From positions 1 through 64,000 of the forward strand of contig JAJDTP010000005.1 in NCBI GenBank assembly GCA_022827095.1: a DNA stretch of 64,000 nt, written 5' to 3'. This DNA comes from Dehalococcoidia bacterium (GTDB taxonomy: Bacteria > Chloroflexota > Dehalococcoidia > Lucifugimonadales > UBA3495). Each line of letters begins with the position of its first letter. Positions within the stretch are counted from its first letter, which is position 1. Below the pieces are notes generated by a model. It searched no databases, was not told the origin of the DNA, and worked only from the letters and a program-made list of their open reading frames with translations. Below are positions 1 to 64,000 of the stretch, in pieces. The position numbers and the translations under genes were made by a program.

Positions 1-83
1 TGGTGGAACTGGTGATGAACGCCGTCGTGGGCAACGCCGTGGACCCGAAACTGCCCGATCCCAACAAGGTCAAGACCAATTAG
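1..83 (+). CDS. 3' end of an unidentified gene (partial)
   Basis: An open frame enters from the left edge and stops at TAG 81-83, giving 26 residues rich in valine, asparagine and proline. It ends 10 bp before the next start, in the same direction as the secretion genes, so it is probably the last part of an upstream gene of the same operon. Too little is present to name it. Confidence 0.5.
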   Translation, partial: VELVMNAVVGNAVDPKLPDPNKVKTN

Positions 84-93
84 GAGGGAAGGG

Positions 94-1740
94 ATGAGAG
101 AGCACGAGGTACCCACCCACGTACAGGCTGAGGACAAGGTGTTGCTGGGATTCACCTTCCCCCAGATCGTGGCGGTGGTGGCGGTATGCGCCGTGGCCTA
201 CGGCGCCTACAGCTACTTCCCCTTCGGACCGTCGGGGTTCCGGCTGGGCATCGCCGTGCTGCTGGGCGTGGTGGGCATCGCCCTGGCGGTGGGGAAGGTG
301 GGAGGCCGGGGGCTGCCGCTGGTGGCCGCCGACCTGCTCAAGTTCAACCTGGGGGCCAGGCGCTACGCCGGCTTCCCCGCCCAACTGGCCCGCAGCGAGG
401 CCCCGCCTCAGCCGGATACAAAGCCCGATCCCCTGCGGCTGCTGGCCAGGAACGCCGTCGGTAGCATCGGCAAGGCGGCCAAGGCAGCCAGGAACAAGGG
501 ACGTCCTCCCTTCCGGCCCCACAGCTGGTTCGGCAAGCGGCGTCCCATGGGCGAGGAAGGCGCCAACGGCGGCAGCGCCGCCAAACCCAACCTCCGGGAG
601 ACCCAGGGCGGAAACCCCACGCATCAAGGACGATGCAAGCCCTGGTACAAGCTCCTGGCGGTGGCCGGTTTGCTGATTCTGACCATCATCGCCATACCCG
701 GCTCTGCCCTGGCCGACGACCCCGACGAGGAACCCTACGACGGCGCCTGGCGGCTGGACGAAATCTACTTCCAGCCGCCGGAACCGGTGCCGGGACGCCG
801 CATCTTCATCGAACGGATAGCAGTCTCCGGCAACACCGCCGCCGTCAGCCTGCGGGCGGCCCACGACCTGGATCTGAAGGTAAGGGTCTTCGGCGGCAGG
901 ACCGGCAGGACCCTGAAGATGGGCGCCAACGCCGTCGTCCACTCCGGGGAGCGCAAGACCTACAACCTGAGCTTGGACGGCCCCGAGCCATCATTCACCT
1001 TCTCCTGGACGGACGCCCTGGGCTTCTCCGGGGCGGTGTCGCTGAGGAGCGGCCAGATCCCCTACCCGTTGCCCAAATACGACGGCGGGCTGTGCGACCT
1101 GGAGGTGGTGTCCCTGGAGTGGACGCCGGGCGCAATCAACGGCGTCATCGCCTCGGAGTGCATCGCGGAGACCCGCCAGGAGGTGGACCTGCCGGTGTAC
1201 GGAGGCCACTTCAGCCAGTCGGTGCCCGCCCTGCTGGACGCCAGCGTCACCGGCATGGTGGGCACGGTCAACGTCCGATGGGGAGGCCACGCCGCCAGCG
1301 CGTCCTTCGTGCCGGGCGGCGTGACCGTCTTCACCCTGCCGGTGGCGAACCGACGGGCTACCGAAGACCTGGAAATCACGGCGGAGCTGACGGCCACGTT
1401 GAACGTCCCCCGGCCGCCCATGTTGCAGACCGTCCACCACCCGGCCCGCACCGACGTGCACACCCGCCGGGTGAGGTGCAGTTGCGGCGAAAGCAGCTAC
1501 ACCAGAACGGTGCGCATCTACATCTACCACGAGGAGCACGTGCGGGCCGAGGAGAATCAGCGGAGCCCGATCACCCGCACGCGGACGGAGACGACGCCGG
1601 TTACTCAAACCCTTGGTGTGGGCGCCGACGCCCCCTACCGGGTCCTCTACGTGCCTCCGCCCAAACCCCCGCCGCCCAAGGCGGAGCAGACGCCGGTGGG
1701 CGGTTCCAGTTGGTGGAGCTGGCTATGGCCCGGCAACTGA
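94..1740 (+). CDS. PrgI-like (VirB3-type) membrane protein fused to a large exported domain
   Basis: The first ~95 of 548 residues look like the PrgI family, the VirB3 equivalent of Gram-positive-type IV secretion: a short N-terminus, two membrane segments (about 20-45 and 50-70), then a basic GARRYAGF-type stretch. A third hydrophobic segment at about 184-205 ends in ALA-DDP, resembling a signal peptide with cleavage site. The remaining ~340 residues have beta-rich, immunoglobulin-like character, a CSCG cysteine pair near residue 465 and a proline-rich tail. PrgI proteins are usually near 100-150 residues, so this is either a fusion or two genes joined in frame; an internal ATG at 547 has no clear ribosome site. 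The ribosome site for ATG 94 is AGGAGGGAAGGG. Its end overlaps the pilin gene by 16 bp. The C-terminal part has no function I recognise. Confidence 0.7.
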   Translation: MREHEVPTHVQAEDKVLLGFTFPQIVAVVAVCAVAYGAYSYFPFGPSGFRLGIAVLLGVVGIALAVGKVGGRGLPLVAADLLKFNLGARRYAGFPAQLARSEAPPQPDTKPDPLRLLARNAVGSIGKAAKAARNKGRPPFRPHSWFGKRRPMGEEGANGGSAAKPNLRETQGGNPTHQGRCKPWYKLLAVAGLLILTIIAIPGSALADDPDEEPYDGAWRLDEIYFQPPEPVPGRRIFIERIAVSGNTAAVSLRAAHDLDLKVRVFGGRTGRTLKMGANAVVHSGERKTYNLSLDGPEPSFTFSWTDALGFSGAVSLRSGQIPYPLPKYDGGLCDLEVVSLEWTPGAINGVIASECIAETRQEVDLPVYGGHFSQSVPALLDASVTGMVGTVNVRWGGHAASASFVPGGVTVFTLPVANRRATEDLEITAELTATLNVPRPPMLQTVHHPARTDVHTRRVRCSCGESSYTRTVRIYIYHEEHVRAEENQRSPITRTRTETTPVTQTLGVGADAPYRVLYVPPPKPPPPKAEQTPVGGSSWWSWLWPGN

Positions 1741-2057
1741 GCGCCCTGCTGCTGTCATCCGCGGCGGCGCTGGCGTCGGTGGCCGCCGCCCCGCAGCAGG
1801 ACGAGATGGACAATCTGACCGCCGTCTTCGACGCGGTTCTCACCGGCATGGCCTACGCCGGGGCGGGCCTGTGCTTCTTCGCCATCGTCTGGGCCGGGTT
1901 CCTGCTGATGGCCGAGGGCGCCGAGGGGGAGGGCCGGGGCAGCCGGGCGCGCAACGCGGTGTTCATGGCGGTGGTCGGCCTAGTGGTAGTGCTCCTGGCC
2001 AAGGGCATCGCCGCCGGCATCGTGGGCAGGATCATCGCGGTCCTACCCGAAATCTAG
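1725..2057 (+). CDS. VirB2/TrbC-like pilin subunit
   Basis: This 110-residue protein begins with a hydrophobic signal-like segment ending in a run of alanines (about residue 22), followed by two membrane segments (about 42-58 and 78-98) separated by a short charged loop. That is the layout of VirB2/TrbC-type pilins. It starts inside the end of the PrgI-fusion gene and precedes virB4, the usual neighbourhood of a pilin. Identity rests on topology and position, not on a diagnostic motif. A much longer frame begins upstream at 633, but it is the shadow of the previous gene. Confidence 0.6.
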   Translation: MARQLSALLLSSAAALASVAAAPQQDEMDNLTAVFDAVLTGMAYAGAGLCFFAIVWAGFLLMAEGAEGEGRGSRARNAVFMAVVGLVVVLLAKGIAAGIVGRIIAVLPEI

Positions 2058-2076
2058 GAACGCAAAGGAGTTGCAA

Positions 2077-4311
2077 ATGGTGAAATTGACGTTGCCCAAC
2101 CCCAAGGACCTGGCCCGACGCTGGCCGCCGGGCCGGTCCCGACCCCAGGACGCTGAAGCAGCGCCGGCGGAACCCAGGCCGCCGCCCCCGCTGTCCCTCT
2201 TCTTCATGTTGTCCCACCTGGAGGAGGACGGCCCGGTGCGACTGGACGGGGTGAAGCTGGCGGTGCTGGAGGTGATGGGGCTGGAACTGGACGAGCCCAA
2301 GCTGGGCGCCTTCGCCGGTTCCCTGAACGCCGTGGACTTCCCGGTGCAACTGCTGGTGCGCCAGCACCCGCCGGTGCTTTCAGCCCTCCGCAACAACCTG
2401 ATGGCGGCCCAGCCCGACGACCTGCCGCGTCAGAGCAAAGACGCGGCCGACAGCCTGGGACGGCTGCTGACCACGTTGGAGACAAGGGAGGGCATCCTGG
2501 ACCGGCGCTTCTACGCCGTGTGCGAGCACGCCCGCATGGACGAGTTGCGCGGCCTCCTGGCCCGGGCCGGCCTGGGGGTGTTCCCCCTGGCTGGCAACTC
2601 TCTCAAGTTGCTGTTGCTGGCCTGCGCCCTGGGCGGTTCCCCCAACGAGAGAGACGAGGAACAAGAGCTTGAAGTCGAGGTCAACCGCCGGGACATCCGC
2701 ATTGACGGACATCTGACCCGCTCGTTGCACCTGGGCAAGTGGCCGCGCTCCCTGGCCCCCGGCTTCCTGCAAGGCTTGATGGCCGCCGGCGCGCCCATGG
2801 ACCTGTCGGTCCACCTGGGCGCCATCCCCACCGAGCAGGCGGCCCGCACCCTGGAGTGGCAGAAGGTCCGGTTCGAGTCGGCGCAGAGCCTTTCCTTCAA
2901 GCGAGGCCGCAGCCTGTCGCCGGAGGCGGAGATCGCCCTGGAGGACGTGAGCCGGCTCAGGAGCGAAGTGCAGCGGGGCCGGGAACGGCTGTTCCACGCC
3001 TCCCTGTCGGTCACCCTCCACGCAGACGACCAGGACACCCTCAAGGACCTGACCCAGAAGGCGAAGGCCCACTTCGCCGCCACCCTGGGCAAGCTGGACA
3101 ACCTGGCCTTCCGGCAACGGGAGGGACTGCTTTCGACATTGCCCCTGGGTCTGAACGCCGTGGCGACGTGGCGAACTTTGGACACCTCCAGCCTGGCTCG
3201 GCTGTTTCCCTTCTCGCCGCCGGACCTGGACACCCGCAGCGGCACCCTCTACGGCATCGACCTGCGGGCCTGCGCCCCCATCGTCTATGACCCCTTCGAC
3301 GGCACCCACCTCAACGCCAACACGGCGGTATTGGCGCGTTCCGGTTCTGGAAAATCATTCGCTACCAAGCTGGGCGTGTTGCGAGGGCTGTGCCGGGGCG
3401 TGCGGGCCTACGTCATCGACCCGGAGGGAGAGTACACCGACATGGCAAGGGCCGCCGGCGGGCAGGTGTTGTCGCCCGGCGTCCCCGGCCAGGGCATGAA
3501 CCCCTTTGTCATCGACCGGGGCGACAGCGAGGAACTCCTGCAGCGCATCGGCAGCTTGCGCCGGTTGATCGAAGTCATGGTGGGGGAACGGCTTTCCGCC
3601 GAGCGCCGTTCCTCCCTGGATCACGCTTTGGCCTCCTACTACGCCCAGCGGCGGAAGCGCACCGGCTTCCGCGATTTCTACGCCTACCTGGAAGGGGAAA
3701 CGCCGGAGATCGCCCACCTGCTCAGGCCCTTCGCCACCGGCAGCCTGCGGGACCTGCTCTCCGACGAGGGCGACGATCTGTTGACCCACGAAGCGTTGGT
3801 GACGGTGTTTGACCTGCATTTGCTGGAACCGGAACTCAGACCGGCGGCGGCGATGGTCTGCACCGAGACGGTGTGGGCCGCAGCAGCGCAGGACCCCCGG
3901 CCAAGACTGCTCGTGGTGGACGAGGTGTGGAGCATCATGCAGCACCCGGAAGGGGCGGCTTTCATGGTCTCGATGGCGAAACGGGCCAGGAAGCACCGGC
4001 TGGGGTTGCAGTTCATCACCCAGGACGTGCAGGACCTCCTTTCCGAGGACAATTCCCGCACCATCACTGGACACTCCGGCCGGGCGCTGTTGCAGAACGC
4101 CGCCTTCAAGCTGTTGCTTCAGCAGGACGCCGCCGCCGTCAGCGCCGTGGGCGAAGCCTTTGACCTGCCCGAGGAGTTGCAACGCTGGCTGCTGTCCTGT
4201 CCCCGGGGCGACGGATTGTTGCTGGCGAGAGGCAACCGCTTTCCCGTGCGCATCGAGGCCACGCCGGAGGAGACCGAGGTAATCGAGTGGCGGCCCGGAC
4301 CCAGGCACTAG
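2077..4311 (+). CDS. VirB4-family type IV secretion ATPase
   Basis: The 744-residue cytoplasmic ATPase would power assembly of the conjugation apparatus. Walker A (ARSGSGKS) lies near residues 419-426 and Walker B (LLVVDEVW) near 611-618. Between them are typical VirB4 features: YVIDPEGEYTDM, and a C-terminal FITQDVQDLL stretch. The N-terminal ~370 residues form the usual variable VirB4 half. ATG 2077 is chosen over TTG 2071 because the AAAGGAG ribosome site at 2064-2070 directly abuts the TTG and sits 6 bp before the ATG. Length fits the family. It lies between the pilin and the VirD4-like gene. Confidence 0.88.
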   Translation: MVKLTLPNPKDLARRWPPGRSRPQDAEAAPAEPRPPPPLSLFFMLSHLEEDGPVRLDGVKLAVLEVMGLELDEPKLGAFAGSLNAVDFPVQLLVRQHPPVLSALRNNLMAAQPDDLPRQSKDAADSLGRLLTTLETREGILDRRFYAVCEHARMDELRGLLARAGLGVFPLAGNSLKLLLLACALGGSPNERDEEQELEVEVNRRDIRIDGHLTRSLHLGKWPRSLAPGFLQGLMAAGAPMDLSVHLGAIPTEQAARTLEWQKVRFESAQSLSFKRGRSLSPEAEIALEDVSRLRSEVQRGRERLFHASLSVTLHADDQDTLKDLTQKAKAHFAATLGKLDNLAFRQREGLLSTLPLGLNAVATWRTLDTSSLARLFPFSPPDLDTRSGTLYGIDLRACAPIVYDPFDGTHLNANTAVLARSGSGKSFATKLGVLRGLCRGVRAYVIDPEGEYTDMARAAGGQVLSPGVPGQGMNPFVIDRGDSEELLQRIGSLRRLIEVMVGERLSAERRSSLDHALASYYAQRRKRTGFRDFYAYLEGETPEIAHLLRPFATGSLRDLLSDEGDDLLTHEALVTVFDLHLLEPELRPAAAMVCTETVWAAAAQDPRPRLLVVDEVWSIMQHPEGAAFMVSMAKRARKHRLGLQFITQDVQDLLSEDNSRTITGHSGRALLQNAAFKLLLQQDAAAVSAVGEAFDLPEELQRWLLSCPRGDGLLLARGNRFPVRIEATPEETEVIEWRPGPRH

Positions 4312-4395
4312 CCGGTAGGGGCGGCGAAGAACGGCGCGGGCCGAAAAAAACAGATACCAACAACCGACTCGATAGCGGACGAAAGGAAGGACGAT

Positions 4396-7089
4396 ATGAA
4401 CGTGCAACTGAACCCCAGGAAAATCCTGTTCGGCAACCGTAGCGTCAGCGCCCCGGTGCTGCTGGCGGTGACCCCGCCCCGCACCGGCGAGCGCACCATG
4501 CTGGGCGTGGAGAACCTGCTCCAGTCCATCGCGGTCCCAGAACCCTTCTCCCTGGAACTGGCTGGAACCGCCGACGGCGTGACCCTGCTGGCCCGCTGCC
4601 TGGACCGCGAAGTCGTGCGGGGTCAACTCGCCGCCCACTACCCCCAGGCCCGCGTCCAGGAGGTGGCCGGGGACGACGACCCCATCTTTGTGCATCGGGG
4701 CGAACAGTCGTGGGGCATGACCCTGCGCGCCTCCGGCCCGGAGTACGTGCCCCTGCGCACGTTCCGGGACGACGACCTGCTGGACCCGGGCTCCGATCCC
4801 CTGATCGCCATCATCGGCGCTCTGTCCAACCTGCGAGACGGCGAGCGGGTCCTGGCCCGGCTGCTGCTGCGTTCTCTCGGCCCCGACTGGTCCCAGGCCC
4901 ACCAGCAAAAGGCTTTCAAGAACCCGGGTCTCCAGCGCCCCGACCCCTCCTACACCTACCAGACCCGGCCCTTGCAACTGGACGGCGTGACCATGGCCGT
5001 CCTGGGCGTGGGAGCGCTGGCCGCGCTCAGGGGCTACCTGTGGTTGCAGAGCGGCGAAATCTGGAAGGCGGCGCTCCTGGCCGTCGGCTCCGCCCTGGGC
5101 CTGGCGGTGGCCGGCTGGGGCTGGTGGCGCTGGAAGCAGGCCAGGAACCGGGTGTACGACCCGCTGATCATCAAGGAGAAGGTCGGCCGCATCGCCTTCG
5201 ACGGCGAGCTGGAGATCATCGCCGTGCTGCCCGAGGTCAGCGACCCTAGGGACGGCCTGAATCGGGCCAGGGAGGTGCTGGAGCCGGTGGCCGCCGCCTA
5301 CCGGCATTACGACCACCCCGCCGGGGCGCGGTTCAAGGTGAGTAAGGTCAGGCCGGTGGTTCCCACTACCAACCTCCACCCCGCTGGGCCTGGCTTGTTC
5401 GGCAAGCGCAGCGTGTTGGGTGTCAGGGAGGCGGCGGCCCTGTGGCATCCGCCCGGCGCCCGGGACGAGACGCCCCTGTTGGAACGCTCCGGATCAAGGG
5501 CGCTGCTGCCCTCGGCCAGAGGAGTGAGGGGAGGCGCCCTGGTGGGCGACACTACGGCGGGCCGGAGCCGGGAGATCCACTTCCCCGAGGACCTGCTGCG
5601 AAGGCATCACCTCTACGTGGCCCGCACCCGCATGGGCAAGTCCACCCTGATGCACCACGTGGTCAGTCACAAGCTCAGGGAGAAGGCGGCGGGTAACGAC
5701 CACGACGCCATTGTGGTCATCGACCCCCACGCCGACCTGGTGGCGGCGCTGCTGGAACAGGTGCCCGAGTCCATCGCCGACAAGGTGAAACTCATCGACC
5801 TGGCCGATCCCCGGGGCTTTCCCGGCATCAACCTGCTGGACACCAGGGTGTTCGGCGACCGCGACCGCACCGCCGACTCGGTGGTCCGCGTGGCCCACGG
5901 CCTGTGGGACCAGTGGGGTCCCCGGATGCAGTCCATCCTGGAGCACACGGTGAAGAGCCTCCACGAGGCCAACCGCCACCCTGCCACCGCCGCCGACGAG
6001 CAGTTCACCCTCCTGGATGGCCTGCCCCTGCTGTCCGACGACAACTACCGCACCGGCGTCCTGACCCGGGTCTCCGACCCCTACATCCTGGACTGGTGGG
6101 GCGGCATTTTCGCCAGCTGGCGGAGGGATTACCAGGGCGACGCCCTGGCCCCGGTGCAGACCCGCCTCTCCTACTACGCCTCCTCGGAGACGGCAAGGGC
6201 AATCATCGGCCAGCCCCGCTCCACCATCGACCTGCGCCAGACGATAAGGGAGGGCGGCGTGCTGCTGGTCTCCACCGCCCAGGGCAGCGTCGGTAGGGAT
6301 GTGGCCGCATTGGTGGGCGCGTCGCTGCTCAACCTGGTGGACGCCGTGATCCGGGAGCAGGGTAGCCTGGCTTTCTCGGAGCGCCGGGGCGCGTTGGTCG
6401 TCGTGGACGAGATGCAGTCCATGCCCGGCGTGGACTACGAGAGCATGTTGTCCGAATTGGGCAAGTTCGGCGCGTCCTTCATCCTCGCCACCCAGAGCCT
6501 GGCCAAGCTGGACGACCTGTCCCGCACCATGCGCGACACCATTCTGGCCAACGTCGGCTGCCTGGCCGTGTTCCAGGTGGCGGGCAGCGACGCAAGGCAA
6601 CTGGTGTGGGAGCTGGGCAAGGACCAGGTGTCCGAGGACGACATCGTATCCCTGGACGTGCACCACTGCTACGTGCGGGCTACCGTGGGCGCCGAGCGGA
6701 TGTCCCCCTTCTCCATGATGGTCAGGAAACCGGAACCGGGCAGCCTGGAAGTGGCCCGGCGCATCCGCGCCGACGCCACCGCCTACCTGACGCCTGAGAC
6801 GGAGATCGCCGCCCAGCAGGAGCGGGGCCGCCAGCGGGTCCACGAGTACCGCCGCGAGGTGGAGCGCATCCGCCAGAGCCGGACCCCGCCGACCCAGGGG
6901 AAGGGGCAGCCGAACAAGGGCCAGGGGCGGGACAGCCAGCGCAGCAAACACTTCCAACCGCCCACCGGAGGGCCGCAGCCGGGAGAGGCGGAAGGCGACG
7001 AGTCCGGCGCGGATGGTGGAGACCAGGGCGAGAAACTCAGCCCGCACCGCCAGTTGCTCATTGAGCGGCAAGAGGAGAACGGCGAATGA
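4396..7089 (+). CDS. VirD4/TraG-like coupling ATPase with DUF87-type core
   Basis: This 897-residue membrane-anchored ATPase probably couples the DNA-relaxase complex to the secretion channel. Two membrane segments sit near residues 198-216 and 226-245. Walker A (RTRMGKST) is near 410, followed by an IDPHADL motif; Walker B (LVVVDEMQS) is near 667. The TraM-recognition-like C-terminal region includes LATQSLAKL. The tail after ~820 is charged and Gln/Pro/Gly-rich, probably disordered. The N-terminal domain before the membrane segments resembles that of Gram-positive conjugative ATPases. The stop overlaps the next start (ATGA 7086-7089), so translation is probably coupled. Annotation as a coupling protein is by family architecture; DNA transfer is inferred. 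Confidence 0.82.
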   Translation: MNVQLNPRKILFGNRSVSAPVLLAVTPPRTGERTMLGVENLLQSIAVPEPFSLELAGTADGVTLLARCLDREVVRGQLAAHYPQARVQEVAGDDDPIFVHRGEQSWGMTLRASGPEYVPLRTFRDDDLLDPGSDPLIAIIGALSNLRDGERVLARLLLRSLGPDWSQAHQQKAFKNPGLQRPDPSYTYQTRPLQLDGVTMAVLGVGALAALRGYLWLQSGEIWKAALLAVGSALGLAVAGWGWWRWKQARNRVYDPLIIKEKVGRIAFDGELEIIAVLPEVSDPRDGLNRAREVLEPVAAAYRHYDHPAGARFKVSKVRPVVPTTNLHPAGPGLFGKRSVLGVREAAALWHPPGARDETPLLERSGSRALLPSARGVRGGALVGDTTAGRSREIHFPEDLLRRHHLYVARTRMGKSTLMHHVVSHKLREKAAGNDHDAIVVIDPHADLVAALLEQVPESIADKVKLIDLADPRGFPGINLLDTRVFGDRDRTADSVVRVAHGLWDQWGPRMQSILEHTVKSLHEANRHPATAADEQFTLLDGLPLLSDDNYRTGVLTRVSDPYILDWWGGIFASWRRDYQGDALAPVQTRLSYYASSETARAIIGQPRSTIDLRQTIREGGVLLVSTAQGSVGRDVAALVGASLLNLVDAVIREQGSLAFSERRGALVVVDEMQSMPGVDYESMLSELGKFGASFILATQSLAKLDDLSRTMRDTILANVGCLAVFQVAGSDARQLVWELGKDQVSEDDIVSLDVHHCYVRATVGAERMSPFSMMVRKPEPGSLEVARRIRADATAYLTPETEIAAQQERGRQRVHEYRREVERIRQSRTPPTQGKGQPNKGQGRDSQRSKHFQPPTGGPQPGEAEGDESGADGGDQGEKLSPHRQLLIERQEENGE

Positions 7090-8723
7090 ACCACAATCGT
7101 TGCGAAGCCGACGCCCTACGCCGCCTAGCCGCTATGCCCTTCCTGGACCGGCAGGAGCTGGCCGCCCTCTCCGGCTGGTCCCGGGGCGCGGTGTATGACG
7201 CCGTGGCAAAGCTGGAAGACCGGGGGATGGTGGAGGCTGTCCCCAACGCCACGCCCCTGGTCGCCCCCACCCGTCGTCACGTCCTCACCGCCGCCGGAGT
7301 GAACCTGCTGGCCGATCTGGATGGCGTCGCCCCGGAGGAGTTGCTTTACCTGCGCCCGGTGTCCCGCCAGTGGCGGCGGGGCCTGCTGGAACGTCTGGAC
7401 GCCGTGGCCGTCATCTACCGGCTGGCCTGCGCCGTCAACCAGGTCTTTCACCCCCTGGTGTTCCGTTGGTATCGGGCCATGCCCCTGGACGCCGCCATCG
7501 CCATGCCCGACGGCAGGACCCTGGCGGTGGTTCGGCAGGGCAACACCGCCGACCGCACCGCCTTCGCCAAGCGCATCTGGAGGCTGGCGCAGGGAGAGCA
7601 GACCAGCGCCGTCCTGATGCTGCTGCCCGACGAGGTAAGGCTGCGCCCGGGCCGGCGTTTGGCGGCGGCATTGCCCGGTCCGGCGTTCCTGGCCCTGGAG
7701 AGCGACGCCGTTCCCGCCGGAGCCGGTAGCGCCGTCTGGAGAACCCCCTCCGGCGCCGCGCCCCTGGACTTGCAAACGGCCTTGGCCCACACCGGGCCGC
7801 CCCGTACCTGGCCGCTTCGCAAGCCGCCGCAGCGAGCATCATTCCCCGACGATCTGAACCCCAACGCCGACTGCTTGCTGCCGTCCTTGCTCAAGTCGGT
7901 GGAGAAGCGGGCGGTGGACCTGCTGGCCGACTGGCCTTGGCTGTTGCCCCGACACTTGGGAGCATTGCTCGGCGTGAAGCGGACCCGCCTGTCCCAGGTG
8001 ACGCAACGGTTGGTAGAGTTGAGCCTGCTGCTGGATGTTGCCGTTGACGGAGAGCGCCGCCTGGCCCTGTCCGATAGGGGACTTGTGATGCTGGCCCGCC
8101 GCGACCGCACTTCCCCCGGCGACGCCCGCAAACGGTGGAGCGCCTTTCCCATCGACCCCGACGCCCCCCTGGACTGGCGCAACGTCGCCGGGACCAGGAC
8201 CCGCCAGTTGCTCCGCAACGTCGAGCATACCGCCGCCGTCCACGCCTTCATCGCTGCCCTGTCCCGCCAGGCCCGTTCCCGCTCGCGGGAGATCTTCCAG
8301 CTTGACCCGCCCCGGCGGGCCTCCCGCTACTTCCGCCACGACGGAAAGCTGCGCTCGGTCCACCCCGACGCCTTCGGCGTCATCCGGCGGGGCAACGACG
8401 TATGGCCCTTCTTTCTGGAGTGGGAACGCCGCGCCGTGAGACCGGCAACAATGGCCGCCCGCGTCGCCCCCTACCTGCGCTACTACGCCACCCACCACCC
8501 CACCGACGACCACGGCCATCAGCCCTTGGTCCTAGTGGTCTTCGACGACGCCATCGCCCTGACCCACTTCCTGGAAGTAGCGGCCCGCGAGATGGAACGC
8601 GCCCGCGTCCGGGTTCCCCTGCTGGCCTCGCATAGGGAGCTGGTGATGAGCGCCGGACCGTTGGGACGGGCCTGGATTGCGCGCGGCGGCGACCCGCCGG
8701 ATTACGCCTTCCAACCCCGCTGA
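7086..8723 (+). CDS. Replication-relaxation family protein
   Basis: This 545-residue protein starts with a winged-helix segment (about 7-45, with RQELAALSGWSRGAVYDAV) and has a second winged helix near 280-325 (LGALLGVKRTRLSQVTQRL). The C-terminal half has a nuclease-like pattern with HPDAFGVI and FFLEWERR. This double-helix-turn-helix plus C-terminal domain layout is that of the replication-relaxation family found on actinobacterial and Chloroflexota conjugative elements. It is translationally coupled to the VirD4-like gene through ATGA. A role in processing or regulating element DNA is inferred from family name and position; the biochemical activity is not established here. Confidence 0.75.
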   Translation: MNHNRCEADALRRLAAMPFLDRQELAALSGWSRGAVYDAVAKLEDRGMVEAVPNATPLVAPTRRHVLTAAGVNLLADLDGVAPEELLYLRPVSRQWRRGLLERLDAVAVIYRLACAVNQVFHPLVFRWYRAMPLDAAIAMPDGRTLAVVRQGNTADRTAFAKRIWRLAQGEQTSAVLMLLPDEVRLRPGRRLAAALPGPAFLALESDAVPAGAGSAVWRTPSGAAPLDLQTALAHTGPPRTWPLRKPPQRASFPDDLNPNADCLLPSLLKSVEKRAVDLLADWPWLLPRHLGALLGVKRTRLSQVTQRLVELSLLLDVAVDGERRLALSDRGLVMLARRDRTSPGDARKRWSAFPIDPDAPLDWRNVAGTRTRQLLRNVEHTAAVHAFIAALSRQARSRSREIFQLDPPRRASRYFRHDGKLRSVHPDAFGVIRRGNDVWPFFLEWERRAVRPATMAARVAPYLRYYATHHPTDDHGHQPLVLVVFDDAIALTHFLEVAAREMERARVRVPLLASHRELVMSAGPLGRAWIARGGDPPDYAFQPR

Positions 8724-8751
8724 TTTGACCCCATCAAACGAGAGTGTGCTT

Positions 8752-9501
8752 ATGAGACTTTACTACTGCGTGGAGGCCGAGGGCCGCCGTCATCACGTCC
8801 GCACCGCCCTGGGCGTGAACGAAAGGGTTTGGAACCGGCTTCACCGTCGCGTCCGCGAATGGCGCCGCCGGTTGGAACAACACTTCGGCATCCCCCCCAA
8901 CTGCGAGCTGCGCCCCCATGACCTGCCCATCACAGCCATGACTACCGCGCATTCCTGCGGTTGTGCCTGTCACGCGCAACCGCCGACCACCCGGGGAGTA
9001 AACGTGGCGGACCAGGGGCTGCGCGTCGTCGAGGACTTCGCCGTTGAGACCGGCGGCCTCCAGGCGATCAACGTCTGCCTAGACAAGGAGGAAACCCCAG
9101 CCTACCGGAACGTGAGCCTGGACCGGCTCTACAACCGCATCAACGCCACCGCCGCCGGCGAGGACGGTTACGCCTTCCTCATATTCGGACAAGAACCCGA
9201 GGAGATGATGGTTCGCACCTACGAGCGGCTGCGCAACCATAACCCGGTGCCTGTGCGCGTCGGCGCCTGCGGCGATGGCTGGCACACCCGCAACCTGCCC
9301 ATTGACCGGATAATCGGCGGCCCCATCTTCCGCACTCCGGCGTCCGATTGCCTGCTCCACGTGGCCGGTATGGTCACCCAAGCCCTGCTGTGGCGGGAAG
9401 AACCCGGCGCCGGCGTGGACTCCGGCACTTTCACCGTCCTGGACCGGGCCCTGAACCGCCGTGCATCCAGGAGCGACCCCCAGGGGGTGGTCAGAAGGTA
9501 A
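8752..9501 (+). CDS. DUF3800-like protein with altered acidic residues
   Basis: The 249-residue protein matches what I remember of DUF3800 (a predicted RNase H-like fold): an MRLYY start, a lysine/aspartate-rich middle, the LIFGQEPEEM region, NPVPVRVG, RNLPIDRIIGGPIFR, and the C-terminal NRRASRSDPQGVVRR signature. DUF3800 proteins usually have an acidic D-E-S motif straight after the first strand and a LADxVA motif late in the protein. Here these read CVEAEG and VAGMVTQ, so the usual acidic positions look changed and a Cys-Gly-Cys-Ala-Cys stretch is inserted near residue 66. It may be catalytically dead or repurposed. ATG 8752 is chosen over the longer upstream frame, which overlaps the previous gene. 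Confidence 0.55.
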   Translation: MRLYYCVEAEGRRHHVRTALGVNERVWNRLHRRVREWRRRLEQHFGIPPNCELRPHDLPITAMTTAHSCGCACHAQPPTTRGVNVADQGLRVVEDFAVETGGLQAINVCLDKEETPAYRNVSLDRLYNRINATAAGEDGYAFLIFGQEPEEMMVRTYERLRNHNPVPVRVGACGDGWHTRNLPIDRIIGGPIFRTPASDCLLHVAGMVTQALLWREEPGAGVDSGTFTVLDRALNRRASRSDPQGVVRR

Positions 9502-9772
9502 ACGCGCATCGCGGGCCAGGCGGGGCGGCGAACCGCCCGGGTACTCTGGTCCGCCCCGATGAACCCCGGCGTCCCGGTTTACGAGGGTTGCGGGCGATGA
9601 TAGCCGTCCAACCACCATCCCTGTCGCCTCGCCGGCAGGGCCGAGACCGCCCGCAAAGGCGGTATCTGGCTTTCCCGGGGACGTCGGCAACGATGGCGAC
9701 GGCCCCCTGGTGCGACCGGGCCGAGGGTAGTGATAACATTCGAGTATCCCCCTTGGCCGGGAGGTCAACGCC
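9502..9772. other. Intergenic stretch, no gene seen
   Basis: About 270 bases between the DUF3800-like gene and the next small gene. Open frames here have the composition of shadows. The only supportable signal is the GGGAGGT-type ribosome site just before ATG 9773. Confidence 0.4.
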
Positions 9773-10060
9773 ATGAACGCCTTTCAAGCAACGTTAGCTG
9801 ACGTTCCCGACCTGGTGCGCATGGAGCTCGCCGGATACCTGTCCGACGCTTTCGTCATCGCCGACGTGACCTCGGAACTGCTGCCGGGACCCGATGGCGG
9901 CGACTACATCAGAACCACCGTAATCTTCAAGGACGACCATCCCGAACTGGACGCCCGGGCGCTGAACGAATTTTCCACCCACATTGACCCGCTGTGCCAG
10001 GCGCGGGGCTTCGACCGGCCAACCATCGCCTACGCCAACCGAAGCGAGCTGCCGGCATGA
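9773..10060 (+). CDS. Small conserved-looking hypothetical protein
   Basis: A 95-residue acidic protein with a good ribosome site (GGGAGGT ending 7 bp before the ATG). It is probably an alpha/beta fold: an amphipathic N-terminal helix around MELAGYL, then strands around FVIADVTSELL and YIRTTVIFKDDHPELD, and a final IAYANRSELP. I do not recognise a family. Its stop overlaps the ATG of the next short frame (ATGA 10057-10060), the first of two such couplings leading into the AlbA_2 gene, so it is likely the first gene of that operon. Confidence 0.55.
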   Translation: MNAFQATLADVPDLVRMELAGYLSDAFVIADVTSELLPGPDGGDYIRTTVIFKDDHPELDARALNEFSTHIDPLCQARGFDRPTIAYANRSELPA

Positions 10061-10193
10061 CCACCGGCGCCCCCAACCGCCCCTTCCGCCCCCGACGCCC
10101 ATCAGTTGGACCGAACTCATAGCCGCCGGGCGGGCAAGGCTGGCTCCCCGGCTTCCGGCCAATCAACCGTATGGGGGTCGTGTTGCAGCATGA
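10057..10193 (+). pseudogene. Short, apparently frameshifted gene between two ATGA couplings
   Basis: An ATG at 10057 overlaps the previous stop and opens a frame that dies after 20 codons at TAG. In the -1 frame the sequence continues as a sensible peptide (ISWTELIAAGRARLA and on) to a TGA at 10191-10193, which overlaps the ATG of the next gene. C-runs at about 10068-10095 are natural places for a lost or gained base. Both ends being ATGA junctions suggests that a ~45-residue protein was once, or still is, made here. Function unknown. Confidence 0.4.
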
Positions 10194-11584
10194 ACAGGCC
10201 AATCCTAGCCGACCTGATCGCCCTGGGAGAAGGGTTCACTACCGAGTTCAAACAATCCCTGCCCTCTGACCTCGGCAGGGAGATCTGCGCCTTTGCCAAT
10301 GCCACCGGCGGTGTAATTCTCATCGGGGTTGACGACGCCGGAACCGTGATAGGCGTCCAAGACCACAACCGGCTGAAGTCCCAGGTGCAGAGCGTCGCCC
10401 GTTCAGCGGACCCACCCGTGGCGGTGGCGGTGGAAAGCGCAGAAGAGGTGCTGCTGGTCACGGTGCCGGAACAGCACGGCAAGCCCTACTCCTTCCGGGG
10501 CCGTTTCTTTATCCGAGAGGGAGCAACCTGCCAGCAGTTGTCCCGCGACGAGATTAGGGACTTCTTCTTCCAAGAGGGTCTCATCCGGTGGGACGAAACT
10601 CCCTGCAACGCCTTCGACCCGTCCGTGGAAATCACTCCCGGACGCTGGGCCGAGTTCACCGAGCACGCCGGAATAGACGCCGGGCTGAACCCAATGACGG
10701 TCCTGGAGAACCTGCACCTGGTCAAAGACAGCAGGATGACTCACGCCGGGGCCTGGCTGCTGGCCGACGACATCACCCGTTTTACTCTCCAGGCCGGCGT
10801 GACCTGCGCGGTCTTCCAGGGCAGCGCCAAGACCCACATCCTGGACCGCAAGGAGTTTCATGGGAATCTCTACGCTATCTACCAGGACGTCATGGCCTAC
10901 TTCCAGGCCAAGCTGAACTCCGCCCTCATTCCCAATGCCCAGGGACGCGACGAGAGGTTGGAACTGCCCGAGAACGCCCTGCGGGAGGCGGTGGTCAACG
11001 CCATCGCCCACCGAGACTACCGCAGCACCGCCAACGTGCAGGTGTACATCTTCCAGGACCGGGTGGAGATCGTTACGCCGGGAGGACTGCCCGCCGGTAT
11101 GCGGGAGGAAGACCTGGGGAGTAAGAGCGTTCCCCGCAATCCCCTGCTGTTCAGTATGCTCTACCGCATGAGGCTTGTGGAGCAGATCGGCAGCGGCATC
11201 CGGCGTATTCACGACGCCTGCCGGGAGCACGGCGTCGCCGAGCCGACTATCGAAGTGTCCCCCGACTGGGTGACGGTGACTTTCCCGCGTTCTGTGGAAG
11301 CCGCCACCCCCCATGTTACCCCCCATGAAACCCCTCATGTCGCCCCCCATGTGGAACGGCTCATTGCCGTCTTGCAGGGGGAGATGAGCCGGGTAGAGAT
11401 TATGGATGCTTTGGGTTTGAAGGATCGCCGGCACTTCGCCAGGGCCCACCTGAAACCCGTTCTGGAAGCGGGTTTGGTGGAGATGACGCAGCCGGACCGA
11501 CCCCGGAGCAGGACACAGGGATACCGGCTGACCGCCCTGGGCCGGCAAGTTCAGGGTTCCTTGCCGGACATCGGTGACGCCTGA
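10190..11584 (+). CDS. AlbA_2 / HATPase_c_4 transcriptional-regulator-like protein
   Basis: The 464-residue protein has an N-terminal AlbA_2 (Schlafen-type) nucleic-acid-binding domain (about 15-125; EFKQSLP, FANATGGVILIGVDDAG). A central region follows, then an HSP90-type ATPase domain called HATPase_c_4 (about 260-370; REAVVNAIAHRDY, RVEIVTPGGLP, EQIGSGIRRI), and a C-terminal winged helix. A TPHVTPHETPHVAPHV stretch near 375-390 is a common linker in this family. ATG 10190 is chosen because it overlaps the upstream stop and removes a basic, low-quality N-terminal extension. Members are often in mobile elements and defence regions; regulation by DNA binding is the family assumption. Confidence 0.78.
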   Translation: MNRPILADLIALGEGFTTEFKQSLPSDLGREICAFANATGGVILIGVDDAGTVIGVQDHNRLKSQVQSVARSADPPVAVAVESAEEVLLVTVPEQHGKPYSFRGRFFIREGATCQQLSRDEIRDFFFQEGLIRWDETPCNAFDPSVEITPGRWAEFTEHAGIDAGLNPMTVLENLHLVKDSRMTHAGAWLLADDITRFTLQAGVTCAVFQGSAKTHILDRKEFHGNLYAIYQDVMAYFQAKLNSALIPNAQGRDERLELPENALREAVVNAIAHRDYRSTANVQVYIFQDRVEIVTPGGLPAGMREEDLGSKSVPRNPLLFSMLYRMRLVEQIGSGIRRIHDACREHGVAEPTIEVSPDWVTVTFPRSVEAATPHVTPHETPHVAPHVERLIAVLQGEMSRVEIMDALGLKDRRHFARAHLKPVLEAGLVEMTQPDRPRSRTQGYRLTALGRQVQGSLPDIGDA

Positions 11585-11706
11585 CCGGCAGAGTATCGCC
11601 ACGCGGCGGAATGGGGTGGGCAGGATGGCCTATGTTGAACAAATAGGGCCGGACGGAATGAACCGCCCAGCCCTTCGATGCCGTGGCCGCCGGGGATTTG
11701 CTTCAA

Positions 11707-11991
11707 TCACTCCGGCGGTTCACCACCGCCCTCTAATTTCCCCACCTCCGGCAGCAGCAGGTGCAGCAGCCCCATTCCGGCGGCCAGGTTGAACAGGGAC
11801 ACCAGGTGGCCGGAGCCTGGGGCGGCGCCGGCCTGCCAGCGGAACACGGTGCGGGCGTTGACTTTGAGCAATCGGGCCAGGCCCCGCGAGCTCAGACCGG
11901 CGGCCCGCCGGAAGGCGTCCAGCCGCTCGGGGAAGTCCGGAGGGAACTCCTCCGGCTCAATGTGATAGACCCACTGCTGGCGGCGGCTCAC
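11707..11991 (-). CDS. Tandem small HTH protein, copy 1
   Basis: A 94-residue single-domain protein with a helix-turn-helix around residues 18-55 (SRGLARLLKVNARTVFRWQ), preceded by the repeated FPPDFPERLDAFRRAAGL block and followed by LVSLFNLAAGMG. It is the most promoter-distal gene of a leftward run of six and shares one template with the next three upstream genes: a (D)FP.RL lead, a helix-turn-helix ending in a W-R/Q turn, then a leucine-rich helix. The probable role is DNA binding; target unknown. It ends in a glycine/proline tail without further domains. Confidence 0.65.
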   Translation of the reverse strand: MSRRQQWVYHIEPEEFPPDFPERLDAFRRAAGLSSRGLARLLKVNARTVFRWQAGAAPGSGHLVSLFNLAAGMGLLHLLLPEVGKLEGGGEPPE

Positions 11992-11994
11992 CGA

Positions 11995-12288
11995 CTATTC
12001 TCTAACCGGCCAGGGCTGGGCGGAGTCCAGCAGGAGTACGGCGATTCCGCCGGGCACGGAGCCGGCGAAGCGCATAATGGCCCGCAGTTCCTCCTCGCTG
12101 GGAGGCCGTCCGACGCGCCACAGCCGGGCTTGATGCGGGGGAATGCCCGACGCCAGGGCCACCTCCTCCAGGGAAGTTCCCGACCGGTCTTCCAGCCGTT
12201 CCAGTCGCACCGGAAGGTCCTGGGGCAGGGACGGAGCGGGGAACCGGAGGCGCCGGTCCCGCTCCTCGCCGGTGATGCTCTTACTCAC
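11995..12288 (-). CDS. Tandem small HTH protein, copy 2
   Basis: A 97-residue protein built on the same template as its neighbours: LPQDLPVRLERLEDRSG, a helix-turn-helix around 38-60 (LEEVALASGIPPHQARLWR), then ELRAIMRFAGSVPGG and a short hydrophobic end. The start overlaps the end of the upstream copy by 8 bp and the stop is 3 bp before the next copy, so the genes are cotranscribed and probably translationally coupled. The recognition helix differs clearly from the other copies, implying different DNA or protein targets if functional. No enzymatic motif is present. Confidence 0.65.
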   Translation of the reverse strand: MSKSITGEERDRRLRFPAPSLPQDLPVRLERLEDRSGTSLEEVALASGIPPHQARLWRVGRPPSEEELRAIMRFAGSVPGGIAVLLLDSAQPWPVRE

Positions 12289-12598
12289 CGTAGTCGCCCT
12301 CGGTATCGTCGTCCCTGACCCATAGGGTCAGGGCCCCGGCGTCGCCCTGACACAGCACGTCGATGCCGCCGGGGATAATGCGGGCCAGCTCGGTGAGCGC
12401 CAGAATGTTGGCCCCGGAGGGCCGGCGCTCGCCCCGCCGCCACAGCAACATGGTCCGTTCGCTCACGCCCAGCAGCGGGGCAAATTCCTTCCAATTCAGT
12501 CCGGTCAGGACCTTGAGCCGTTCCAGCCGCAACCCGAAGTCCTCGGGCCAGGGCTTCGGGCGGAAGTCCTCCAACAGGTTCCCCGGTACCAATGTCAT
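12281..12598 (-). CDS. Tandem small HTH protein, copy 3
   Basis: A 105-residue protein with the template WPEDFGLRLERLKVLTGL, an XRE-like helix-turn-helix around 34-58 (WKEFAPLLGVSERTMLLWR), NILALTELARIIPGG, and an acidic tail (DDDTEGDYGE). It is closest to copy 4: both have LTGL, a tryptophan in the first helix and GG before the last strand. It overlaps copy 2 by 8 bp. It resembles the DNA-binding part of XRE regulators but lacks any dimerisation or sensor domain beyond the ~25-residue tail. Confidence 0.68.
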   Translation of the reverse strand: MTLVPGNLLEDFRPKPWPEDFGLRLERLKVLTGLNWKEFAPLLGVSERTMLLWRRGERRPSGANILALTELARIIPGGIDVLCQGDAGALTLWVRDDDTEGDYGE

Positions 12599-12602
12599 GT
12601 AG

Positions 12603-12899
12603 TTACCTCCTTGGTAAGTGAATTGCGCTGTAGTCTCCGTACAGGACCAGTTCCAGCCCGCCGCGCACCTGGGCGGCCAGCCTGACCAACGACAGCATGG
12701 CGCCGCCGTTGGGTTCGCCGTCCCGCTTGCGCCAGCGCAAGGGCTGGCGGGGGTCCACCCCCAAGGCGTCGGCCATCCCCTCCCAGGTGAGGCCGGTCAG
12801 CTCCTTGAGGGCCGCCAGCCGCCGGGGGAAGTCCTCGGGCATCAGGGCGATGCCCGGCGGAACTGGGCGGCAACCGGAAAGGTCGCGGTCCCTAGTCAT
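12603..12899 (-). CDS. Tandem small HTH protein, copy 4
   Basis: A 98-residue protein with LMPEDFPRRLAALKELTGL, a helix-turn-helix around 38-62 (WEGMADALGVDPRQPLRWR), MLSLVRLAAQVRGG and a short end. It begins 8 bp inside the end of the canonical XRE gene upstream. A purine-rich GGAGGTAACTA site precedes copy 3, four bases from its end. Family template as in copies 1-3; function unknown beyond probable DNA binding. Confidence 0.68.
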   Translation of the reverse strand: MTRDRDLSGCRPVPPGIALMPEDFPRRLAALKELTGLTWEGMADALGVDPRQPLRWRKRDGEPNGGAMLSLVRLAAQVRGGLELVLYGDYSAIHLPRR

Positions 12900-13134
12900 T
12901 CGTTTCCTCCAGGATGAACAGGTCCTCGAAACGGTTGACCTGGAGGACCTCCATCAGACGGCGGCGGGTCTCACCGGAGGCTCTGCGCCGGCCGGTGAAC
13001 AGGTCGGAGACGAAGTTGCGAGACCGGCCAATGCGCCGGGCTAACTCACCCTGGCTGATGTTGAGCACGTTGAGCCGCGCCCGGGCCTTGTCAGGGTCCA
13101 GCCGGGACCGGAAGGAAGGTTTCCTGCGTTTCAC
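12892..13134 (-). CDS. XRE-family helix-turn-helix regulator
   Basis: An 80-residue canonical XRE/Cro-like domain: a basic N-terminus, then KARARLNVLNISQGELARRI, recognition helix around GRSRNFVSDLFTGRRR, and the conserved RRLMEVLQV..FEDLF end. Unlike the four smaller copies downstream, it fits the ordinary XRE pattern. Its start overlaps the stop of the upstream gene by 4 bp (ATGA 13131-13134), and its end overlaps copy 4 by 8 bp. It is a plausible autoregulator of the leftward operon, which faces the divergent promoter region at 13314-13556. Confidence 0.72.
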   Translation of the reverse strand: MKRRKPSFRSRLDPDKARARLNVLNISQGELARRIGRSRNFVSDLFTGRRRASGETRRRLMEVLQVNRFEDLFILEETND

Positions 13135-13313
13135 GCCGCGTCCTCCTTCCCCGCCGCAGGCCGGTTGGCGTTAACCGCAACATCGGTTTTGGCGGCAGCG
13201 GGATACGCCTCGGGATGTTCCAGGTAGTGGCGGGCGATGATGCGGGCTAGGATGCGCAGACCTTCCATGCGCTGGCGCTCCTGGTCCTCGGTGAGTTTTC
13301 GCTTCTTGCTCAA
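13131..13313 (-). CDS. First gene of the HTH operon, small hypothetical protein
   Basis: A 60-residue protein: a highly charged helical N-terminal half (KKRKLTEDQERQRMEGLRIL) and HYLEHPEAYP, then an alanine-rich end. It has no helix-turn-helix that I can see. It is the promoter-proximal gene of the leftward run, joined by ATGA to the XRE gene. Function unknown; the small size and neighbours suggest an accessory or regulatory peptide. Confidence 0.5.
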   Translation of the reverse strand: MSKKRKLTEDQERQRMEGLRILARIIARHYLEHPEAYPAAAKTDVAVNANRPAAGKEDAA

Positions 13314-13476
13314 ACGTTTCTACTCTCTGTGGGAACCGGCCTGACTTCCGGGGGTAGCCTGGAGGGGGCCGGTGGGATATACTTGGGCCGCTGTTTAGAA
13401 AATACGTTCTGTATGGCAAAGTGTACCAACCGGGCATGAGCAGAGACAATGACCAAAAGCCATAAGCACGCCTGTT

Positions 13477-13506
13477 TTGACAAAGTGTTCACTATTATGT
13501 GATAAT
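13477..13506 (+). promoter_or_regulatory. Sigma-70-type promoter for the XRE/ImmA operon
   Basis: TTGACA at 13477-13482 and GATAAT at 13501-13506 are separated by 18 bp. The first box is a perfect consensus and the second matches five of six positions. It points at the XRE gene starting at 13557, leaving a ~45-base leader. Confidence 0.75.
13489..13502. promoter_or_regulatory. Candidate operator overlapping the -10 box
   Basis: TCAC and GTGA form an inverted repeat around TATTAT, placed between the -35 box and the start of the -10 box. A second dyad, AGAA-N6-TTCT, lies nearby at about 13397-13410 toward the leftward operon. Repressor binding is inferred from position. Confidence 0.4.
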
Positions 13507-13556
13507 TAACCCGCAGAAATACAACGCCTGTTCGGGCGGCAACACCGAGGGATGGG

Positions 13557-14000
13557 GTGGTGAGCATGGACGAACACGACGACAAACTAGAACTAGACGA
13601 ACTGCGGGAAGAAGGCGAAGGCTACGAGGACATCGGCGCCCTGTTGCGGCGGCTGCGGGGCCGGGTGAGCCTGCGGGAGGTGAACCGGCGCACCGGGGTC
13701 TCCATCTCCTACCTGTCCCAGATCGAGCGGGGAGAGAAACAACCCGGCCCCAACGTGGTCCGCAAGCTGGCCGAGTTGTACCGGGTGGACGCTGAGCAAT
13801 TGATCAATCGGGCCGGGCACGGGCCGCAGCCCGACCCCTACGGCGACGAGGCGATGGACGTGGAGCGGGCCTACCGTTTCGTGCTGGACGACCCAGCCTT
13901 CCGGGTGGGCACCCGGCCCGACGGCCCCATGACCCTGAGCGCCAAGCGGTTCATCGTGGAGATGTACGAGAAGTTCACCGGCAAGAGGCTGTTGGAATGA
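13557..14000 (+). CDS. XRE-family regulator paired with an ImmA/IrrE-like gene
   Basis: A 147-residue protein with an acidic N-terminus, an XRE domain (about 27-90; LREVNRRTGVSISYLSQIE and GEKQPGPNVVRKLAELY), and a C-terminal extension of ~60 residues. Its arrangement, an XRE repressor with ATGA overlap into a metallopeptidase-like gene, is that of ImmR/ImmA-type control modules of integrative elements, in which the peptidase cleaves the repressor to trigger excision. GTG 13557 and ATG 13566 are both possible starts; a GAGGGA purine stretch lies just upstream. It is driven by the strong promoter at 13477-13506. Confidence 0.75.
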   Translation: MVSMDEHDDKLELDELREEGEGYEDIGALLRRLRGRVSLREVNRRTGVSISYLSQIERGEKQPGPNVVRKLAELYRVDAEQLINRAGHGPQPDPYGDEAMDVERAYRFVLDDPAFRVGTRPDGPMTLSAKRFIVEMYEKFTGKRLLE

Positions 14001-14913
14001 AGACGAAGACCCTGGGCGGCTTCTGCCGCGACCTGCTGGACGAGTATTTATCCGGCACTCACCCAAACCCCGAGGCAATGGCCGCCCGGTTCGTGGACTA
14101 CTTCCGTCTGCCGGTCCGTCCCACCCTGGACCAACTGAGCGCACTGATGGAGCGGGCCGGCTTCGGCAGGGTGAAGGACGGGGACATGGAGGGGTTGAAG
14201 GGCGCCCACATCGGCGACCCAGGGGCGAGTACGACATCTACCACCGGAACGACCTGTGGGAAGGGACCAAGGCCCACACGGTGTTGCACGAAGCCTACGA
14301 GATCATCCACGAGACCATGTGCGACCTCCATTCCGGCGCTCCGCCAGAGCGGACGGTGTGCCGGGAGGCCGACCGCTTCGCGGCGGCGGTGCTGATGCAA
14401 CCGGAAATCTTCTCCGCGCTGGCCCGAGCGTCGGGCCTGGACGTGTCCGTCCTGCAACGGGAGTACCGCTGCTCCTACGCTTCGGTGACCATCCGGTTGG
14501 CCGAGGTGCTACGAGACCTGCCCTTGATGGCCGTCCTGTACGAGCGTGAGGAAAGGGGTGGCCCGGACTCCTGGGATGACCAGCCCGAATTGCGCGCCAA
14601 GGTGGTGAAGAGAACGCGGGGCTTCCGACTAACCCGCACTCGCCCGCTTTGTGGCGACCGGGGCGGTATTCCCAGGTGGGATCGGCCCCCACCTCCCGGC
14701 TCCCTTGCAGAGTTGGCCGCGTTGACCGGCATGGCGGAGTACGATGAGAGGGGAGGTCTGGCGACTACCGCCCGGCCCGTATTCTGGAAAGGCAAGCTGG
14801 CCAAGGTTATCGTAGTCGCCGTGCCTATCCGCCACCGGAAGGTCCTCTCGACCCAGGTGGTCACCGCACCCTACTATCATCCAAACTGCGGTGCCGCGCT
14901 GGCCGCTCCGTAG
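13997..14913 (+). pseudogene. Frameshifted ImmA/IrrE-like metallopeptidase gene
   Basis: The gene starts at an ATGA overlap with the XRE gene and reads well for ~78 codons (MKTKTLGGFCRDLLDEYLSG, then LDQLSALMERAGFG). At about 14215-14225, in a G-rich run, the sensible reading moves to another frame, where EYDIYHRNDLWEGTKAHTV and the motif HEAYEIIHET follow. That frame continues to a stop at 14913. HExxx-H-type spacing fits the zinc site of ImmA/IrrE peptidases, though the usual second histidine of HExxH is E here. Either a real inactivating frameshift, a sequencing error, or programmed slippage would explain it. The last ~90 residues are not part of the usual family. Confidence 0.6.
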
Positions 14914-14931
14914 TATCCGAAGGAGACCCGA

Positions 14932-15855
14932 ATGTCAGATAGCAATGTAGTCCGTGACTCTGGAGCCGATGATATCCGATGGCAAGATTACGAGGAACTG
15001 GTCAAGGACATATACGAGGTTCTGGGGCGGGCTAATGGTGTAACCATTGAGTGCTGGGGCAGTTCTTGCAGAGTGGAGGGACCCCCTGGGGTGTTTCCCC
15101 AGATCGACGTTCTCACTGTCCACAGCGACGGGCTACATCAATACAGGACGGCGATCTCGTGCAAGAACTGGAACAAAAAAGTGGGCATCCCGATAGTCAG
15201 GGAGTTCTCTCAGATCATCGACGATGCCCGGCTGAGCAAGGGAGTAATAGTCTCCAAGATGGGGTTCACCGTGCCAGCCATGGCCTATGCAGAAGCCAAG
15301 AATATCGGGCTTGTCGAACTGAGAAGGCCGCTGGACGAGGACTGGGGCGGCTATATCAGGGAAGTCCACATCACATTGATGATGGACCAGACCGAAATCC
15401 ACGATGTCAATTTCAATCTTACTGCACCGAAGCCTGGCCCTGGCGAGGAGGTTTATCGGGGAGGTCCCATACATTGGCCCCTCATGCTGAACCAAATCTT
15501 CATCGGTATTCCCGGGCAAGAGGCTGAGACTTTCCGGAAGCTGGCCGATGACGAGTGGAGCAAAGACGAAGGAAGGGAAGTGTACAACCTCCAGTTCCCA
15601 GAAGGCAGCATATTGACGGTACCCGACTTCCCCGACTATCCCGCTCACGGTTATTCGATAACCGGCGCCACCTTCAAAGTAAGGTTCAGCCCGCCCATAA
15701 CGGAAGAAATTGTGGTTCGGGCTGACGAGCACGTCTACATGATAATGGAGAGCCTGTTCGATGGACGCCGCTTTACCATTACCAAGGATGGACAGATAAC
15801 AGAAAATCCCCCGCCAGACGATGCCGCCGCCGCGGGGAACACTGACCGCCCTTGA
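14932..15855 (+). CDS. Mrr-like restriction endonuclease fold protein
   Basis: The 307-residue protein has an N-terminal PD-(D/E)xK nuclease domain of the Mrr type. It starts WQDYEELVKDIYEVLG, the catalytic pair is IDVL (about 62-65) and SCKNWNKKVG (about 78-87), and it ends with GVIVSKMGFTVPAMAYAE and IGLVEL. The C-terminal ~170 residues, from REVHITLMM on, are an unrecognised domain. Mrr-type enzymes cut modified DNA, so a defence role for the element or its host is plausible. A good GAAGGAGA ribosome site precedes ATG 14932. The -35 box of the next promoter begins inside its last codons. Confidence 0.75.
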   Translation: MSDSNVVRDSGADDIRWQDYEELVKDIYEVLGRANGVTIECWGSSCRVEGPPGVFPQIDVLTVHSDGLHQYRTAISCKNWNKKVGIPIVREFSQIIDDARLSKGVIVSKMGFTVPAMAYAEAKNIGLVELRRPLDEDWGGYIREVHITLMMDQTEIHDVNFNLTAPKPGPGEEVYRGGPIHWPLMLNQIFIGIPGQEAETFRKLADDEWSKDEGREVYNLQFPEGSILTVPDFPDYPAHGYSITGATFKVRFSPPITEEIVVRADEHVYMIMESLFDGRRFTITKDGQITENPPPDDAAAAGNTDRP

Positions 15856-15881
15856 CGGGTTGCCTGGCGATGAACGATAAT
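15852..15881 (+). promoter_or_regulatory. Promoter for the ribbon-helix-helix/recombinase operon
   Basis: TTGACG at 15852-15857 and GATAAT at 15876-15881 are 18 bp apart, the same layout as the promoter at 13477-13506. It points at the start codon at 15926. Confidence 0.7.
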
Positions 15882-15904
15882 AATAGTAAGACAATCTATT
15901 ATTA
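15878..15904. promoter_or_regulatory. Perfect 9-bp inverted repeat, likely repressor operator
   Basis: TAATAATAG (15878-15886) and CTATTATTA (15896-15904) flank a 9-base spacer. The left arm overlaps the -10 box, and the gene 22 bp downstream encodes a ribbon-helix-helix protein, a family that typically binds such dyads at its own promoter. As RNA it could also fold, but it is AT-rich and lies near the transcription start. Confidence 0.65.
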
Positions 15905-15925
15905 CAGCAAGCAAAAAGAGAGACC

Positions 15926-16156
15926 ATGCCCCCACGACGGAAATCCAAGACCATCACCTTCTCCCTGCCCCCGGAGATGTTCGAGGAGGTGCAGCGGGTG
16001 AAGGATGAGGAAGGCCGGGACATGAGCGAACTGGTGCGCGAGGCGCTACGCCTCTACATGGAAGATAGGGAGCTGCGCCGAGAGGCAAGGCTGGAACGGC
16101 TGCGCTCCCGTCAGGCTGAAAGGGAAGATAATCAAGGAGGACAGAGGGATGAGTAA
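15926..16156 (+). CDS. CopG-type ribbon-helix-helix repressor
   Basis: A 76-residue protein: a basic start, the ribbon strand KTITFSLP, then two helices (PEMFEEVQRVKDEEG and SELVREALRLYMED) and a highly charged C-terminal helix. This is the ribbon-helix-helix fold of CopG/MetJ-type regulators. The stop lies 8 bp inside the recombinase gene, so the two are translationally coupled. Together with the inverted repeat at 15878-15904 this suggests autorepression that also keeps the recombinase low. Confidence 0.8.
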   Translation: MPPRRKSKTITFSLPPEMFEEVQRVKDEEGRDMSELVREALRLYMEDRELRREARLERLRSRQAEREDNQGGQRDE

Positions 16157-17912
16157 GAATACCGACCTGGCCCCGGTGGCCCTGTACGCGAGGGTTTCCA
16201 GCGACCGCCAGGACGTGGACCTCTCGGTGGCCGCCCAACTGCGGGCATTGAGGGACTACGCCGACAAGAACGGCTACCTGGTGGTCCGCGAATATATCGA
16301 CGAGGCCGAGAGCGGGCGCATCGCCGATAGGCCACAATTCCGCCAGATGCTGGACGAGGCCAGCAAGCCGGAAGCCCCTTTCCACGAGATTTTGGTCTGG
16401 AAGTTTTCGAGGTTCACCCGCAGGCGGGAACACGCCGTCGCCTTCAAGTCCATGCTCCGCAGGAAGGGCATCCGGGTGGTGTCCATCACCGAGCACGCCG
16501 ACGACACTCCCACCGGCAAGCTCATGGAGGCCATCATCGAGTCCGTGGACGAATTCTACTCGGAGAATTTGGCCCAGGAGGTGACGCGGGGGATGCGGGA
16601 AGCCGCTTCCCGTGGCTTCTGGATGACCACCTACGCCCCCTACGGCTACCGACGGGTGTACGTCCAGGACGGGGCCAAGAAGCGCCCCAGGCTGGAACTC
16701 AACCCGCCCCACGACGCCGTGGTCCGCCGCATCTTCGACCTCGCCCTCCAGGGTAAGACCTCTCTGAACATCCCCAAGACCCTGAACGCCGAGGGCATCC
16801 CCTCATCTAACGGCAAGAAGTGGGGTAAGACAACCATCTACAAGGTCCTCACCAACGAAGCCTACACCGGAACCCTGGTTTGGGGCACCAAGGCCAAGGA
16901 CGGCCAGGAGCCAGTGCGGGTGGAGAACGCCTTCCCCGCCGTCGTGTCCCAACAGGAGTTCCAACGAGTAAGGAAGCTCCTGGAAGCCCGCGCCCCGGCG
17001 GTCACTCACCCCCGCCGCGCGGCCAGTCCTTACCTGCTCAGCGGCCTAGCCAAGTGCGAGTCCTGCGGCAAGGCCCTCACCGCCTCCGAAGCCAAGAGCG
17101 GGAAGTACACCTACTACGTATGCCAGTCCATCCTCAAGCAGGGCAGCGGAACCTGCGACACGCCCAGGCTGAATGCCAAGAACTTTGAGGACATCATAAT
17201 CTCCAACATCCGCGAGAACATTCTCACCGAGTCCAACATACGCGATCTGGTTAGGCTGGTGGACGAGGAGATGGACGGCGTGGCCCGGGAGCAGCGGCAG
17301 AACCTGGAAACCATCGAGGCCGAGCTTGAAGAGGTGCAGCGGAAGCTGGACCGCGTCTGGCACTTCGTGGAGAGCACCGACCTGGACATGACCGACGCCT
17401 CCGAGCGCATCCTGGAACACCGCCACCGGCGGGAGCAATTGGAGGCTGCCGCCGAGGAAGCGCGGGCCGTGCTGTCCCAAAGGCGGGAGTTGCTGGATAG
17501 CGCCGACACCATCGCCGCCTTTGCCCAGGAGATGAGCGAGTTTCTCAAGACCAGCGAACTCACCGAGACCAAAGCCTTCGTGCGGTCATTCGTCAAGGAT
17601 GTGCTGGTCCGGCCCGGCGGGGCGACGATTGTCTACACCCTCCCCACGCCGGAGGACAGCCCCATGGGGGGAGCGGACGCTGCTGAAATCGCGCTGAACG
17701 GCGGAGTTCGCAGGATTGGATATGGTGGTACCCCTGGAGGGACTCGAACCCCCGACGCGCGACTTAGGACGCCGCCGCTCTGTCCAACTGAGCTACAGGG
17801 GCAGAAACGAAGTGGTGGAGATAGCGGGGCTCGAACCCGCAACCTCGGCATTGCGAACGCCGCGCTCTCCCAGTTGAGCTATATCCCCACTTCTGCCATC
17901 GGACCACGATAA
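16149..17912 (+). CDS. Large serine recombinase (integrase) reading into tRNA genes
   Basis: The 587-residue frame has the resolvase domain first: LYARVSSDRQ with catalytic Ser17, then the conserved WKFSRFTRRR and IIESVDEFYSENLA motifs. A recombinase domain (about 155-270) follows, then a zinc ribbon (KCESCGK near 300 and GTCD near 333) and a coiled coil (about 370-450). From residue ~526 the frame runs antisense through tRNA-Arg and tRNA-Ala, giving the tell-tale GGTRTPDARLRTPPLCPTEL. The last ~60 residues are therefore chromosomal and depend on integration. It is coupled to the repressor gene upstream and presumably catalyses insertion and excision of this element. Confidence 0.88.
   Translation: MSKNTDLAPVALYARVSSDRQDVDLSVAAQLRALRDYADKNGYLVVREYIDEAESGRIADRPQFRQMLDEASKPEAPFHEILVWKFSRFTRRREHAVAFKSMLRRKGIRVVSITEHADDTPTGKLMEAIIESVDEFYSENLAQEVTRGMREAASRGFWMTTYAPYGYRRVYVQDGAKKRPRLELNPPHDAVVRRIFDLALQGKTSLNIPKTLNAEGIPSSNGKKWGKTTIYKVLTNEAYTGTLVWGTKAKDGQEPVRVENAFPAVVSQQEFQRVRKLLEARAPAVTHPRRAASPYLLSGLAKCESCGKALTASEAKSGKYTYYVCQSILKQGSGTCDTPRLNAKNFEDIIISNIRENILTESNIRDLVRLVDEEMDGVAREQRQNLETIEAELEEVQRKLDRVWHFVESTDLDMTDASERILEHRHRREQLEAAAEEARAVLSQRRELLDSADTIAAFAQEMSEFLKTSELTETKAFVRSFVKDVLVRPGGATIVYTLPTPEDSPMGGADAAEIALNGGVRRIGYGGTPGGTRTPDARLRTPPLCPTELQGQKRSGGDSGARTRNLGIANAALSQLSYIPTSAIGPR
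17726..17802 (-). tRNA. tRNA-Arg (anticodon CCT)
   Basis: Read on the minus strand, the acceptor arm GCCCCTG pairs with CAGGGGT, with A as discriminator and an encoded CCA at 17726-17728. The D arm is GCTC/GAGC, the anticodon arm GCGGC/GTCGC with loop GTCCTAA, and the T arm GGGGG/CCCTC with TTCGAGT. Anticodon CCT reads AGG. Its 3' end is the likely attachment site of the mobile element to the left. Confidence 0.9.
17813..17888 (-). tRNA. tRNA-Ala (anticodon CGC)
   Basis: On the minus strand GGGGATA pairs with TATCTCC, followed by A and an encoded CCA. The anticodon arm is CGGCG/TGCCG around loop TTCGCAA, giving anticodon CGC (codon GCG). It lies 10 bp upstream of tRNA-Arg in transcription order and is probably in one transcript with it. 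Confidence 0.88.
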
Positions 17913-17934
17913 TCTCGTTGCCGACGATGAATCA

Positions 17935-17964
17935 ATCGTAGCCAACGGGTGCCGGTAGTGTCAA
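17935..17964 (-). promoter_or_regulatory. Promoter for the tRNA-Ala/tRNA-Arg pair
   Basis: On the minus strand TTGACA (17959-17964) is followed after 18 bp by TACGAT (17935-17940), about 47 bases before the 5' end of tRNA-Ala. The promoter is on the chromosomal side, so tRNA expression does not depend on the element. Confidence 0.55.
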
Positions 17965-17998
17965 GGAACCAGGAGGATTCGAATGCCCTTTGGACTTC

Positions 17999-19033
17999 CT
18001 AACCCACTACCCGTATCCGATGGTTGTTGCTATCCGCGATGTAGATCTGTCCGTCGGCCGCAATTCCGCATCCGTGCGGGCGGTCCATTCCGGCATCGGT
18101 GGCCGGGCCGCCGTCGCCGTGCCCGCCCAATTGCCCGCCGGCGATGGTGGTCACCACTCCGTTGGTGACGTCGATCTTTCGGATGGCGTGGTTCTCCGTG
18201 TCCACCACGATGACATTGCCCGCAGCGTCGCAGCGCAGCGCCTTGGGCGCTCCCCAGGTGGCGGCCAGCGCGGACCCGCCGTCGCCGGTGTAGCCTCGTT
18301 CGGCGGATGCGCCCGCAACGGTTCCCATGATCCCGCCCGCGGTGACCACGCGGACGCCGTTGCCCTCGCGCTCTGCGATGTACGTGTTGCCGTGCTGGTC
18401 CATGCATACCGCCCGCGACCCCAGGAAGCTTGCCTGTCGCGCCGGCATGCCGTCGCCCCCGCGCGTCTTTTCGCCGTTGCCGGCGAAGGTATCGATGATG
18501 CCGGTAGCCAGATCCAGCCGGCGGATGCGCTGGTCCTGGATGTCGGCGATGAGCAGCCCGCCCCGTCCGTCCAGGAAGCAGTCGTTGGGCTCCCGCAGTT
18601 GCGCTGCCTCGCCAGCACCGCCATCGCCTGAATATCCCGGCTCGCCGGTGCCCGCCACCGTAGTGATAACTCCGGTGACGCCGTCGACCCGGCGCACTGC
18701 GGCGTTGAGGCGGTCGACAATGTATACATTCCCGTCGCTGTCGACTTCCAGCGAATAGGGCTCATTCATGGCGGCCCCCGTCGCCGGCCCACCGTCTCCC
18801 GAGTAGCCGATCTCACCGGTTCCGGCCACCGTCGTGACGTGCCCGGTGGACGCCTCGACCCGACGCACGGCATGATTTTTCGCCTCGCAGAAGAACATGT
18901 TGCCCGCGCGGTCGAACGTGCACATGAACGGCTCGCGAAGCGTCGCGGACGTCGCCGGCCCACCGTCTCCGCTGTAGCCCGCTTCGCCGGTGCCAACGAC
19001 GGTTCGGATGGTCTGACTGCTTCCTGTGGTCAT
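17999..19033 (-). CDS. NHL-repeat beta-propeller protein
   Basis: The 344-residue protein consists almost wholly of six similar blocks of about 55 residues, each with a TVAGTGE.GYSGDGGPA-type strand, a G-N-x-Y-I-A/V-D strand and an N-H-A-V/I-R-R/K strand. This is the NHL-repeat propeller. No signal peptide or catalytic motif is visible, so it may be cytoplasmic or a scaffold/lactonase-like fold. A GGAGG ribosome site precedes the ATG. It lies 35 bp downstream of dnaA on the same strand and could be cotranscribed. Its function is not clear from sequence. Confidence 0.8.
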   Translation of the reverse strand: MTTGSSQTIRTVVGTGEAGYSGDGGPATSATLREPFMCTFDRAGNMFFCEAKNHAVRRVEASTGHVTTVAGTGEIGYSGDGGPATGAAMNEPYSLEVDSDGNVYIVDRLNAAVRRVDGVTGVITTVAGTGEPGYSGDGGAGEAAQLREPNDCFLDGRGGLLIADIQDQRIRRLDLATGIIDTFAGNGEKTRGGDGMPARQASFLGSRAVCMDQHGNTYIAEREGNGVRVVTAGGIMGTVAGASAERGYTGDGGSALAATWGAPKALRCDAAGNVIVVDTENHAIRKIDVTNGVVTTIAGGQLGGHGDGGPATDAGMDRPHGCGIAADGQIYIADSNNHRIRVVG

Positions 19034-19068
19034 GTGTGCCTCCTGGATCCGTTCGTGGAGTGGAGTGT

Positions 19069-20505
19069 TCAGTCGGTTAGCGTTTCAGTGATTGCCAGGA
19101 CCGCATGCCTCAACCGGCTGTCGGTTTCCATGGCCTGGCGCACCCGGGAAACCCCGTGGATCACCGTGCTGTGGTTCCGACCCGTCAGGAAACGTCCGGC
19201 GCCGGTCGGAGTCATGCCCAGTTCCGACACTAACAGGTACATCGTCACCTGTCTCGCCAGGGCCACCACAGCCGTGCGATTGCGGCCCAAAATCTGCTCC
19301 GCCGCAAGCCCATAGTGACGCGCCACCTTGCCCAGCACCTCTTGTGGTGTTACGTCCGCGCGCGCATCCGGCCCCGCGATGGCGTCCAGTTGTACAGCTA
19401 CGCTTTCTGCGGTCAGTGGAGCGCCCAGGAGTTGTGACGTCGCCACCACCCGGTTGAACGCGCCCAGGAGTTGGCGCACGTTTCGGCTGACGCGATGCGC
19501 GATGAGGTCCAGCACCGGAGGTGGCACCTCTGATCCGCTGTCCGAAGCCCAGGAATGGAGCATCGCCAGCCGTGTTTCCAAAGAAGGCGGACGGATATCG
19601 GCCACCAATCCCCATTGAAAACGCGAACGCAATCGTTCTTCCAACGGCGTTATGGTCTCGGGCGGGCGGTCGCTGGTCAGGACGATCTGCGCGCCCGCCT
19701 GGTGCAGGTCGTTGAAGGTGTGGAATAGGGCTTCCTGCGTCTGCTCTTTTCCCACCAGGAATTGCACGTCGTCCAGCAGCAGCAGGTCGAGGCCCCGGTA
19801 GAGTTCTCGGAATTCCGTCATCGCGCGCCGGTGGATCGCGGAGACGAACTCGTTGGTGAACTGTTCGGACGTTACGTAGCGGACCGAGAAACTCCGCTGA
19901 CGCGCCACGTTCCCAATGGCGTGCAGCAGGTGAGTTTTTCCCATCCCGGAGCCGGCGTAGAGCAACAGCGGGTTGTACCCCGGGGCAGCATCTTGCCCAT
20001 CCGCGTTGACGGCCCGTGCGGCGTGGTAGGCCAACTGGTTGCTTTCGCCGACGACGAAATTGTCGAAGGTATACCGCGGGTTAAGCCCAATCGCGCGGGC
20101 GGGTTGGCGGACCTGCCACGTATCCGCAGCTTCGTGTTGCGATGGGTCGTTGTCTGGATCAACCCGGTCGGGAAGCCGCGTCGCCGGCTCCGCGACTACC
20201 GAATACACCGAAACTTCGCGTTGCGGCGCCGGGTTGTAGTCACCCGCCGGGGTCGCCAGGTAACGGACGCTTGATTGTGCGCCCGTCGTTTTGGCTACCG
20301 CCTCCCGAACCATTTCCAGGTGCAACGGCAATTCCAACCACGACACCGCGAACGCGGTTGCTGCGCTGACCACCAGGCAATCATCTTCCCATCGAAGGCC
20401 GGAGCAGGGCCGGAGGAAAGTGTTGAATTGCTCCTGGGGAATTTCCAGCTGTAGGCGGCCGAGGGCTGCTTGCCACGCTGATACGGGGTCGGGTCGATCT
20501 TGCAT
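19069..20505 (-). CDS. dnaA: Chromosomal replication initiator DnaA
   Basis: The 478-residue protein binds and melts the replication origin. Domain I is at the N-terminus (WQAALGRLQLEIPQEQFNTF), followed by a variable domain II and the AAA+ domain III, with NPRYTFDNFVVGESNQLAYH, Walker A GSGMGKTHLLHAIGN and Walker B LLLLDDVQFL. Domain IV has the DnaA-box-binding signature GRNHSTVIHGV in place of the usual GRDHTTV. ATG 20505 is chosen over TTG 20526; an AGGA stretch lies before it. The usual dnaN/recF/gyr neighbours are absent: the flanks are an NHL protein and a methyltransferase. Confidence 0.95.
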   Translation of the reverse strand: MQDRPDPVSAWQAALGRLQLEIPQEQFNTFLRPCSGLRWEDDCLVVSAATAFAVSWLELPLHLEMVREAVAKTTGAQSSVRYLATPAGDYNPAPQREVSVYSVVAEPATRLPDRVDPDNDPSQHEAADTWQVRQPARAIGLNPRYTFDNFVVGESNQLAYHAARAVNADGQDAAPGYNPLLLYAGSGMGKTHLLHAIGNVARQRSFSVRYVTSEQFTNEFVSAIHRRAMTEFRELYRGLDLLLLDDVQFLVGKEQTQEALFHTFNDLHQAGAQIVLTSDRPPETITPLEERLRSRFQWGLVADIRPPSLETRLAMLHSWASDSGSEVPPPVLDLIAHRVSRNVRQLLGAFNRVVATSQLLGAPLTAESVAVQLDAIAGPDARADVTPQEVLGKVARHYGLAAEQILGRNRTAVVALARQVTMYLLVSELGMTPTGAGRFLTGRNHSTVIHGVSRVRQAMETDSRLRHAVLAITETLTD

Positions 20506-20898
20506 CGTCTGCGTTCCTGATTCCAAGTGACCATGATCGTGTGGCAGACAATGGTAATGGGGCCGCCGGCAGCCCCGCTAGACGGATATGTAGATGTAAT
20601 GTTTTGCCCGCAATTGAAAAAATCAACGCTATTGGCCGCACAACAAAAAGTGTGATGAATTCCAATCGTGCGCCCGGCTGGTGACCGCGGCAATGGAATA
20701 TTCGTTTTGATTCAGCCGGGGGCGGTATGGCGGCGGCGATCCGTACCGTCCGACCGCCGATAACAACATCTGGTAGAAAGCTGTGCCGGGCGAAACCGGG
20801 TTGCAGTTTGAGAGTAGATTACCGGGCTCCGCCCGGGTGCTCTGCACCGACCATTTGACGGACTTCGCCGCTGTTGTCGGCTTACGCATATCCGGTTT
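20506..20898. other. dnaA upstream region, no gene seen
   Basis: About 390 bases between dnaA and the first repeat copy. I looked for DnaA boxes (TTATNCACA and its complement) and found no convincing copy. There is an AT-richer patch around 20580-20660 that may hold the dnaA promoter, without a clear -35/-10 pair. Confidence 0.4.
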
Positions 20899-20989
20899 GT
20901 CATCGGCAGGAGCGCAGCCACTTGGCGATCTCATTCCCGCGACGGCGTCCGTTGCCCTGACGAGATTGCCGCGCTCCGCTCGCAATGAC
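20899..20989 (+). repeat. 91-bp dispersed palindromic repeat, copy 1
   Basis: It begins GTCATCGGCAGGAGCG and ends GAGATTGCCGCGCTCCGCTCGCAATGAC; the two ends are approximate reverse complements. Copies 2 (60212-60302, inverted) and 3 (61994-62084, direct) have the same length. Similarity extends ~20 bases further right (AACTGGGTAC). Confidence 0.85.
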
Positions 20990-21023
20990 GTTTCAAGTGA
21001 AACTGGGTACGCCTAAGCGGCCG

Positions 21024-22343
21024 TCAGGGCTTCACCGCGCCGATGACGTACTCGGTGTGCATCCGTCGCTCGATCCCGGTTGTATCAGTTCCATCGCTTC
21101 CGGGCCGTTGCGTGTTCCGCGCTGGCATCATCCGCCGGTCGCGGTCAAGGTTGCGCGGCGCGACCCTGACCACTTCCAATCCGGCGTATGTGGCCAGATC
21201 GGCCAGGCATTCGTGTGTGGGCACCAATATTCCGCGCATGGTGGAAGGTCCCACCACGATCACGGCCGCCGACCCGGGCCGGAGCACCCTTCGCATCTCG
21301 GAGATGGACGCCGACATATCAGCAAAGTACCGCCGCAGGACGCGGGATTTCGTAGCATCCGCCTCGCCGACGCGCTCGACCACGGCTTCGACTTTTGCCG
21401 GCAGCGAATCGACCGACGACATCTCCTGGCTGCCAGGGGACTCCGAGCCGATGTACTCGCGCCGTAGCTTGGTCAGGGACGGAATGGGGTCGCCCAGCCA
21501 CGTCAGGGAGAACTTGTGCGCCCGCATGTAATCGAGGGCGTTAGCGTACGGTGGCGACGTCACGATCAGGTCCACGCTGCAATCCGGCAGCGGCAACGAA
21601 CGCGCATCTCCGGGAACGATGCTACTGTCGCCCACCAAGTCCCGGTTTATGCTCCCGTAGGCATCAGCAGCCCGTTCAATGAGGTTCGCGAACAGCGGGA
21701 TGGGACGCCTGGGTACCTTGTCGGACACGCGATGCGGCCGTGTGTGGGCCAAATCCCGGGCCCGGGACACGCCGCCCGACTTGGTGACAATCGTGGCAGA
21801 AAAGACCACTTCCAGCAGGTTGCGCAGGTCCGCATCGGACTCTTCCCTTATTGCTAACGTCAGGCAGGCGAGTTCGCGTTGCGTTTCCGGGAAGAACCAA
21901 TAATTTAGGAATTCCTGGGTTGGCGGGTCCATATCTGCCTGTACGGCCTCCAAAGGGTCCCGCTGAGGCCCCAGACCCGCCATGAGGTCCGCCGTCCGGC
22001 GGAGCGCCTCGTCACCCGCGCTGCGGATTTTGCCCTCACACATTGCTGTCGTGCGGGCTTTCGCTTGGCGTCGCGCCAGCGGGTCCAAATCCACCCCAAT
22101 TGCCTTCCGGCCGGCAGCCCACCCCTCCAGCAGCGTGATGCCCGAGCCGCACATGGGGTCCAGCACCGTGTCGCCTGGCTCCGTCAGAGCCTCGATGAAA
22201 TACCCGGGCAAGCCGTACGGAAACCGAGCCGCAAACGGGTGCAACGCGTACAACGGATGGGCGTGCCGGTTTGTTCCCTGGAATGACAGGTCGCCATCTA
22301 GGAGACGGGCTAACCTCCTCGCAGGCGTTTCACGCTTGCCCAT
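21024..22343 (-). CDS. DNA methyltransferase (N4-cytosine or N6-adenine type)
   Basis: A 439-residue SAM-dependent enzyme. Motif I is LDPMCGSGITLLEG (about 61-74) and the catalytic motif IV is TSPPYANALDYMRAHKFSL (from about 262). A serine/threonine-P-P-Y motif is typical of N4-cytosine enzymes but also occurs in some N6-adenine ones. The order, with motif I first, is that of a gamma-type arrangement. ATG 22343 is chosen over the longer frame because GAGGT lies just before it. No restriction endonuclease is adjacent, so it is an orphan methylase, perhaps for regulation or replication timing given dnaA nearby. Confidence 0.82.
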   Translation of the reverse strand: MGKRETPARRLARLLDGDLSFQGTNRHAHPLYALHPFAARFPYGLPGYFIEALTEPGDTVLDPMCGSGITLLEGWAAGRKAIGVDLDPLARRQAKARTTAMCEGKIRSAGDEALRRTADLMAGLGPQRDPLEAVQADMDPPTQEFLNYWFFPETQRELACLTLAIREESDADLRNLLEVVFSATIVTKSGGVSRARDLAHTRPHRVSDKVPRRPIPLFANLIERAADAYGSINRDLVGDSSIVPGDARSLPLPDCSVDLIVTSPPYANALDYMRAHKFSLTWLGDPIPSLTKLRREYIGSESPGSQEMSSVDSLPAKVEAVVERVGEADATKSRVLRRYFADMSASISEMRRVLRPGSAAVIVVGPSTMRGILVPTHECLADLATYAGLEVVRVAPRNLDRDRRMMPARNTQRPGSDGTDTTGIERRMHTEYVIGAVKP

Positions 22344-22464
22344 GGTTACCTCGAAGGTAAAGGCAAGGCTAATAGCCGGATCGGAACACACTTACCCTGT
22401 CGCATATCGTCGAGCGACTCTCCGACTTTTGGCGGTTACAGATCGACCCTGATCTCTGAACGCG

Positions 22465-23943
22465 CTAGCCAGCGGGCTCCGGCGCAGTGCGAATCCCTCG
22501 GCTGCGGCGGCCGGCGCCGCGTTCCTGCTGCAATTGCAGCCGCCGGGGCAGCGGAGGCCGCGGCAGGAACCAGTAGCCGATGGCTGCAGCGATGTACAAC
22601 AAAACCAGCGGGAACAGCGCCCAATAGAAACTGTTGGTGTAGTCGTATATGGCGCCCATCCACATGGCAGTCCACATTGAGGCCAACTGGTCGGGCAGGT
22701 GTTGCCATCCCCGCAGGGTGGCGTAGGCCCTCCGGCCGAAGAAGTCGCCCATGATGGCCCAGTTCAGCGGGTTTGCGCTCTCCGCGAAGGCCAGCAACAG
22801 GACAAACACGACGACCTGCCAGAGGTGTCCGCTCTGGGTGAGCAGTGATCCCAGCGCCGCCGCGCCGGCGAGCATGCATAGCGCGCTGAGTTTGCGCCGG
22901 TCCACCTTGTCCCCAATCCAGCCCATGCACGGGTTGAACACCATATTTGCCAAGGAGAAGGCGCTCACGAATGCGGCGGCCACGATGATGTGTCTCTGGC
23001 CATGTTCCGAGGCCGGGTCCACCGGCACTCCGGCCTCCATGAACCAAATGATCAACGGGGCCATCAGGAAGGAAGCGCCGGCATGGACGATGTTGCGGAA
23101 ACCGGTCGACATGACCAGCAGCCAGTACGAGGGCGTTCGCATCGCTTCACGGGCGGTAAAGTCGGTATCCCCGCCGTTCGTGGAACGCCGGCGCGCCATC
23201 GCGTTGCGCTCCGATGGGTTCGTCTCGACGAGTTCCGGCGGGTCCCCGTCCGGCAGTTGACCCATGTCTTCTGGGGAACGACGCAGGAAATACGACAATG
23301 GTATGACCACCGCCAGGATTGCGACCCCGAGGATGGTGCAGGCATCCCGCCATCCCACCAGGAAAACCAGCAGGCCAACCAGATAGGCGGACGCGCCGCC
23401 CAGGCCGTTGCCCATGCTGACCACCGACATGGCCAAGCCCCGCCGGCGACGGAACCAGTTGTTCACGGCCGCGATCGACGCGTTGTTGTAGCCCGACCGG
23501 AAACCCACGGAGAGAAACACCACGAACACCAGCAGGAACCACCAGAAATTGGTGGTGCGCGCCAGCAGAATGAACCCCAGGCCGGACATCAACCCGCCGA
23601 ACGCCAGCATCACGCGCGGCCCGAACCGGTCGGTGCAATACCCCATGAGCGGACCTTGGACACCCCCCATGAATCTGCCCAAACCTTCCGCCAGTCCCAG
23701 CATCGTCCTTGATTGTGGACTGAAGCCCAAAACGCTCTTCGGGAAGATGATCTCGCTTTCGACCGGCACGTAGAGAACGGTGAAACCGCGGTTGAAGCTG
23801 CCATGCTTCATCCCGTCGGCCACGAGGCTGACGATGACGATCCACCACCCGTAAAAGATCCTGGGCCGGCGCATTAGCCGTGGCCTCTGACCGGTTTGAG
23901 ACGCATCGGTCTCGGATGGGTCGGATGGGATATTGGATGCCAT
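22465..23943 (-). CDS. MFS transporter, oxalate/formate-antiporter-like
   Basis: The 492-residue protein has about 12 hydrophobic segments beginning at residue 30 (FYGWWIVIVSLVADGM), the MFS loop motif near GYCTDRFGPRVMLAF, and a second-half equivalent around GWIGDKVDRRKLSAL. The FYGWWIV start is common in OFA-type carriers of monocarboxylates. The substrate cannot be read from sequence. A second member of the same family lies at 40186-41493. The gene is divergent from the PPOX/DAO pair at 24234. Confidence 0.85.
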   Translation of the reverse strand: MASNIPSDPSETDASQTGQRPRLMRRPRIFYGWWIVIVSLVADGMKHGSFNRGFTVLYVPVESEIIFPKSVLGFSPQSRTMLGLAEGLGRFMGGVQGPLMGYCTDRFGPRVMLAFGGLMSGLGFILLARTTNFWWFLLVFVVFLSVGFRSGYNNASIAAVNNWFRRRRGLAMSVVSMGNGLGGASAYLVGLLVFLVGWRDACTILGVAILAVVIPLSYFLRRSPEDMGQLPDGDPPELVETNPSERNAMARRRSTNGGDTDFTAREAMRTPSYWLLVMSTGFRNIVHAGASFLMAPLIIWFMEAGVPVDPASEHGQRHIIVAAAFVSAFSLANMVFNPCMGWIGDKVDRRKLSALCMLAGAAALGSLLTQSGHLWQVVVFVLLLAFAESANPLNWAIMGDFFGRRAYATLRGWQHLPDQLASMWTAMWMGAIYDYTNSFYWALFPLVLLYIAAAIGYWFLPRPPLPRRLQLQQERGAGRRSRGIRTAPEPAG

Positions 23944-24233
23944 TGTCCGGGTCGCGCGTTCAACGAACGTAATTCCGGGGCGCGGTGAAACACCCGCGCC
24001 CCGCTGTTCGGCCGGATTGTACCACAGGCCGGCAGCGCGGGTTGCTTCTATGCCGCGTGCGCCGGATCCCGATGCAAAAATCGTGACTGCCGCAACAGGA
24101 TTCGCACGGCTTGGCGGGACGCTCGATACTGATTAGACCCATAGGCAAAGAGGTGATTATGGTATGATATTCGCATCCCGGACCGCGCACGCACTGAACC
24201 GTGCGAGGTCGCCGGCCGTAATCAGAGGTACCG

Positions 24234-24656
24234 ATGCCGCGACTGACGCCACAAGAGATCGATGCCTATCTTGCAGGCCCGCACGTTGCCCACTTCGCGT
24301 CCATCCGCGAGGACGGTTCTCCCCACGTTTCCCCGGTTTGGTACCAGTGGGAAGACGGCAAGGTCACCGTGGTTTCCGGCGATGCGGCCGTGAAGACAAG
24401 GAACGTGCGGCACAACCCCAAAGTGGCCCTATCGGTTGCGACCGACGAATGGCCGTATCAATACGTCATTCTCGAGGGCGACGCCACAGTCCGCAGTGAT
24501 AACCTCAAGGACGCGGTTCGCCGGATCTTTTCCCGGTACGAAGGCGAGGAACGAGGCGAGCAGGACGCCGCCGACCTGGCCGAGGGCGACCAGAAATTGG
24601 TTGCCATCGAGATCGACGTCAGCCGCGTCATGTCGTGGAAAGGCATTGACCAGTAA
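24234..24656 (+). CDS. PPOX-class FMN/F420-binding oxidoreductase
   Basis: The 140-residue protein has the split-barrel pattern of the pyridoxamine-phosphate-oxidase-like superfamily: LAGPHVAHFASIREDGSPHV, SPVWYQWEDGKV, TRNVRHNPKVALSVA, and YVILEGDATV. Such small proteins bind FMN, F420 or heme and reduce or oxidise small molecules. An extended -10 (TG-G-TATGAT) sits at 24160-24168. It overlaps the next gene by 11 bp, suggesting that the two act together. The cofactor is not decidable here. Confidence 0.8.
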   Translation: MPRLTPQEIDAYLAGPHVAHFASIREDGSPHVSPVWYQWEDGKVTVVSGDAAVKTRNVRHNPKVALSVATDEWPYQYVILEGDATVRSDNLKDAVRRIFSRYEGEERGEQDAADLAEGDQKLVAIEIDVSRVMSWKGIDQ

Positions 24657-25833
24657 CAGCCTCCCCAACGTGGCCGACGCGGTAATCATTGGCGGCGGCG
24701 TCATCGGTTGCGCCATCCAGTATCACCTGGCGCAGCTGGGGATCCCGAATACCGTTCTGCTGGAGCGCGACGTGCTCGGTTCCGGCAGTACCGGCCGTTC
24801 CCAGGCCATCTGCCGCATGCATTACTCCAATCGGATCACCACGCAGTTGGCGTGGCAGAGTCTGCAAGTTTTCGCTGACTTCGACGAGCGTGTGGGCGGA
24901 CATTCCGGTTTCGTCCGGACCGGTTATCTGGTGGTCGTCAATGAGGCCGACCAAGGTGGCCTGGAGCGCAACGTCGCAATGCATCGGGAATTGGGGGTGC
25001 CGACGTCAGTGGTGTCCCGGGATGACCTGGCTGGCCTGGCTCCCATGGTGACGCTGTACGACGACGAGCGAGCGGCCTGGGAGCCTGAATCCGGCTACGC
25101 CGATCCTTACCAGACGACCGTGTCCTATGCTGCCCGTGCCCGCGAGGCTGGCGCCGTGATCGCCTCCCGCAATCCCGCGTCCGGAATCGAAACCGCCGAC
25201 GGGCGGGTGCGGGCCGTCGTCACGGTGGCCGGAGAACGCATCGCCACTGATACAGTGATCGTTGCGGCCGGCCCATGGTCCAAGCAGGTCCTCGCCGACG
25301 TGGGGGTGGATGTGCCGTTGCTTCCGGTGCGCCATCAGGTTGCCACGGTGGCCCGGCCGGTTGAGCTCGTACCGCAGCATCCCACCGTGGGCGATATAAG
25401 CCAGTCATTCTCCTTCCGGCCGGACGGCGCCAACTTCACCACCATGGGGTTCGGCGATGACGAAGAGCAGCCGGACCCAGAGACGTACCCACAGGGGATA
25501 GACTTGCAGTCTGCCGCGTCGGCGCGGACGAAACTGGCCCGACGTGTCCCCGGCATGTCCGACTCGTATTACCGGGGGGGATGGTCCGGGCTCTTCACCA
25601 CCACGCCGGACTGGCATCCCATCTTGGACCGCGTACCCGGTGTCGAGGGCCTGTTCTGTGCCGTCGGGTTCAGCGGGCACGGGTTCAAGCTATCGCCGGC
25701 CATCGGGAAGGCGGTTGCCGAGCTGGTTGCCGAGGGCAAAACCCGTGACGTGGACCTCTCCCCGCTACGCTTCAGCCGCTTCGCCGAGGGAGACCTCATG
25801 GAATCGAGCTATCGTTATCGGGTGTTGGCCTGA
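24646..25833 (+). CDS. FAD-dependent amine/glycine-type oxidase (DAO family)
   Basis: About 395 residues. The dinucleotide-binding GGGVIGCAIQYHLAQLG is near residue 12, followed by E (LLERD) and GSTGRS; the C-terminal FAD site includes GFSGHGFKLSPAIGK. This is the DAO fold, as in sarcosine dehydrogenase/oxidase and glycine oxidase. TTG 24646 (GGAAAGG just upstream) or GTG 24670 may be the start. It lies 120 bp upstream of gcvPA, so an enzyme that feeds glycine or sarcosine metabolism is reasonable, but this is inference. Confidence 0.82.
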   Translation: MTSNSLPNVADAVIIGGGVIGCAIQYHLAQLGIPNTVLLERDVLGSGSTGRSQAICRMHYSNRITTQLAWQSLQVFADFDERVGGHSGFVRTGYLVVVNEADQGGLERNVAMHRELGVPTSVVSRDDLAGLAPMVTLYDDERAAWEPESGYADPYQTTVSYAARAREAGAVIASRNPASGIETADGRVRAVVTVAGERIATDTVIVAAGPWSKQVLADVGVDVPLLPVRHQVATVARPVELVPQHPTVGDISQSFSFRPDGANFTTMGFGDDEEQPDPETYPQGIDLQSAASARTKLARRVPGMSDSYYRGGWSGLFTTTPDWHPILDRVPGVEGLFCAVGFSGHGFKLSPAIGKAVAELVAEGKTRDVDLSPLRFSRFAEGDLMESSYRYRVLA

Positions 25834-25952
25834 TCTTCTGCCGTGCTATCGGTCAGCGCTTCCAACAACTGTGGCAGACCATCCAGAATTTCCCACGCGA
25901 ACCGCGTAATTTGCCGTCCTGAACCATCATCAGCCAAACGGAGCAATCCCGA

Positions 25953-27278
25953 ATGGTCACCAATTTTCAATCGCACTACATCCCGAACACCATCGCCGAA
26001 CAGGACGAGTTGCTGGCCGCGGTTGGCCTGAGCAGCGTCGACGACCTGTTCTCCGATATACCGGACGATTACCGTAACCCTCCGCTTCGCCTCCCCGACC
26101 CCATGTCGGAGTTGGAGATCCAGCGGGAACTTGGCGCGATGGCCGGCCGCAACCGGCCCTTGTCCAGTGGTCCGTCCTTTCTGGGGGCCGGCAGTTACTA
26201 TCACTTCATCCCCTCCATCGTGAAAGCGGTCATGACCCGTGGCGAATTTCTGACCGCCTACACCCCGTACCAGCCGGAGGTGTCCCAGGGCACGCTGCAG
26301 GTGATCTTCGAGTTCCAGACCATGATCAGCGCACTTTACGGGATGGAAGTCGCTAACGCCGGCATGTACGACGGCGCCACCAGCCTTGCGGAGGCCGTGC
26401 TCATGGCCTGTCGCGTGACCCGCCGGCAGCAGGTAGTTGTCAGCGACACCGTGGCTCCGGCCTATCGCCAGGTCATCGCGACCTACTGCCAGGCCCAGGG
26501 GATTGCCATCGATATTGTGCGGACCGCGGACATCGGCGCCAGCGTGACTGAAGCAACCGCCGGAGTGGTAGCGCAGTATCCCAATTTCTACGGCGGCCTC
26601 GACGATCTGGCCGCCCTGGCCGCGACCGCCCATGACGACGGCGCCCTGCTGGTGGTGTCGGCCGATCCCCTGGCAATGGGCATGCTCAAACCTCCGGGTG
26701 AGTTCGGCGCGGACATCGTGACCGGCGAAGGCCAGCCCATCGGAATCCCCCCGTCCTTCGGTGGCCCGTACCTGGGCCTGTTCAGCTGCAAGCAGCAATA
26801 CATCCGCCAGATGCCCAGCCGCCTCGTGGGTCGGACCACCGACACCCAGGGTCGCACCGGCTACGTCTTGACGTTGCAAACCCGTGAGCAACATATCCGA
26901 CGCGAGCGGGCCACATCCAACATCTGCACCAACGAGGCGCTTTATGCCCTGGCATCGACCATTTACCTGGCGGCGATGGGCCGGCAGGGGCTGCGCCAGG
27001 TGGCAGAGCTTTGCTATCACAAATCCCACTACGCAGCCTCAGCCATCGGTGGGCTGGACGGATACTCTCTGCCCCAGTCCGGCGAGTTCTTCCAGGAGTT
27101 TGTCGTCACCTGTCCCGAGGCGCCGGCAAAGATCAACCGCCGGCTCATGGAACGCAACATACTGGGCGGGCTCGATGTCAGCGACCGCTTCGAGAACGGG
27201 ATGCTGCTGTGCGTGACCGAGATGAACTCCCGGGAAGATATCGACCTCCTGGTGGACGCGTTGTCCGCCGAGAAGTGA
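25953..27278 (+). CDS. gcvPA: Glycine dehydrogenase (decarboxylating) subunit 1
   Basis: The 441-residue protein is the N-terminal half of the P-protein of the glycine cleavage system, which decarboxylates glycine with PLP and passes the aminomethyl group to lipoyl GcvH. Family motifs are clear: FLGAGSYYHFIPSIVKAV, TAYTPYQPEVSQGTLQ, NAGMYDGATSLAEA and the late RRERATSNICTNEAL. Length is normal. The partner gcvPB follows at 28098, separated by a membrane-protein gene. No gcvT or gcvH is present nearby. Confidence 0.95.
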   Translation: MVTNFQSHYIPNTIAEQDELLAAVGLSSVDDLFSDIPDDYRNPPLRLPDPMSELEIQRELGAMAGRNRPLSSGPSFLGAGSYYHFIPSIVKAVMTRGEFLTAYTPYQPEVSQGTLQVIFEFQTMISALYGMEVANAGMYDGATSLAEAVLMACRVTRRQQVVVSDTVAPAYRQVIATYCQAQGIAIDIVRTADIGASVTEATAGVVAQYPNFYGGLDDLAALAATAHDDGALLVVSADPLAMGMLKPPGEFGADIVTGEGQPIGIPPSFGGPYLGLFSCKQQYIRQMPSRLVGRTTDTQGRTGYVLTLQTREQHIRRERATSNICTNEALYALASTIYLAAMGRQGLRQVAELCYHKSHYAASAIGGLDGYSLPQSGEFFQEFVVTCPEAPAKINRRLMERNILGGLDVSDRFENGMLLCVTEMNSREDIDLLVDALSAEK

Positions 27279-27355
27279 TCAGACCCTTTCGGACTCTCGT
27301 CCAGGACTAGCCACCGGTTGTAATCGGGCCACCTTCACAATGCCAGCGACCCGCC

Positions 27356-27979
27356 ATGATTGACCGAAACCTGCGCGATTTGAGACGGCTGCGGCATTAC
27401 CCGGATCCCTTCGAAGACGATGGTATTTCGTCGGAACACGAAGGATACGTCAAATGGTTCGGCCTGTGGGTCAAGGAGCCTACGCTGTTCGCCTTGGGAT
27501 TCGGACTTGCCGGTTTCATGCTGGCCCTCGTAATCGTTCGGACAACACTCGCCAGTTTCACCACTTGGCTGCCCACCGGCGCATTGTGGTTCAACATTGC
27601 CTTCCTGGCATCCATCGTGACCCTGACCTTCGTTGCCTGCAGCATGTTCGTGTGCGGGTCCATCGCAGTCCGGCGGCAGATCCGCCACATGAACGCTCAG
27701 ATGGCCCGTTGGGACGACGCGACCCCGGAAGAGGTGGCGGAGATCGTACGCGCAGCAGACCGGAGAATTAACCGGCGCATCCTGTGGCGCACCGTTTGCT
27801 GGATGATCGCCATGGCAGCGCTGTTCGCGATCTTCGGGACCACTTGGCTGTTTGCTTGGGGCGGCCCGGCGTTCTTCATAGCGAGCACGTTGGCCGTCGT
27901 GGTGGTCGTCTTGGCGTGGAGTTCGCGAGTCTACCGGATTGTGCCTCTTGCAAATAGTTGGATAAAGCGATCGTCGTGA
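27356..27979 (+). CDS. Unknown four-helix membrane protein between gcvPA and gcvPB
   Basis: A 207-residue protein with four hydrophobic segments (about 42-62, 77-103, 143-160 and 166-190). A polar, arginine-rich stretch (RQIRHMNAQMARWDD and ADRRINRR) between the second and third helices probably faces the cytoplasm. I do not recognise a family. It is inserted in the middle of the gcvPA-gcvPB pair in the same direction, which is unusual. The ribosome site is weak. Confidence 0.6.
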   Translation: MIDRNLRDLRRLRHYPDPFEDDGISSEHEGYVKWFGLWVKEPTLFALGFGLAGFMLALVIVRTTLASFTTWLPTGALWFNIAFLASIVTLTFVACSMFVCGSIAVRRQIRHMNAQMARWDDATPEEVAEIVRAADRRINRRILWRTVCWMIAMAALFAIFGTTWLFAWGGPAFFIASTLAVVVVVLAWSSRVYRIVPLANSWIKRSS

Positions 27980-28097
27980 CGGCAGGCCCAGCGGCGATCA
28001 AACATTGAACAATCAACGGATTGACGTTTCCAAATCGCAACCCCATCAGCGGGCCGGCGATGGCAGAATCCGTGAGAACACCAGGAGACTTCGGACG

Positions 28098-29567
28098 ATG
28101 TTGAACAAAGGCGGCAACCGAGACACCACCAGCCTGTTGATGGACCGCAGCGTACCCGGCCGCGTCGGAGTGATCACGCCGGGCCTTGATGTTCCGGCTG
28201 CGCCTCTGCCGGATGCGGCCTACCTGCGGGACGATCTGCCACTACCCGAGGTATCAGAGCCCGAGGTGGTCCAGTATTTCACCTCCCTGAGCCAGTTGAA
28301 CTTCAGCATCGATACGCATTTCTACCCGTTGGGGTCGTGTACGATGAAGTACAACCCCAAGATCAACGATGAAGTCGCCTTCCTGCCCGGGTTTGCCGGC
28401 ATCCATCCCCAGCAGCCGGCGGAACAGTCGCAGGGTGCGCTGGAGTTGCTCTGTCGGTTGCAGGACTTCCTGACCGAGGTCACCGGCATGGCGGCGACCA
28501 GCCTGGCTACCCTCGCCGGCGCCCATGGAGAACTGGGCGGCGTGCTCATGATGCGGGCGTACCACCTGGCCCGCGGCGACTCCGGCCGCACCAAGATGGG
28601 CATCCCGGACAGCGCCCACGGCACCAACCCCGCCTCGGCCGCGATGGCTGGCTTCGACGTGGTGACGATCCCGTCTGACGCCGACGGGAATACGGATCTT
28701 GCAGCTTTGAGGGAGATTGCAAGCGACGACCTGGCTGGGGTGATGATCACGTTGCCCAGCACCCTGGGCCTGTTCGACACCAACATCCTGGAGGTCTGCC
28801 AGATCGTCCACGATTGCGGCGGCCTGGTCTACGGCGACGGCGCGAACATGAACGCGCTGCTCGGTCGCGCCAAGCTCGGCGAGTTGGGCTTCGACGTCTG
28901 CCACCTGAACCTGCACAAGACCTTCAGCACACCGCATGGCGGTGGCGGCCCGGGCGCCGGTCCCGTCTGCTGCGGCGAGAACCTGGCGCCCTATCTGGCT
29001 GCTCCGGTCGTGGCGGTGAACGACGCCGGCGAATATTCGCTCGCTGAGCCGGAGCAGAGCATCGGCAAGATCAGCGGTTTCCACGGAAACTTCGGCGTGT
29101 TGGTCCGCGCGTACACGTACATCCGAACCCTGGGCGCGGCCGGCCTGCTTTCCATCAGTGGCAACGCCGTCCTGAACGCCAACTACATCATGGAATCGCT
29201 CAAGGATATCTACGAGTTGCCCTACGACCGCACGTGCATGCACGAGGTCGTTTTCTCCGCCGACCGCCAGCGTGAGCGGGGAGTCAGCGGTTTGGAAGTG
29301 GCGAAGCGGCTGCTGGACTACGGTTTCCACGCGCCGACCATGTACTTCCCGCTGATCGTGCACGAAGCGCTGATGATCGAGCCCACGGAGTCGGAAACCA
29401 AGGAAACGCTGGACGCGTTCATAGACGCCCTGCGCGTCATCGACTCGGAGGCAACGTCAGAGCCCGAACTGGTTCAGCACGCCCCGCACACCACGCCGGT
29501 CTCCCGCTTGGACGAGGCGACGGCGGCGAGGCGTCCCGTGCTGCGCTGGGAGGCGGCCGCAGACTAA
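28098..29567 (+). CDS. gcvPB: Glycine dehydrogenase (decarboxylating) subunit 2
   Basis: The 489-residue PLP-binding half of the two-subunit P-protein. The PLP lysine lies in HLNLHKTFSTPHGGGGPG; upstream are YPLGSCTMKYNPKIND and IPDSAHGTNPASA, both hallmarks of the family. ATG 28098 with AGGAG at 28083-28087 is preferred over TTG 28005, which would add 31 basic residues absent from the family. With gcvPA it would form the heterotetrameric P-protein. Confidence 0.95.
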   Translation: MLNKGGNRDTTSLLMDRSVPGRVGVITPGLDVPAAPLPDAAYLRDDLPLPEVSEPEVVQYFTSLSQLNFSIDTHFYPLGSCTMKYNPKINDEVAFLPGFAGIHPQQPAEQSQGALELLCRLQDFLTEVTGMAATSLATLAGAHGELGGVLMMRAYHLARGDSGRTKMGIPDSAHGTNPASAAMAGFDVVTIPSDADGNTDLAALREIASDDLAGVMITLPSTLGLFDTNILEVCQIVHDCGGLVYGDGANMNALLGRAKLGELGFDVCHLNLHKTFSTPHGGGGPGAGPVCCGENLAPYLAAPVVAVNDAGEYSLAEPEQSIGKISGFHGNFGVLVRAYTYIRTLGAAGLLSISGNAVLNANYIMESLKDIYELPYDRTCMHEVVFSADRQRERGVSGLEVAKRLLDYGFHAPTMYFPLIVHEALMIEPTESETKETLDAFIDALRVIDSEATSEPELVQHAPHTTPVSRLDEATAARRPVLRWEAAAD

Positions 29568-29613
29568 CCGAGCGTGTCGACGCCGACCTGCTAATTCGCA
29601 GAAAATGAATGGT

Positions 29614-29633
29614 CGCCCTTCGATGGAAGGGCG
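29614..29633. terminator. Hairpin between convergent genes
   Basis: CGCCCTTC and GAAGGGCG form a perfect 8-bp stem with loop GATG between gcvPB (rightward) and the leftward dehydrogenase. The following T-run is weak, so termination is likely but not certain. Confidence 0.5.
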
Positions 29634-29662
29634 GCTCGCTTATTTAGGCATTCGGACTGGAG

Positions 29663-30598
29663 TTAACCGCCCTGCTCCTCCAGCGCGCGCCGCAAATCCT
29701 CGGGGTCGACGTGGACTTCGATGCCCGCCCGTTCTTCCTGCAACAGCATCGCCACTCGAGAGTCGCGGCCGGCCCAACCCCGGTTGATGGCTTCGGTCAT
29801 CTCCGCCAGCGTGGTGTTGGCCAACTTCATCGGCACATCGAACTCGCGGCCGACCGCTACGGCCAGGTCCACGTCCTTGCGCGCGAGCCGCAACGCGAAA
29901 TCCGGCGGATCAAAGTCGTTGATCAGGAAGTGTTGGGCCAGCCCCTCGAACATCCCCCGGCGTCCGCCGGCCCCCTTGCGCACGGCCAGCCACAGCGCCA
30001 ACGGGTCGACACCCGCCTTGATCCCCATGGTGAACACCTCGGCCAGCGCGGTCTGGACGATGTAGCCGGCGCAGTTGTGCACCAGCTTGGCGACGGAGCC
30101 GCTGCCGATTGGTCCGACGTAATAGGCGGCGTCTCCAATCGAGTCTAGGACCGCTTTGTGCTGGTCGAACACTGCCTTGTCTCCGCCGACCCAGATTGCC
30201 AGGCGTCCACTGGCGGCGCCGGCCGGGCCGCCGCTCACCGGGGCGTCCAATACGTTGATGCCCTGCGGCGCTACTCGGTCGTGGATCTGGCGGATAAGGG
30301 TCGGTGAGCTGGTGCTGAGGTCAAAGTAGGTTTTGCCAGCGGCCATGCCCGACATTATCCCGTCTTCGCCCAGCGAAACCGCTTCGACCTCCACCGGCCC
30401 GGGCAGCGAGGTGAACACCACGTCGGTGGCCTCTGCCACCTCTCGAGGCGTGTCGGCCCACTGTGCTCCCGCTTCCAGGTGCTGGGTCGCGGCTTCCCGC
30501 CGGATGTCGTGGACGACCATCTCGTTTCCGCCGCTCAGGCAGTTGTACGCCATGCTGGCGCCCATGGTTCCGAGACCAATAAAGCCAACTTTCACCAT
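29663..30598 (-). CDS. NAD(P)-dependent beta-hydroxyacid dehydrogenase
   Basis: A 311-residue member of the 3-hydroxyisobutyrate/tartronate-semialdehyde reductase family. The Rossmann motif VGFIGLGTMGASMA opens the protein. The substrate signature DAPVSGGPAGAASG is near residue 125, and the catalytic lysine is in GSVAKLVHNCAGY (about 165-178). ATG 30598 gives the typical start (MVKVGFIG); the longer reading adds 17 untypical residues. Substrate is not determined; small beta-hydroxyacids such as 3-hydroxyisobutyrate or glycerate-type compounds are usual. Confidence 0.88.
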   Translation of the reverse strand: MVKVGFIGLGTMGASMAYNCLSGGNEMVVHDIRREAATQHLEAGAQWADTPREVAEATDVVFTSLPGPVEVEAVSLGEDGIMSGMAAGKTYFDLSTSSPTLIRQIHDRVAPQGINVLDAPVSGGPAGAASGRLAIWVGGDKAVFDQHKAVLDSIGDAAYYVGPIGSGSVAKLVHNCAGYIVQTALAEVFTMGIKAGVDPLALWLAVRKGAGGRRGMFEGLAQHFLINDFDPPDFALRLARKDVDLAVAVGREFDVPMKLANTTLAEMTEAINRGWAGRDSRVAMLLQEERAGIEVHVDPEDLRRALEEQGG

Positions 30599-30737
30599 CT
30601 CTTTCATCTCCTGGGAATCTCGCCCTTTGGGTAGAGGATTCGCGGGCATTTTATCAGAGGCGAACCGGTGTGCCGTGCCGAGGCGATTTCGTTGCCCTGA
30701 ACTTGTCTGAGAGGTGGCAGAAAAGTCTAAGAGGTGT

Positions 30738-30870
30738 TCAAAAAGAGGGAAGGCGTGCCAAACGGCGTAGCATGATCCCAGTCATCGAGATATAGAGCCA
30801 GGTTTCAGTGGTTTCGTACAATGCCTCGTAGTCTTTGCTCAATCGCCGTTGCAGGTTCAGCCAACCGAAG
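30738..30870 (-). pseudogene. 3' remnant of an IS5-family-like transposase
   Basis: On the minus strand a frame ending at TGA 30738-30740 reads FGWLNLQRRLSKDYEALYET and TWLYISMTGIMLRRLA, the well-known C-terminal end of IS5/IS1182-type DDE transposases (R-L-S-K-D-Y-E). The upstream part is missing: the frame is cut at 30870, exactly where a piece of the neighbouring peptidase gene begins. This is an insertion-sequence scar. Confidence 0.7.
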
Positions 30871-31110
30871 GAATTTCTGGAAGAAAATGGAGCCAGGGAG
30901 ATAAACTGCTACAAAGGCTCCAGTGAGGATGTGATCAAGGGGGAGTGTTCCGCTACTGCGCCGGTATCACTGCTGCGCAGTTTGACGAAACAGCTTGGCG
31001 TTCTTCGTACAGATAGAGAATATCCAGCGCTGCCAGCGTCAAATCTCAGGGCTCCATCATCGCAGCAAACCCCGGCCGACGCTCACGGCGCAATGGCCTG
31101 GCGTCTGGCC
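30871..31110 (+). pseudogene. 240-bp duplicated fragment of the S8 peptidase gene
   Basis: The fragment aligns without gaps to 31641-31880, with scattered substitutions. It encodes EFLEENGAREINCYKGSSED and onward to THE HGAMAWRLA region, then runs into unrelated sequence. It lacks a start region and the catalytic parts. Placement directly beside the transposase remnant suggests that transposition or recombination created it. Confidence 0.75.
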
Positions 31111-31235
31111 AAGTCTGATAGTACAAGTATCGCAGCCAGCGTGGCAGACAAAGCGAACTCTTGACTTTACGCCGCAACCACCGTGGTCTTCCCCTCCGTG
31201 CGCCGAGCGCCCCCGCTTTCCAATGAGACCGACCC

Positions 31236-32231
31236 ATGCCACCAACCCGCCGCAACGCCTTCCGCCTGCTCGTCCTGATGCTGGCCTTGAGCCTAGTTGC
31301 CGTTGCCTTGGTGGCCCTGGCCTGCGGGCCGGCTGCGCCGGGGGAGCAGGATGGACCGCCGGAACCTACCGCAACAGCCGAACCCGCTGGCACGACGGAT
31401 CAATCTACGCCAACGCCAACCGGTGGCCTTCCGGACGAACCGCCCCCAACGCCGCCCCTCACGCAACTGCAACGGCAGTACACCAACTTGGGGAGCAACC
31501 TCACCGACAAAATTGCGGAGTACGAAGCGGCGTCCGGCGCTGGGGGAGCGTCCGGGAGCTCGGACCAGCCCACGCCCACGCCGGAACTGATATTTATTCG
31601 CCTATTCACTGATACGGCTGAACGAGTGGACACGGTAAAAGAATTTCTGGAAGATAACGGAGCCAGGGAGATAAACTGCTACAAAGGCTCTAGTGAGGAT
31701 GTGATCAAGGGGGAATGTTCTGCTACTGCGCCGGTGTCGTTGCTGCGCGGTCTTGCTGAGCATCCTGGGGTTCTTCGGATAGCTAAAGATTATCCATCGG
31801 TGCCAGCATCAAATCTTCCGTCGCCGTCATCGCAGCAAACCCCGGCCGACGCTCACGGCGCAATGGCCTGGCGCCTGGCCGGGGCTAATGGCGCGGGTGT
31901 TAAAGTCGGGATAATCGACTACGGTTTCAAAGACTTCCGCACTAGGCTGCCCAACTTGACGCCGGCGGCCAAGCCCTTCTGTTACGACACGTCAGGAAAC
32001 CTGGATAAAGTGAATATCTCGGTTTGTGAAACCAACATTGGGCCGCATCCAAGTGATGACCATGGCACTGAAGTTGCCGAGGCTCTGACCGAAGTTGCCC
32101 CTGGCGTCTCACTATACATAGCTAATGCACATACACTGCCCAGAATCAAAGCAGCCAACGTCGCAGACGCCAACCGGGCGAATCGCCTGGGGATTTGGGT
32201 TCGGTTGTCGGCCGGGAACGACGGGTGCTAG
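31236..32231 (+). CDS. Truncated lipoprotein with S8 (subtilisin-like) peptidase domain
   Basis: A 331-residue frame with a lipoprotein signal (lipobox VALAC at about 25-29), then a Pro/Thr-rich linker and an inhibitor-like propeptide region (about 120-190). The S8 domain begins with the catalytic Asp in VGIIDYGF and the His in DDHGTEVAE. After YIANA the sequence jumps to GIWVRLSAGNDG and stops. The stretch normally lying between these parts and the catalytic Ser motif (GTS) are missing, so it should be inactive. The 240-bp stretch 31641-31880 is duplicated at 30871. Confidence 0.65.
   Translation: MPPTRRNAFRLLVLMLALSLVAVALVALACGPAAPGEQDGPPEPTATAEPAGTTDQSTPTPTGGLPDEPPPTPPLTQLQRQYTNLGSNLTDKIAEYEAASGAGGASGSSDQPTPTPELIFIRLFTDTAERVDTVKEFLEDNGAREINCYKGSSEDVIKGECSATAPVSLLRGLAEHPGVLRIAKDYPSVPASNLPSPSSQQTPADAHGAMAWRLAGANGAGVKVGIIDYGFKDFRTRLPNLTPAAKPFCYDTSGNLDKVNISVCETNIGPHPSDDHGTEVAEALTEVAPGVSLYIANAHTLPRIKAANVADANRANRLGIWVRLSAGNDGC
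31641..31880 (+). repeat. Parent copy of the 240-bp duplication
   Basis: Inside the S8 lipoprotein gene. It matches 30871-31110 over its whole length without gaps, so codon phase is preserved. Confidence 0.75.
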
Positions 32232-32269
32232 ACTGCCACATCCCGAATGTGTCCCGTGCGTTTGCCCTG

Positions 32270-33100
32270 ATGTCTGCCGAAACCGTCGACGAACTGCCCG
32301 TTTCACGCACCGGCCAGTCCGCATTGGCAGTGTGCGAAATCGCCGCCCGGCGCGCCGGGGAGTTGGTGCTGGAGCGTTTCCGGACCGAGGTGGAAGTTAG
32401 CCTCAAAGGCCGGGCCAACGTGGTCACCGACGCGGATCTGGCGTCCGAAAGGCTGATCCTGGATTACGTGGCCGGCGAATATCCCGATTTCGGCATCCTT
32501 TCCGAGGAATCCGCCCCCGTTCCCGGCGCTTCTCCGTACACCTGGGTGGTCGATCCCATCGACGGCACCCGCAATTTCGCCGAGGGCATTCCCCATTTCT
32601 GCGTGGTAGTCGCCATTGCCGACGGCGACCAGGTGGTGTGCGGAGTTACCTACGACCCGGTGCGGGATGAGATGTTTTCCGCCCAGCAAGGATGTGGAGC
32701 CTCGCTGAATGGGCAGTCCGTAACCGTTTCCGACCGCGACGGTATCGACGAAGCGGTTCTGGGTTTCGACCTGGGGTACAACTTCGACCAGGCCAAGCTC
32801 CTCCTCGAAATGGCGACTGGTGTCTGGCCCAAAGTCCAGGGCTACCGCCTGATGGGTTCCAGCGCCCTCAGCCTGGCCTACGCCGCCTGCGGGCGCATTG
32901 ACCTGTATTTCCACCACAGCCTGTCGGCGTGGGACATTGCATCGGGTGTCCTGCTGGCGCGGGAAGCCGGCGGCCAGGTGCTGGACCGGGCGACACTGAA
33001 GGACGCTACCCTGTTCTCGCCGGGCCTGATCGTGTCCAACCCGGCCCTGGTGGAGCAATTCCTGGCGCTCACGGAAGGAGCAGCCTGGCGCACCATGTGA
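32270..33100 (+). CDS. Inositol-monophosphatase-family phosphatase
   Basis: A 276-residue enzyme of the lithium-sensitive phosphatase family. The metal-binding motif VVDPIDGTRNFAEG is near residue 90, an upstream SEESAPVPG supplies the conserved Glu, and WDIASGVLLAREAGG (about 222-236) is the second signature. Members hydrolyse inositol phosphate, histidinol phosphate or related sugar phosphates; which one is not clear. ATG 32270 is preferred to the longer frame, which overlaps the truncated peptidase gene. Confidence 0.88.
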   Translation: MSAETVDELPVSRTGQSALAVCEIAARRAGELVLERFRTEVEVSLKGRANVVTDADLASERLILDYVAGEYPDFGILSEESAPVPGASPYTWVVDPIDGTRNFAEGIPHFCVVVAIADGDQVVCGVTYDPVRDEMFSAQQGCGASLNGQSVTVSDRDGIDEAVLGFDLGYNFDQAKLLLEMATGVWPKVQGYRLMGSSALSLAYAACGRIDLYFHHSLSAWDIASGVLLAREAGGQVLDRATLKDATLFSPGLIVSNPALVEQFLALTEGAAWRTM

Positions 33101-33170
33101 ACGCCGACCTGTGCCGCCCTCCCGGATTTACCGGATGGGCGCTCGACCGTAGTTCGAAGGAGGGAAGTCT

Positions 33171-34283
33171 ATGGTCACTCAGATTTTCGAAATGGTCCGC
33201 GAGGTTGGCCGGGTGCCGTCGTCGGAGGTTCCCCTCAACGCCGGCGAGCAGACCCGCTTCGAGCGCATCATGGACCAAGCGGTGATGATCGACGTGCATC
33301 AGCACCCCTTCCTGTTGCCCGAGGACATGGACCGGTTCATCGAGTTCCTGCGGACCAGCCGCTACCAGTATGGCTACCAGGCGGTGGAGGTTGGGGGTTG
33401 GTCGACGGTGACCACCGCCAGCGCGTTCAGCGGCTTCAAGAGCACCACGGACATGTCCTTCATGGAATACGAGGACATCGCCGCCGAGGTCGGCGGGATG
33501 CTGGCCGACGTGGCGACCCAGGACAACATCGTGCGGGTGGGCAACGCGGACGAGATCATGTCCGCCCGTCAGCAGGGCAAGATCGGTTTCCTGCCCACCC
33601 TGGAGCACCTGGCCATCGGGAACCGCATCGAGCGGGTGGACGCGCTGTTCGGCATGGGCGTCCGCCTGGCCGGCATCACCTACAACCGGCGCAACTTCAT
33701 AGGCGACGGCCAGACCGAGCGCAACCCGGGCGGCCTCAGCGACTTCGGCGTCGAGGTGGTGCACCGGATGAATGACCTGGGCATGGCCGTTGACCTGTCC
33801 CATGCCTCGACGCCGACGGCCATGGACGCCATCGAAATCTCCCGGGCTCCGACGGTGTTCAGCCACAACGCCTCCTACACGTTGCGACCCAACGGCCGTA
33901 CCCGCAAAGACGAGGAACTGATCGCCTGCGCCCGCAACGGCGGCCTGGTCTGCATCACCGCCGTACCCAACTCGCTGAGCGACGATCCCGAGCAGGACAT
34001 CGAGTGCGTGCTGGACCACTACGACTACATGGTCAACCTGGTGGGCGTCGATCACGTGGGCATCGGCACCGACACCACCGTGGGCGACCACGTGGCCTTT
34101 CACCGGGTGCTGCTGGGACGGGGGCCGGACCAACTGCCGGCGCCGTACCTCAACGGGCTGGAGTCGCCGGCGGACGGCAAGAACATCGTGCGCGGCCTGA
34201 TCCGGCGCGGGCACTCCGATGAGGACGTGCTCAAGATAGTCGGCGGCAACGCCCTGGACTATTTCCGCCGCGTCATCGGGTAA
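33171..34283 (+). CDS. Membrane-dipeptidase-family (M19) hydrolase
   Basis: The 370-residue protein fits the binuclear-zinc M19 family (renal dipeptidase type). MIDVHQHPF supplies the first histidines (HxH instead of the usual HxD), LEH the bridging Glu, and GVRLAGITYNRRNFIGDG follows. DLSHAS and SHN supply further histidines and GIGTDT the late Asp. A GGAGGG ribosome site precedes the ATG. It is the first of three closely packed genes (33171-35829). Natural substrates may be dipeptides or other amides. Confidence 0.85.
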   Translation: MVTQIFEMVREVGRVPSSEVPLNAGEQTRFERIMDQAVMIDVHQHPFLLPEDMDRFIEFLRTSRYQYGYQAVEVGGWSTVTTASAFSGFKSTTDMSFMEYEDIAAEVGGMLADVATQDNIVRVGNADEIMSARQQGKIGFLPTLEHLAIGNRIERVDALFGMGVRLAGITYNRRNFIGDGQTERNPGGLSDFGVEVVHRMNDLGMAVDLSHASTPTAMDAIEISRAPTVFSHNASYTLRPNGRTRKDEELIACARNGGLVCITAVPNSLSDDPEQDIECVLDHYDYMVNLVGVDHVGIGTDTTVGDHVAFHRVLLGRGPDQLPAPYLNGLESPADGKNIVRGLIRRGHSDEDVLKIVGGNALDYFRRVIG

Positions 34284-34313
34284 TCGGGTAAGCAAGGCCC
34301 AGGCAGAGAATTT

Positions 34314-35384
34314 ATGGCTGATGCAAAGAGTTGGGCGCACTTGGTGGGCAGTGTGCCGCTGCCCGACTCGGAAACGGTGTTCCGCACCGTCAGCGACGCC
34401 TGGGGTCCGCACCTGCGTCGCATCTCCGACGGCGAAACCGGACGGCGCGGCCGCTGGATCTGGTTCCAGCGGGAGATGCTGGAGCAGCATCCGGCCATGG
34501 AACCTGACCCGGACGAACCACCCTACGCCTTGTATCAATGGGACGGTCTGTTGCTGCGCGAAACTTCTTACATTCGCTTCAGGCCGGGCGTTGACCCGGC
34601 CGCCGTTGCCTTTCCCACCGGGTACGCCGAGGCAGCGCTGGAGTCCTTCGACCTGTACACCCGCTTGCAGGGTGATGGGGTGATACCGGGTGACGCTCTT
34701 TTCCAGGTGTCCCTGCCCACGCCGATGGCTACGGCGTACATGTACGTGAGCCCGGCGGCCCGCGACGCATACATACCCGCCTACGAACGGTCATTGCTGT
34801 CAGCGGTGGACGAAATTCTCGCGTCCACCCCGCATGACCGCCTGTCGATCCAGTGGGATGTTTGCCAGGAAGTGCTGTTGTTCGAGGACTACTTCCCACA
34901 CCGGCCCGCCGACTACAAGGACCAGGTCTTCGCGGAGTTGGGGCGGTTGGGCAACGCCGTCCCTGAGACGGTGGACCTGGGCTACCACCTGTGCTACGGA
35001 TCTCCGCGCGACGAGCATCTGGTGATGCCCAGGGACATGGGAATCCTGGTTGAGATCGCCAACGGGATCGCCACGCGACTTGATCGGCGCCTGGACTTCA
35101 TTCACATGCCCGTACCCCAGGACCGGGCGGACCGCGAATACTTCCGGCCCCTGGAGGAACTGCGGCCACCCGCTGGGACTGAATTGATCCTGGGCCTGAT
35201 CCACCATGATGACACCGCCGGCGACTGCGCCCGAATTGATGCGGCCCGACAGTTTGTCGGTTCGTTCGGCGTGGCCAGCGAATGCGGTTGGGGTCGCACC
35301 GACCCGGCGCGAGTTCCCGGCCTGCTGGAAAGCCACCGCCGCGCGGCGGAGTACATCAACGCCGCATGTCTTGGAGAGTGTTGA
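34314..35384 (+). CDS. MetE/UROD-superfamily-like protein
   Basis: The 356-residue protein looks like the TIM-barrel of the cobalamin-independent methionine synthase/uroporphyrinogen decarboxylase superfamily: LVGSVPLPDSETVF and ISDGETGRR at the start, QVSLPTPMA in the middle, IQWDVCQE and CYGSPRDEH, and a late LGLIHHDDTAG and ASECGWGR. The full-length MetE architecture (over 700 residues) is absent. Single-domain members include methyltransferases and uncharacterised enzymes, so the reaction cannot be stated. The next gene begins 1 bp after its stop. Confidence 0.6.
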   Translation: MADAKSWAHLVGSVPLPDSETVFRTVSDAWGPHLRRISDGETGRRGRWIWFQREMLEQHPAMEPDPDEPPYALYQWDGLLLRETSYIRFRPGVDPAAVAFPTGYAEAALESFDLYTRLQGDGVIPGDALFQVSLPTPMATAYMYVSPAARDAYIPAYERSLLSAVDEILASTPHDRLSIQWDVCQEVLLFEDYFPHRPADYKDQVFAELGRLGNAVPETVDLGYHLCYGSPRDEHLVMPRDMGILVEIANGIATRLDRRLDFIHMPVPQDRADREYFRPLEELRPPAGTELILGLIHHDDTAGDCARIDAARQFVGSFGVASECGWGRTDPARVPGLLESHRRAAEYINAACLGEC

Positions 35385-35385
35385 G

Positions 35386-35829
35386 ATGATCCAGCTTACC
35401 GAGGAAATGTCGAGCCTGATCAACCGGGCCCGGGACGACGGCTACCCGTGCATCGTGGCCACCGCCTCCGATGATGGGACGCCCAACTGCGGCTACATCG
35501 GGACCGTGCTCACGGTGGGCGACGATACGCTGATCTACCGGGACCGCACCGGCCGCAACCCGTTGGACCACATCGAGGGGAACCCGAAGGTCATCGTGCT
35601 TTTCCGAAACACCGAGCGGGACGCCGGCTGGAAGTTCCGCTGCACCGCCACCGTACACCGTGACGGTCAAGTGTTCGAGGACATGACCGATCGCCTGCTG
35701 GAATCAGGGTTGGTGAACGAGCGTTACCTGGAAGGCAGCGTGGGCGCGATCGTGGTGCTGCGGATCGACCAGGTGCTCACCCTGTTCGGCGAGTTGCTGC
35801 AGGAGCGGGAGCCCGGCCTGCAGTGGTGA
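35386..35829 (+). CDS. Pyridoxamine-phosphate-oxidase-like FMN protein
   Basis: A 147-residue split-barrel protein: YPCIVATASDDGTPNCG, IYRDRTGRNPLDHIEGNPKV, FRCTATVHRDG. This is the PPOX superfamily; it could bind FMN or heme. It follows the MetE-like gene by 1 bp and ends 17 bp before tRNA-Ser, which is on the other strand. It is related in fold to the protein at 24234 but is a different subgroup. Confidence 0.78.
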   Translation: MIQLTEEMSSLINRARDDGYPCIVATASDDGTPNCGYIGTVLTVGDDTLIYRDRTGRNPLDHIEGNPKVIVLFRNTERDAGWKFRCTATVHRDGQVFEDMTDRLLESGLVNERYLEGSVGAIVVLRIDQVLTLFGELLQEREPGLQW

Positions 35830-35846
35830 CCGGGCGGTAGCCCGGC

Positions 35847-35934
35847 TGGCGGAGGGAGTGGGATTCGAACCCACGAACCGGTTAGGGTTAACGGTTTTCA
35901 AGACCGTCGCAATCGTCCACTCTGCCATCCCTCC
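35847..35934 (-). tRNA. tRNA-Ser (anticodon TGA)
   Basis: Read on the minus strand: acceptor GGAGGGA/TCCCTCC, D arm, anticodon loop CTTGAAA giving TGA (codon TCA), a long variable arm (AACCCTAACCGGTT) as expected for serine, the T arm GTGGG/CCCAC, discriminator G and an encoded CCA. Length 88. The long variable arm separates it from other types; the acceptor is 7 bp, so it is not tRNA-Sec. Confidence 0.9.
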
Positions 35935-36078
35935 AGAGCGCCGGACATCCATTGTAATGCCGCCGGCCCGCGGGCGTACAGACCGGCCGGCACACTTGCC
36001 GCTAGAGTCGCCCGCGGTCAGCAGACGGGCATCCCACGGCTATAATGTCCGGCACTGCATCACCCACGGAGCCGCCAA

Positions 36079-37245
36079 ATGCCCGAAGACCTGGTCCGCG
36101 TTGCCCAAAGCCTGGTGCCGGAAATTCTCGCTAACCTTGATCGGATCGACGCCGATTGCCAACTTCCGCCTGACCTGGCCGGCCGCATGGCGGCGCACAA
36201 CCTGTTCTGCCTGTATGCGCCGCAGGCTCTGGGTGGCCCCGAGCTTGATCCGCTGACGGCGTTTCGGGTGGTGGAGACCATATCCCGGGCCGACGGTTCC
36301 GCGGGATGGTGCGTGTTCAACGGGAGCGCGATCACCGCAGCCCTGGCTCGCCTGACCATCGACGCCGTGAAAGAGATATTCGGCGACCCGCCGGCCATGC
36401 TCGGGTCCGGCTCGGCCCGGCCCGAGGGCACGGCGACCATCACCGAGGGCGGGTACATCATCAATGGGCGCTGGAACTACCTGAGCGGAATCGACCATTC
36501 CACCGCGCTGTTCCTGAACTGCAGTGTCCTGAAACATGACGGGTCTCCGGCGCGGAACGACGACGGCAGCCCGACCATGCAGGTCGCCATCGTGCCCGTC
36601 GCGTTGGGCACCGTCATCGACAACTGGACCACCCTGGGAATGCGGGGCACCGCCAGCAACGACTGCGAGTATTCCGACGTGTTCGTGCCGGCGCACCATA
36701 CGTATCGCAGAGGCGACCCGTCGCATCACCCTGGCCCGCTGTACAACCCGGCCCAGACATCCATCCTGATCAGCTGGACACTGGCCGCGGCCAACGCCCT
36801 GGGCATGGCTCGGGGCGCCATGAACGCGTTTCACGACCTGGCCACCGGCGCCGGCACCACCAACTCGCCGATGCTGCTGCGCGACCGCAACTACGTTCAG
36901 ATAACATACGGCGAATGCGAGGCCATCCTGGACGGGGCACGCACCTACGTGTTGGACGCCGTGGGCAGCATGTGGGATGCACAGGTGCATCAGAAGGCCG
37001 ATCTTTTGGAACGGGCCGTGCGGGCTCGCCTGGCTATAACCCACGCCATCCGCCGCTCCGTGGACGTGGTGGACCGGCTGTTCAGCGTGGCCGGCACCAA
37101 TGCTATCCACCGCTCGGTGGGGCTGGAACGGTTCTTCCGCGACCTCCACGTCAGCGGCCAACACATATCGGGTCTGCCCCACAATTTCGAGTACGGCGGG
37201 CAGGTCTTGATGGGCGCGGAGACCACCGGGTCGCTGTACACCTGA
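36079..37245 (+). CDS. Acyl-CoA-dehydrogenase-fold flavoprotein
   Basis: The 388-residue protein has the acyl-CoA dehydrogenase layout: an N-terminal helical part (LFCLYAPQALGGPELDPL), a middle beta domain (GRWNYLSGIDHS, GMRGTASNDCEYSDVFVP), and a C-terminal helical bundle. No clear catalytic glutamate for dehydrogenation is visible; this form resembles group D flavin monooxygenases (HsaA/HpaB-like), which use reduced flavin. A TATAAT -10-like box lies at 36041-36046. Substrate unknown. A hairpin follows at 37265. Confidence 0.72.
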   Translation: MPEDLVRVAQSLVPEILANLDRIDADCQLPPDLAGRMAAHNLFCLYAPQALGGPELDPLTAFRVVETISRADGSAGWCVFNGSAITAALARLTIDAVKEIFGDPPAMLGSGSARPEGTATITEGGYIINGRWNYLSGIDHSTALFLNCSVLKHDGSPARNDDGSPTMQVAIVPVALGTVIDNWTTLGMRGTASNDCEYSDVFVPAHHTYRRGDPSHHPGPLYNPAQTSILISWTLAAANALGMARGAMNAFHDLATGAGTTNSPMLLRDRNYVQITYGECEAILDGARTYVLDAVGSMWDAQVHQKADLLERAVRARLAITHAIRRSVDVVDRLFSVAGTNAIHRSVGLERFFRDLHVSGQHISGLPHNFEYGGQVLMGAETTGSLYT

Positions 37246-37264
37246 CCTTGATCTGTTGTAAGCG

Positions 37265-37290
37265 AAGGGGCGACCAGCCGGCCGCCCCTT
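37265..37290. terminator. Hairpin between convergent genes
   Basis: AAGGGGCG and CGCCCCTT form an 8-bp stem around a 10-base loop, between the rightward flavoprotein and the leftward gene at 37315. T-runs are poor on both sides. Confidence 0.4.
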
Positions 37291-37314
37291 GCAGATCGTC
37301 ATTGGGGTAGTTTC

Positions 37315-37989
37315 CTATTCCGGGAAGATGCGTTGGTAGATCCCAGGCGACCCTTCGCCGTGAACCATGTGGGGGCGCACCTCGTGGGTCCAGACCGGCG
37401 TGACGATGGTGCTCCAGTTCCGCCAGGCGTCGCTTTCCGCGATTTCCAGCGACTCCATCTCGTGGACCGTCGCGTACTTGGGCTCGCCCATCACCGCCTG
37501 GAACCGGCGGGCACGGATGTAGCCGGGGATGTCGACGGCCATAGGCAAGCGCTCGTTGTTGTAGGCGTCGTTCCACTTGTCCTCAAGGTGGTCCGGTATA
37601 GACATCCGGCCCACCAGGATCAGGGGAGACATGCCGGCCTGCGCGGTCTCCTCCGATAGCTCATCCGGATGCACCCGCTTGTAGAGGTTGCGGATGTACT
37701 CCGTGCCGATCACGCTGGGAGACATGCGCTGGGACCACTCGGTGGGTTCTTTCAGCCACTTCTGCCACTCGTCCGAGTACCAGGCTTCGTGGTTGTCCAG
37801 TTCGTAGACTGCCAAGTACTTGGGGCCGCCCTGGACTGCCTGGTAGCGCGCCGCATCAAGCACGCCCGGTATAGACAGCCGCTCCGGGATGTGTTCCTCG
37901 TTGTACCAGCGGTTGTACTCCTCGTCGTTCTCCGGCGCCACGTCGCTGTAAACCAGCAACAGGCCGTCGCCCTTTTTCCTCGTCGCCAT
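37315..37989 (-). CDS. Duplicated ferredoxin-like (EthD/DUF4286-type) protein
   Basis: A 224-residue protein made of two similar halves. Each begins with a strand ending near LLLVYSD or LILVGRMS, then YNRWYNEEHIPERLSIPG or WNDAYNNERLPMAVDIPG, then the ARRYQAV..GPKYLAVYE or ARRFQAV..EPKYATVHE strand. This is the dimeric alpha/beta barrel fold as a tandem repeat. Such proteins may bind small hydrophobic ligands; the function is not known. ATG 37989 is preferred over the longer arginine-rich reading. An extended -10 box (TGCTATACT) lies on the minus strand at 38048-38056. Confidence 0.7.
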   Translation of the reverse strand: MATRKKGDGLLLVYSDVAPENDEEYNRWYNEEHIPERLSIPGVLDAARYQAVQGGPKYLAVYELDNHEAWYSDEWQKWLKEPTEWSQRMSPSVIGTEYIRNLYKRVHPDELSEETAQAGMSPLILVGRMSIPDHLEDKWNDAYNNERLPMAVDIPGYIRARRFQAVMGEPKYATVHEMESLEIAESDAWRNWSTIVTPVWTHEVRPHMVHGEGSPGIYQRIFPE

Positions 37990-38359
37990 GGCTCTACTCC
38001 GTCGTTCGGTGCGCTGGCGGCGCCACCGCGTTGTCAATCTGGGCCGCAGTATAGCATCGGGCCGGGCGGCCTCCGGCGGCCAGCGTTTGCTTTGTTCACA
38101 CATCGATGCACAGGACGTACAGGATCGGGTTGGGTATGTTGATGGTTCGGAGACTTTGGATCAAGGTGTAATTTGAACCTCTATCGCGCTCGCCAATATC
38201 TCTTCCATTCTGCGCATCGATGTCAGTTCGTTGCCGTCCTACCAGCGATTGCAGAAGACTGCGCTGTGGGCGCCGCCGCAGGCCCATTTCCGGTGTATAA
38301 TCGGCCCACCGCAACAACTTTTTGGCCGACGCGTGCCGCCAGGATAACAGGAGGGATTT
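37990..38359. other. Divergent intergenic region
   Basis: The region serves promoters of the two flanking genes. A minus-strand extended -10 lies at 38048-38056 and a plus-strand TATAAT at 38297-38302, neither with a convincing -35. No gene or RNA was recognised. Confidence 0.4.
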
Positions 38360-39994
38360 ATGACTACATCGTTGCAGCAAACGTCTTCCAACGGACATTC
38401 CACGGGAGGCGTGGAGGAATTTGACGTTGTCGTCATTGGCGCCGGCGTCACCGGGTTGTATTCCCTGTACCGATTGCGCCAACTGGGATTCTCGGCAAGA
38501 TCCCTTGAAGAAGGCGACGGCGTTGGCGGCACGTGGTACTGGAACCGCTACCCCGGGGCCCGCTTCGACTCCGAGAGCTACACCTACGGGTACTCTTTCT
38601 CCGAGGAACTGCTGCAGGAATGGGAGTGGCAGGAACACTACTCCGGCCAGCCGGAGAATGAGCGCTACCTGAACTACGTGGCCGACAAGTTCGACCTGCG
38701 CGGCGACATCCGGTTCAACTCCCGGGTCGCCTCCCTGGTCTACGACGAGGCCGGCAACCGCTGGAACATCACCACCGACGATGGATACCAGGCCCGGGCG
38801 CAGTTCGTGATCACGGCTATCGGCATCCTGTCGGCGCGCTACGTGCCGGAGTTCGAGGGACTGGAGAGTTACGAAGGGGTCTGGTGCCACACCAACCGCT
38901 GGCCCAAGGAAGGCATGGACCTGGCCGGCAAGCGCGTGGGCGTCATCGGCACCGGCGCCACGGCCGTCCAGTTGATCCCGGAGATCGTCGGCGAAGTCGC
39001 CCACTTGACGGTCTTCCAGCGCACTGCCAACTACTGTGTGCCCCTGCGCAACGCTGTAATCGACCGGGAGACGCAGGACTACATCAAGTCCCACTATCCG
39101 GAGATTTTCGAGCAGTGCTTGTCCACCCCCGGCTCCTTCATGCACGAGTTTGATCCCCGTTCCGCGCTGACGGTTTCCGAGGATGAAAAGCTGGAGCAGT
39201 ACGAGCGGCTGTGGGCGGAGCCTGGTTTCAAGAAGTGGCTGTCCAATTTCTATGACATCATGATGCCCGGCGAGGCCAATGAGGACTACGCCGAGTTCGT
39301 CCGCAACAAGATACGCGAGCGCGTGCACGATCCCGAGGTCGCCGAGAAGCTGGTCCCCAAGAACCACATGTTCGGCTCCAAGCGCCTGCCCTGCGAGAGC
39401 GGTTACTATGAGGTGTACAACCGCGACAACGTCCTGCTGGTTGATGTCCGCGAAGACCCCATCGCGCGCTTGACGCCCCGGGGCATTCAGCTGGAAAGCG
39501 GAAGCGAGCACGAACTGGACGTCATCATCTTTGCCACCGGCTACGACGCCGTCACCGGTCCTCTCAACCTGATTCACATCGAGGGCATCGGCGGCGAGGT
39601 GCTCAAGGAAAAGTTTGCCAACGGCCCCCGCACCTACATGGGAATGTCCAGCTACGGCTTCCCCAACATTTTCACCATCAACGCCGCCTCCGTGGGCAAC
39701 TTCCCCCGGTCCGCGGAGCCGCTGGTGGAGTGGGTGACCGACGCCATCGCTCACGTTCGGGACAACGGGCACACTCGGATCATGGCTACACCCGAAGCCG
39801 AGGCGGCGTGGGTGCAGCACATGAAGGATGACAGCGAGAACATCCTGCGAACCCAGGCCGACTCTTGGTTTGTGGGTGCGAACATCCCGGGCAAGGCGCG
39901 CGTGCTGCTCACCGCGCCGGACACCGCCCCGGTCATGCGGGCCAAGCGCGCCGAGGTGGCGGCGAACGGTTACGAGGGATTCACGTTGGACTGA
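38360..39994 (+). CDS. Baeyer-Villiger-type flavin monooxygenase
   Basis: The 544-residue FAD/NADPH enzyme has two Rossmann motifs (GAGVTGLYSLYRLRQLG near 29 and GTGATAVQLIPEI near 197), and between them the Baeyer-Villiger fingerprint YEGVWCHTNRWP near 174. A GGTWYWNRYPGARFD stretch, typical of cyclohexanone-monooxygenase-like enzymes, is near 56. The enzyme would insert oxygen next to a ketone or act on a heteroatom; substrate unknown. An AGGAGGG ribosome site precedes the ATG. A long palindrome lies 20 bp beyond its stop. Confidence 0.9.
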   Translation: MTTSLQQTSSNGHSTGGVEEFDVVVIGAGVTGLYSLYRLRQLGFSARSLEEGDGVGGTWYWNRYPGARFDSESYTYGYSFSEELLQEWEWQEHYSGQPENERYLNYVADKFDLRGDIRFNSRVASLVYDEAGNRWNITTDDGYQARAQFVITAIGILSARYVPEFEGLESYEGVWCHTNRWPKEGMDLAGKRVGVIGTGATAVQLIPEIVGEVAHLTVFQRTANYCVPLRNAVIDRETQDYIKSHYPEIFEQCLSTPGSFMHEFDPRSALTVSEDEKLEQYERLWAEPGFKKWLSNFYDIMMPGEANEDYAEFVRNKIRERVHDPEVAEKLVPKNHMFGSKRLPCESGYYEVYNRDNVLLVDVREDPIARLTPRGIQLESGSEHELDVIIFATGYDAVTGPLNLIHIEGIGGEVLKEKFANGPRTYMGMSSYGFPNIFTINAASVGNFPRSAEPLVEWVTDAIAHVRDNGHTRIMATPEAEAAWVQHMKDDSENILRTQADSWFVGANIPGKARVLLTAPDTAPVMRAKRAEVAANGYEGFTLD

Positions 39995-40014
39995 TCGCTA
40001 GGCGTTCGGAAATC

Positions 40015-40124
40015 GTCAGAAGCAGGATTTTCGGGATTTAGGGATTATCAGGATTGGAACCGTTCCGCGATGGAGATCTCCCAATCCTGTCAAATCATAA
40101 AATCCCGTGAATCTTGCTTCTGAC
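40015..40124. repeat. 110-bp imperfect palindrome (MITE-like)
   Basis: Left arm 40015-40057 (begins GTCAGAAGCAGGATTTTC) and right arm 40081-40124 (ends AATCTTGCTTCTGAC) are imperfect reverse complements around a 23-base centre. Each arm also holds short GGATT(T) iterations. It sits between convergent genes. It could act as a terminator or be a small transposable repeat; a second copy was not seen in this window. Confidence 0.7.
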
Positions 40125-40185
40125 AAAAATCCCTGCCGTGCCATCCATCCAGGCGAAGAATCCGCCGGCGGATCGCCCGGAGTTG

Positions 40186-41493
40186 CTACTCCTTGGCAGG
40201 CGCGGGGTCACCGGGCCGCTTGGCCAGCAGGAACGCTGCGGCCGATATAACCTGCAACACACCGACGGCCACCAGGACGGGTACGAAGCTGCCGATGCGA
40301 TCAAAGACCCATCCCGCGGCTGCTGGGACTACGGGGCCGCTGACGCCGTAGAACAGGGTCATGACTCCCACGAGGGTTCCGAAGCTACGCCGGCCATAGT
40401 ATTCGCCGACGGTGATCCAGGCCAGGGCGCTCACGCCCTGCCCGGTGGCCGAAGAAACGATCAGGAACCAGGCCACCGCGTCCCCGTCCAACAGCAGGGC
40501 GGCGACGGAACAAAGGGCGACCAGGGCCATGGCTCCGCTCAGCAGCAGGCGGGGTGACGCCCAGGTGGCGGCGAGGCCCATGCCGAAACGGGCCGGGATG
40601 GTGGCGAAGTAAGTGACTGAAAGGTAGATGGACGTTCGCGCTTCGTCGACGCCTTTCCAGATCAGGATGGGGATCTGGTTGATGACCAGCACGTCGGAGG
40701 GAATCGTGCGCAGAGCAGCGCCCACCGTCAGTGCCCAGAAGGAGAGCGTTACCAGCGCCTGGGTTGCAGAGTAGTCGAGACGATGCGCACCGGCGGCCCC
40801 CGCCAGTCGTGACCCTCTCCGGGATGAGATTGAGTCGACAATGCCCGCGCCGTAGGGTTGCAGGCCCAGGTCCTCGGGTCGACTGCGGATGATCGCCGCG
40901 GCCGGAATGGTCAGTGCGCATACCAGGATGCCGGCGACGATTGCGGTGGTCCGCCATCCGAACTGGTCTGCGGCGGCGCTGAGGGCCGGGAGTATGGCCG
41001 CCGCTCCGCCCATCACCGCGGTGTTGATCACCGCCAGGGCGAACGCCTTGCGCCGCTCAAACCACTGGTTGACCACCGTCATCAGGGTCGGGAAGATGCC
41101 GAGGCCGCGACCCACCGAGGCGGCCACCGAATAGACTGCCACGATGTCCCAGAACGAGTCCGCGAAACCCAGGGCGGCGAACCCCAGCCCCGAAAGAATG
41201 CCACCAGCCAGGATCAAACGGCGTGCGCCGTAACGGTCGGCCAGCCAGCCGGCGGCCAGAGACGTGACATCGCCCACGCCCCACGCCGCTCCGACCACAA
41301 AAGCGGACTGGCCGGACGTGAGGCCGAGCTCGCCGCGAACCGGAACCGAAAACGCCAAATATCCCGGGATGACTACGCCAAAGGCAAAGAAACCCAGGAC
41401 AACCGCGACCGAGAGAACCCACCATCCGTAGAAGACTCCGCCCGGGTCGGCTGGTTCCCGGGCGGATGTTCGGCGGTACGAAAGACCGCGCAC
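40186..41493 (-). CDS. MFS transporter, oxalate/formate-antiporter-like
   Basis: A 435-residue carrier with ~12 hydrophobic segments, starting FYGWWVLSVAVVLGFFAFG, with the cytoplasmic motif GWLADRYGARRLILAGG near 82. The start is a GTG. It shares the FYGWW opening and general pattern with the carrier at 22465-23943 but is not a close copy. Substrate unknown; probably a small carboxylate. Confidence 0.85.
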   Translation of the reverse strand: MRGLSYRRTSAREPADPGGVFYGWWVLSVAVVLGFFAFGVVIPGYLAFSVPVRGELGLTSGQSAFVVGAAWGVGDVTSLAAGWLADRYGARRLILAGGILSGLGFAALGFADSFWDIVAVYSVAASVGRGLGIFPTLMTVVNQWFERRKAFALAVINTAVMGGAAAILPALSAAADQFGWRTTAIVAGILVCALTIPAAAIIRSRPEDLGLQPYGAGIVDSISSRRGSRLAGAAGAHRLDYSATQALVTLSFWALTVGAALRTIPSDVLVINQIPILIWKGVDEARTSIYLSVTYFATIPARFGMGLAATWASPRLLLSGAMALVALCSVAALLLDGDAVAWFLIVSSATGQGVSALAWITVGEYYGRRSFGTLVGVMTLFYGVSGPVVPAAAGWVFDRIGSFVPVLVAVGVLQVISAAAFLLAKRPGDPAPAKE

Positions 41494-41507
41494 GGTATTA
41501 TTCCAGT

Positions 41508-41541
41508 GTCAGGACGGCCATGTCAGGACGGCCATGTCAGG
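41508..41541. repeat. Short tandem repeat
   Basis: A 14-base unit GTCAGGACGGCCAT occurs twice in a row (41508-41535), followed by a six-base partial third copy. It lies just upstream of the MFS gene that starts at 41493 on the minus strand. Confidence 0.8.
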
Positions 41542-41611
41542 CCGGGTTTCAGCCACACCAAGCGCAGTGCATCTTTGGCCCTGCTACGCGGATGGGATCG
41601 AAATCGGCTCC

Positions 41612-41980
41612 CTAGTCCGCCAGGGGAATAACCAGGTACACCCTTTCCGCGCCGCCCACCACGCGGGTCGTGTGGCCCTCACCCGTCAAATCTTCGGCGA
41701 GGAGCACGTCGCCGGGTCCGACGCGATGCGTGGTGCCGTCGCTCAGCCCGATCTCGGCCTGCCCGGCCAGGGTAACGGTGTACTGTCGTCGGGGTGCGCA
41801 GTGGAAGTCCAGGAAGTAGTCCGGCGGTGAGATGCGGATCGTCATGCCGCTGGTGGGCTGCATGGGCGTGCCCCGACCGTAGGCGCCCTCGGTATCGAGG
41901 AAATCCTCAAAGGGCGGTTCGTAATGTTCGAGACGGGACTGGCCGTCGGGACCGGTGAAAACACGGACGTACTGAGGCAT
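41612..41980 (-). CDS. Cupin-domain protein
   Basis: A 122-residue beta-barrel with FHCAPRRQYTVTLAGQAEI and GPGDVLLAEDLTGEGHTTRV, which provide the two cupin motifs with metal-ligand-like His residues. ATG 41980 is preferred because AGGAG lies 8 bp before it. A possible dioxygenase or sensor; the ligand is not known. Confidence 0.75.
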   Translation of the reverse strand: MPQYVRVFTGPDGQSRLEHYEPPFEDFLDTEGAYGRGTPMQPTSGMTIRISPPDYFLDFHCAPRRQYTVTLAGQAEIGLSDGTTHRVGPGDVLLAEDLTGEGHTTRVVGGAERVYLVIPLAD

Positions 41981-42024
41981 TTGACAACTCCTGGATGGTG
42001 CAGATTGCAGCCGATTATACCGGC

Positions 42025-42381
42025 CTACTCGCCGGGGAAATCGTCGGTGGTCGGTCGCTGTGTCACCCACGAAACGTTGTCGGCATCACCCCCGGCGCCC
42101 TGGGAGCGGCGCAGGGATTCCACCGCCCGATTGATCAACACCGCGCCGAAAAGCCCGGCCGCGGCCCCCAATGGGAAAGCCAGCAAGCCCCCGGTGACGC
42201 ACAACACGACCAGCACGTGAGGCTCCACAATGGCTCGCTCGTTCAGTTCGGCGATCCTCGCGAACCGCGAGGCGATGGTCCAGGCGACGTAGCCGCCGGC
42301 CGCGCTGCCGACGATCGCTGCGCTGATGATGTAAAACAGCTTGGTGGGAGTGAACATGATTACTATCCCGGTCGCCTTCAT
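42025..42381 (-). CDS. Small membrane protein of unknown function
   Basis: A 118-residue protein with two hydrophobic segments (about 14-36 and 54-80), the second containing GGLLAFPLGAAAGLFG. A charged, glycine-rich tail follows. The start may be ATG 42381 or 42357. No family recognised. It is the divergent neighbour of the strong ABC-operon promoter. Confidence 0.5.
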   Translation of the reverse strand: MKATGIVIMFTPTKLFYIISAAIVGSAAGGYVAWTIASRFARIAELNERAIVEPHVLVVLCVTGGLLAFPLGAAAGLFGAVLINRAVESLRRSQGAGGDADNVSWVTQRPTTDDFPGE

Positions 42382-42471
42382 GTAGTCTTGATGGCAGTAT
42401 TTTGTGGTTGCAATGCTAGCACAATTATTAAGCGAATTCGCTGGCCGTTATGATGAATTCGTAACTATAAC

Positions 42472-42500
42472 TTGACAACAAGGCGACATCCTCGTTTAAT
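42472..42500 (+). promoter_or_regulatory. Strong promoter for the ABC importer operon
   Basis: TTGACA at 42472-42477, 17 bp, TTTAAT at 42495-42500: near-consensus sigma-70 boxes with ideal spacing, 80 bp before the binding-protein gene. Confidence 0.8.
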
Positions 42501-42579
42501 CGTTCGGCATCCGTAACATGGGGCCTGGCGGCGTCATCAGCTGTCTGTCACCCGGGAAAGCAGGAGGAGAGACCACACA

Positions 42580-44391
42580 ATGGGATTGAAACGGTATTGT
42601 AACCCCCGGCTGCTTGCCGCGTTGGGCTTGGGAGCAAGCCTGATCGCCGCGGTAGCCTGCGGCGGCGCGTCCGAAGCCCCCGCTGCTCCGGCAGCCGCTC
42701 CGACTGCGGCGCCAGCGAGTTCCGGGTCGGCGGCTCCGACCGCTATGCCCGCGGCCGCTGCTCCGGCGGCGATGGCTGAGGAAACGGGCGGGCACGTCAA
42801 CTTGCTGGTTACCAACATAGGTAACGGCAAGTTCGATCCGCTACTCACCGAAGGCGAGGACCTCAAGTTCCAGCGTATATTCCAGGTTGCCCTGGTCGGT
42901 GGCGCCGGCGGCAGCGAGTTGACCCCAGCCGTGGCCAAGGAATGGTCCGTCAGCGAAGACGGCAAGGTCTGGACTTTCGGCGTGAACGACGGGTTCATCA
43001 AGGCCCACGACGGCAACGTCATCACCCGCGACGACGTGTACTTCAATCTGAACAGCCGCCTCGGAGCCGAGGCCTTTCAGCTACTGGATGCCGGTTACTA
43101 CGAGCCCCGCGACGTGGCGCTGGCCAACCTGATCGAAGGCGTCAGCAAGGGGCCGGGTGACGACCAGGTGCAGGTCACCTTCAAGACCGTGCGCCTGGAC
43201 TTCGCCTTCAACTGGTCGGAGAACTCCCAGGGCGCCAGCCCCATGATCGTTCCCGAGGCGACCATGCGCGAGCGCGCCGGCGCCACCGGGTTCGAAGGTT
43301 ACGAGTCCGATCCCATCGGCATCGGCGCCATGCAGGTGACCGACTTCGTGCTGGAGCAGAAGTACTCCTTCGAGAAGTTCGATGACTTCTTCTGGACTAC
43401 TGAGAACGGCTACTCCGAAGACCGCAGTGTCACCTTTGACACGCTCACCATCGAAGTCGTCCCTGAGCCGGCCGGCCGTCTGGCTGCCCTGCGCAGCGGT
43501 GACGCCCAGCTGATCGAAGCCAACATCAACATGATTGGCGACATCAACGGGATCGACGGGGCATCTATCGCTTGGCAGAAAGAATCTTCCTACAACTGGG
43601 TGGTGTACGTGGACTGCTGGGTCGAAGAGCTGTGGTGCTTCCCGGTCGAAGCCCGGCAAGCTGCCGAGCACGCCATCGACAAGGACGCCATCGTCAACGG
43701 TCTCTACTCCCCCGAGTCCGTGAACGCCGATAGCTGGTCCCACGTGACCCCCAATTCCCTGGGCTGGGGCGAGAACCTGCGCCCGCGCTCCTATGATGTT
43801 GACGAAGCCAAGCGCCTGCTCCAGTCCATTGGGTACGGTGGCGCAGACGGCGGCGACGGCACCGACGCTAATGGCGAGCAGATCTCCTTCACCATCTACA
43901 CTTGGGAAGCCGGCGACCTGCCGTTGCTGCCCGACCTGGCCCAGCTCTACAAGGACTTCTGGACCGAGGGTCTCGGCTGGGACGTTGAGGTATCGGTCGG
44001 TGACGCGGCCGCCACGCGCCAGAAGTGGAATAACCGCGAGTATCCCGGCGACGTCCTGGTACGCACCAACGAGGGGCGTTACGACGGTACCTCCATCACC
44101 CAGGGCGGTTACCTGAATCCGGACATTGCATGGCGCGCCGTTGACAACTGGGAGAACGAGCCCTGGGCCAACACCACCACTCCGGTAGTGCAAAAGGGTC
44201 TGGCCGATCTGAACGCGGAAACCCGTCATGCGTCGTACAACGAGATGTACGACTACCTCCAGGACCAGGCCTACTGGGGTGACGGTTTCAACACCAACGT
44301 TCCGTGGGGATTGGGCGCCGACGTGTCCTCCTACGAACCCTGGAGCCTCGTGCCTTACGTGACCGCCATTTGGACGCTGAAACTGAAGTAA
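42580..44391 (+). CDS. ABC importer substrate-binding lipoprotein (peptide/opine family 5)
   Basis: The 603-residue extracellular lipoprotein has a signal ending in AVAC (Cys ~27), an Ala/Pro linker, then the family-5 solute-binding fold: DPLLTEGEDLKFQRIFQVAL, KEWSVSEDGKVWTFGVNDG, and the ARQAAEHAIDKDAIVNGLYS stretch typical of dipeptide and oligopeptide binding proteins. It is followed by two permeases. A large intergenic hairpin separates it from them, which may favour its own expression. Ligand unknown. Confidence 0.88.
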   Translation: MGLKRYCNPRLLAALGLGASLIAAVACGGASEAPAAPAAAPTAAPASSGSAAPTAMPAAAAPAAMAEETGGHVNLLVTNIGNGKFDPLLTEGEDLKFQRIFQVALVGGAGGSELTPAVAKEWSVSEDGKVWTFGVNDGFIKAHDGNVITRDDVYFNLNSRLGAEAFQLLDAGYYEPRDVALANLIEGVSKGPGDDQVQVTFKTVRLDFAFNWSENSQGASPMIVPEATMRERAGATGFEGYESDPIGIGAMQVTDFVLEQKYSFEKFDDFFWTTENGYSEDRSVTFDTLTIEVVPEPAGRLAALRSGDAQLIEANINMIGDINGIDGASIAWQKESSYNWVVYVDCWVEELWCFPVEARQAAEHAIDKDAIVNGLYSPESVNADSWSHVTPNSLGWGENLRPRSYDVDEAKRLLQSIGYGGADGGDGTDANGEQISFTIYTWEAGDLPLLPDLAQLYKDFWTEGLGWDVEVSVGDAAATRQKWNNREYPGDVLVRTNEGRYDGTSITQGGYLNPDIAWRAVDNWENEPWANTTTPVVQKGLADLNAETRHASYNEMYDYLQDQAYWGDGFNTNVPWGLGADVSSYEPWSLVPYVTAIWTLKLK

Positions 44392-44410
44392 GCGGCGGTT
44401 AGTGGACACC

Positions 44411-44452
44411 AGCGGCCGGCGTCGTCCAAAATACGGAAGGGCGTCGGCCGCT
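44411..44452 (+). terminator. Intergenic stem-loop between binding protein and permeases
   Basis: AGCGGCCGGCG and CGTCGGCCGCT form an 11-bp stem with one G-U pair and a 20-base loop. No T-run follows, so it is more likely a partial attenuator or an mRNA-stabilising structure than a full stop. Confidence 0.55.
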
Positions 44453-44484
44453 CAAATTTAGCGCATCGTTTTTAGGCTGATCAT

Positions 44485-45450
44485 ATGACCGCATACATCG
44501 CGCGACGCATCGGTGAGGGGTTGGTCACGCTGATCGCCCTCAGCTTCGTCGTATTCGGCAGCGTGCACCTGACCGGGGACCCGGCTCGGTTCCTGCTTCC
44601 CATCTCCGCCGAGCACGATGAGTCGGTATACGAAGCCCAGAAGGCTGCTTACGGTCTGGACAAGCCTTTCATCGTCCAATACTGGAACTTCCTTATCAAA
44701 GCGGTCCGCCTGGACTTCGGCCAGTCTTTCACAGCCCGGCGACCGGTGCAGGAGATTCTTCTGGAGAGGATCCCGGCCACCGTGCATTTGGCCATCGCCG
44801 GAACCGTACTTGCCATAGGAATCGGCGTGCCGCTGGGCATCATTTCCGCGGTGAAGCGGGACACGGTACTGGATAAGATATGCAAGGCATTCGCCATTTT
44901 CGGCATGGCTGCGCCCCAGTTCTGGGTGGCGATCATGCTGATAATCGTGTTTGCCGGTTATTGGGGTTGGTTACCCGCATTCGGTAGAGGGGACGTGACC
45001 GGATGGTTCCCATCATGGTCGCAGATCCCCGATATGCTGGCGCATTTGATATTGCCGGCTTTTGTGCTGGCTCTGGCAATCATCGCTGCCATCATGCGCC
45101 TGGCCCGGTCTGCGATGCTGGAAGTGCTGGACAGCGACTACGTCAAGTTCGCCCAGGTCAAGGGCATGAGCGACCGCGTGGTCATTTGGAAGCACGCGGC
45201 GCGCAATGCGCTGATACCGGTAATCACGTTCGGCGGCATCAGCCTGGCTGGCCTGCTCAACGGATCGGTGGTCGTTGAAGTGGTGTTTGCATGGCCCGGC
45301 GTGGGATTGATGCTCCTGGAAGGCGTGCTCTCCAACAATTTCCCCCAGGTCGAGGGAGCGATAATGGTCTCCGGCGCGGCCTACATCCTGACCGCCCTGA
45401 TCGTCGACATTCTCTACGGTTACGCCGACCCTCGGGTTCGGATGAACTAG
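44485..45450 (+). CDS. ABC importer permease, DppB type
   Basis: A 321-residue membrane protein with six hydrophobic segments. The N-terminal YIARRIGEGLVTLIALSFVV and the EAA-loop region AARNALIPVITFGGISLAG fit DppB/OppB. It forms one half of the membrane channel with the next gene. The gap to the DppC-type gene is 22 bp. Confidence 0.88.
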   Translation: MTAYIARRIGEGLVTLIALSFVVFGSVHLTGDPARFLLPISAEHDESVYEAQKAAYGLDKPFIVQYWNFLIKAVRLDFGQSFTARRPVQEILLERIPATVHLAIAGTVLAIGIGVPLGIISAVKRDTVLDKICKAFAIFGMAAPQFWVAIMLIIVFAGYWGWLPAFGRGDVTGWFPSWSQIPDMLAHLILPAFVLALAIIAAIMRLARSAMLEVLDSDYVKFAQVKGMSDRVVIWKHAARNALIPVITFGGISLAGLLNGSVVVEVVFAWPGVGLMLLEGVLSNNFPQVEGAIMVSGAAYILTALIVDILYGYADPRVRMN

Positions 45451-45472
45451 CGATTCCCATCGGGAGGGAACC

Positions 45473-46357
45473 TTGGCCGCAGAAACTCCAGCACTGGTTC
45501 TTGAAGAGCGGGCTCCCGTGTCTCTGGCACAGCGCGTCAGGGACGCGCGGTTGCCCTGGGTTCCCATCGTAATCCTGCTCGTCATCGTCTTCTGCGCCGC
45601 GTTTGCCAACCTGGTTGCGCCCCACGATCCGCGCGCCAACGACGTGCGCAACAAGTTGCAGCCGCCCTTCTCTAGTTCCGAGCACATCCTCGGGACGGAC
45701 CGGCTGGGCAAGGACATGCTCAGCCGCCTGATATACGGCGCCCGGACTATGCTCCAGGTGACCGCCCCGTCAATGGTCGTGGCCATTCTCGCCGGCACCA
45801 TCGTCGGGTTGGTGTCCGGTTACTCCGGCCGGTGGGCTGACTCCGTGCTGATGCGCATCACCGACGCGGTCTTAGGGTTCCCATCAATCCTGGTGGCGCT
45901 GTTGATCGTCACCTACCTGGGCACCGGTGTGTGGAACGTGATGATCGCAATCGCGGCCACCCAATGGGCTCGATTCGCGCGCATGATTCGAGGTGAAGTC
46001 CTCGCCATACGCGACCGGGACTTTGTGGTCCTGGCGCAGATCTACGGTGTATCGCCCGGGATGATCGTGTGGCGTCACCTGTTCCCCAACGTCATCAACA
46101 CCCTAATGGTGCTGACCAGCGTCAGCATCGGCCAGGTAATCCTGCTGGAAGCATCACTCAGCTTCCTGGGATTGGGCCTTGCCCCCGGCGATCCGGCGTG
46201 GGGCATCCTGGTGGCGGAAGGGCGCGAATTCCTGACCCAAGCGTGGTGGATCGCGCTGTTCCCCGGCCTGGTGATAACCGTAGTGGTGATGGCGTTCAAC
46301 TTCTTCGGCGACTGGCTCCGCGACTACCTCGATCCGAGGCTGCGGCGAGCCGGCTGA
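45473..46357 (+). CDS. ABC importer permease, DppC type
   Basis: A 294-residue permease: N-terminal membrane segment near 30-50, HILGTDRLGKDMLSRLIYG, and the EAA region HLFPNVINTLMVLTSVSI followed by LEASLSFLGLGLAPGDPAWG, a DppC/OppC signature. The start is TTG 45473 with GGAGGG 4 bp before it; no ATG fits. No ATP-binding subunits (DppD/DppF) follow, as the next gene is valS. Confidence 0.88.
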   Translation: MAAETPALVLEERAPVSLAQRVRDARLPWVPIVILLVIVFCAAFANLVAPHDPRANDVRNKLQPPFSSSEHILGTDRLGKDMLSRLIYGARTMLQVTAPSMVVAILAGTIVGLVSGYSGRWADSVLMRITDAVLGFPSILVALLIVTYLGTGVWNVMIAIAATQWARFARMIRGEVLAIRDRDFVVLAQIYGVSPGMIVWRHLFPNVINTLMVLTSVSIGQVILLEASLSFLGLGLAPGDPAWGILVAEGREFLTQAWWIALFPGLVITVVVMAFNFFGDWLRDYLDPRLRRAG

Positions 46358-46651
46358 CAGATTTTCCCACGGACCGGCGCATGCATCGCTTCCGACGGTC
46401 CGCCATTAGGGAACGCCCCTCGTCGCGGCTAGGACTGTGCTGAGGGGTTCCGGCGACGTCGCACCGCCGTATTCCGACCCCGGCCGATACTGATGTAAGT
46501 ACCCCGAGCGGCAATGCGAAAACCGGGGTCTCCGTGTGGACAATTCCGATTGCCCGGTGCTACCATTTTTTGAATGATTGCCAACGGTCGACACGCCGCC
46601 GGATGAGGTTGCACAAGCCATCTCGCTGGCGCTGATCTATGGGACGGTACG

Positions 46652-49369
46652 ATGACTGCCTCTGCTTCCGCCATGCCCCGCGCCTACGACGCTGCCTCCG
46701 TCGAACAGCGCATATATCAGACCTGGTGGGACGGCGGATACTTCGTACCGCGCATCGATCCCGACCGCCAACCTTTCTGCGTGGTCATGCCTCCGCCGAA
46801 TGTCACGGGGGAGTTGCATCTCGGCCATGCCCTCACCGCCAGCCTCCAGGATGCCCTGGCCCGCTGGCACCGGATGTGTGGCGACCCCACCCTGTGGCTG
46901 CCCGGCAAGGACCACGCCGGCATCGCCACCCAATGGGTGGTGGAGCGTGCCCTGGCCGCCGAGGGCACCAACCGGCACGATCTGGGGCGCGAGAGGTTCG
47001 AGGAACGCGTCTGGGAATGGGTGCGCCTCTACGGGAACACCATCGACGAGCAGCACCGCCGGCTGGGGGCTTCCTGCGACTGGTCACGCCTCCGGTTCAC
47101 CTTGGATCCCGGCCCGGTCCATGCGGTGCGAACCACCTTTGTCAACCTGTTCAACAAGGGCCTGATCTACCGCCACGAGCGGATCATCAACTGGTGCCCG
47201 CGCTGCGCCACGGCCCTCTCCGATCTTGAAGTCGATTACGAGGAGCAGGACGGCAAGCTCTATCGCATCCGCTACCCGTCCGCTGACAATCCCGCTGACG
47301 GGGTCACCGTGGCCACCACCCGTCCGGAGTCGATGCTGGGCGACACCGGCGTCGCCGTTCACCCGGACGACGAGCGTTACACCGACAAGATCGGCGGTAT
47401 GGTCACCCTGCCCATCGTGGGTCGCCAGATCCCGGTGGTCGGAGACACCGCAATCGAGATGGAGTTCGGGACCGGCGCTCTGAAAGTTACCCCCGGCCAC
47501 GACATCGTGGACTTCGAAATCGGGGAACGACATAGCCTGCCCATTGTCACCGTCATTGGTTTCGACGGCTGTATGACCGACGAGGCCGGCGTCGAGTATT
47601 CTGGCATGGAGCGCTTCGCCGCCCGCGAGGCCGTGGTTGCCGAGTTGGAGTCCATCGGTGCGCTGGAAGGTGTGGAGGATTACCATCATTCGGTGGGCCA
47701 CTGCCAGCGTTGCAACGCCGTGGTAGAACCCCTCATCAGCATGCAGTGGTTCCTGAACGTGGGCAAGCACGACCAACTGGGCACCATCGCCGGCAACGCG
47801 TACGCGGCCGTGGTCAATCGGGACATCGAAATTGTGCCGGACCGGTTCTCCCGCGTGTATCTGAACTGGCTGGAGAACATCCGGGACTGGTGTATCAGCC
47901 GGCAATTGTGGTGGGGTCACCGCATCCCGGTCTGGTACTGCGCCGCGTGCGGCGGACTCGCCGCCCATGTCGATGATCCGACGGCGTGTCCCCAGTGCGG
48001 CAGTGCGGACATTGAACAGGAAAGCGACGTTCTGGATACCTGGTTCAGCAGCGGCCTGTGGCCTCACTCCACGTTGGGATGGCCGAATGCCGGCTCCGCC
48101 GACCTCGATTACTTCTACCCCAACTCCGTGCTGGAAACGGGCTACGACATCCTGTTCTTCTGGGTCGCACGGATGATCATGCTGGGCATTGAAAACACGG
48201 GTGACGTTCCGTTCCGCTCGGTCTACCTGCACGGCATGGTCCTTGACTCCGAGGGCCAGAAGATGAGCAAAACACGCGGCAACACCCTGGACCCGCTGGA
48301 TCTGCTGGAACAATACGGCACCGACGCGCTGCGTTTCGCCCTCACCACCGGCACCGCCCCTGGGAACAATCTGCGTCTGGGCGATGAAAAGCTGGAATCG
48401 GCGCGCAATTTCGCGAACAAGATCTGGAACGCGGCACGCTACGTGATCAGGGTGATCGATTCTAGGTCGGCGTCGGGAGAAAACCAACTCGGCGACTGGT
48501 ATCGTCTCCCCGCTCCCGCGCACCGCGAGGACCGCTGGATCGTCAGCCGACTGGATGATCTCACGACCGCCGTGAACCAGGCTCTGGCGGCGTTCGAACT
48601 CGGCGAGGCCCAGCAGAAAATCCACGACTTTGCGTGGAACGATTTCTGCGACTGGTATATCGAGATGGCCAAGGTCCGGCTCCGTGTTGCGGATTCGGCG
48701 GAAGCGACTGCGGCTGCAACAACGCTGGTTCACGTGCTGGAGCGTTTGCTTCGTCTGCTGCACCCGTTCATGCCCTTCGTCACCGAGGAGATCTGGCAGA
48801 ACCTCACGGCCCGCGTTCCGCCGCAGGAGGCCGGCCTCCCCGAGTCCATCATGGTGTGTCCTTATCCCCAGGTCGACGCGCCGCGCTCGGCTCCAGACGC
48901 CGAGGCTGATGTGGACATCGTGATGCAGACCGTGCGCGCCGTGCGCAACATGCGCGCTCAGTTGCGCATTCCCGCGGCTCAAAAATTGGAGGCCGCAATT
49001 GAAACCAACGGGATGAGAGCCGTCGTAGAGGAAGAGCAGGAGGTGATCTGCGCCTTGGCTCGAGTGGAACCGTTGCGGGTGTTGGACGCAGGAGACGCGG
49101 AGGCAATGTCAGGTGTGAGCCTGGTGGTCAATCCGTTGGTCGTGCGTCTACCCCTTGAGGGAGTGGATCTGCAGGCGGAATCCGACCGCTTGCATCGGGA
49201 ATTGGAGTCCAAGCGCCAGGACGAAACACGCAAGGAGCAACTGCTGGCAAATCCCAACTTCGTTTCCAGGGCCCGAGCCGAGGTCGTTGAGAATGAACGC
49301 CAACGCCTGCGGTCGCTCACCGAGGAGCGTCAGCGTATCGAGGACATAATCGCGCAGCTGGGGGTCTAG
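46652..49369 (+). CDS. valS: Valyl-tRNA synthetase
   Basis: The 905-residue class I enzyme charges tRNA-Val. The HIGH motif is HLGHA (about 55-59) within PPPNVTGELHLGHALT; the KMSKS motif is KMSKT near 538. The editing domain includes GVAVHPDDERY, and the C-terminal coiled-coil arm ends the protein. Length and domains are complete. No T-box or other leader element was recognised in the 294 bases upstream. Confidence 0.96.
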   Translation: MTASASAMPRAYDAASVEQRIYQTWWDGGYFVPRIDPDRQPFCVVMPPPNVTGELHLGHALTASLQDALARWHRMCGDPTLWLPGKDHAGIATQWVVERALAAEGTNRHDLGRERFEERVWEWVRLYGNTIDEQHRRLGASCDWSRLRFTLDPGPVHAVRTTFVNLFNKGLIYRHERIINWCPRCATALSDLEVDYEEQDGKLYRIRYPSADNPADGVTVATTRPESMLGDTGVAVHPDDERYTDKIGGMVTLPIVGRQIPVVGDTAIEMEFGTGALKVTPGHDIVDFEIGERHSLPIVTVIGFDGCMTDEAGVEYSGMERFAAREAVVAELESIGALEGVEDYHHSVGHCQRCNAVVEPLISMQWFLNVGKHDQLGTIAGNAYAAVVNRDIEIVPDRFSRVYLNWLENIRDWCISRQLWWGHRIPVWYCAACGGLAAHVDDPTACPQCGSADIEQESDVLDTWFSSGLWPHSTLGWPNAGSADLDYFYPNSVLETGYDILFFWVARMIMLGIENTGDVPFRSVYLHGMVLDSEGQKMSKTRGNTLDPLDLLEQYGTDALRFALTTGTAPGNNLRLGDEKLESARNFANKIWNAARYVIRVIDSRSASGENQLGDWYRLPAPAHREDRWIVSRLDDLTTAVNQALAAFELGEAQQKIHDFAWNDFCDWYIEMAKVRLRVADSAEATAAATTLVHVLERLLRLLHPFMPFVTEEIWQNLTARVPPQEAGLPESIMVCPYPQVDAPRSAPDAEADVDIVMQTVRAVRNMRAQLRIPAAQKLEAAIETNGMRAVVEEEQEVICALARVEPLRVLDAGDAEAMSGVSLVVNPLVVRLPLEGVDLQAESDRLHRELESKRQDETRKEQLLANPNFVSRARAEVVENERQRLRSLTEERQRIEDIIAQLGV

Positions 49370-49472
49370 TCCAAGATTGCCATAATCTGCACGCGACGTT
49401 TGGGGCGCCGGGAGCGCCGAGCTGTCAGAATATGTTCCGTTGACCTTTATCGACCCGACCAGGAGACTCTTT

Positions 49473-50126
49473 ATGTCGCGCAACGTCGCCCGATTTTCGG
49501 TCTTAGGTGTAATCGCCGTACTTGTTCTCGCTGCTACCACCGGCTGTTTCTTCGGGGGCGGGGATGAGCCCGAACCCACTGCTACTCCCGACCTGGCAGC
49601 CACCATCGCGGCAGCCGTGGCGCTGGCCGTTCCAACGGCGACCCCCATACCTCCGACCGACACGCCGGAACCCCCTACCCCCGAGCCAACGCCTGATATT
49701 CAGGCTACCATCGACGCCAGCATAGCAGCGACCCGGGCCGCCATGCCCACAGCCACTCCGGTGCCGACGCCGACCCCAGCGCCCACCAGCACGCCGGAGC
49801 CGACCAGCACCCCAGTGCCCACACCCACCCCGGTGCCCACTGCTACCCCCGTAAGCAACCCCGCCAGCCAAATACCGTGCATCGTGGTCGGCGTGGTCAG
49901 GAACAGTGGAGGACTGGTCAGCAACGCTCGGGTTATGGCCGTCAGCCAAGATGGTACCAACCGCATCGTAGCGGACGCCAGGTCAGACGTGGATGGCAAG
50001 TACCAGCTGTCGATCACCGAGTTTGACCAGTTTTTTAACATCTTTGTCGGAGGCAGCGACACTGGTGAGGACACTCCGAGAACGTCCATCGGTTGCCGTG
50101 TGATTCGCAACCTGTCCGTGAACTAA
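49473..50126 (+). CDS. Lipoprotein with Pro/Thr linker and carboxypeptidase-regulatory-like domain
   Basis: A 217-residue secreted lipoprotein: signal peptide with TTGC lipobox (Cys ~25), then ~90 residues of TPTP/TPEPT/PVPTPT repeats, a spacer probably spanning the cell wall, and a C-terminal beta domain (VVGVVRNSGGLVSNARVMAV, DGKYQLSI) resembling carboxypeptidase-regulatory-like folds. ATG 49473 follows an AGGAGA ribosome site. A clear terminator follows. Function unknown. Confidence 0.7.
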   Translation: MSRNVARFSVLGVIAVLVLAATTGCFFGGGDEPEPTATPDLAATIAAAVALAVPTATPIPPTDTPEPPTPEPTPDIQATIDASIAATRAAMPTATPVPTPTPAPTSTPEPTSTPVPTPTPVPTATPVSNPASQIPCIVVGVVRNSGGLVSNARVMAVSQDGTNRIVADARSDVDGKYQLSITEFDQFFNIFVGGSDTGEDTPRTSIGCRVIRNLSVN

Positions 50127-50145
50127 ACCATTACGGTGAGTTCTG

Positions 50146-50180
50146 GCCCCGGCGGTGCGACGCCTCCGGGGCTTTCTTCT
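50146..50180 (+). terminator. Rho-independent terminator
   Basis: GCCCCGG/CCGGGGC stem with inner pairs, followed by TTTCTTCT. It is placed 20 bp after the lipoprotein stop. Confidence 0.7.
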
Positions 50181-50243
50181 GTCTGCTAGAATGTCGCGGA
50201 CTCAACCCCGGCTCGCTTCGCTACTGCGTCAGACGAAAGCACG

Positions 50244-51113
50244 ATGATCAACTCGCCCCTCGGCATTATCGGTTATCCCATCGGCCACTCGATTTCCCCC
50301 CGGTTTCAGCAGGCGGCGCTGGACCATCTCGGGGTGGACCACGGATACCAGCCGTACGAAGTCCACCCCGACCGCGTCGCTGATTTTGTCGCCTCCCTGC
50401 GAGACGACACCGTCCTGGGCATCAACGTCACCGTTCCTCATAAAGAAGCGGTCATGCCTTTCCTGGATGAGATTGACGAGTGGGCGGCAGAGGCGGGGGC
50501 CGTCAACACTATCGTAAATCGCGACGGCCGCCTCGTGGGCTATAACACCGACGGCTACGGTTTCCTTAGAGCGCTCCGCGAGTCGGCCGGGCTGGATCCT
50601 GCCGGCAAGCGGGCTTTGATACTGGGAGCCGGCGGGTCCGCGCGCGGTGTGGTACAAGCACTGCTGCGGGCCGGCGTCGCCGAGCTCGCCATCGCCAACC
50701 GGACGCTGGAGCGCGCTCAGGCGCTGGCCGAGCTGGCCGACAACCGCGGCGTGCCCGCGCGGGCTATCGAGCTGAACGCCCTGCAATCGGACGGTTTCGA
50801 TGGTCAAACCGACCTGATTGTCAACTGCACGTCGCTGGGTATGCACCACGGACCCGACGAGGCTGCTTCGCCGATGGCCGCGTCTCAAATCCCTCCGGCG
50901 GCCCTGGTCTACGACCTCGTGTATAATCCTATGCTGACCCCGCTGCTCAGGGAGGCGCACTCGGCTGGAGCCCCCACCTTGGGCGGCATTTCCATGTTGG
51001 TGTACCAGGGCGCCGCATCCTTTGAGCTGTGGCTGGAAAGACCGGCGCCCGTTTCCGTGATGATGGACGCCGCGATGTCCGCCATGCGCGAGCGCGAAGC
51101 CCAGGCACAATGA
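50244..51113 (+). CDS. aroE: Shikimate dehydrogenase
   Basis: The 289-residue enzyme reduces 3-dehydroshikimate to shikimate with NADPH. Substrate motifs GYPIGHSISPRFQQAAL and VTVPHKEAVMPFLDE (with the catalytic Lys) come first, then NTDGYGFLRAL and the nucleotide loop GAGGSARGVVQAL. It forms a cluster with aroC (25 bp further on). Confidence 0.93.
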   Translation: MINSPLGIIGYPIGHSISPRFQQAALDHLGVDHGYQPYEVHPDRVADFVASLRDDTVLGINVTVPHKEAVMPFLDEIDEWAAEAGAVNTIVNRDGRLVGYNTDGYGFLRALRESAGLDPAGKRALILGAGGSARGVVQALLRAGVAELAIANRTLERAQALAELADNRGVPARAIELNALQSDGFDGQTDLIVNCTSLGMHHGPDEAASPMAASQIPPAALVYDLVYNPMLTPLLREAHSAGAPTLGGISMLVYQGAASFELWLERPAPVSVMMDAAMSAMREREAQAQ

Positions 51114-51138
51114 TCCCGATCCAGGAGGCTGAAACTCG

Positions 51139-52326
51139 ATGATACGTTGGTTTACTGCGGGCGAATCCCACGGTCAGGGACTGATGATTATCGTCGAAGG
51201 CGTGCCCGCCTACCTGCCTCTGGACGAGGAATTCATTGCCCACCATCTGGGCCGGCGCCAGCGGGGGTACGGACGCGGAGGGCGTCAGCAGATTGAGCGC
51301 GATCATGCCCATATCCAGACCGGCGTTCGCCACGGGTACACCCTGGGCAGCCCCATCGGAATGCTGCTCGAGAATCGGGACTGGGTCAACTGGCAGGACG
51401 CGATGGCCGTCGAGTACGTCGAAAATCCGTCTCAGGAAGGACGCAACCGCCGCGTCACGCGTATCCGGCCCGGGCACGCCGATCTCCCTGGGGCGATGAA
51501 GTATGGGTTCCACGATGTCCGCAACTCTCTGGAACGTGCCTCCGCCCGAGAGACCGCCGGGCGGGTTGCCGCCGGCGCCGTTGCCATGCGCCTGCTGGAG
51601 GAGTTCGGCATCCAGCTGCACAGCCACGTGATCTCGATTGGCCGAATCCACGCCGATCCTCCGGAACACGACGCGATCGACTGGGACGCCGTGGAGGAAT
51701 CGCCTGTGCACTGCGCGGACAACGTCGCTGCGGAAAAGATGATGGCTGAGGTGGACGCCGCCCGCGAGGCCGGCGATACCGTGGGCGGTACGGTGGAAAT
51801 CATCGCCGAGAACGTGCCCATCGGACTGGGCTCTCACGTCCATTGGGACCGCAAGATCGACGCCAAGATCGCCCAGGCGCTGATGAGTATCAACGCCGTC
51901 AAGGCGGTGAGCATCGGCCCCGGCTGGGAGTTGATGGATGCTTGGGGTTCGGAGTTCCAGGACGTCATCGAGCCGGTCACCGACCCCGACAACCCGTGGC
52001 AGCGCAAGACCAACCGCGCCGGCGGCACCGAGGGCGGGATGACCAGCGGTCCTCCACTGGTGGCCCGTTTCGTGATCAAGCCCATCGCCACCCTGCATAA
52101 CCCGCTGCCGTCGGTGGACCTGGATACCGGCGAGCCAGTTCAGGCGCACTTTGAACGCAGCGACGTGTGCCAGGCTCCGCCCGCCGGCGTTATAGGTGAG
52201 GCCATGGTGGCTCTGGTCCTGGCCGACGCTTTCATGGAAAAGTTCGGCGGCGACAGCATCTCCGAAACCCGCCGCAACTTTGAGGGCTACCAGGCGACTG
52301 TGGGCCCGCGGTTACGCTACAGCTGA
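51139..52326 (+). CDS. aroC: Chorismate synthase
   Basis: The 395-residue FMN enzyme converts EPSP to chorismate. Signatures: GESHGQGLMIIVEGVPAYLP, RRQRGYGRGGRQQIERDHA, RPGHADLPGAMKYGFHDVRN, ARETAGRVAAGAVA. An AGGAGG ribosome site precedes the ATG. Together with aroE it covers two steps of the shikimate pathway; the rest is not in the window. Confidence 0.95.
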   Translation: MIRWFTAGESHGQGLMIIVEGVPAYLPLDEEFIAHHLGRRQRGYGRGGRQQIERDHAHIQTGVRHGYTLGSPIGMLLENRDWVNWQDAMAVEYVENPSQEGRNRRVTRIRPGHADLPGAMKYGFHDVRNSLERASARETAGRVAAGAVAMRLLEEFGIQLHSHVISIGRIHADPPEHDAIDWDAVEESPVHCADNVAAEKMMAEVDAAREAGDTVGGTVEIIAENVPIGLGSHVHWDRKIDAKIAQALMSINAVKAVSIGPGWELMDAWGSEFQDVIEPVTDPDNPWQRKTNRAGGTEGGMTSGPPLVARFVIKPIATLHNPLPSVDLDTGEPVQAHFERSDVCQAPPAGVIGEAMVALVLADAFMEKFGGDSISETRRNFEGYQATVGPRLRYS

Positions 52327-52335
52327 TCGCAGCCG

Positions 52336-53367
52336 ATGCTTGCCGGACGGTTTCAACGAGCGATGAAATACGGCGTAACCCTGTTGCCCAGTTCCTACGA
52401 GTCTTTCCGGCGCCACGTACGCCTGGCCGAGGATGTGGGTTTCGATTATATCGGCGTCGCCGATTCTCAATCCCTCTTTCGCGAGCTGTTCGTCTCGCTG
52501 GCCGTGGCCGCCACCGACACGTCGCGAGTTCACCTTGGGCCGTCCGTCACCAACCCGTTGACCCGGCACCCGGCGGTGACCGCCTCTGCCATCGCATCGT
52601 TGCACGAACTTTCCGAGGGGCGGGCCTTCCTCGGGATTGGCACGGGCGACAGCGCCATTCTGAACCTGGGGCTTCGGCCGGCGCGCATGCGGGCGCTGCG
52701 CGATTACGTCGGCGCGGTTCGGGGCTTTCTGGCCGGAGAAAACGCAGAGTACCTCGGCCGTGAGAGTCACGTGCGGTGGAGCCGTGACCCCGTTCCCATA
52801 ATGATGTCCGCAGAAGGTCCGCGAACCCTGCGAATGGCCGGCGAAATCGCCGACCGTGCAATGATCCACACCGGGCTCACCCCCGAGATTCTGGCTGACA
52901 CCGTGTTGCGCATCCGCGAAGGCGAAGTCGATGCTGGCAAACCGGCCGGCTCGACAGAAGTCTGGGCCTTCGCCAAGTGCAACATCGCCGACGACCATAG
53001 CGACGCCATCGATGAGATCCGCATGGCCCTGGCCGCCAGCGCGCACCATGCTTTCCGTTTCACCCTGGAAGGCAAGCACGTTCCGTCCGAACTGCACGAG
53101 GCCATGCAGATCATCCAGGGGGAGTACGTTCCGGCCGAGCACGAGCAGGTTGGGGAAACGCGCAACGCTGCTTTGTCGGATGAGCTCGGCGTGACCGATT
53201 ATCTCGCGGATCGGTTCGCCGTGGTCGGCACGCCTGAGGAATGCCGCGCCAAGGTTGCGCAAATCGATGACTCGGGCGCGGACGTCCTGCAAATCACCGC
53301 TATCAGCCACGATCCGGCCGACATCATCCGTCGCTTCGGCGAGGAAGTTATAGCTCACCGATCATAG
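52336..53367 (+). CDS. Luciferase-like (F420/FMN-dependent) oxidoreductase
   Basis: The 343-residue TIM-barrel protein has the bacterial-luciferase/F420 family pattern: MKYGVTLLPSSYES start, AEDVGFDYIGVADSQSLFRE, HLGPSVTNPLTRHPAVTAS, GRAFLGIGTGDSAI, and the late FAVVGTPEECRAKV. It may start at ATG 52336 or 52363. It lies 9 bp behind aroC, although its role is unlikely to be in aromatic synthesis. The cofactor is probably F420 or FMN; substrate unknown. Confidence 0.85.
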   Translation: MLAGRFQRAMKYGVTLLPSSYESFRRHVRLAEDVGFDYIGVADSQSLFRELFVSLAVAATDTSRVHLGPSVTNPLTRHPAVTASAIASLHELSEGRAFLGIGTGDSAILNLGLRPARMRALRDYVGAVRGFLAGENAEYLGRESHVRWSRDPVPIMMSAEGPRTLRMAGEIADRAMIHTGLTPEILADTVLRIREGEVDAGKPAGSTEVWAFAKCNIADDHSDAIDEIRMALAASAHHAFRFTLEGKHVPSELHEAMQIIQGEYVPAEHEQVGETRNAALSDELGVTDYLADRFAVVGTPEECRAKVAQIDDSGADVLQITAISHDPADIIRRFGEEVIAHRS

Positions 53368-53385
53368 CCGGGGTTGTCAAATGAC

Positions 53386-53418
53386 GAAAAGCAGGGGCGA
53401 AAGATCTTTCGCCCCTGC
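53386..53418 (-). terminator. Perfect palindromic terminator of the ferredoxin gene
   Basis: GCAGGGGCGAAAGA/TCTTTCGCCCCTGC (53391-53418) is a perfect 28-base palindrome; read leftward it is followed by TTTTC. The stem resembles that at 57199-57227. Confidence 0.8.
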
Positions 53419-53442
53419 TGCCATGGCGGTTTGCCGTGTGTG

Positions 53443-53667
53443 CTACGGGAATAGAATTTCGCCCGTTTCCGCGTCCTCCACGGTAATCGCCGTCACCGGG
53501 CAGTTCTCCGCCGCTTCGATGATGGTCTCCTCAGGGTCGCCGGCCGCGTTTTTTACATAAGATTGCCGGTCTTCGTTCAGGCCGAACGTGTTTTCCGCGA
53601 AGGTCTCGCACATGGCGTTGCCCACGCACACGTTGTAGTCCACGGTAATTTTTAACTGTCGGGCCAT
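53443..53667 (-). CDS. Small [3Fe-4S]/[4Fe-4S] ferredoxin, P450 partner
   Basis: A 74-residue ferredoxin with DYNVCVGNAMCETFAENTF and ENCPVTAITVED: the C-x5-C...CP pattern of single-cluster ferredoxins that feed bacterial P450s. ATG 53667 follows GGAGGT. It lies 71 bp downstream of the P450 at 53739 in the same direction, and is very likely its electron donor. The longer upstream frame is a shadow of the P450. A reductase gene is not in the window. Confidence 0.88.
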   Translation of the reverse strand: MARQLKITVDYNVCVGNAMCETFAENTFGLNEDRQSYVKNAAGDPEETIIEAAENCPVTAITVEDAETGEILFP

Positions 53668-53738
53668 CGGGGTAACCTCCTCATGATGGTCAGGCGAAAG
53701 AGAGACGTTAGCGGTGATTGGTTGCGGCGACCGGGTTC

Positions 53739-54968
53739 CTAGCGAGTGGAAACCGGCAAGTTCAGCAGAGTGCGCTGTCCGACACTGGGCAGGTATTCCA
53801 AGTCCTGCGGGTCGGTTTCCAGTTCGAATCCCTCGAAACGCCGGGCCAGTTCGGCGAAGGCTTCCTGTCCTTCCAGCCGCGCCAGGGTGGCTCCGAGGCA
53901 ATGGTGAACACCGCTGCCGAAGGCAACGTGGGGGTTCGGGTTTCGCGTGATGTCGAGCCCGTCGGGGTCGTCGAAAACCTTGGGGTCTCGGTTGGCTGAC
54001 GAAATCACCCAACGAACGCGGTCGTCCTTGCCCACCTGCTGCCCGTCGCCCATGTCCACGTCTCGCGTCGCTACCCTTTGGATCGACTTCAGCGGGGAGT
54101 CGAACCGGAGCACTTCTTCGACGGCGTTCACGATGTGGGCATCGGGGTCGGTTTTCAGCAGGTCGAACTGGTCCGAGTGTTGGGCGAAGGCCAGCACCCC
54201 GTTGGAAATCAGGTCGTTGGTCGTCTCGTGGCCGGCGACCAGCAGCAACAGGGCATTTGCCAGCACCTCGTCGCGGGTGTAGGCGCCCATGATTTCGCCT
54301 TTGCAGATCACCGACAGCAGGTCATCACCGGGGTCGCGGACCCGCTCGGCCACGATGGGCGCCAGGTAGTCGGTCACCGCCTGAACTCCTTCAGCGTACA
54401 TGCGAACTCGGTCGGGCTGGTTTCCGTCGAACCCGCACATACGGCCGCACAATTCCTTGACGAAATTCCGGTCGCTGGGCGGTATGTCCATCAGGCTGGC
54501 GATGATGCTGTACGTTAGCGGCGTGGCGAAGTCGTGCATCACGTCCATTCGGCCGGCGCCTTGAAGATCGTCCAGCAGGTCGTTCACCGTCTGGCGGACC
54601 AGCGGACGCCAGGTCTCCATGGCCTTTGGCGTGAAGTACCCATGGACAATCTTGCGCTTTTCCTTGTGCTTGGCGCCATCATTCTGGGTGAACTGGGCGG
54701 CCCGCCACTGACGCACCGCGGCGAACAGTTCCATGTCCTCTTCCGGAATAGACGGAGAAGGCGGGGCGTTGTCCCGCAGCGCAACTTCGGAGGAGAAGTA
54801 TTCGGGGTGCCGTGCCGTCCACACCAGCCGTTCGTAGCTGGTCACCACCCACATCCGGTACTGCTCGTTCCAGTGTACCGGCGCTTCCGACCGCAACGCG
54901 CCGAAAAAGCCGTAGGGATCGCGGATGGCCTCGGCGGAGAACAGGTCGTCGTGGATGTTGGCGGGCAT
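53739..54968 (-). CDS. Cytochrome P450, gene 1
   Basis: The 409-residue soluble P450 has the I-helix AGHETT (about 240), the ExxR in EEVLR (about 280), and the heme loop FGSGVHHCLGATLARLE (Cys near 346). It is paired with a ferredoxin gene downstream. It is less similar to the three following P450s than they are to each other. On the minus strand TGTGATAAT forms an extended -10 near 55010. Substrate unknown. Confidence 0.92.
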   Translation of the reverse strand: MPANIHDDLFSAEAIRDPYGFFGALRSEAPVHWNEQYRMWVVTSYERLVWTARHPEYFSSEVALRDNAPPSPSIPEEDMELFAAVRQWRAAQFTQNDGAKHKEKRKIVHGYFTPKAMETWRPLVRQTVNDLLDDLQGAGRMDVMHDFATPLTYSIIASLMDIPPSDRNFVKELCGRMCGFDGNQPDRVRMYAEGVQAVTDYLAPIVAERVRDPGDDLLSVICKGEIMGAYTRDEVLANALLLLVAGHETTNDLISNGVLAFAQHSDQFDLLKTDPDAHIVNAVEEVLRFDSPLKSIQRVATRDVDMGDGQQVGKDDRVRWVISSANRDPKVFDDPDGLDITRNPNPHVAFGSGVHHCLGATLARLEGQEAFAELARRFEGFELETDPQDLEYLPSVGQRTLLNLPVSTR

Positions 54969-55102
54969 GGCGAACCCCTCGATGGGCGGGCGTCGGTGCG
55001 CTCAAAATTATCACAAGCGATGCTACAATTCAAACGGAGCACAGCGCTCTGTCGCGCATCGGTCAGCCGGGCTCCAGTGCTGTCCCGCAAAAGGTGGACA
55101 AT

Positions 55103-55450
55103 ATGGTCAAAGCGTACGTCCAAATCACAATTGAAACCGAAGAAAGAGCTGACCGTTGGGCCTGTCGCTCCCCGGAGCTTGGGTTCATCGTGTACGGCGT
55201 AACCCGCGAAGCGGCCAGGGGCGAGGTGAACAAGGCGGTTACCGCCCTGCTGGCCAGTTTCCACGGGGACATCGAAGCCATCGAGCGTTTTCTCACCAAG
55301 CGCGAGGTGCCTTACTATAGGATTGAGCGTGAGCAACGGGACGAGTCCGACGCGGCGACGCAAACCTCGCCCGAAAACAGCCGCGTCGATACCCCAAGTC
55401 ATGGGGGGACGGAGGCGGAAACGAGCCTGGAGGAGGTATTGATTGCCTAG
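55103..55450 (+). CDS. HicB-like protein
   Basis: A 115-residue protein with the HicB fold pattern (a partial RNase-H-like antitoxin): YVQITIETEERADRWACRSPELGFIVYGVT, REAARGEVNKAVTALL, then a charged disordered tail with no DNA-binding domain visible. ATG 55103 has AAAGGTGG upstream. The TTG start of the HicA-like gene overlaps its end by 8 bp. HicA usually precedes HicB, so the order is reversed here. Confidence 0.65.
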   Translation: MVKAYVQITIETEERADRWACRSPELGFIVYGVTREAARGEVNKAVTALLASFHGDIEAIERFLTKREVPYYRIEREQRDESDAATQTSPENSRVDTPSHGGTEAETSLEEVLIA

Positions 55451-55688
55451 CGGTCGAAACCTCAGTTGGCTAGAAGTTACCGGCATACTCGGCCGGCTCG
55501 ATATCCAGCAAGTGGAGCGCTTCGGAGCATATGCGGTTTATGTGGGCAGCCAGGATGACAGCACAATAACAATTACCACCGACGATTGGGACATACCGTT
55601 TGACGACCTGGCGTTCATTCTGTCCAAGATAGGTATCAGCACGGTTGAGATAGAGGCGGCATTGGAATCTCTCTACAGTGATCACTGA
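55443..55688 (+). CDS. HicA-like small protein without the usual histidine
   Basis: An 81-residue protein starting at TTG with AGGAGGT 5 bp before it. The layout follows HicA (dsRBD-like toxin): LSWLEVTGILGRLDIQQVERFGAYAVYV, TITITTDDWDIPFDDLAFILSKIGIS. HicA toxins use a histidine in the KGSHxxY motif, which here reads RFGAYAVY, so RNA cleavage by the classic mechanism is doubtful. The DIP and L..IL..IGIS parts support the assignment. A terminator follows. Confidence 0.5.
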   Translation: MPSGRNLSWLEVTGILGRLDIQQVERFGAYAVYVGSQDDSTITITTDDWDIPFDDLAFILSKIGISTVEIEAALESLYSDH

Positions 55689-55702
55689 CGGTACGCGGCA
55701 AC

Positions 55703-55744
55703 AAAAGGGCCGGCGGTCATGGGTTCGACCGCCGGCCCTTTTTC
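55703..55744. terminator. Bidirectional terminator
   Basis: AAGGGCCGGCGGTC and GACCGCCGGCCCTT form a 14-bp stem with an 8-base loop. A T-run follows on each strand (TTTTT rightward, TTTT leftward), serving both the HicBA-like genes and P450 gene 2. Confidence 0.88.
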
Positions 55745-55771
55745 CGGCCCGTTATTCTGGAAATGACGATG

Positions 55772-57043
55772 CTAGGCGCTGGTCACCTTCACCGGCAGGC
55801 TCTCCACCGCGCGGAAGGTGAGGACGTGGTCGTACTCGACCTCTTCCACCGGGATCTCAAGCTCGACCTTCTCGAACCGGTTGGCCAGGTTGCGGAATAT
55901 CTCCTGACCCTCCAGACGGGCCAGGGTGGCGCCGAGGCAGTGATGGACCCCGCTGCCAAAGGCGACGTGCTGGTTCGGGTACCGCTCAATGTCAAAGTCA
56001 TCAGCGCGGTCGAAGACCTTGGGGTCGCGGTTGGCGCCCGGAATGAACCAACGGACCCGGTCGTTCTTCTTGATCACCTGGCCGTTCAGCTCGATGTCAT
56101 CCGTCGCGATGCGCTGGATCGACCGGACCGGGGAGTCGTACCGGAGGGCTTCTTCGGTGGCGCGGACGGTCTTCCCTTCCGGATCAGACTTCAGGGTCGC
56201 CCACTGTTCAGGATGCTGGGTGAAAGCCAGCGTGCCGTTGCAGATCAGGTTGATGGTGGTTTCATGTCCGGCAGACAGCAACAGCATGATGTTGTTGACG
56301 GTCATGTCCCGGTTGAACACGCCCTGACGCTCGCCTTCGCAGACTACGGACATCAGGTCAGTGGCGTCGAAATTCTCGGGATTGTTGACCCGGTCCTCCA
56401 CCATCGGCGCTATGAAATCCTGTAGGTTTCGCACCGCCTGGGTCAGCGGCTTCATGCGGTCCGGACCCTCGCGGTTCAGGAAGCGCAGGTCCTTGGCCAG
56501 TTCGCGGAGGCGTTCTCGCTCGCTGTCCGGAATGCCCAGCATCCGCGCGATGACCAGCAGAGGCAGCGGCGTGGCCAAGTCGGCCATCACGTCCATGCGA
56601 CCCTTGGCTTCTACGGCGTCCAGCAGCTCGTCGATGGCCGACTGCACCAGCGGCCGCCACATCTCGATGGACTTCGGGGTGAAGTATCCGTGCATCACCC
56701 GACGCATGTCGATGTGGTCGGGGCCGGAGACGTCCGGGTTGTACCGCTTCTGGTCATGCTGGATGAACCGGGAAACCTGCCACTTCTTGATGAAGTTGTA
56801 GAGCTCCATGTCGTCTTCATCGATGGGCGGGTTGGGCGCGCGGGTGTCCCGGGCGTACACGCTGGAGGAGAACGCCTCGGGATGCCTGGTGACCCACACC
56901 AGATGTTCCCACGAGGTGATCATCCACACCTCGAACTGCTCGTTGTAATAGACCGGCTCGTGCTCTCTCAGCCGATTGTAAAAGTCGTACGGCTTGTAGA
57001 TTGCTTCCGGCGAGAACGGATTGTCGTTGAAGGTGCTGACCAT
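55772..57043 (-). CDS. Cytochrome P450, gene 2
   Basis: The 423-residue P450 is highly similar to gene 3 over its whole length. I-helix SAGHETTINLI, ExxR in EEALRYDSPV, heme loop FGSGVHHCLGATLARLEGQE. Shared unusual stretches include NPPIDEDDMELYNFIKKWQ and RRVMHGYFTPK. A GGAGGT ribosome site precedes the ATG. A TATAAT box lies on the minus strand at 57114-57119. It has its own terminator. Substrate unknown. Confidence 0.93.
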   Translation of the reverse strand: MVSTFNDNPFSPEAIYKPYDFYNRLREHEPVYYNEQFEVWMITSWEHLVWVTRHPEAFSSSVYARDTRAPNPPIDEDDMELYNFIKKWQVSRFIQHDQKRYNPDVSGPDHIDMRRVMHGYFTPKSIEMWRPLVQSAIDELLDAVEAKGRMDVMADLATPLPLLVIARMLGIPDSERERLRELAKDLRFLNREGPDRMKPLTQAVRNLQDFIAPMVEDRVNNPENFDATDLMSVVCEGERQGVFNRDMTVNNIMLLLSAGHETTINLICNGTLAFTQHPEQWATLKSDPEGKTVRATEEALRYDSPVRSIQRIATDDIELNGQVIKKNDRVRWFIPGANRDPKVFDRADDFDIERYPNQHVAFGSGVHHCLGATLARLEGQEIFRNLANRFEKVELEIPVEEVEYDHVLTFRAVESLPVKVTSA

Positions 57044-57193
57044 TGGTTGATACCTCCGGTGGTACGTTACTGCGGCTGCCGGCGGGGTGCCGGCAATCCT
57101 TGTTGATGGGCGGATTATAACCGATTATCGCTGCAAGCGCAGATATCCAGAGCGCTTTCCGCCAAACATGGCGGTTCCGACTGGGGCGCCGAA

Positions 57194-57227
57194 TGAAAGC
57201 AGGGGCGGGAGAATTTCCCGCCCCTGC
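57194..57227 (-). terminator. Terminator of P450 gene 3
   Basis: GCAGGGGCGGGA and TCCCGCCCCTGC form a 12-bp stem (57199-57227); read leftward it is followed by TTTCATT. Confidence 0.8.
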
Positions 57228-57255
57228 GCGTTACGGCGATATGGTTCCGCGGCGG

Positions 57256-58515
57256 TTATGCGTTGGTCACCGTCACCGGCAGAGCTTCCAGCGCGCGCAG
57301 GCCGATGAGCTGGTCGTATTCCAGCGTCTCGGCCGGAACTTCCAGCTCGAGGCTCTCGAACCGGTTGGCCAGGTTGCGGAAGATCTCCTGTCCTTCCAGC
57401 CGCGCCAGGGTGGCGCCCAGGCAGTGGTGGATGCCGCTGCCGAAGGCCACGTGCATGTTGGGATAGCGTTCGACATCGAAGTCGTCCGCCCGGTCGAACA
57501 CCTTGGGGTCCCGGTTCGCGCCGGAGATGAACCACCGCACCCGGTCGTTCTTCTTGACGTGCTGCCCGTTCAGCTCCATGTCCTCCATGGCGATGCGCTG
57601 GATGGACTTCACCGGCGAGTCGTAGCGCAGGGCCTCCTCGGTGGCGCGCACCGTCTTGCCCTCCGGGTCCGACTTGAGGATCGCCCACTGGTCGGGATGC
57701 TGGGTGAACGCCAGGGTGCCGTTGCAGATGAGGTTGATGGTGGTTTCGTGGCCGGCCGACAGCAGCAGCATCACATTGTTGACCACCATGTCGCGGTCGA
57801 AGATGCCCTTCCGCGCGCCCTCGGCGACCACCGAAATCAGGTCGTCCTTGGGACTGGCGATGCGTTCGTCGACCAGCGGGCCGAGGTAGTCCTGGAGGTT
57901 CTGCACCGACTCCGAAAGCGGGCCCATGCGGTCCGGCCCGGTCCGGTTCAGGTGGCGCAGGTCCTTGGCCAGCCGGCGCATGATGGGTCGGTCGCTGTCC
58001 GGGATGCCGAGCATCCGGGCGATCACCAGCAGGGGGAGCGGCGTGGCCAGGTCGGCCATCACGTCCATGCGTCCCTTTTCCTGCACCGCGTCCAGAAGCT
58101 CATCGATGGCGGACTGAACCAGGGGCCGCCACATCTCCATGGACTTCGGCGTGAAGTAGCCGTGCATCACGCGCCGCATGTCCACGTGGTCAGGCCCGCT
58201 GACCTCGGGGTTATAGCGCCTCTGGTCGTGCTGGATGAATCGGGAGACCTGCCACTTCTTGATGTAGTTGTAGATCTCCATGTCGTCTTCGTCGATAGGC
58301 GGGTTCGGCGGCCGGACGTCCCGGGCAAACACGCTGGACGAAAAGACCTCGGGATGTCGGGTTACCCATACTAGGTGCTCCCAGTCGGTGACCATCCAGA
58401 CTTCGTACTGCTCGTTGTAGTGCACCGGCTCCCACTCGCGCAGCCGCGCGAAAAATTCGTAGGGTTGGTACATCGCTTCCAGGGAGAATGGGTTGTCGTT
58501 GATCGTGCTAACCAT
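57256..58515 (-). CDS. Cytochrome P450, gene 3
   Basis: A 419-residue P450 nearly parallel to gene 2: same MVST.NDNPFS start, GRMDVMADLATPLPLLVIAR, AGHETTINLICNGTLAFTQH, heme loop FGSGIHHCLGATLARLEGQE. These two are clearly a recent tandem duplication. The ribosome site GGAGGT precedes the ATG. A promoter (58588-58616) and a terminator bracket it as a single-gene unit. Substrate unknown. Confidence 0.93.
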   Translation of the reverse strand: MVSTINDNPFSLEAMYQPYEFFARLREWEPVHYNEQYEVWMVTDWEHLVWVTRHPEVFSSSVFARDVRPPNPPIDEDDMEIYNYIKKWQVSRFIQHDQRRYNPEVSGPDHVDMRRVMHGYFTPKSMEMWRPLVQSAIDELLDAVQEKGRMDVMADLATPLPLLVIARMLGIPDSDRPIMRRLAKDLRHLNRTGPDRMGPLSESVQNLQDYLGPLVDERIASPKDDLISVVAEGARKGIFDRDMVVNNVMLLLSAGHETTINLICNGTLAFTQHPDQWAILKSDPEGKTVRATEEALRYDSPVKSIQRIAMEDMELNGQHVKKNDRVRWFISGANRDPKVFDRADDFDVERYPNMHVAFGSGIHHCLGATLARLEGQEIFRNLANRFESLELEVPAETLEYDQLIGLRALEALPVTVTNA

Positions 58516-58587
58516 TTCCTGCGACCTCCGGTGTGCGACACGCGATTTGCCGACGAAATACGCAGCAAAAGCTGCGATGATGCGGCG

Positions 58588-58616
58588 ATTATATGCTCGC
58601 CAGGCCTTGTGCGCAA
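58588..58616 (-). promoter_or_regulatory. Promoter of P450 gene 3
   Basis: On the minus strand TTGCGC (58611-58616), 17 bp, TATAAT (58588-58593), ~70 bases before the start codon. Confidence 0.65.
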
Positions 58617-58620
58617 GCGA

Positions 58621-58655
58621 TAAAAGCTGAGGCCCGGCGAATGCTCGCCGGGCCT
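58621..58655 (-). terminator. Terminator of P450 gene 4
   Basis: AGGCCCGGCGA and TCGCCGGGCCT form an 11-bp stem with a 4-base loop; read leftward it is followed by CAGCTTTTATC. It lies just upstream of the promoter for gene 3. Confidence 0.8.
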
Positions 58656-58683
58656 CGTAACCCTGCGGGGAAATGTGGACCGA

Positions 58684-59970
58684 TTACGACAGGTTCACCG
58701 GCAGCGTCTCCAGCGTCCGGAATGTGATGCTGGAAGTGTAGGTGAGGTCGTCCGGGTCGCAGTTCATGTTGAGGTTGGGGAACCGCTCAGCCAGGGCCTT
58801 GAAAGCTTCCTGTCCTTCCAGCCGGGCCAGCGTGGCGCCCAGGCAGTGGTGAATGCCGCTGCCGAAGGCCACGTGGGGGTTCGGGTACCGCTCGACGTCG
58901 AAGTCGTCGGGGCGGTCGAACACCTCGGGGTCGCGGTTGGCGGAGGTCACGAACCAGCGCATTCGCTCGTCCTTCTGGATGAGCTTGCCGCCCAGCTCAA
59001 CGTCCTCGCCGGCGATGCGGGTGATGGACTTGACCGGGGCGTCGTAACGCAAGCACTCCTCGGTGGCGCGGATCATCTTGCCGGCGGGATCGGTCTTGAA
59101 CAGTTCCCACTGGTCGGGATGGGTCATGAATGCCCGAGTGCCGTTGCAGATCAGGTTGATGGTGGTCTCGTGACCGGCCAGGAGCAACAGGATCGCGTTG
59201 GCGACCACTTGCTCTTCGTCCATGATCCGCTGGCCGGCCGCGTTAGTCGTCCGCGCAGCATCGGTCATCTTGTCCAACAGGTCGCCGTTGGGGTTGTCCA
59301 GACGGGCTTTGACCATCGGCCGCAGGTAATCCTGAAGCTCGGTGATGCCCTCGGACAGCGGCTGCATCCGGTCGGCGTTGCCGCGGCCGATAAACAGCAG
59401 CTTCTCGGCCAGCGAGCGGATGAACTGCCGGTCGTAGGTCTCAATGCCCATCATGGCAGCGATGACCAGCAGAGGCAGCGGGGTGGCGTAGTCGCGCATG
59501 ACGTCCATGCTGCCGCGCTCTTCAGCCTCGTCCAGCAACTGCTTGATGGCCGACTGCACCAGCGGGCGCCAGAGTTCCATGGCCTTCGGCGTGAAGTAGC
59601 CGTGAATGACCTTCCGCATGTCGGTGTGGTCCGGGCCACCGTGCTCGCGAATGTGCTCGTGGGTGCTCACCGCGCGCCGGTCGGTCTGGATGAACCACTG
59701 GCTGAAGAAGTTCCGCACATCCTCATAAAGGCCCATGTCGGATTCGTCGATCGAAGGGTACGGAGGCAGCGGGTCCCGGTGGAACACCTCGGACGAAAAC
59801 GCCTCGGGGCGTCGCGTGACCCAGACCAAGTCCTTGTACTTGGTAATGACCCACAACTTGTAGGGGGCGTTCCAGTGGACGGGGTCCTCCTCGCGCATCC
59901 GGCCGAAATACGTATACGGATCCTGGATGACTTCAGGGGAAAACAGGTTTTCATTAAAGGTGGTAACCAT
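58684..59970 (-). CDS. Cytochrome P450, gene 4
   Basis: A 428-residue P450 in the same subfamily as genes 2 and 3 but more distant: MVTTFNENLFS start, VIHGYFTPKAMELWRPL, AGHETTINLICNG, EECLRYDAPV (ExxR), heme loop FGSGIHHCLGATLARLEGQE. The ribosome site is GGGAGGG. It is transcribed from the promoter at 60054-60082. Substrate unknown. Confidence 0.93.
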   Translation of the reverse strand: MVTTFNENLFSPEVIQDPYTYFGRMREEDPVHWNAPYKLWVITKYKDLVWVTRRPEAFSSEVFHRDPLPPYPSIDESDMGLYEDVRNFFSQWFIQTDRRAVSTHEHIREHGGPDHTDMRKVIHGYFTPKAMELWRPLVQSAIKQLLDEAEERGSMDVMRDYATPLPLLVIAAMMGIETYDRQFIRSLAEKLLFIGRGNADRMQPLSEGITELQDYLRPMVKARLDNPNGDLLDKMTDAARTTNAAGQRIMDEEQVVANAILLLLAGHETTINLICNGTRAFMTHPDQWELFKTDPAGKMIRATEECLRYDAPVKSITRIAGEDVELGGKLIQKDERMRWFVTSANRDPEVFDRPDDFDVERYPNPHVAFGSGIHHCLGATLARLEGQEAFKALAERFPNLNMNCDPDDLTYTSSITFRTLETLPVNLS

Positions 59971-60053
59971 AAAGTCCCTCCCGCTGACTTTTCATGGTCA
60001 AATTCGCCGCCGGTCATGGCGTGACCAGCGGCAATACTCGCCGCGTTTGCCCA

Positions 60054-60082
60054 ATTGTAGCAATCGCACTATTTGTGGTCAA
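60054..60082 (-). promoter_or_regulatory. Promoter of P450 gene 4
   Basis: On the minus strand TTGACC (60077-60082), 17 bp, TACAAT (60054-60059), about 85 bases before the start codon. Confidence 0.7.
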
Positions 60083-60211
60083 TTACGATTCATGCATAGT
60101 ACGGTCGCGTTTGCATTGGAGTAATGAATGCAACGACGCTCGATGCGGCAGGTTCGCGCCTAAATCGTTATGCGATCGAGGGACTAATGCATACCCAGGT
60201 TGGTTAGAACC
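60083..60211. other. Intergenic stretch before repeat copy 2
   Basis: It is part of the ~575-base gap between P450 gene 4 and the selenoprotein gene. No gene was seen. The remaining part (60303-60530) holds a weak TACAAT box at 60467-60472 with TTGCTT 19 bp upstream, pointing to the selenoprotein gene. Confidence 0.4.
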
Positions 60212-60302
60212 GTCATTGCGAGCGAAGCGCGGCAATCTCGTCGGGGCAACGGATGCTGACACGGGAACGAGATCGCCACGTCGCCGCGCTCCTCGCGATG
60301 AC
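60212..60302 (-). repeat. 91-bp dispersed palindromic repeat, copy 2
   Basis: Inverted relative to copies 1 and 3: it begins GTCATTGCGAGCGAAGCG and ends CTCCTCGCGATGAC. Same 91-base length; similarity extends on to AAACTGGGTAC. Confidence 0.85.
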
Positions 60303-60546
60303 AAACTGGGTACACTTCAGCTTGCACGCGCCGGAAAGGCGCCGATGGCCGGGGTGATCGAAGGGTGGAGTGGATGATACATTTGGCATCCATACTCTGT
60401 TCCTGTAGGCCCTGTGGCGAAGTCGTTCTGAGGCTCCCCGCTTGCTTTGCCTGAGCCCGACTGTGCTACAATCCGGCCACGAACCAGGTGAACCGGGGGT
60501 AACAACCCGGAACCAACGGTCAACCAAATCCAGGGAGGTCCAAATC

Positions 60547-61179
60547 ATGGCTGAATCCGACTTCACCGTTTATTACGACTTTCGTTGACCCTTCGTGTAC
60601 AACGCTGCCATGTGGTGGGCGAAAGTACGCGAGAATACCGACCACGCAATCGACGTGGATCTGAAGCCATTCTCGCTGGTCCAGGTAAATCACGACAACA
60701 ACAACGACGACGGCTTCAAATACTGGGAGCAGGACGACTCGGACAACACCTTGCTCGAGCTTCGCGCCGGTATCGCCGCTCAGCGCCAGGGCGAGGAGAT
60801 CTTCGATCGCTTCTTCATCAACCTGCTGCGGGCCCGGCATGAAGATCGCATCGACCTGACCGACGCGGACGCCATCAACGCCGTGGCCGAGGCATCCGGG
60901 GTCGACATGGGCCAGTTCGCCGAAGACCTGGCCGACCCCGAAGTCCTGAAGGAGATCGGCGAGAGCCACACCGAGGCAGTGGAAGTACATGGCGCCTTCG
61001 GCGTGCCTCTCTATGTCTTCCCCAACGGCAACTCCGCCTTCGTGAAGATGTTCATTCCGTCCGACGACGAGTCGGGACCCATCTACGACAACCTGGTCGA
61101 GATGATGGCTGACCACAAGCACGTCGGCGAGGTGAAGCGCCCGTCCCCGCCGTGGCCCTATGAGGGTGTGCGCGGGTAA
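60547..61179 (+). CDS. DsbA/thioredoxin-fold protein, candidate selenoprotein (in-frame TGA at 60586-60588)
   Basis: ATG 60547 has an excellent ribosome site (GGGAGGT, 7 bp upstream). After 13 codons (MAESDFTVYYDFR) comes TGA, then the same frame continues 196 codons to TAA: PFVYNAAMWWAKV at the top, GVPLYVFPNG as the cis-Pro loop near the end. In the DsbA-like family (including FrnE and mycothiol-dependent nitroreductase types) the start reads strand-DF-x-C-P-x-x-Y, so TGA falls exactly on the catalytic cysteine. If read as selenocysteine (residue 14) the product has 210 residues. A stem-loop at 60592-60623 fits a bacterial SECIS. The alternatives, restart at GTG 60595 or a nonsense mutation, lack support from a ribosome site or from decay of the remaining frame. 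selA, selB, selD and selC are not in the window. Confidence 0.75.
60592..60623 (+). promoter_or_regulatory. Candidate SECIS element downstream of the TGA
   Basis: The lower stem is TTCG/CGAA (60592-60595 with 60620-60623), then pairs T-G, T-G, A-T and C-G with a G/G mismatch. A bulge follows, then the apical stem CGC/GTG (60603-60605 with 60612-60614, one G-U pair). The loop is TGCCAT (60606-60611) with G in the second position, starting 18 bases after the TGA. Bacterial SECIS elements lie in this range and carry G in the first two loop positions. Folded by eye only. Confidence 0.5.
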
Positions 61180-61909
61180 ACGCGCCCCACATCAAGTGAG
61201 TTCGCCCGGCGCACATCGCCCGGTCGCCGAACTGGAACAAGCCCTGGGCCTGAGCTTTCGGGACCGGGGTTTGCTCATGCAGGCGCTGACGCACCGCTCA
61301 TACGTTAATGAGACCGGGGGTTCGGACACCGATTCGTACGAACGTCTCGAGTTCCTCGGCGACGTTGTGGTTCGGCTCATCGTGAGCGAGGAGCTGTACC
61401 GCCGCCTGCCGGAGTGCGACGAGGGCGGCCTGACCCGACGCTGGACAGCCCTGCTGAGCCAGCGCGCCCTGGCCGCCGCGGCGCGGGACCTGGGCTTCGC
61501 GGAGTTCGTTCTGGTGGGGCGTGGGTTCGAGGCTTCGGGGGGGCGTAACGGAGACGCCGTGCTGGGCGACGTCATGGAATCGGTGATCGCCGCGATTTAC
61601 CTGGACCAGGGGAACCGGGCCGCTCGCGATTTCGTCCTGTCGGCTCTATCCGGGCCCGTGGCCGCGGCGTGCCAACCTGATTGGCGGCCCGACAACCCCA
61701 AGGCGGAACTCCAGGAACTTCTCCAGGGTCAGGGCAGGCCCACCCCCGTCTATCGAGTGGTTGCGTCTTCGGGCCCCTCCCACCAACCAAACTTCCACGT
61801 CGAGGTCGCTACCGGAGAAGAGGTCCTGGGATCCGGAACGGGGTCGAGCAAAAACGCTGGGGAGGTCGCCGCCGCCCGCGCCGCCCTTGCCGTGTTGTCA
61901 CCTGGCTGA
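61160..61909 (+). CDS. rnc: Ribonuclease III
   Basis: The 249-residue double-strand-specific RNase has the signature SYERLEFLGD (catalytic Glu and Asp), a second acidic pair in GDVMESVIAAIYLDQG, and a C-terminal double-strand RNA-binding domain (NPKAELQELLQGQG, AGEVAAARAALAVL). ATG 61160 overlaps the end of the selenoprotein gene; GTG 61196 is an alternative and would give a more typical start (SSPGAHRPVAELEQALG). Neither has a clear ribosome site, consistent with coupling to the upstream gene. Confidence 0.9.
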   Translation: MRVCAGKRAPHQVSSPGAHRPVAELEQALGLSFRDRGLLMQALTHRSYVNETGGSDTDSYERLEFLGDVVVRLIVSEELYRRLPECDEGGLTRRWTALLSQRALAAAARDLGFAEFVLVGRGFEASGGRNGDAVLGDVMESVIAAIYLDQGNRAARDFVLSALSGPVAAACQPDWRPDNPKAELQELLQGQGRPTPVYRVVASSGPSHQPNFHVEVATGEEVLGSGTGSSKNAGEVAAARAALAVLSPG

Positions 61910-61993
61910 TGCCCATTCTCCACGACACGTTGCACTCCAGGCTTTGGCAATCTGCTCGCGAGGATGCCTACGCGCCTCACATGTACCCGCTTT

Positions 61994-62084
61994 GTCATCG
62001 CGAGGAGCGCAGCGACGTGGCGATCTCGTTCCCGAGGCGGCGTCCGTTGCCCTGACGAGATTGCCGCGCTTCGCTCGCAATGAC
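61994..62084 (+). repeat. 91-bp dispersed palindromic repeat, copy 3
   Basis: It begins GTCATCGCGAGGAGCG and ends CGCTTCGCTCGCAATGAC. It has the same orientation as copy 1. The interior CGTCCGTTGCCCTGACGAGA is also shared. It lies between rnc and the pdxS promoter. Confidence 0.88.
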
Positions 62085-62124
62085 AGTTCCCTCGAAACTG
62101 GGCACGCGTGAGGTGCCGCGCCAT

Positions 62125-62153
62125 TTGATTGGCCCGGCGGCGGCGGCTATAAT
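62125..62153 (+). promoter_or_regulatory. Promoter for pdxS-pdxT
   Basis: TTGATT (62125-62130), 17 bp, TATAAT (62148-62153): a perfect -10 with correct spacing, 40 bp before the pdxS start. Confidence 0.8.
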
Positions 62154-62192
62154 GGTCGCAAGCATTCGTTTTGTATTTGAGGAGGCGCGCAC

Positions 62193-63086
62193 ATGGTTGC
62201 TGACGTCCTGACCGGTACCTTTACCGTCAAATCCGGCCACGCCCAGATGCTCAAGGGTGGCGTCATTATGGACGTGGTCACCGCCGACCAGGCCCGCATC
62301 GCCCAGGAAGCTGGTGCGGTGGCCGTGATGGCTTTGGAGCGAGTGCCCGCAGACATCCGGGCCGACGGCGGTGTTGCGCGCATGAGCGATCCGTCGATGA
62401 TCGCCGAGATCATCAACTCCGTCTCCATACCGGTCATGGCCAAGTGCCGCATCGGACACTTCGTCGAAGCACAGATCCTGGAGGCGATGGGCGTGGACTA
62501 CGTGGACGAGTCGGAGGTGCTGACCCCCGCCGACGAGCAGCACCACGTCTGGAAGCACGATTTCACCGTCCCATTCGTCTGCGGTTGCCGTGACTTGGGC
62601 GAAGCCCTGCGCCGCGTCTCCGAAGGCGCCGCCATGATCCGCACCAAGGGCGAGGCCGGCACGGGCGACGTCGTCGAGGCCGTGCGCCACATGCGGGCGG
62701 TGCAGGACGCCATCCGCAAGCTCCGGAACCTGCCGGACGACGAGCTCGTGGTCGAGGCGCGGGACATGCGCGTGAGCCTTGACCTGCTCATGCAGACCCG
62801 CGAGGAGGGCCGTCTACCGGTGGTCAACTTCGCCGCCGGTGGCGTGGCCACGCCGGCCGACGCCGCACTCATGATGCAGTTGGGAGCCGATGGCGTCTTC
62901 GTGGGCTCGGGCATCTTCAAGTCCGGCGACCCGGTGCGCCGTGGCCATGCTATCGTCCAGGCGGTCACGCACTACAACGACCCGCACATCCTGGCCGACG
63001 TGTCCAAGGACCTGGGCGAGCCCATGGTGGGGCGCAGCGTTCGCGAGCTGTCCGAGCAGGAACTGCTCGCTACGCGCAGCGTCTGA
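62193..63086 (+). CDS. pdxS: Pyridoxal 5'-phosphate synthase subunit PdxS
   Basis: The 297-residue TIM-barrel subunit makes PLP from ribose 5-phosphate, glyceraldehyde 3-phosphate and ammonia. Highly conserved motifs: [51 protein letters not shown], the phosphate-site [11 protein letters not shown], and [24 protein letters not shown] precedes the ATG. It is followed by its glutaminase pdxT. Confidence 0.97.
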
Positions 63087-63144
63087 TCGGGTTCCCATCG
63101 GTACCAAACTCGTCGAGCTCAAGTCAGAGAGGCCGTTCGGTTAG

Positions 63145-63765
63145 TTGAACATCGGCGTATTAGCGGTTCAAGGCGATTTCGCGGAGCACTGCCATGTGCT
63201 CCGCAGCGTAGGCGTTACGGCCACCGAGGTGCGTTTGCCGAAGCACCTCGAAGAGCTGGACGGCCTCATCATTCCCGGAGGCGAGAGCACGACCCTCAGC
63301 CGGTTGATGTCGCTGTACGAGCTCCGCGAACCAGTGGCTGAGATGGCCAAGCGCGGCAAGGCGGTTTGGGGTACGTGCGCCGGTATGATCATGCTGGCGA
63401 ACGAAATCACCGAAGAAGACCCGGTGCCCATGGCGCTCATGGATGTCGGCGTACAGCGCAACGCCTTCGGTCGTCAGGTGGATTCCTTCGAGCAGGACCT
63501 CCACATTAAGGCGCTGGGTGAGCGCGAATATCACGCGATATTCATCCGCGCTCCCGTCATTATCCGCATTGGTGACCCGGTCGATGTCCTGGCGGCGCTA
63601 CCCGATGGGCGTCCGGTCGCGGTGCAACAGGGCAACATGATGGCCACATCCTTCCATCCCGAGCTCACCGCCGATGCCCGCATTCACCGCTATTTTGTTT
63701 CCCTGGCCGGTGGACCGGCCTTCGATCCGGAAGCGCCCCTCATCGATACGCCCCGTGTCCGCTAG
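63145..63765 (+). CDS. pdxT: Pyridoxal 5'-phosphate synthase glutaminase PdxT
   Basis: The 206-residue class I glutaminase supplies ammonia to PdxS. GVLAVQGDFAEH and IIPGGEST open the protein; the nucleophile Cys is in WGTCAGMIML and the His-Glu pair in SFHPEL. The start is TTG 63145 (GAGAGG upstream), the only reasonable codon. It makes the PdxS-PdxT complex with the preceding gene, 58 bp away. Confidence 0.95.
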   Translation: MNIGVLAVQGDFAEHCHVLRSVGVTATEVRLPKHLEELDGLIIPGGESTTLSRLMSLYELREPVAEMAKRGKAVWGTCAGMIMLANEITEEDPVPMALMDVGVQRNAFGRQVDSFEQDLHIKALGEREYHAIFIRAPVIIRIGDPVDVLAALPDGRPVAVQQGNMMATSFHPELTADARIHRYFVSLAGGPAFDPEAPLIDTPRVR

Positions 63766-63847
63766 CCCTCTCCACGCCGAATAACCTTTTGCACCCAAAG
63801 ACCCCGTCACCATAGCTCAGCGAACGCAGCTCCACCGGGAGGCATAG

Positions 63848-64000
63848 TTGGTAACTGTCGAACAGCTGGCCCAGGACGAATTGCAACAACTGTTGGCAGT
63901 GCTCCCGGAGCGCATCACCCATAAGCTCCGGGAACAGGAAGAACTTGATGACCTGTTAGAAGTTATCCTCGATTTGGGCCGCCTGCCCGAGGCCCGTTTC
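63848..64000 (+). CDS. R3H/AAA-type (Ycf45-like) protein, 5' part
   Basis: TTG 63848 with GGGAGG at 63837-63842 starts a frame running off the window. Its 51 residues (ELQQLLAVLPERI, EELDDLLEVILDLGRLPEARF) match what I know of the N-terminus of the Ycf45/SpoIIIAA-like AAA proteins with an R3H domain, where L-D-L-G-R-x-P-E-A-R-F is conserved. The ATPase core lies beyond the edge. Confidence 0.65.
   Translation, partial: MVTVEQLAQDELQQLLAVLPERITHKLREQEELDDLLEVILDLGRLPEARF

Follow-up and report, generated by a model that had tools for sequence, protein, structure and literature searches.

The gene and its in-frame TGA

In the window, i.e. the whole stretch of 64,000 nucleotides that was analysed, a predicted selenoprotein gene is directly followed on the same strand by rnc, the gene for RNase III. 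The locus comprises the following features:

60534 to 60539, plus strand: Shine-Dalgarno sequence GGAGGT of the predicted selenoprotein gene, read from the sequence, with a similar motif in nearly all homologues.
60547 to 61179, plus strand: predicted selenoprotein gene for a DSBA-like thioredoxin-fold protein, based on frame, profile match, conservation and predicted structure.
60586 to 60588, plus strand: in-frame TGA, predicted to be read as selenocysteine (Sec) 14 in the motif DFRUPFVY; the codon is TGA in homologues, or else TGT.
60592 to 60633, plus strand: bacterial SECIS-like element, an apical hairpin at 60603-60621, with its loop at 60610-60613, that tops a longer stem, predicted from folding, synonymous permutations and covariation.
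61160 to 61909, plus strand: rnc (RNase III), an open reading frame overlapping the end of the selenoprotein gene, with no Shine-Dalgarno site seen; downstream in 97 of 98 SAR202 loci.

The frame begins with the ATG at 60547-60549, runs through 13 codons to the TGA and is then open to the TAA stop at 61177-61179. When the TGA is read through, the product has 210 residues, Sec at residue 14 and not a single cysteine. An earlier note on this DNA had described the ribosome site, the ATG, the 13 codons, the TGA in the context DFR-TGA-PFVY and the intact frame behind it, all of which are present in the sequence. No hydrophobic leader or signal peptide was recognized by eye, and the ATG lies only 13 codons before Sec14. 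A Shine-Dalgarno motif was found upstream of the gene in 65 of 70 loci. Within the genus, pN/pS was 0.20 for the codons 5' of the TGA and 0.08 for those 3' of it, and selection is purifying on both flanks.

Conservation of the TGA and exchange with cysteine

All 14 genomes of the genus carry one TGA at exactly codon 14. A close homologue is present in 48 of 60 related genomes, with a single in-frame TGA in 47 of them and Cys in one (G043). When named genomes were scanned, the best 80 loci, which belonged without exception to SAR202 or to other Dehalococcoidia/Chloroflexota, had TGA at the codon in 77 cases and TGT (Cys) in three, the codon of locus L136 being read by eye from the translation; homologues with Cys at this position, which the earlier note had suggested looking for, thus exist. 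A phylum-wide draw yielded a relative in 112 of 400 Chloroflexota, and classes other than the Dehalococcoidia mix TGA and Cys forms. Cys is the sole alternative residue at codon 14 among the homologues. In a tree calculated with the codon column masked (118 rows, of which 101 have Sec and 17 have Cys, certain genomes being represented twice), at least eight changes, counted in either direction, are required, five of which are forced by well-supported branches.

The possibility that the Cys form arose from a loss of the Sec machinery was rejected, as the Cys-form genomes tested still carry SelA. The loci L147, L148, L153 and L072 are natural Cys versions that lack the hairpin after the codon, while SelA is kept in their genomes. 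In another locus, L168 (G437:C1:363169-363786), the matched stretch contains TGA twice in frame; the second TGA appears to be an ordinary stop after a KRPVPPAH tail. More distant DSBA-like genes of Chloroflexota with one in-frame TGA, among others in G387, G206, G142, G115 and G133, possibly belong to other selenoprotein families.

A nonsense mutation, be it real in a pseudogene or a sequencing error, would agree with a single in-frame stop in an otherwise intact frame, but it is virtually out of the question given that genomes assembled independently of each other, and encoding proteins of 34-98% identity, have TGA at the same codon, and that purifying selection persists downstream of it. Translation might also restart after the UGA at the GTG at 60595, giving a product of 194 aa without the active-site residue. 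This frame is contained in the list of open reading frames, and its GTG might be taken as the start by standard gene-calling software. However, the Shine-Dalgarno sequence precedes the upstream ATG, none is found before GTG 60595, and the first strand together with the U-P dipeptide is strongly conserved and under purifying selection, which makes a restart extremely improbable.

Selenocysteine machinery of the host

The assembly of the host genome comprises 3.79 Mb in 35 contigs and is 97.65% complete. It encodes SelA (438 bits), SelB (355 bits, over the cut-off), SelD (376 bits) and a tRNA-Sec with the anticodon UCA (66.4 bits against a gathering threshold of 47), and thereby all four components for which the earlier note had proposed a search. 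The selD gene (L021, G000:C20:25694-26614, minus strand) has an in-frame TGA of its own in the motif HCAGUAAK, which we take to be the catalytic site of SelD (HCAG-U-AAK), and the selenophosphate synthetase of the host is probably a selenoprotein itself. The expectation of the earlier note that Sec decoding would be notable in this lineage was not borne out: SelA is over the cut-off in 55 of the 60 relatives, SelA and SelB have been noted before in sponge-symbiont bins (PMC5649159), and Sec decoding is the norm in the lineage.

The SECIS-like hairpin

The loop of the predicted hairpin in the window (AUGU) starts 21 nt past the UGA, a spacing within the limits known from bacterial SECIS elements, and the extended stem has a calculated MFE of -18.4 kcal/mol over 48 nt. 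The stem-loop described in the earlier note is present. Its tip can be read in two ways, one of them being the six-base loop of that note; the folding program predicts a loop of four bases with C-G closing pairs.

Across the family, the 30-nt segment +13 to +42 (numbering from the T in TGA) folds better in Sec genes than in synonymous-codon permutations (mean z -2.0, 78 sequences), as compared with mean z values of -0.3 to +0.3 in six other segments of the gene. At the same position, the hairpin is near-absent in four Cys homologues (MFE -0.8 to -2.9, z -0.6 to +1.2). Covariation among 66 distinct sequences points in the same direction: 93.3% of the cells of the five-pair stem are paired versus 16-63% in slid registers, and 15 cells are changed on both sides versus 2.7 in shuffles. 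Its pair 22-31, for example, is G-C in 52 sequences, A-U in eight, G-U in five and something else in one. Within the genus of the window, folding of the short 30-nt hairpin does not exceed that of synonymous permutations (z about 0) and the extended stem is marginally stronger than permutations (in the window, z is about -1.9 and p about 0.06), and the case for a SECIS element therefore rests on the whole family.

Given that the inserted residue cannot be told from sequence, the UGA could in principle be read as another amino acid, either by near-cognate read-through or in a reassigned code. We regard this as highly unlikely, since Cys is the only other residue found at the codon, the genome holds a full set of Sec genes, TGA also serves as a gene end within the family (L066), and the hairpin is confined to TGA genes. 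The UGA at codon 14 thus almost certainly encodes selenocysteine, and the protein very probably contains selenium. The core claim of the earlier note, that a DsbA-fold protein has Sec in place of its catalytic Cys, is supported by the Sec machinery, the Cys homologues and the SECIS-like hairpin.

Fold and active site of the protein

The read-through protein was identified as DSBA (Pfam PF01323; E 8.8e-16, 58.7 bits versus a cut-off of 25.6), a family matched by all 28 of 28 members examined, of which 20 also match the Rv2466c-like family PF22234. Among the models of NCBIfam, none is matched by the window protein. AlphaFold2, run on the 28-member alignment, predicted the structure with a pLDDT of 91.9. 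Among solved structures, DR2335 from Deinococcus, with its single Cys at the position of Sec14, matched best (Z 22.6, aligned over 194 residues), followed by Rv2466c (Z 17.6), YjbH (16.0), the kappa-class glutathione transferase GSTK1 (15.5) and HCCA isomerase (14.4-14.6). Invariant positions are, among others, Sec14 (with Cys in one row), Pro15, an FGxP loop and a C-terminal E-K-P-P-WP tail. We group the gene, as a Sec representative, with the DsbA-like proteins of the single-thiol DR2335 type. Judged by its deduced sequence, in which the CxxC motif is absent, the protein is not a classical DsbA, nor does it belong to the CxxC enzymes of the Rv2466c type.

Sec14 is the only redox residue of the predicted thioredoxin-fold enzyme. 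As the protein has no cysteine, its chemistry must use the single selenol, and a single-selenol cycle would be the simplest mechanism. According to this model, translation would begin at ATG 60547, and SelB, the Sec-tRNA(UCA) and the downstream hairpin would insert selenocysteine at UGA 60586. Sec14 would form the N-terminal residue of the active-site helix of the thioredoxin fold and attack an oxidised thiol, a mixed disulfide, a peroxide or a similar substrate. Sec14 and a small thiol would then be joined in a selenenyl-sulfide, to be released by a second thiol or by thioredoxin. Such a cycle would correspond to the monothiol mode of the Rv2466c-type relative NCgl2478, and by this analogy the selenoprotein probably acts like a monothiol reductase. 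Considered separately, single-selenol reductase chemistry appears to us the likelier course, though with distinctly less confidence than the presence of selenium.

The most serious competitor is a role of Sec14 in transferase or isomerase chemistry instead of disulfide chemistry, since kappa-class GST and HCCA isomerase share the fold. Both align well with the predicted structure, and the presence of one redox residue only would also be compatible with such a function. However, DR2335 and Rv2466c, which have Cys at the place of Sec14, score higher, whereas kappa-class GST and HCCA isomerase have Ser at the active position and use glutathione. Of the enzymes of glutathione synthesis, the search covered the glutathione synthetase GshB, which was not found in 59 of the 60 relatives. 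Taken together, we consider a transferase or isomerase role a minor possibility, well behind reductase chemistry.

With respect to other small thiols that could serve as partner, BshC was not found in any of the 60 relatives. The MshC model had matches in 59 of 60 genomes, all below the cut-off, and is also matched by the related cysteinyl-tRNA synthetase (CysRS). The MshC/CysRS-like match at G000:C11:294762-295907, as in most SAR202 relatives, lies in an open frame of about 740-780 residues that may encode an unusual cysteinyl-tRNA synthetase.

The best overall explanation of the locus, to which we assign a probability of roughly 0.85, is a cytosolic selenoprotein with Sec14 inserted at the UGA and with one-selenol chemistry.

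Comparison with known proteins

DR_2335 (PDB 7dk9, 7dka), for which no function has been reported (PMC8945050), resembles the window protein in fold and length, in sequence (phmmer E 4.3e-16) and in the shared motifs FSLxQ, RQG, HED and FGxP. Its one catalytic Cys, within DFLCPYAW, occupies the place of Sec14, so that the two differ in having Cys there and Sec here. Rv2466c and NCgl2478, mycothiol-dependent DsbA-Mrx1 reductases of PF22234, share the fold and probably the monothiol mode, and a C24S variant of NCgl2478, from which the resolving Cys is removed, still reduces mixed disulfides (PMC8280269). In contrast to the U-P-F-V motif of the Cys-free window protein, these enzymes carry CP(W/F)C, including a resolving Cys, and classical periplasmic DsbA has CxxC with a resolving Cys and a signal peptide. 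The thioredoxin-like (seleno)lipoproteins of the Rcas_1661 family (NF041057) are matched weakly by seven of the 28 members (best E 6.8e-7), but are named lipoproteins, while the window protein has no NCBIfam match.

The earlier note had considered Sec in this protein family notable as well. DsbA-like selenoproteins are, however, an already catalogued kind (PMC2398784, PMC13188914). An ocean survey from 2008 lists "DsbA 3" (pfam01323, UxxV) with five Global Ocean Sampling reads, and its main text gives no lineage, function or neighbourhood (PMC2398784). The Pfam family and the motif type, U-P-F-V being a UxxV motif, agree in a comparison by motif, according to which "DsbA 3" may be the same family as the window gene. 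A review from 2026 lists a "DsbA-like protein form 2" (PF01323, DxxUP), citing Peng 2016 (PMC13188914). D-F-R-U-P fits this motif, by which alone the two were compared, but the entry describes form 2 as a crotonase/enoyl-CoA hydratase family protein (PMC13188914). Set beside these catalogued DsbA forms by motif only, what is new here is the near-universality in SAR202, the Cys-free site with a single Sec, and the linkage to an rnc that mostly lacks a Shine-Dalgarno motif. No paper was found in the literature on SAR202 selenoproteins.

Genomic neighbourhood

On the minus strand of the window, positions 53739-59970 hold four cytochrome P450-like open reading frames in tandem with a ferredoxin-like one at the 3' end. 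The earlier note had taken the P450 group as a hint at a redox role. P450 genes are near the selenoprotein gene in 4 of 13 loci of this one genus and in zero other loci examined, and the P450 link was therefore dropped as a clue to function.

The position of rnc is far more constant. In 97 of 98 SAR202 loci (the exception being L068), Cys-form loci included, rnc is the next gene after the selenoprotein gene and lies on its strand, with some genomes counted twice and rnc located by tblastn. Clustering of neighbours had missed the gene in 12 loci, mostly where long antisense open reading frames displaced it in GC-rich DNA, which was corrected by tblastn. Among 20 loci fetched in a phylum-wide search, by contrast, rnc adjacency was seen in only one, L180, which belongs to the same taxonomic order.

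In most loci, the start of rnc lies among the final codons of the selenoprotein gene or at most 30 nt past its stop. A Shine-Dalgarno motif at the candidate rnc start was present in 6 of the same 70 loci in which 65 had one before the selenoprotein gene. A wider count near candidate starts gave 7/76 for rnc, 28/33 for a quinone oxidoreductase gene, 12/14 for glnA and 22/53 for ftsY. Two other genes of these loci had the motif in 0/9 and 0/13 cases, so that non-rnc genes range from 0 to 86% and the lack in rnc is suggestive only. Given its start in or just after the selenoprotein gene, mostly without a Shine-Dalgarno motif, rnc may depend on ribosomes that have passed the UGA. Translational coupling of rnc to the selenoprotein gene is plausible from this arrangement. 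The further-reaching idea that Sec decoding would gate RNase III synthesis, with rnc being translated mainly by ribosomes passing the UGA, is rather improbable.

Implications

Both the deep ocean and sponges harbour abundant SAR202 bacteria. The host is a marine SAR202 bacterium, and the predicted selenoprotein is common to most SAR202. Standard annotation probably truncates or misses the gene, and no NCBIfam model covers the family in the genus. Close relatives supply natural Sec/Cys pairs, which are useful for asking why Sec is retained. Furthermore, the fixed linkage to rnc makes a connection between selenium and RNA processing open to direct test. If Sec decoding did gate rnc, the supply of selenium or the redox supply would set the level of RNase III, a global RNA-processing enzyme.
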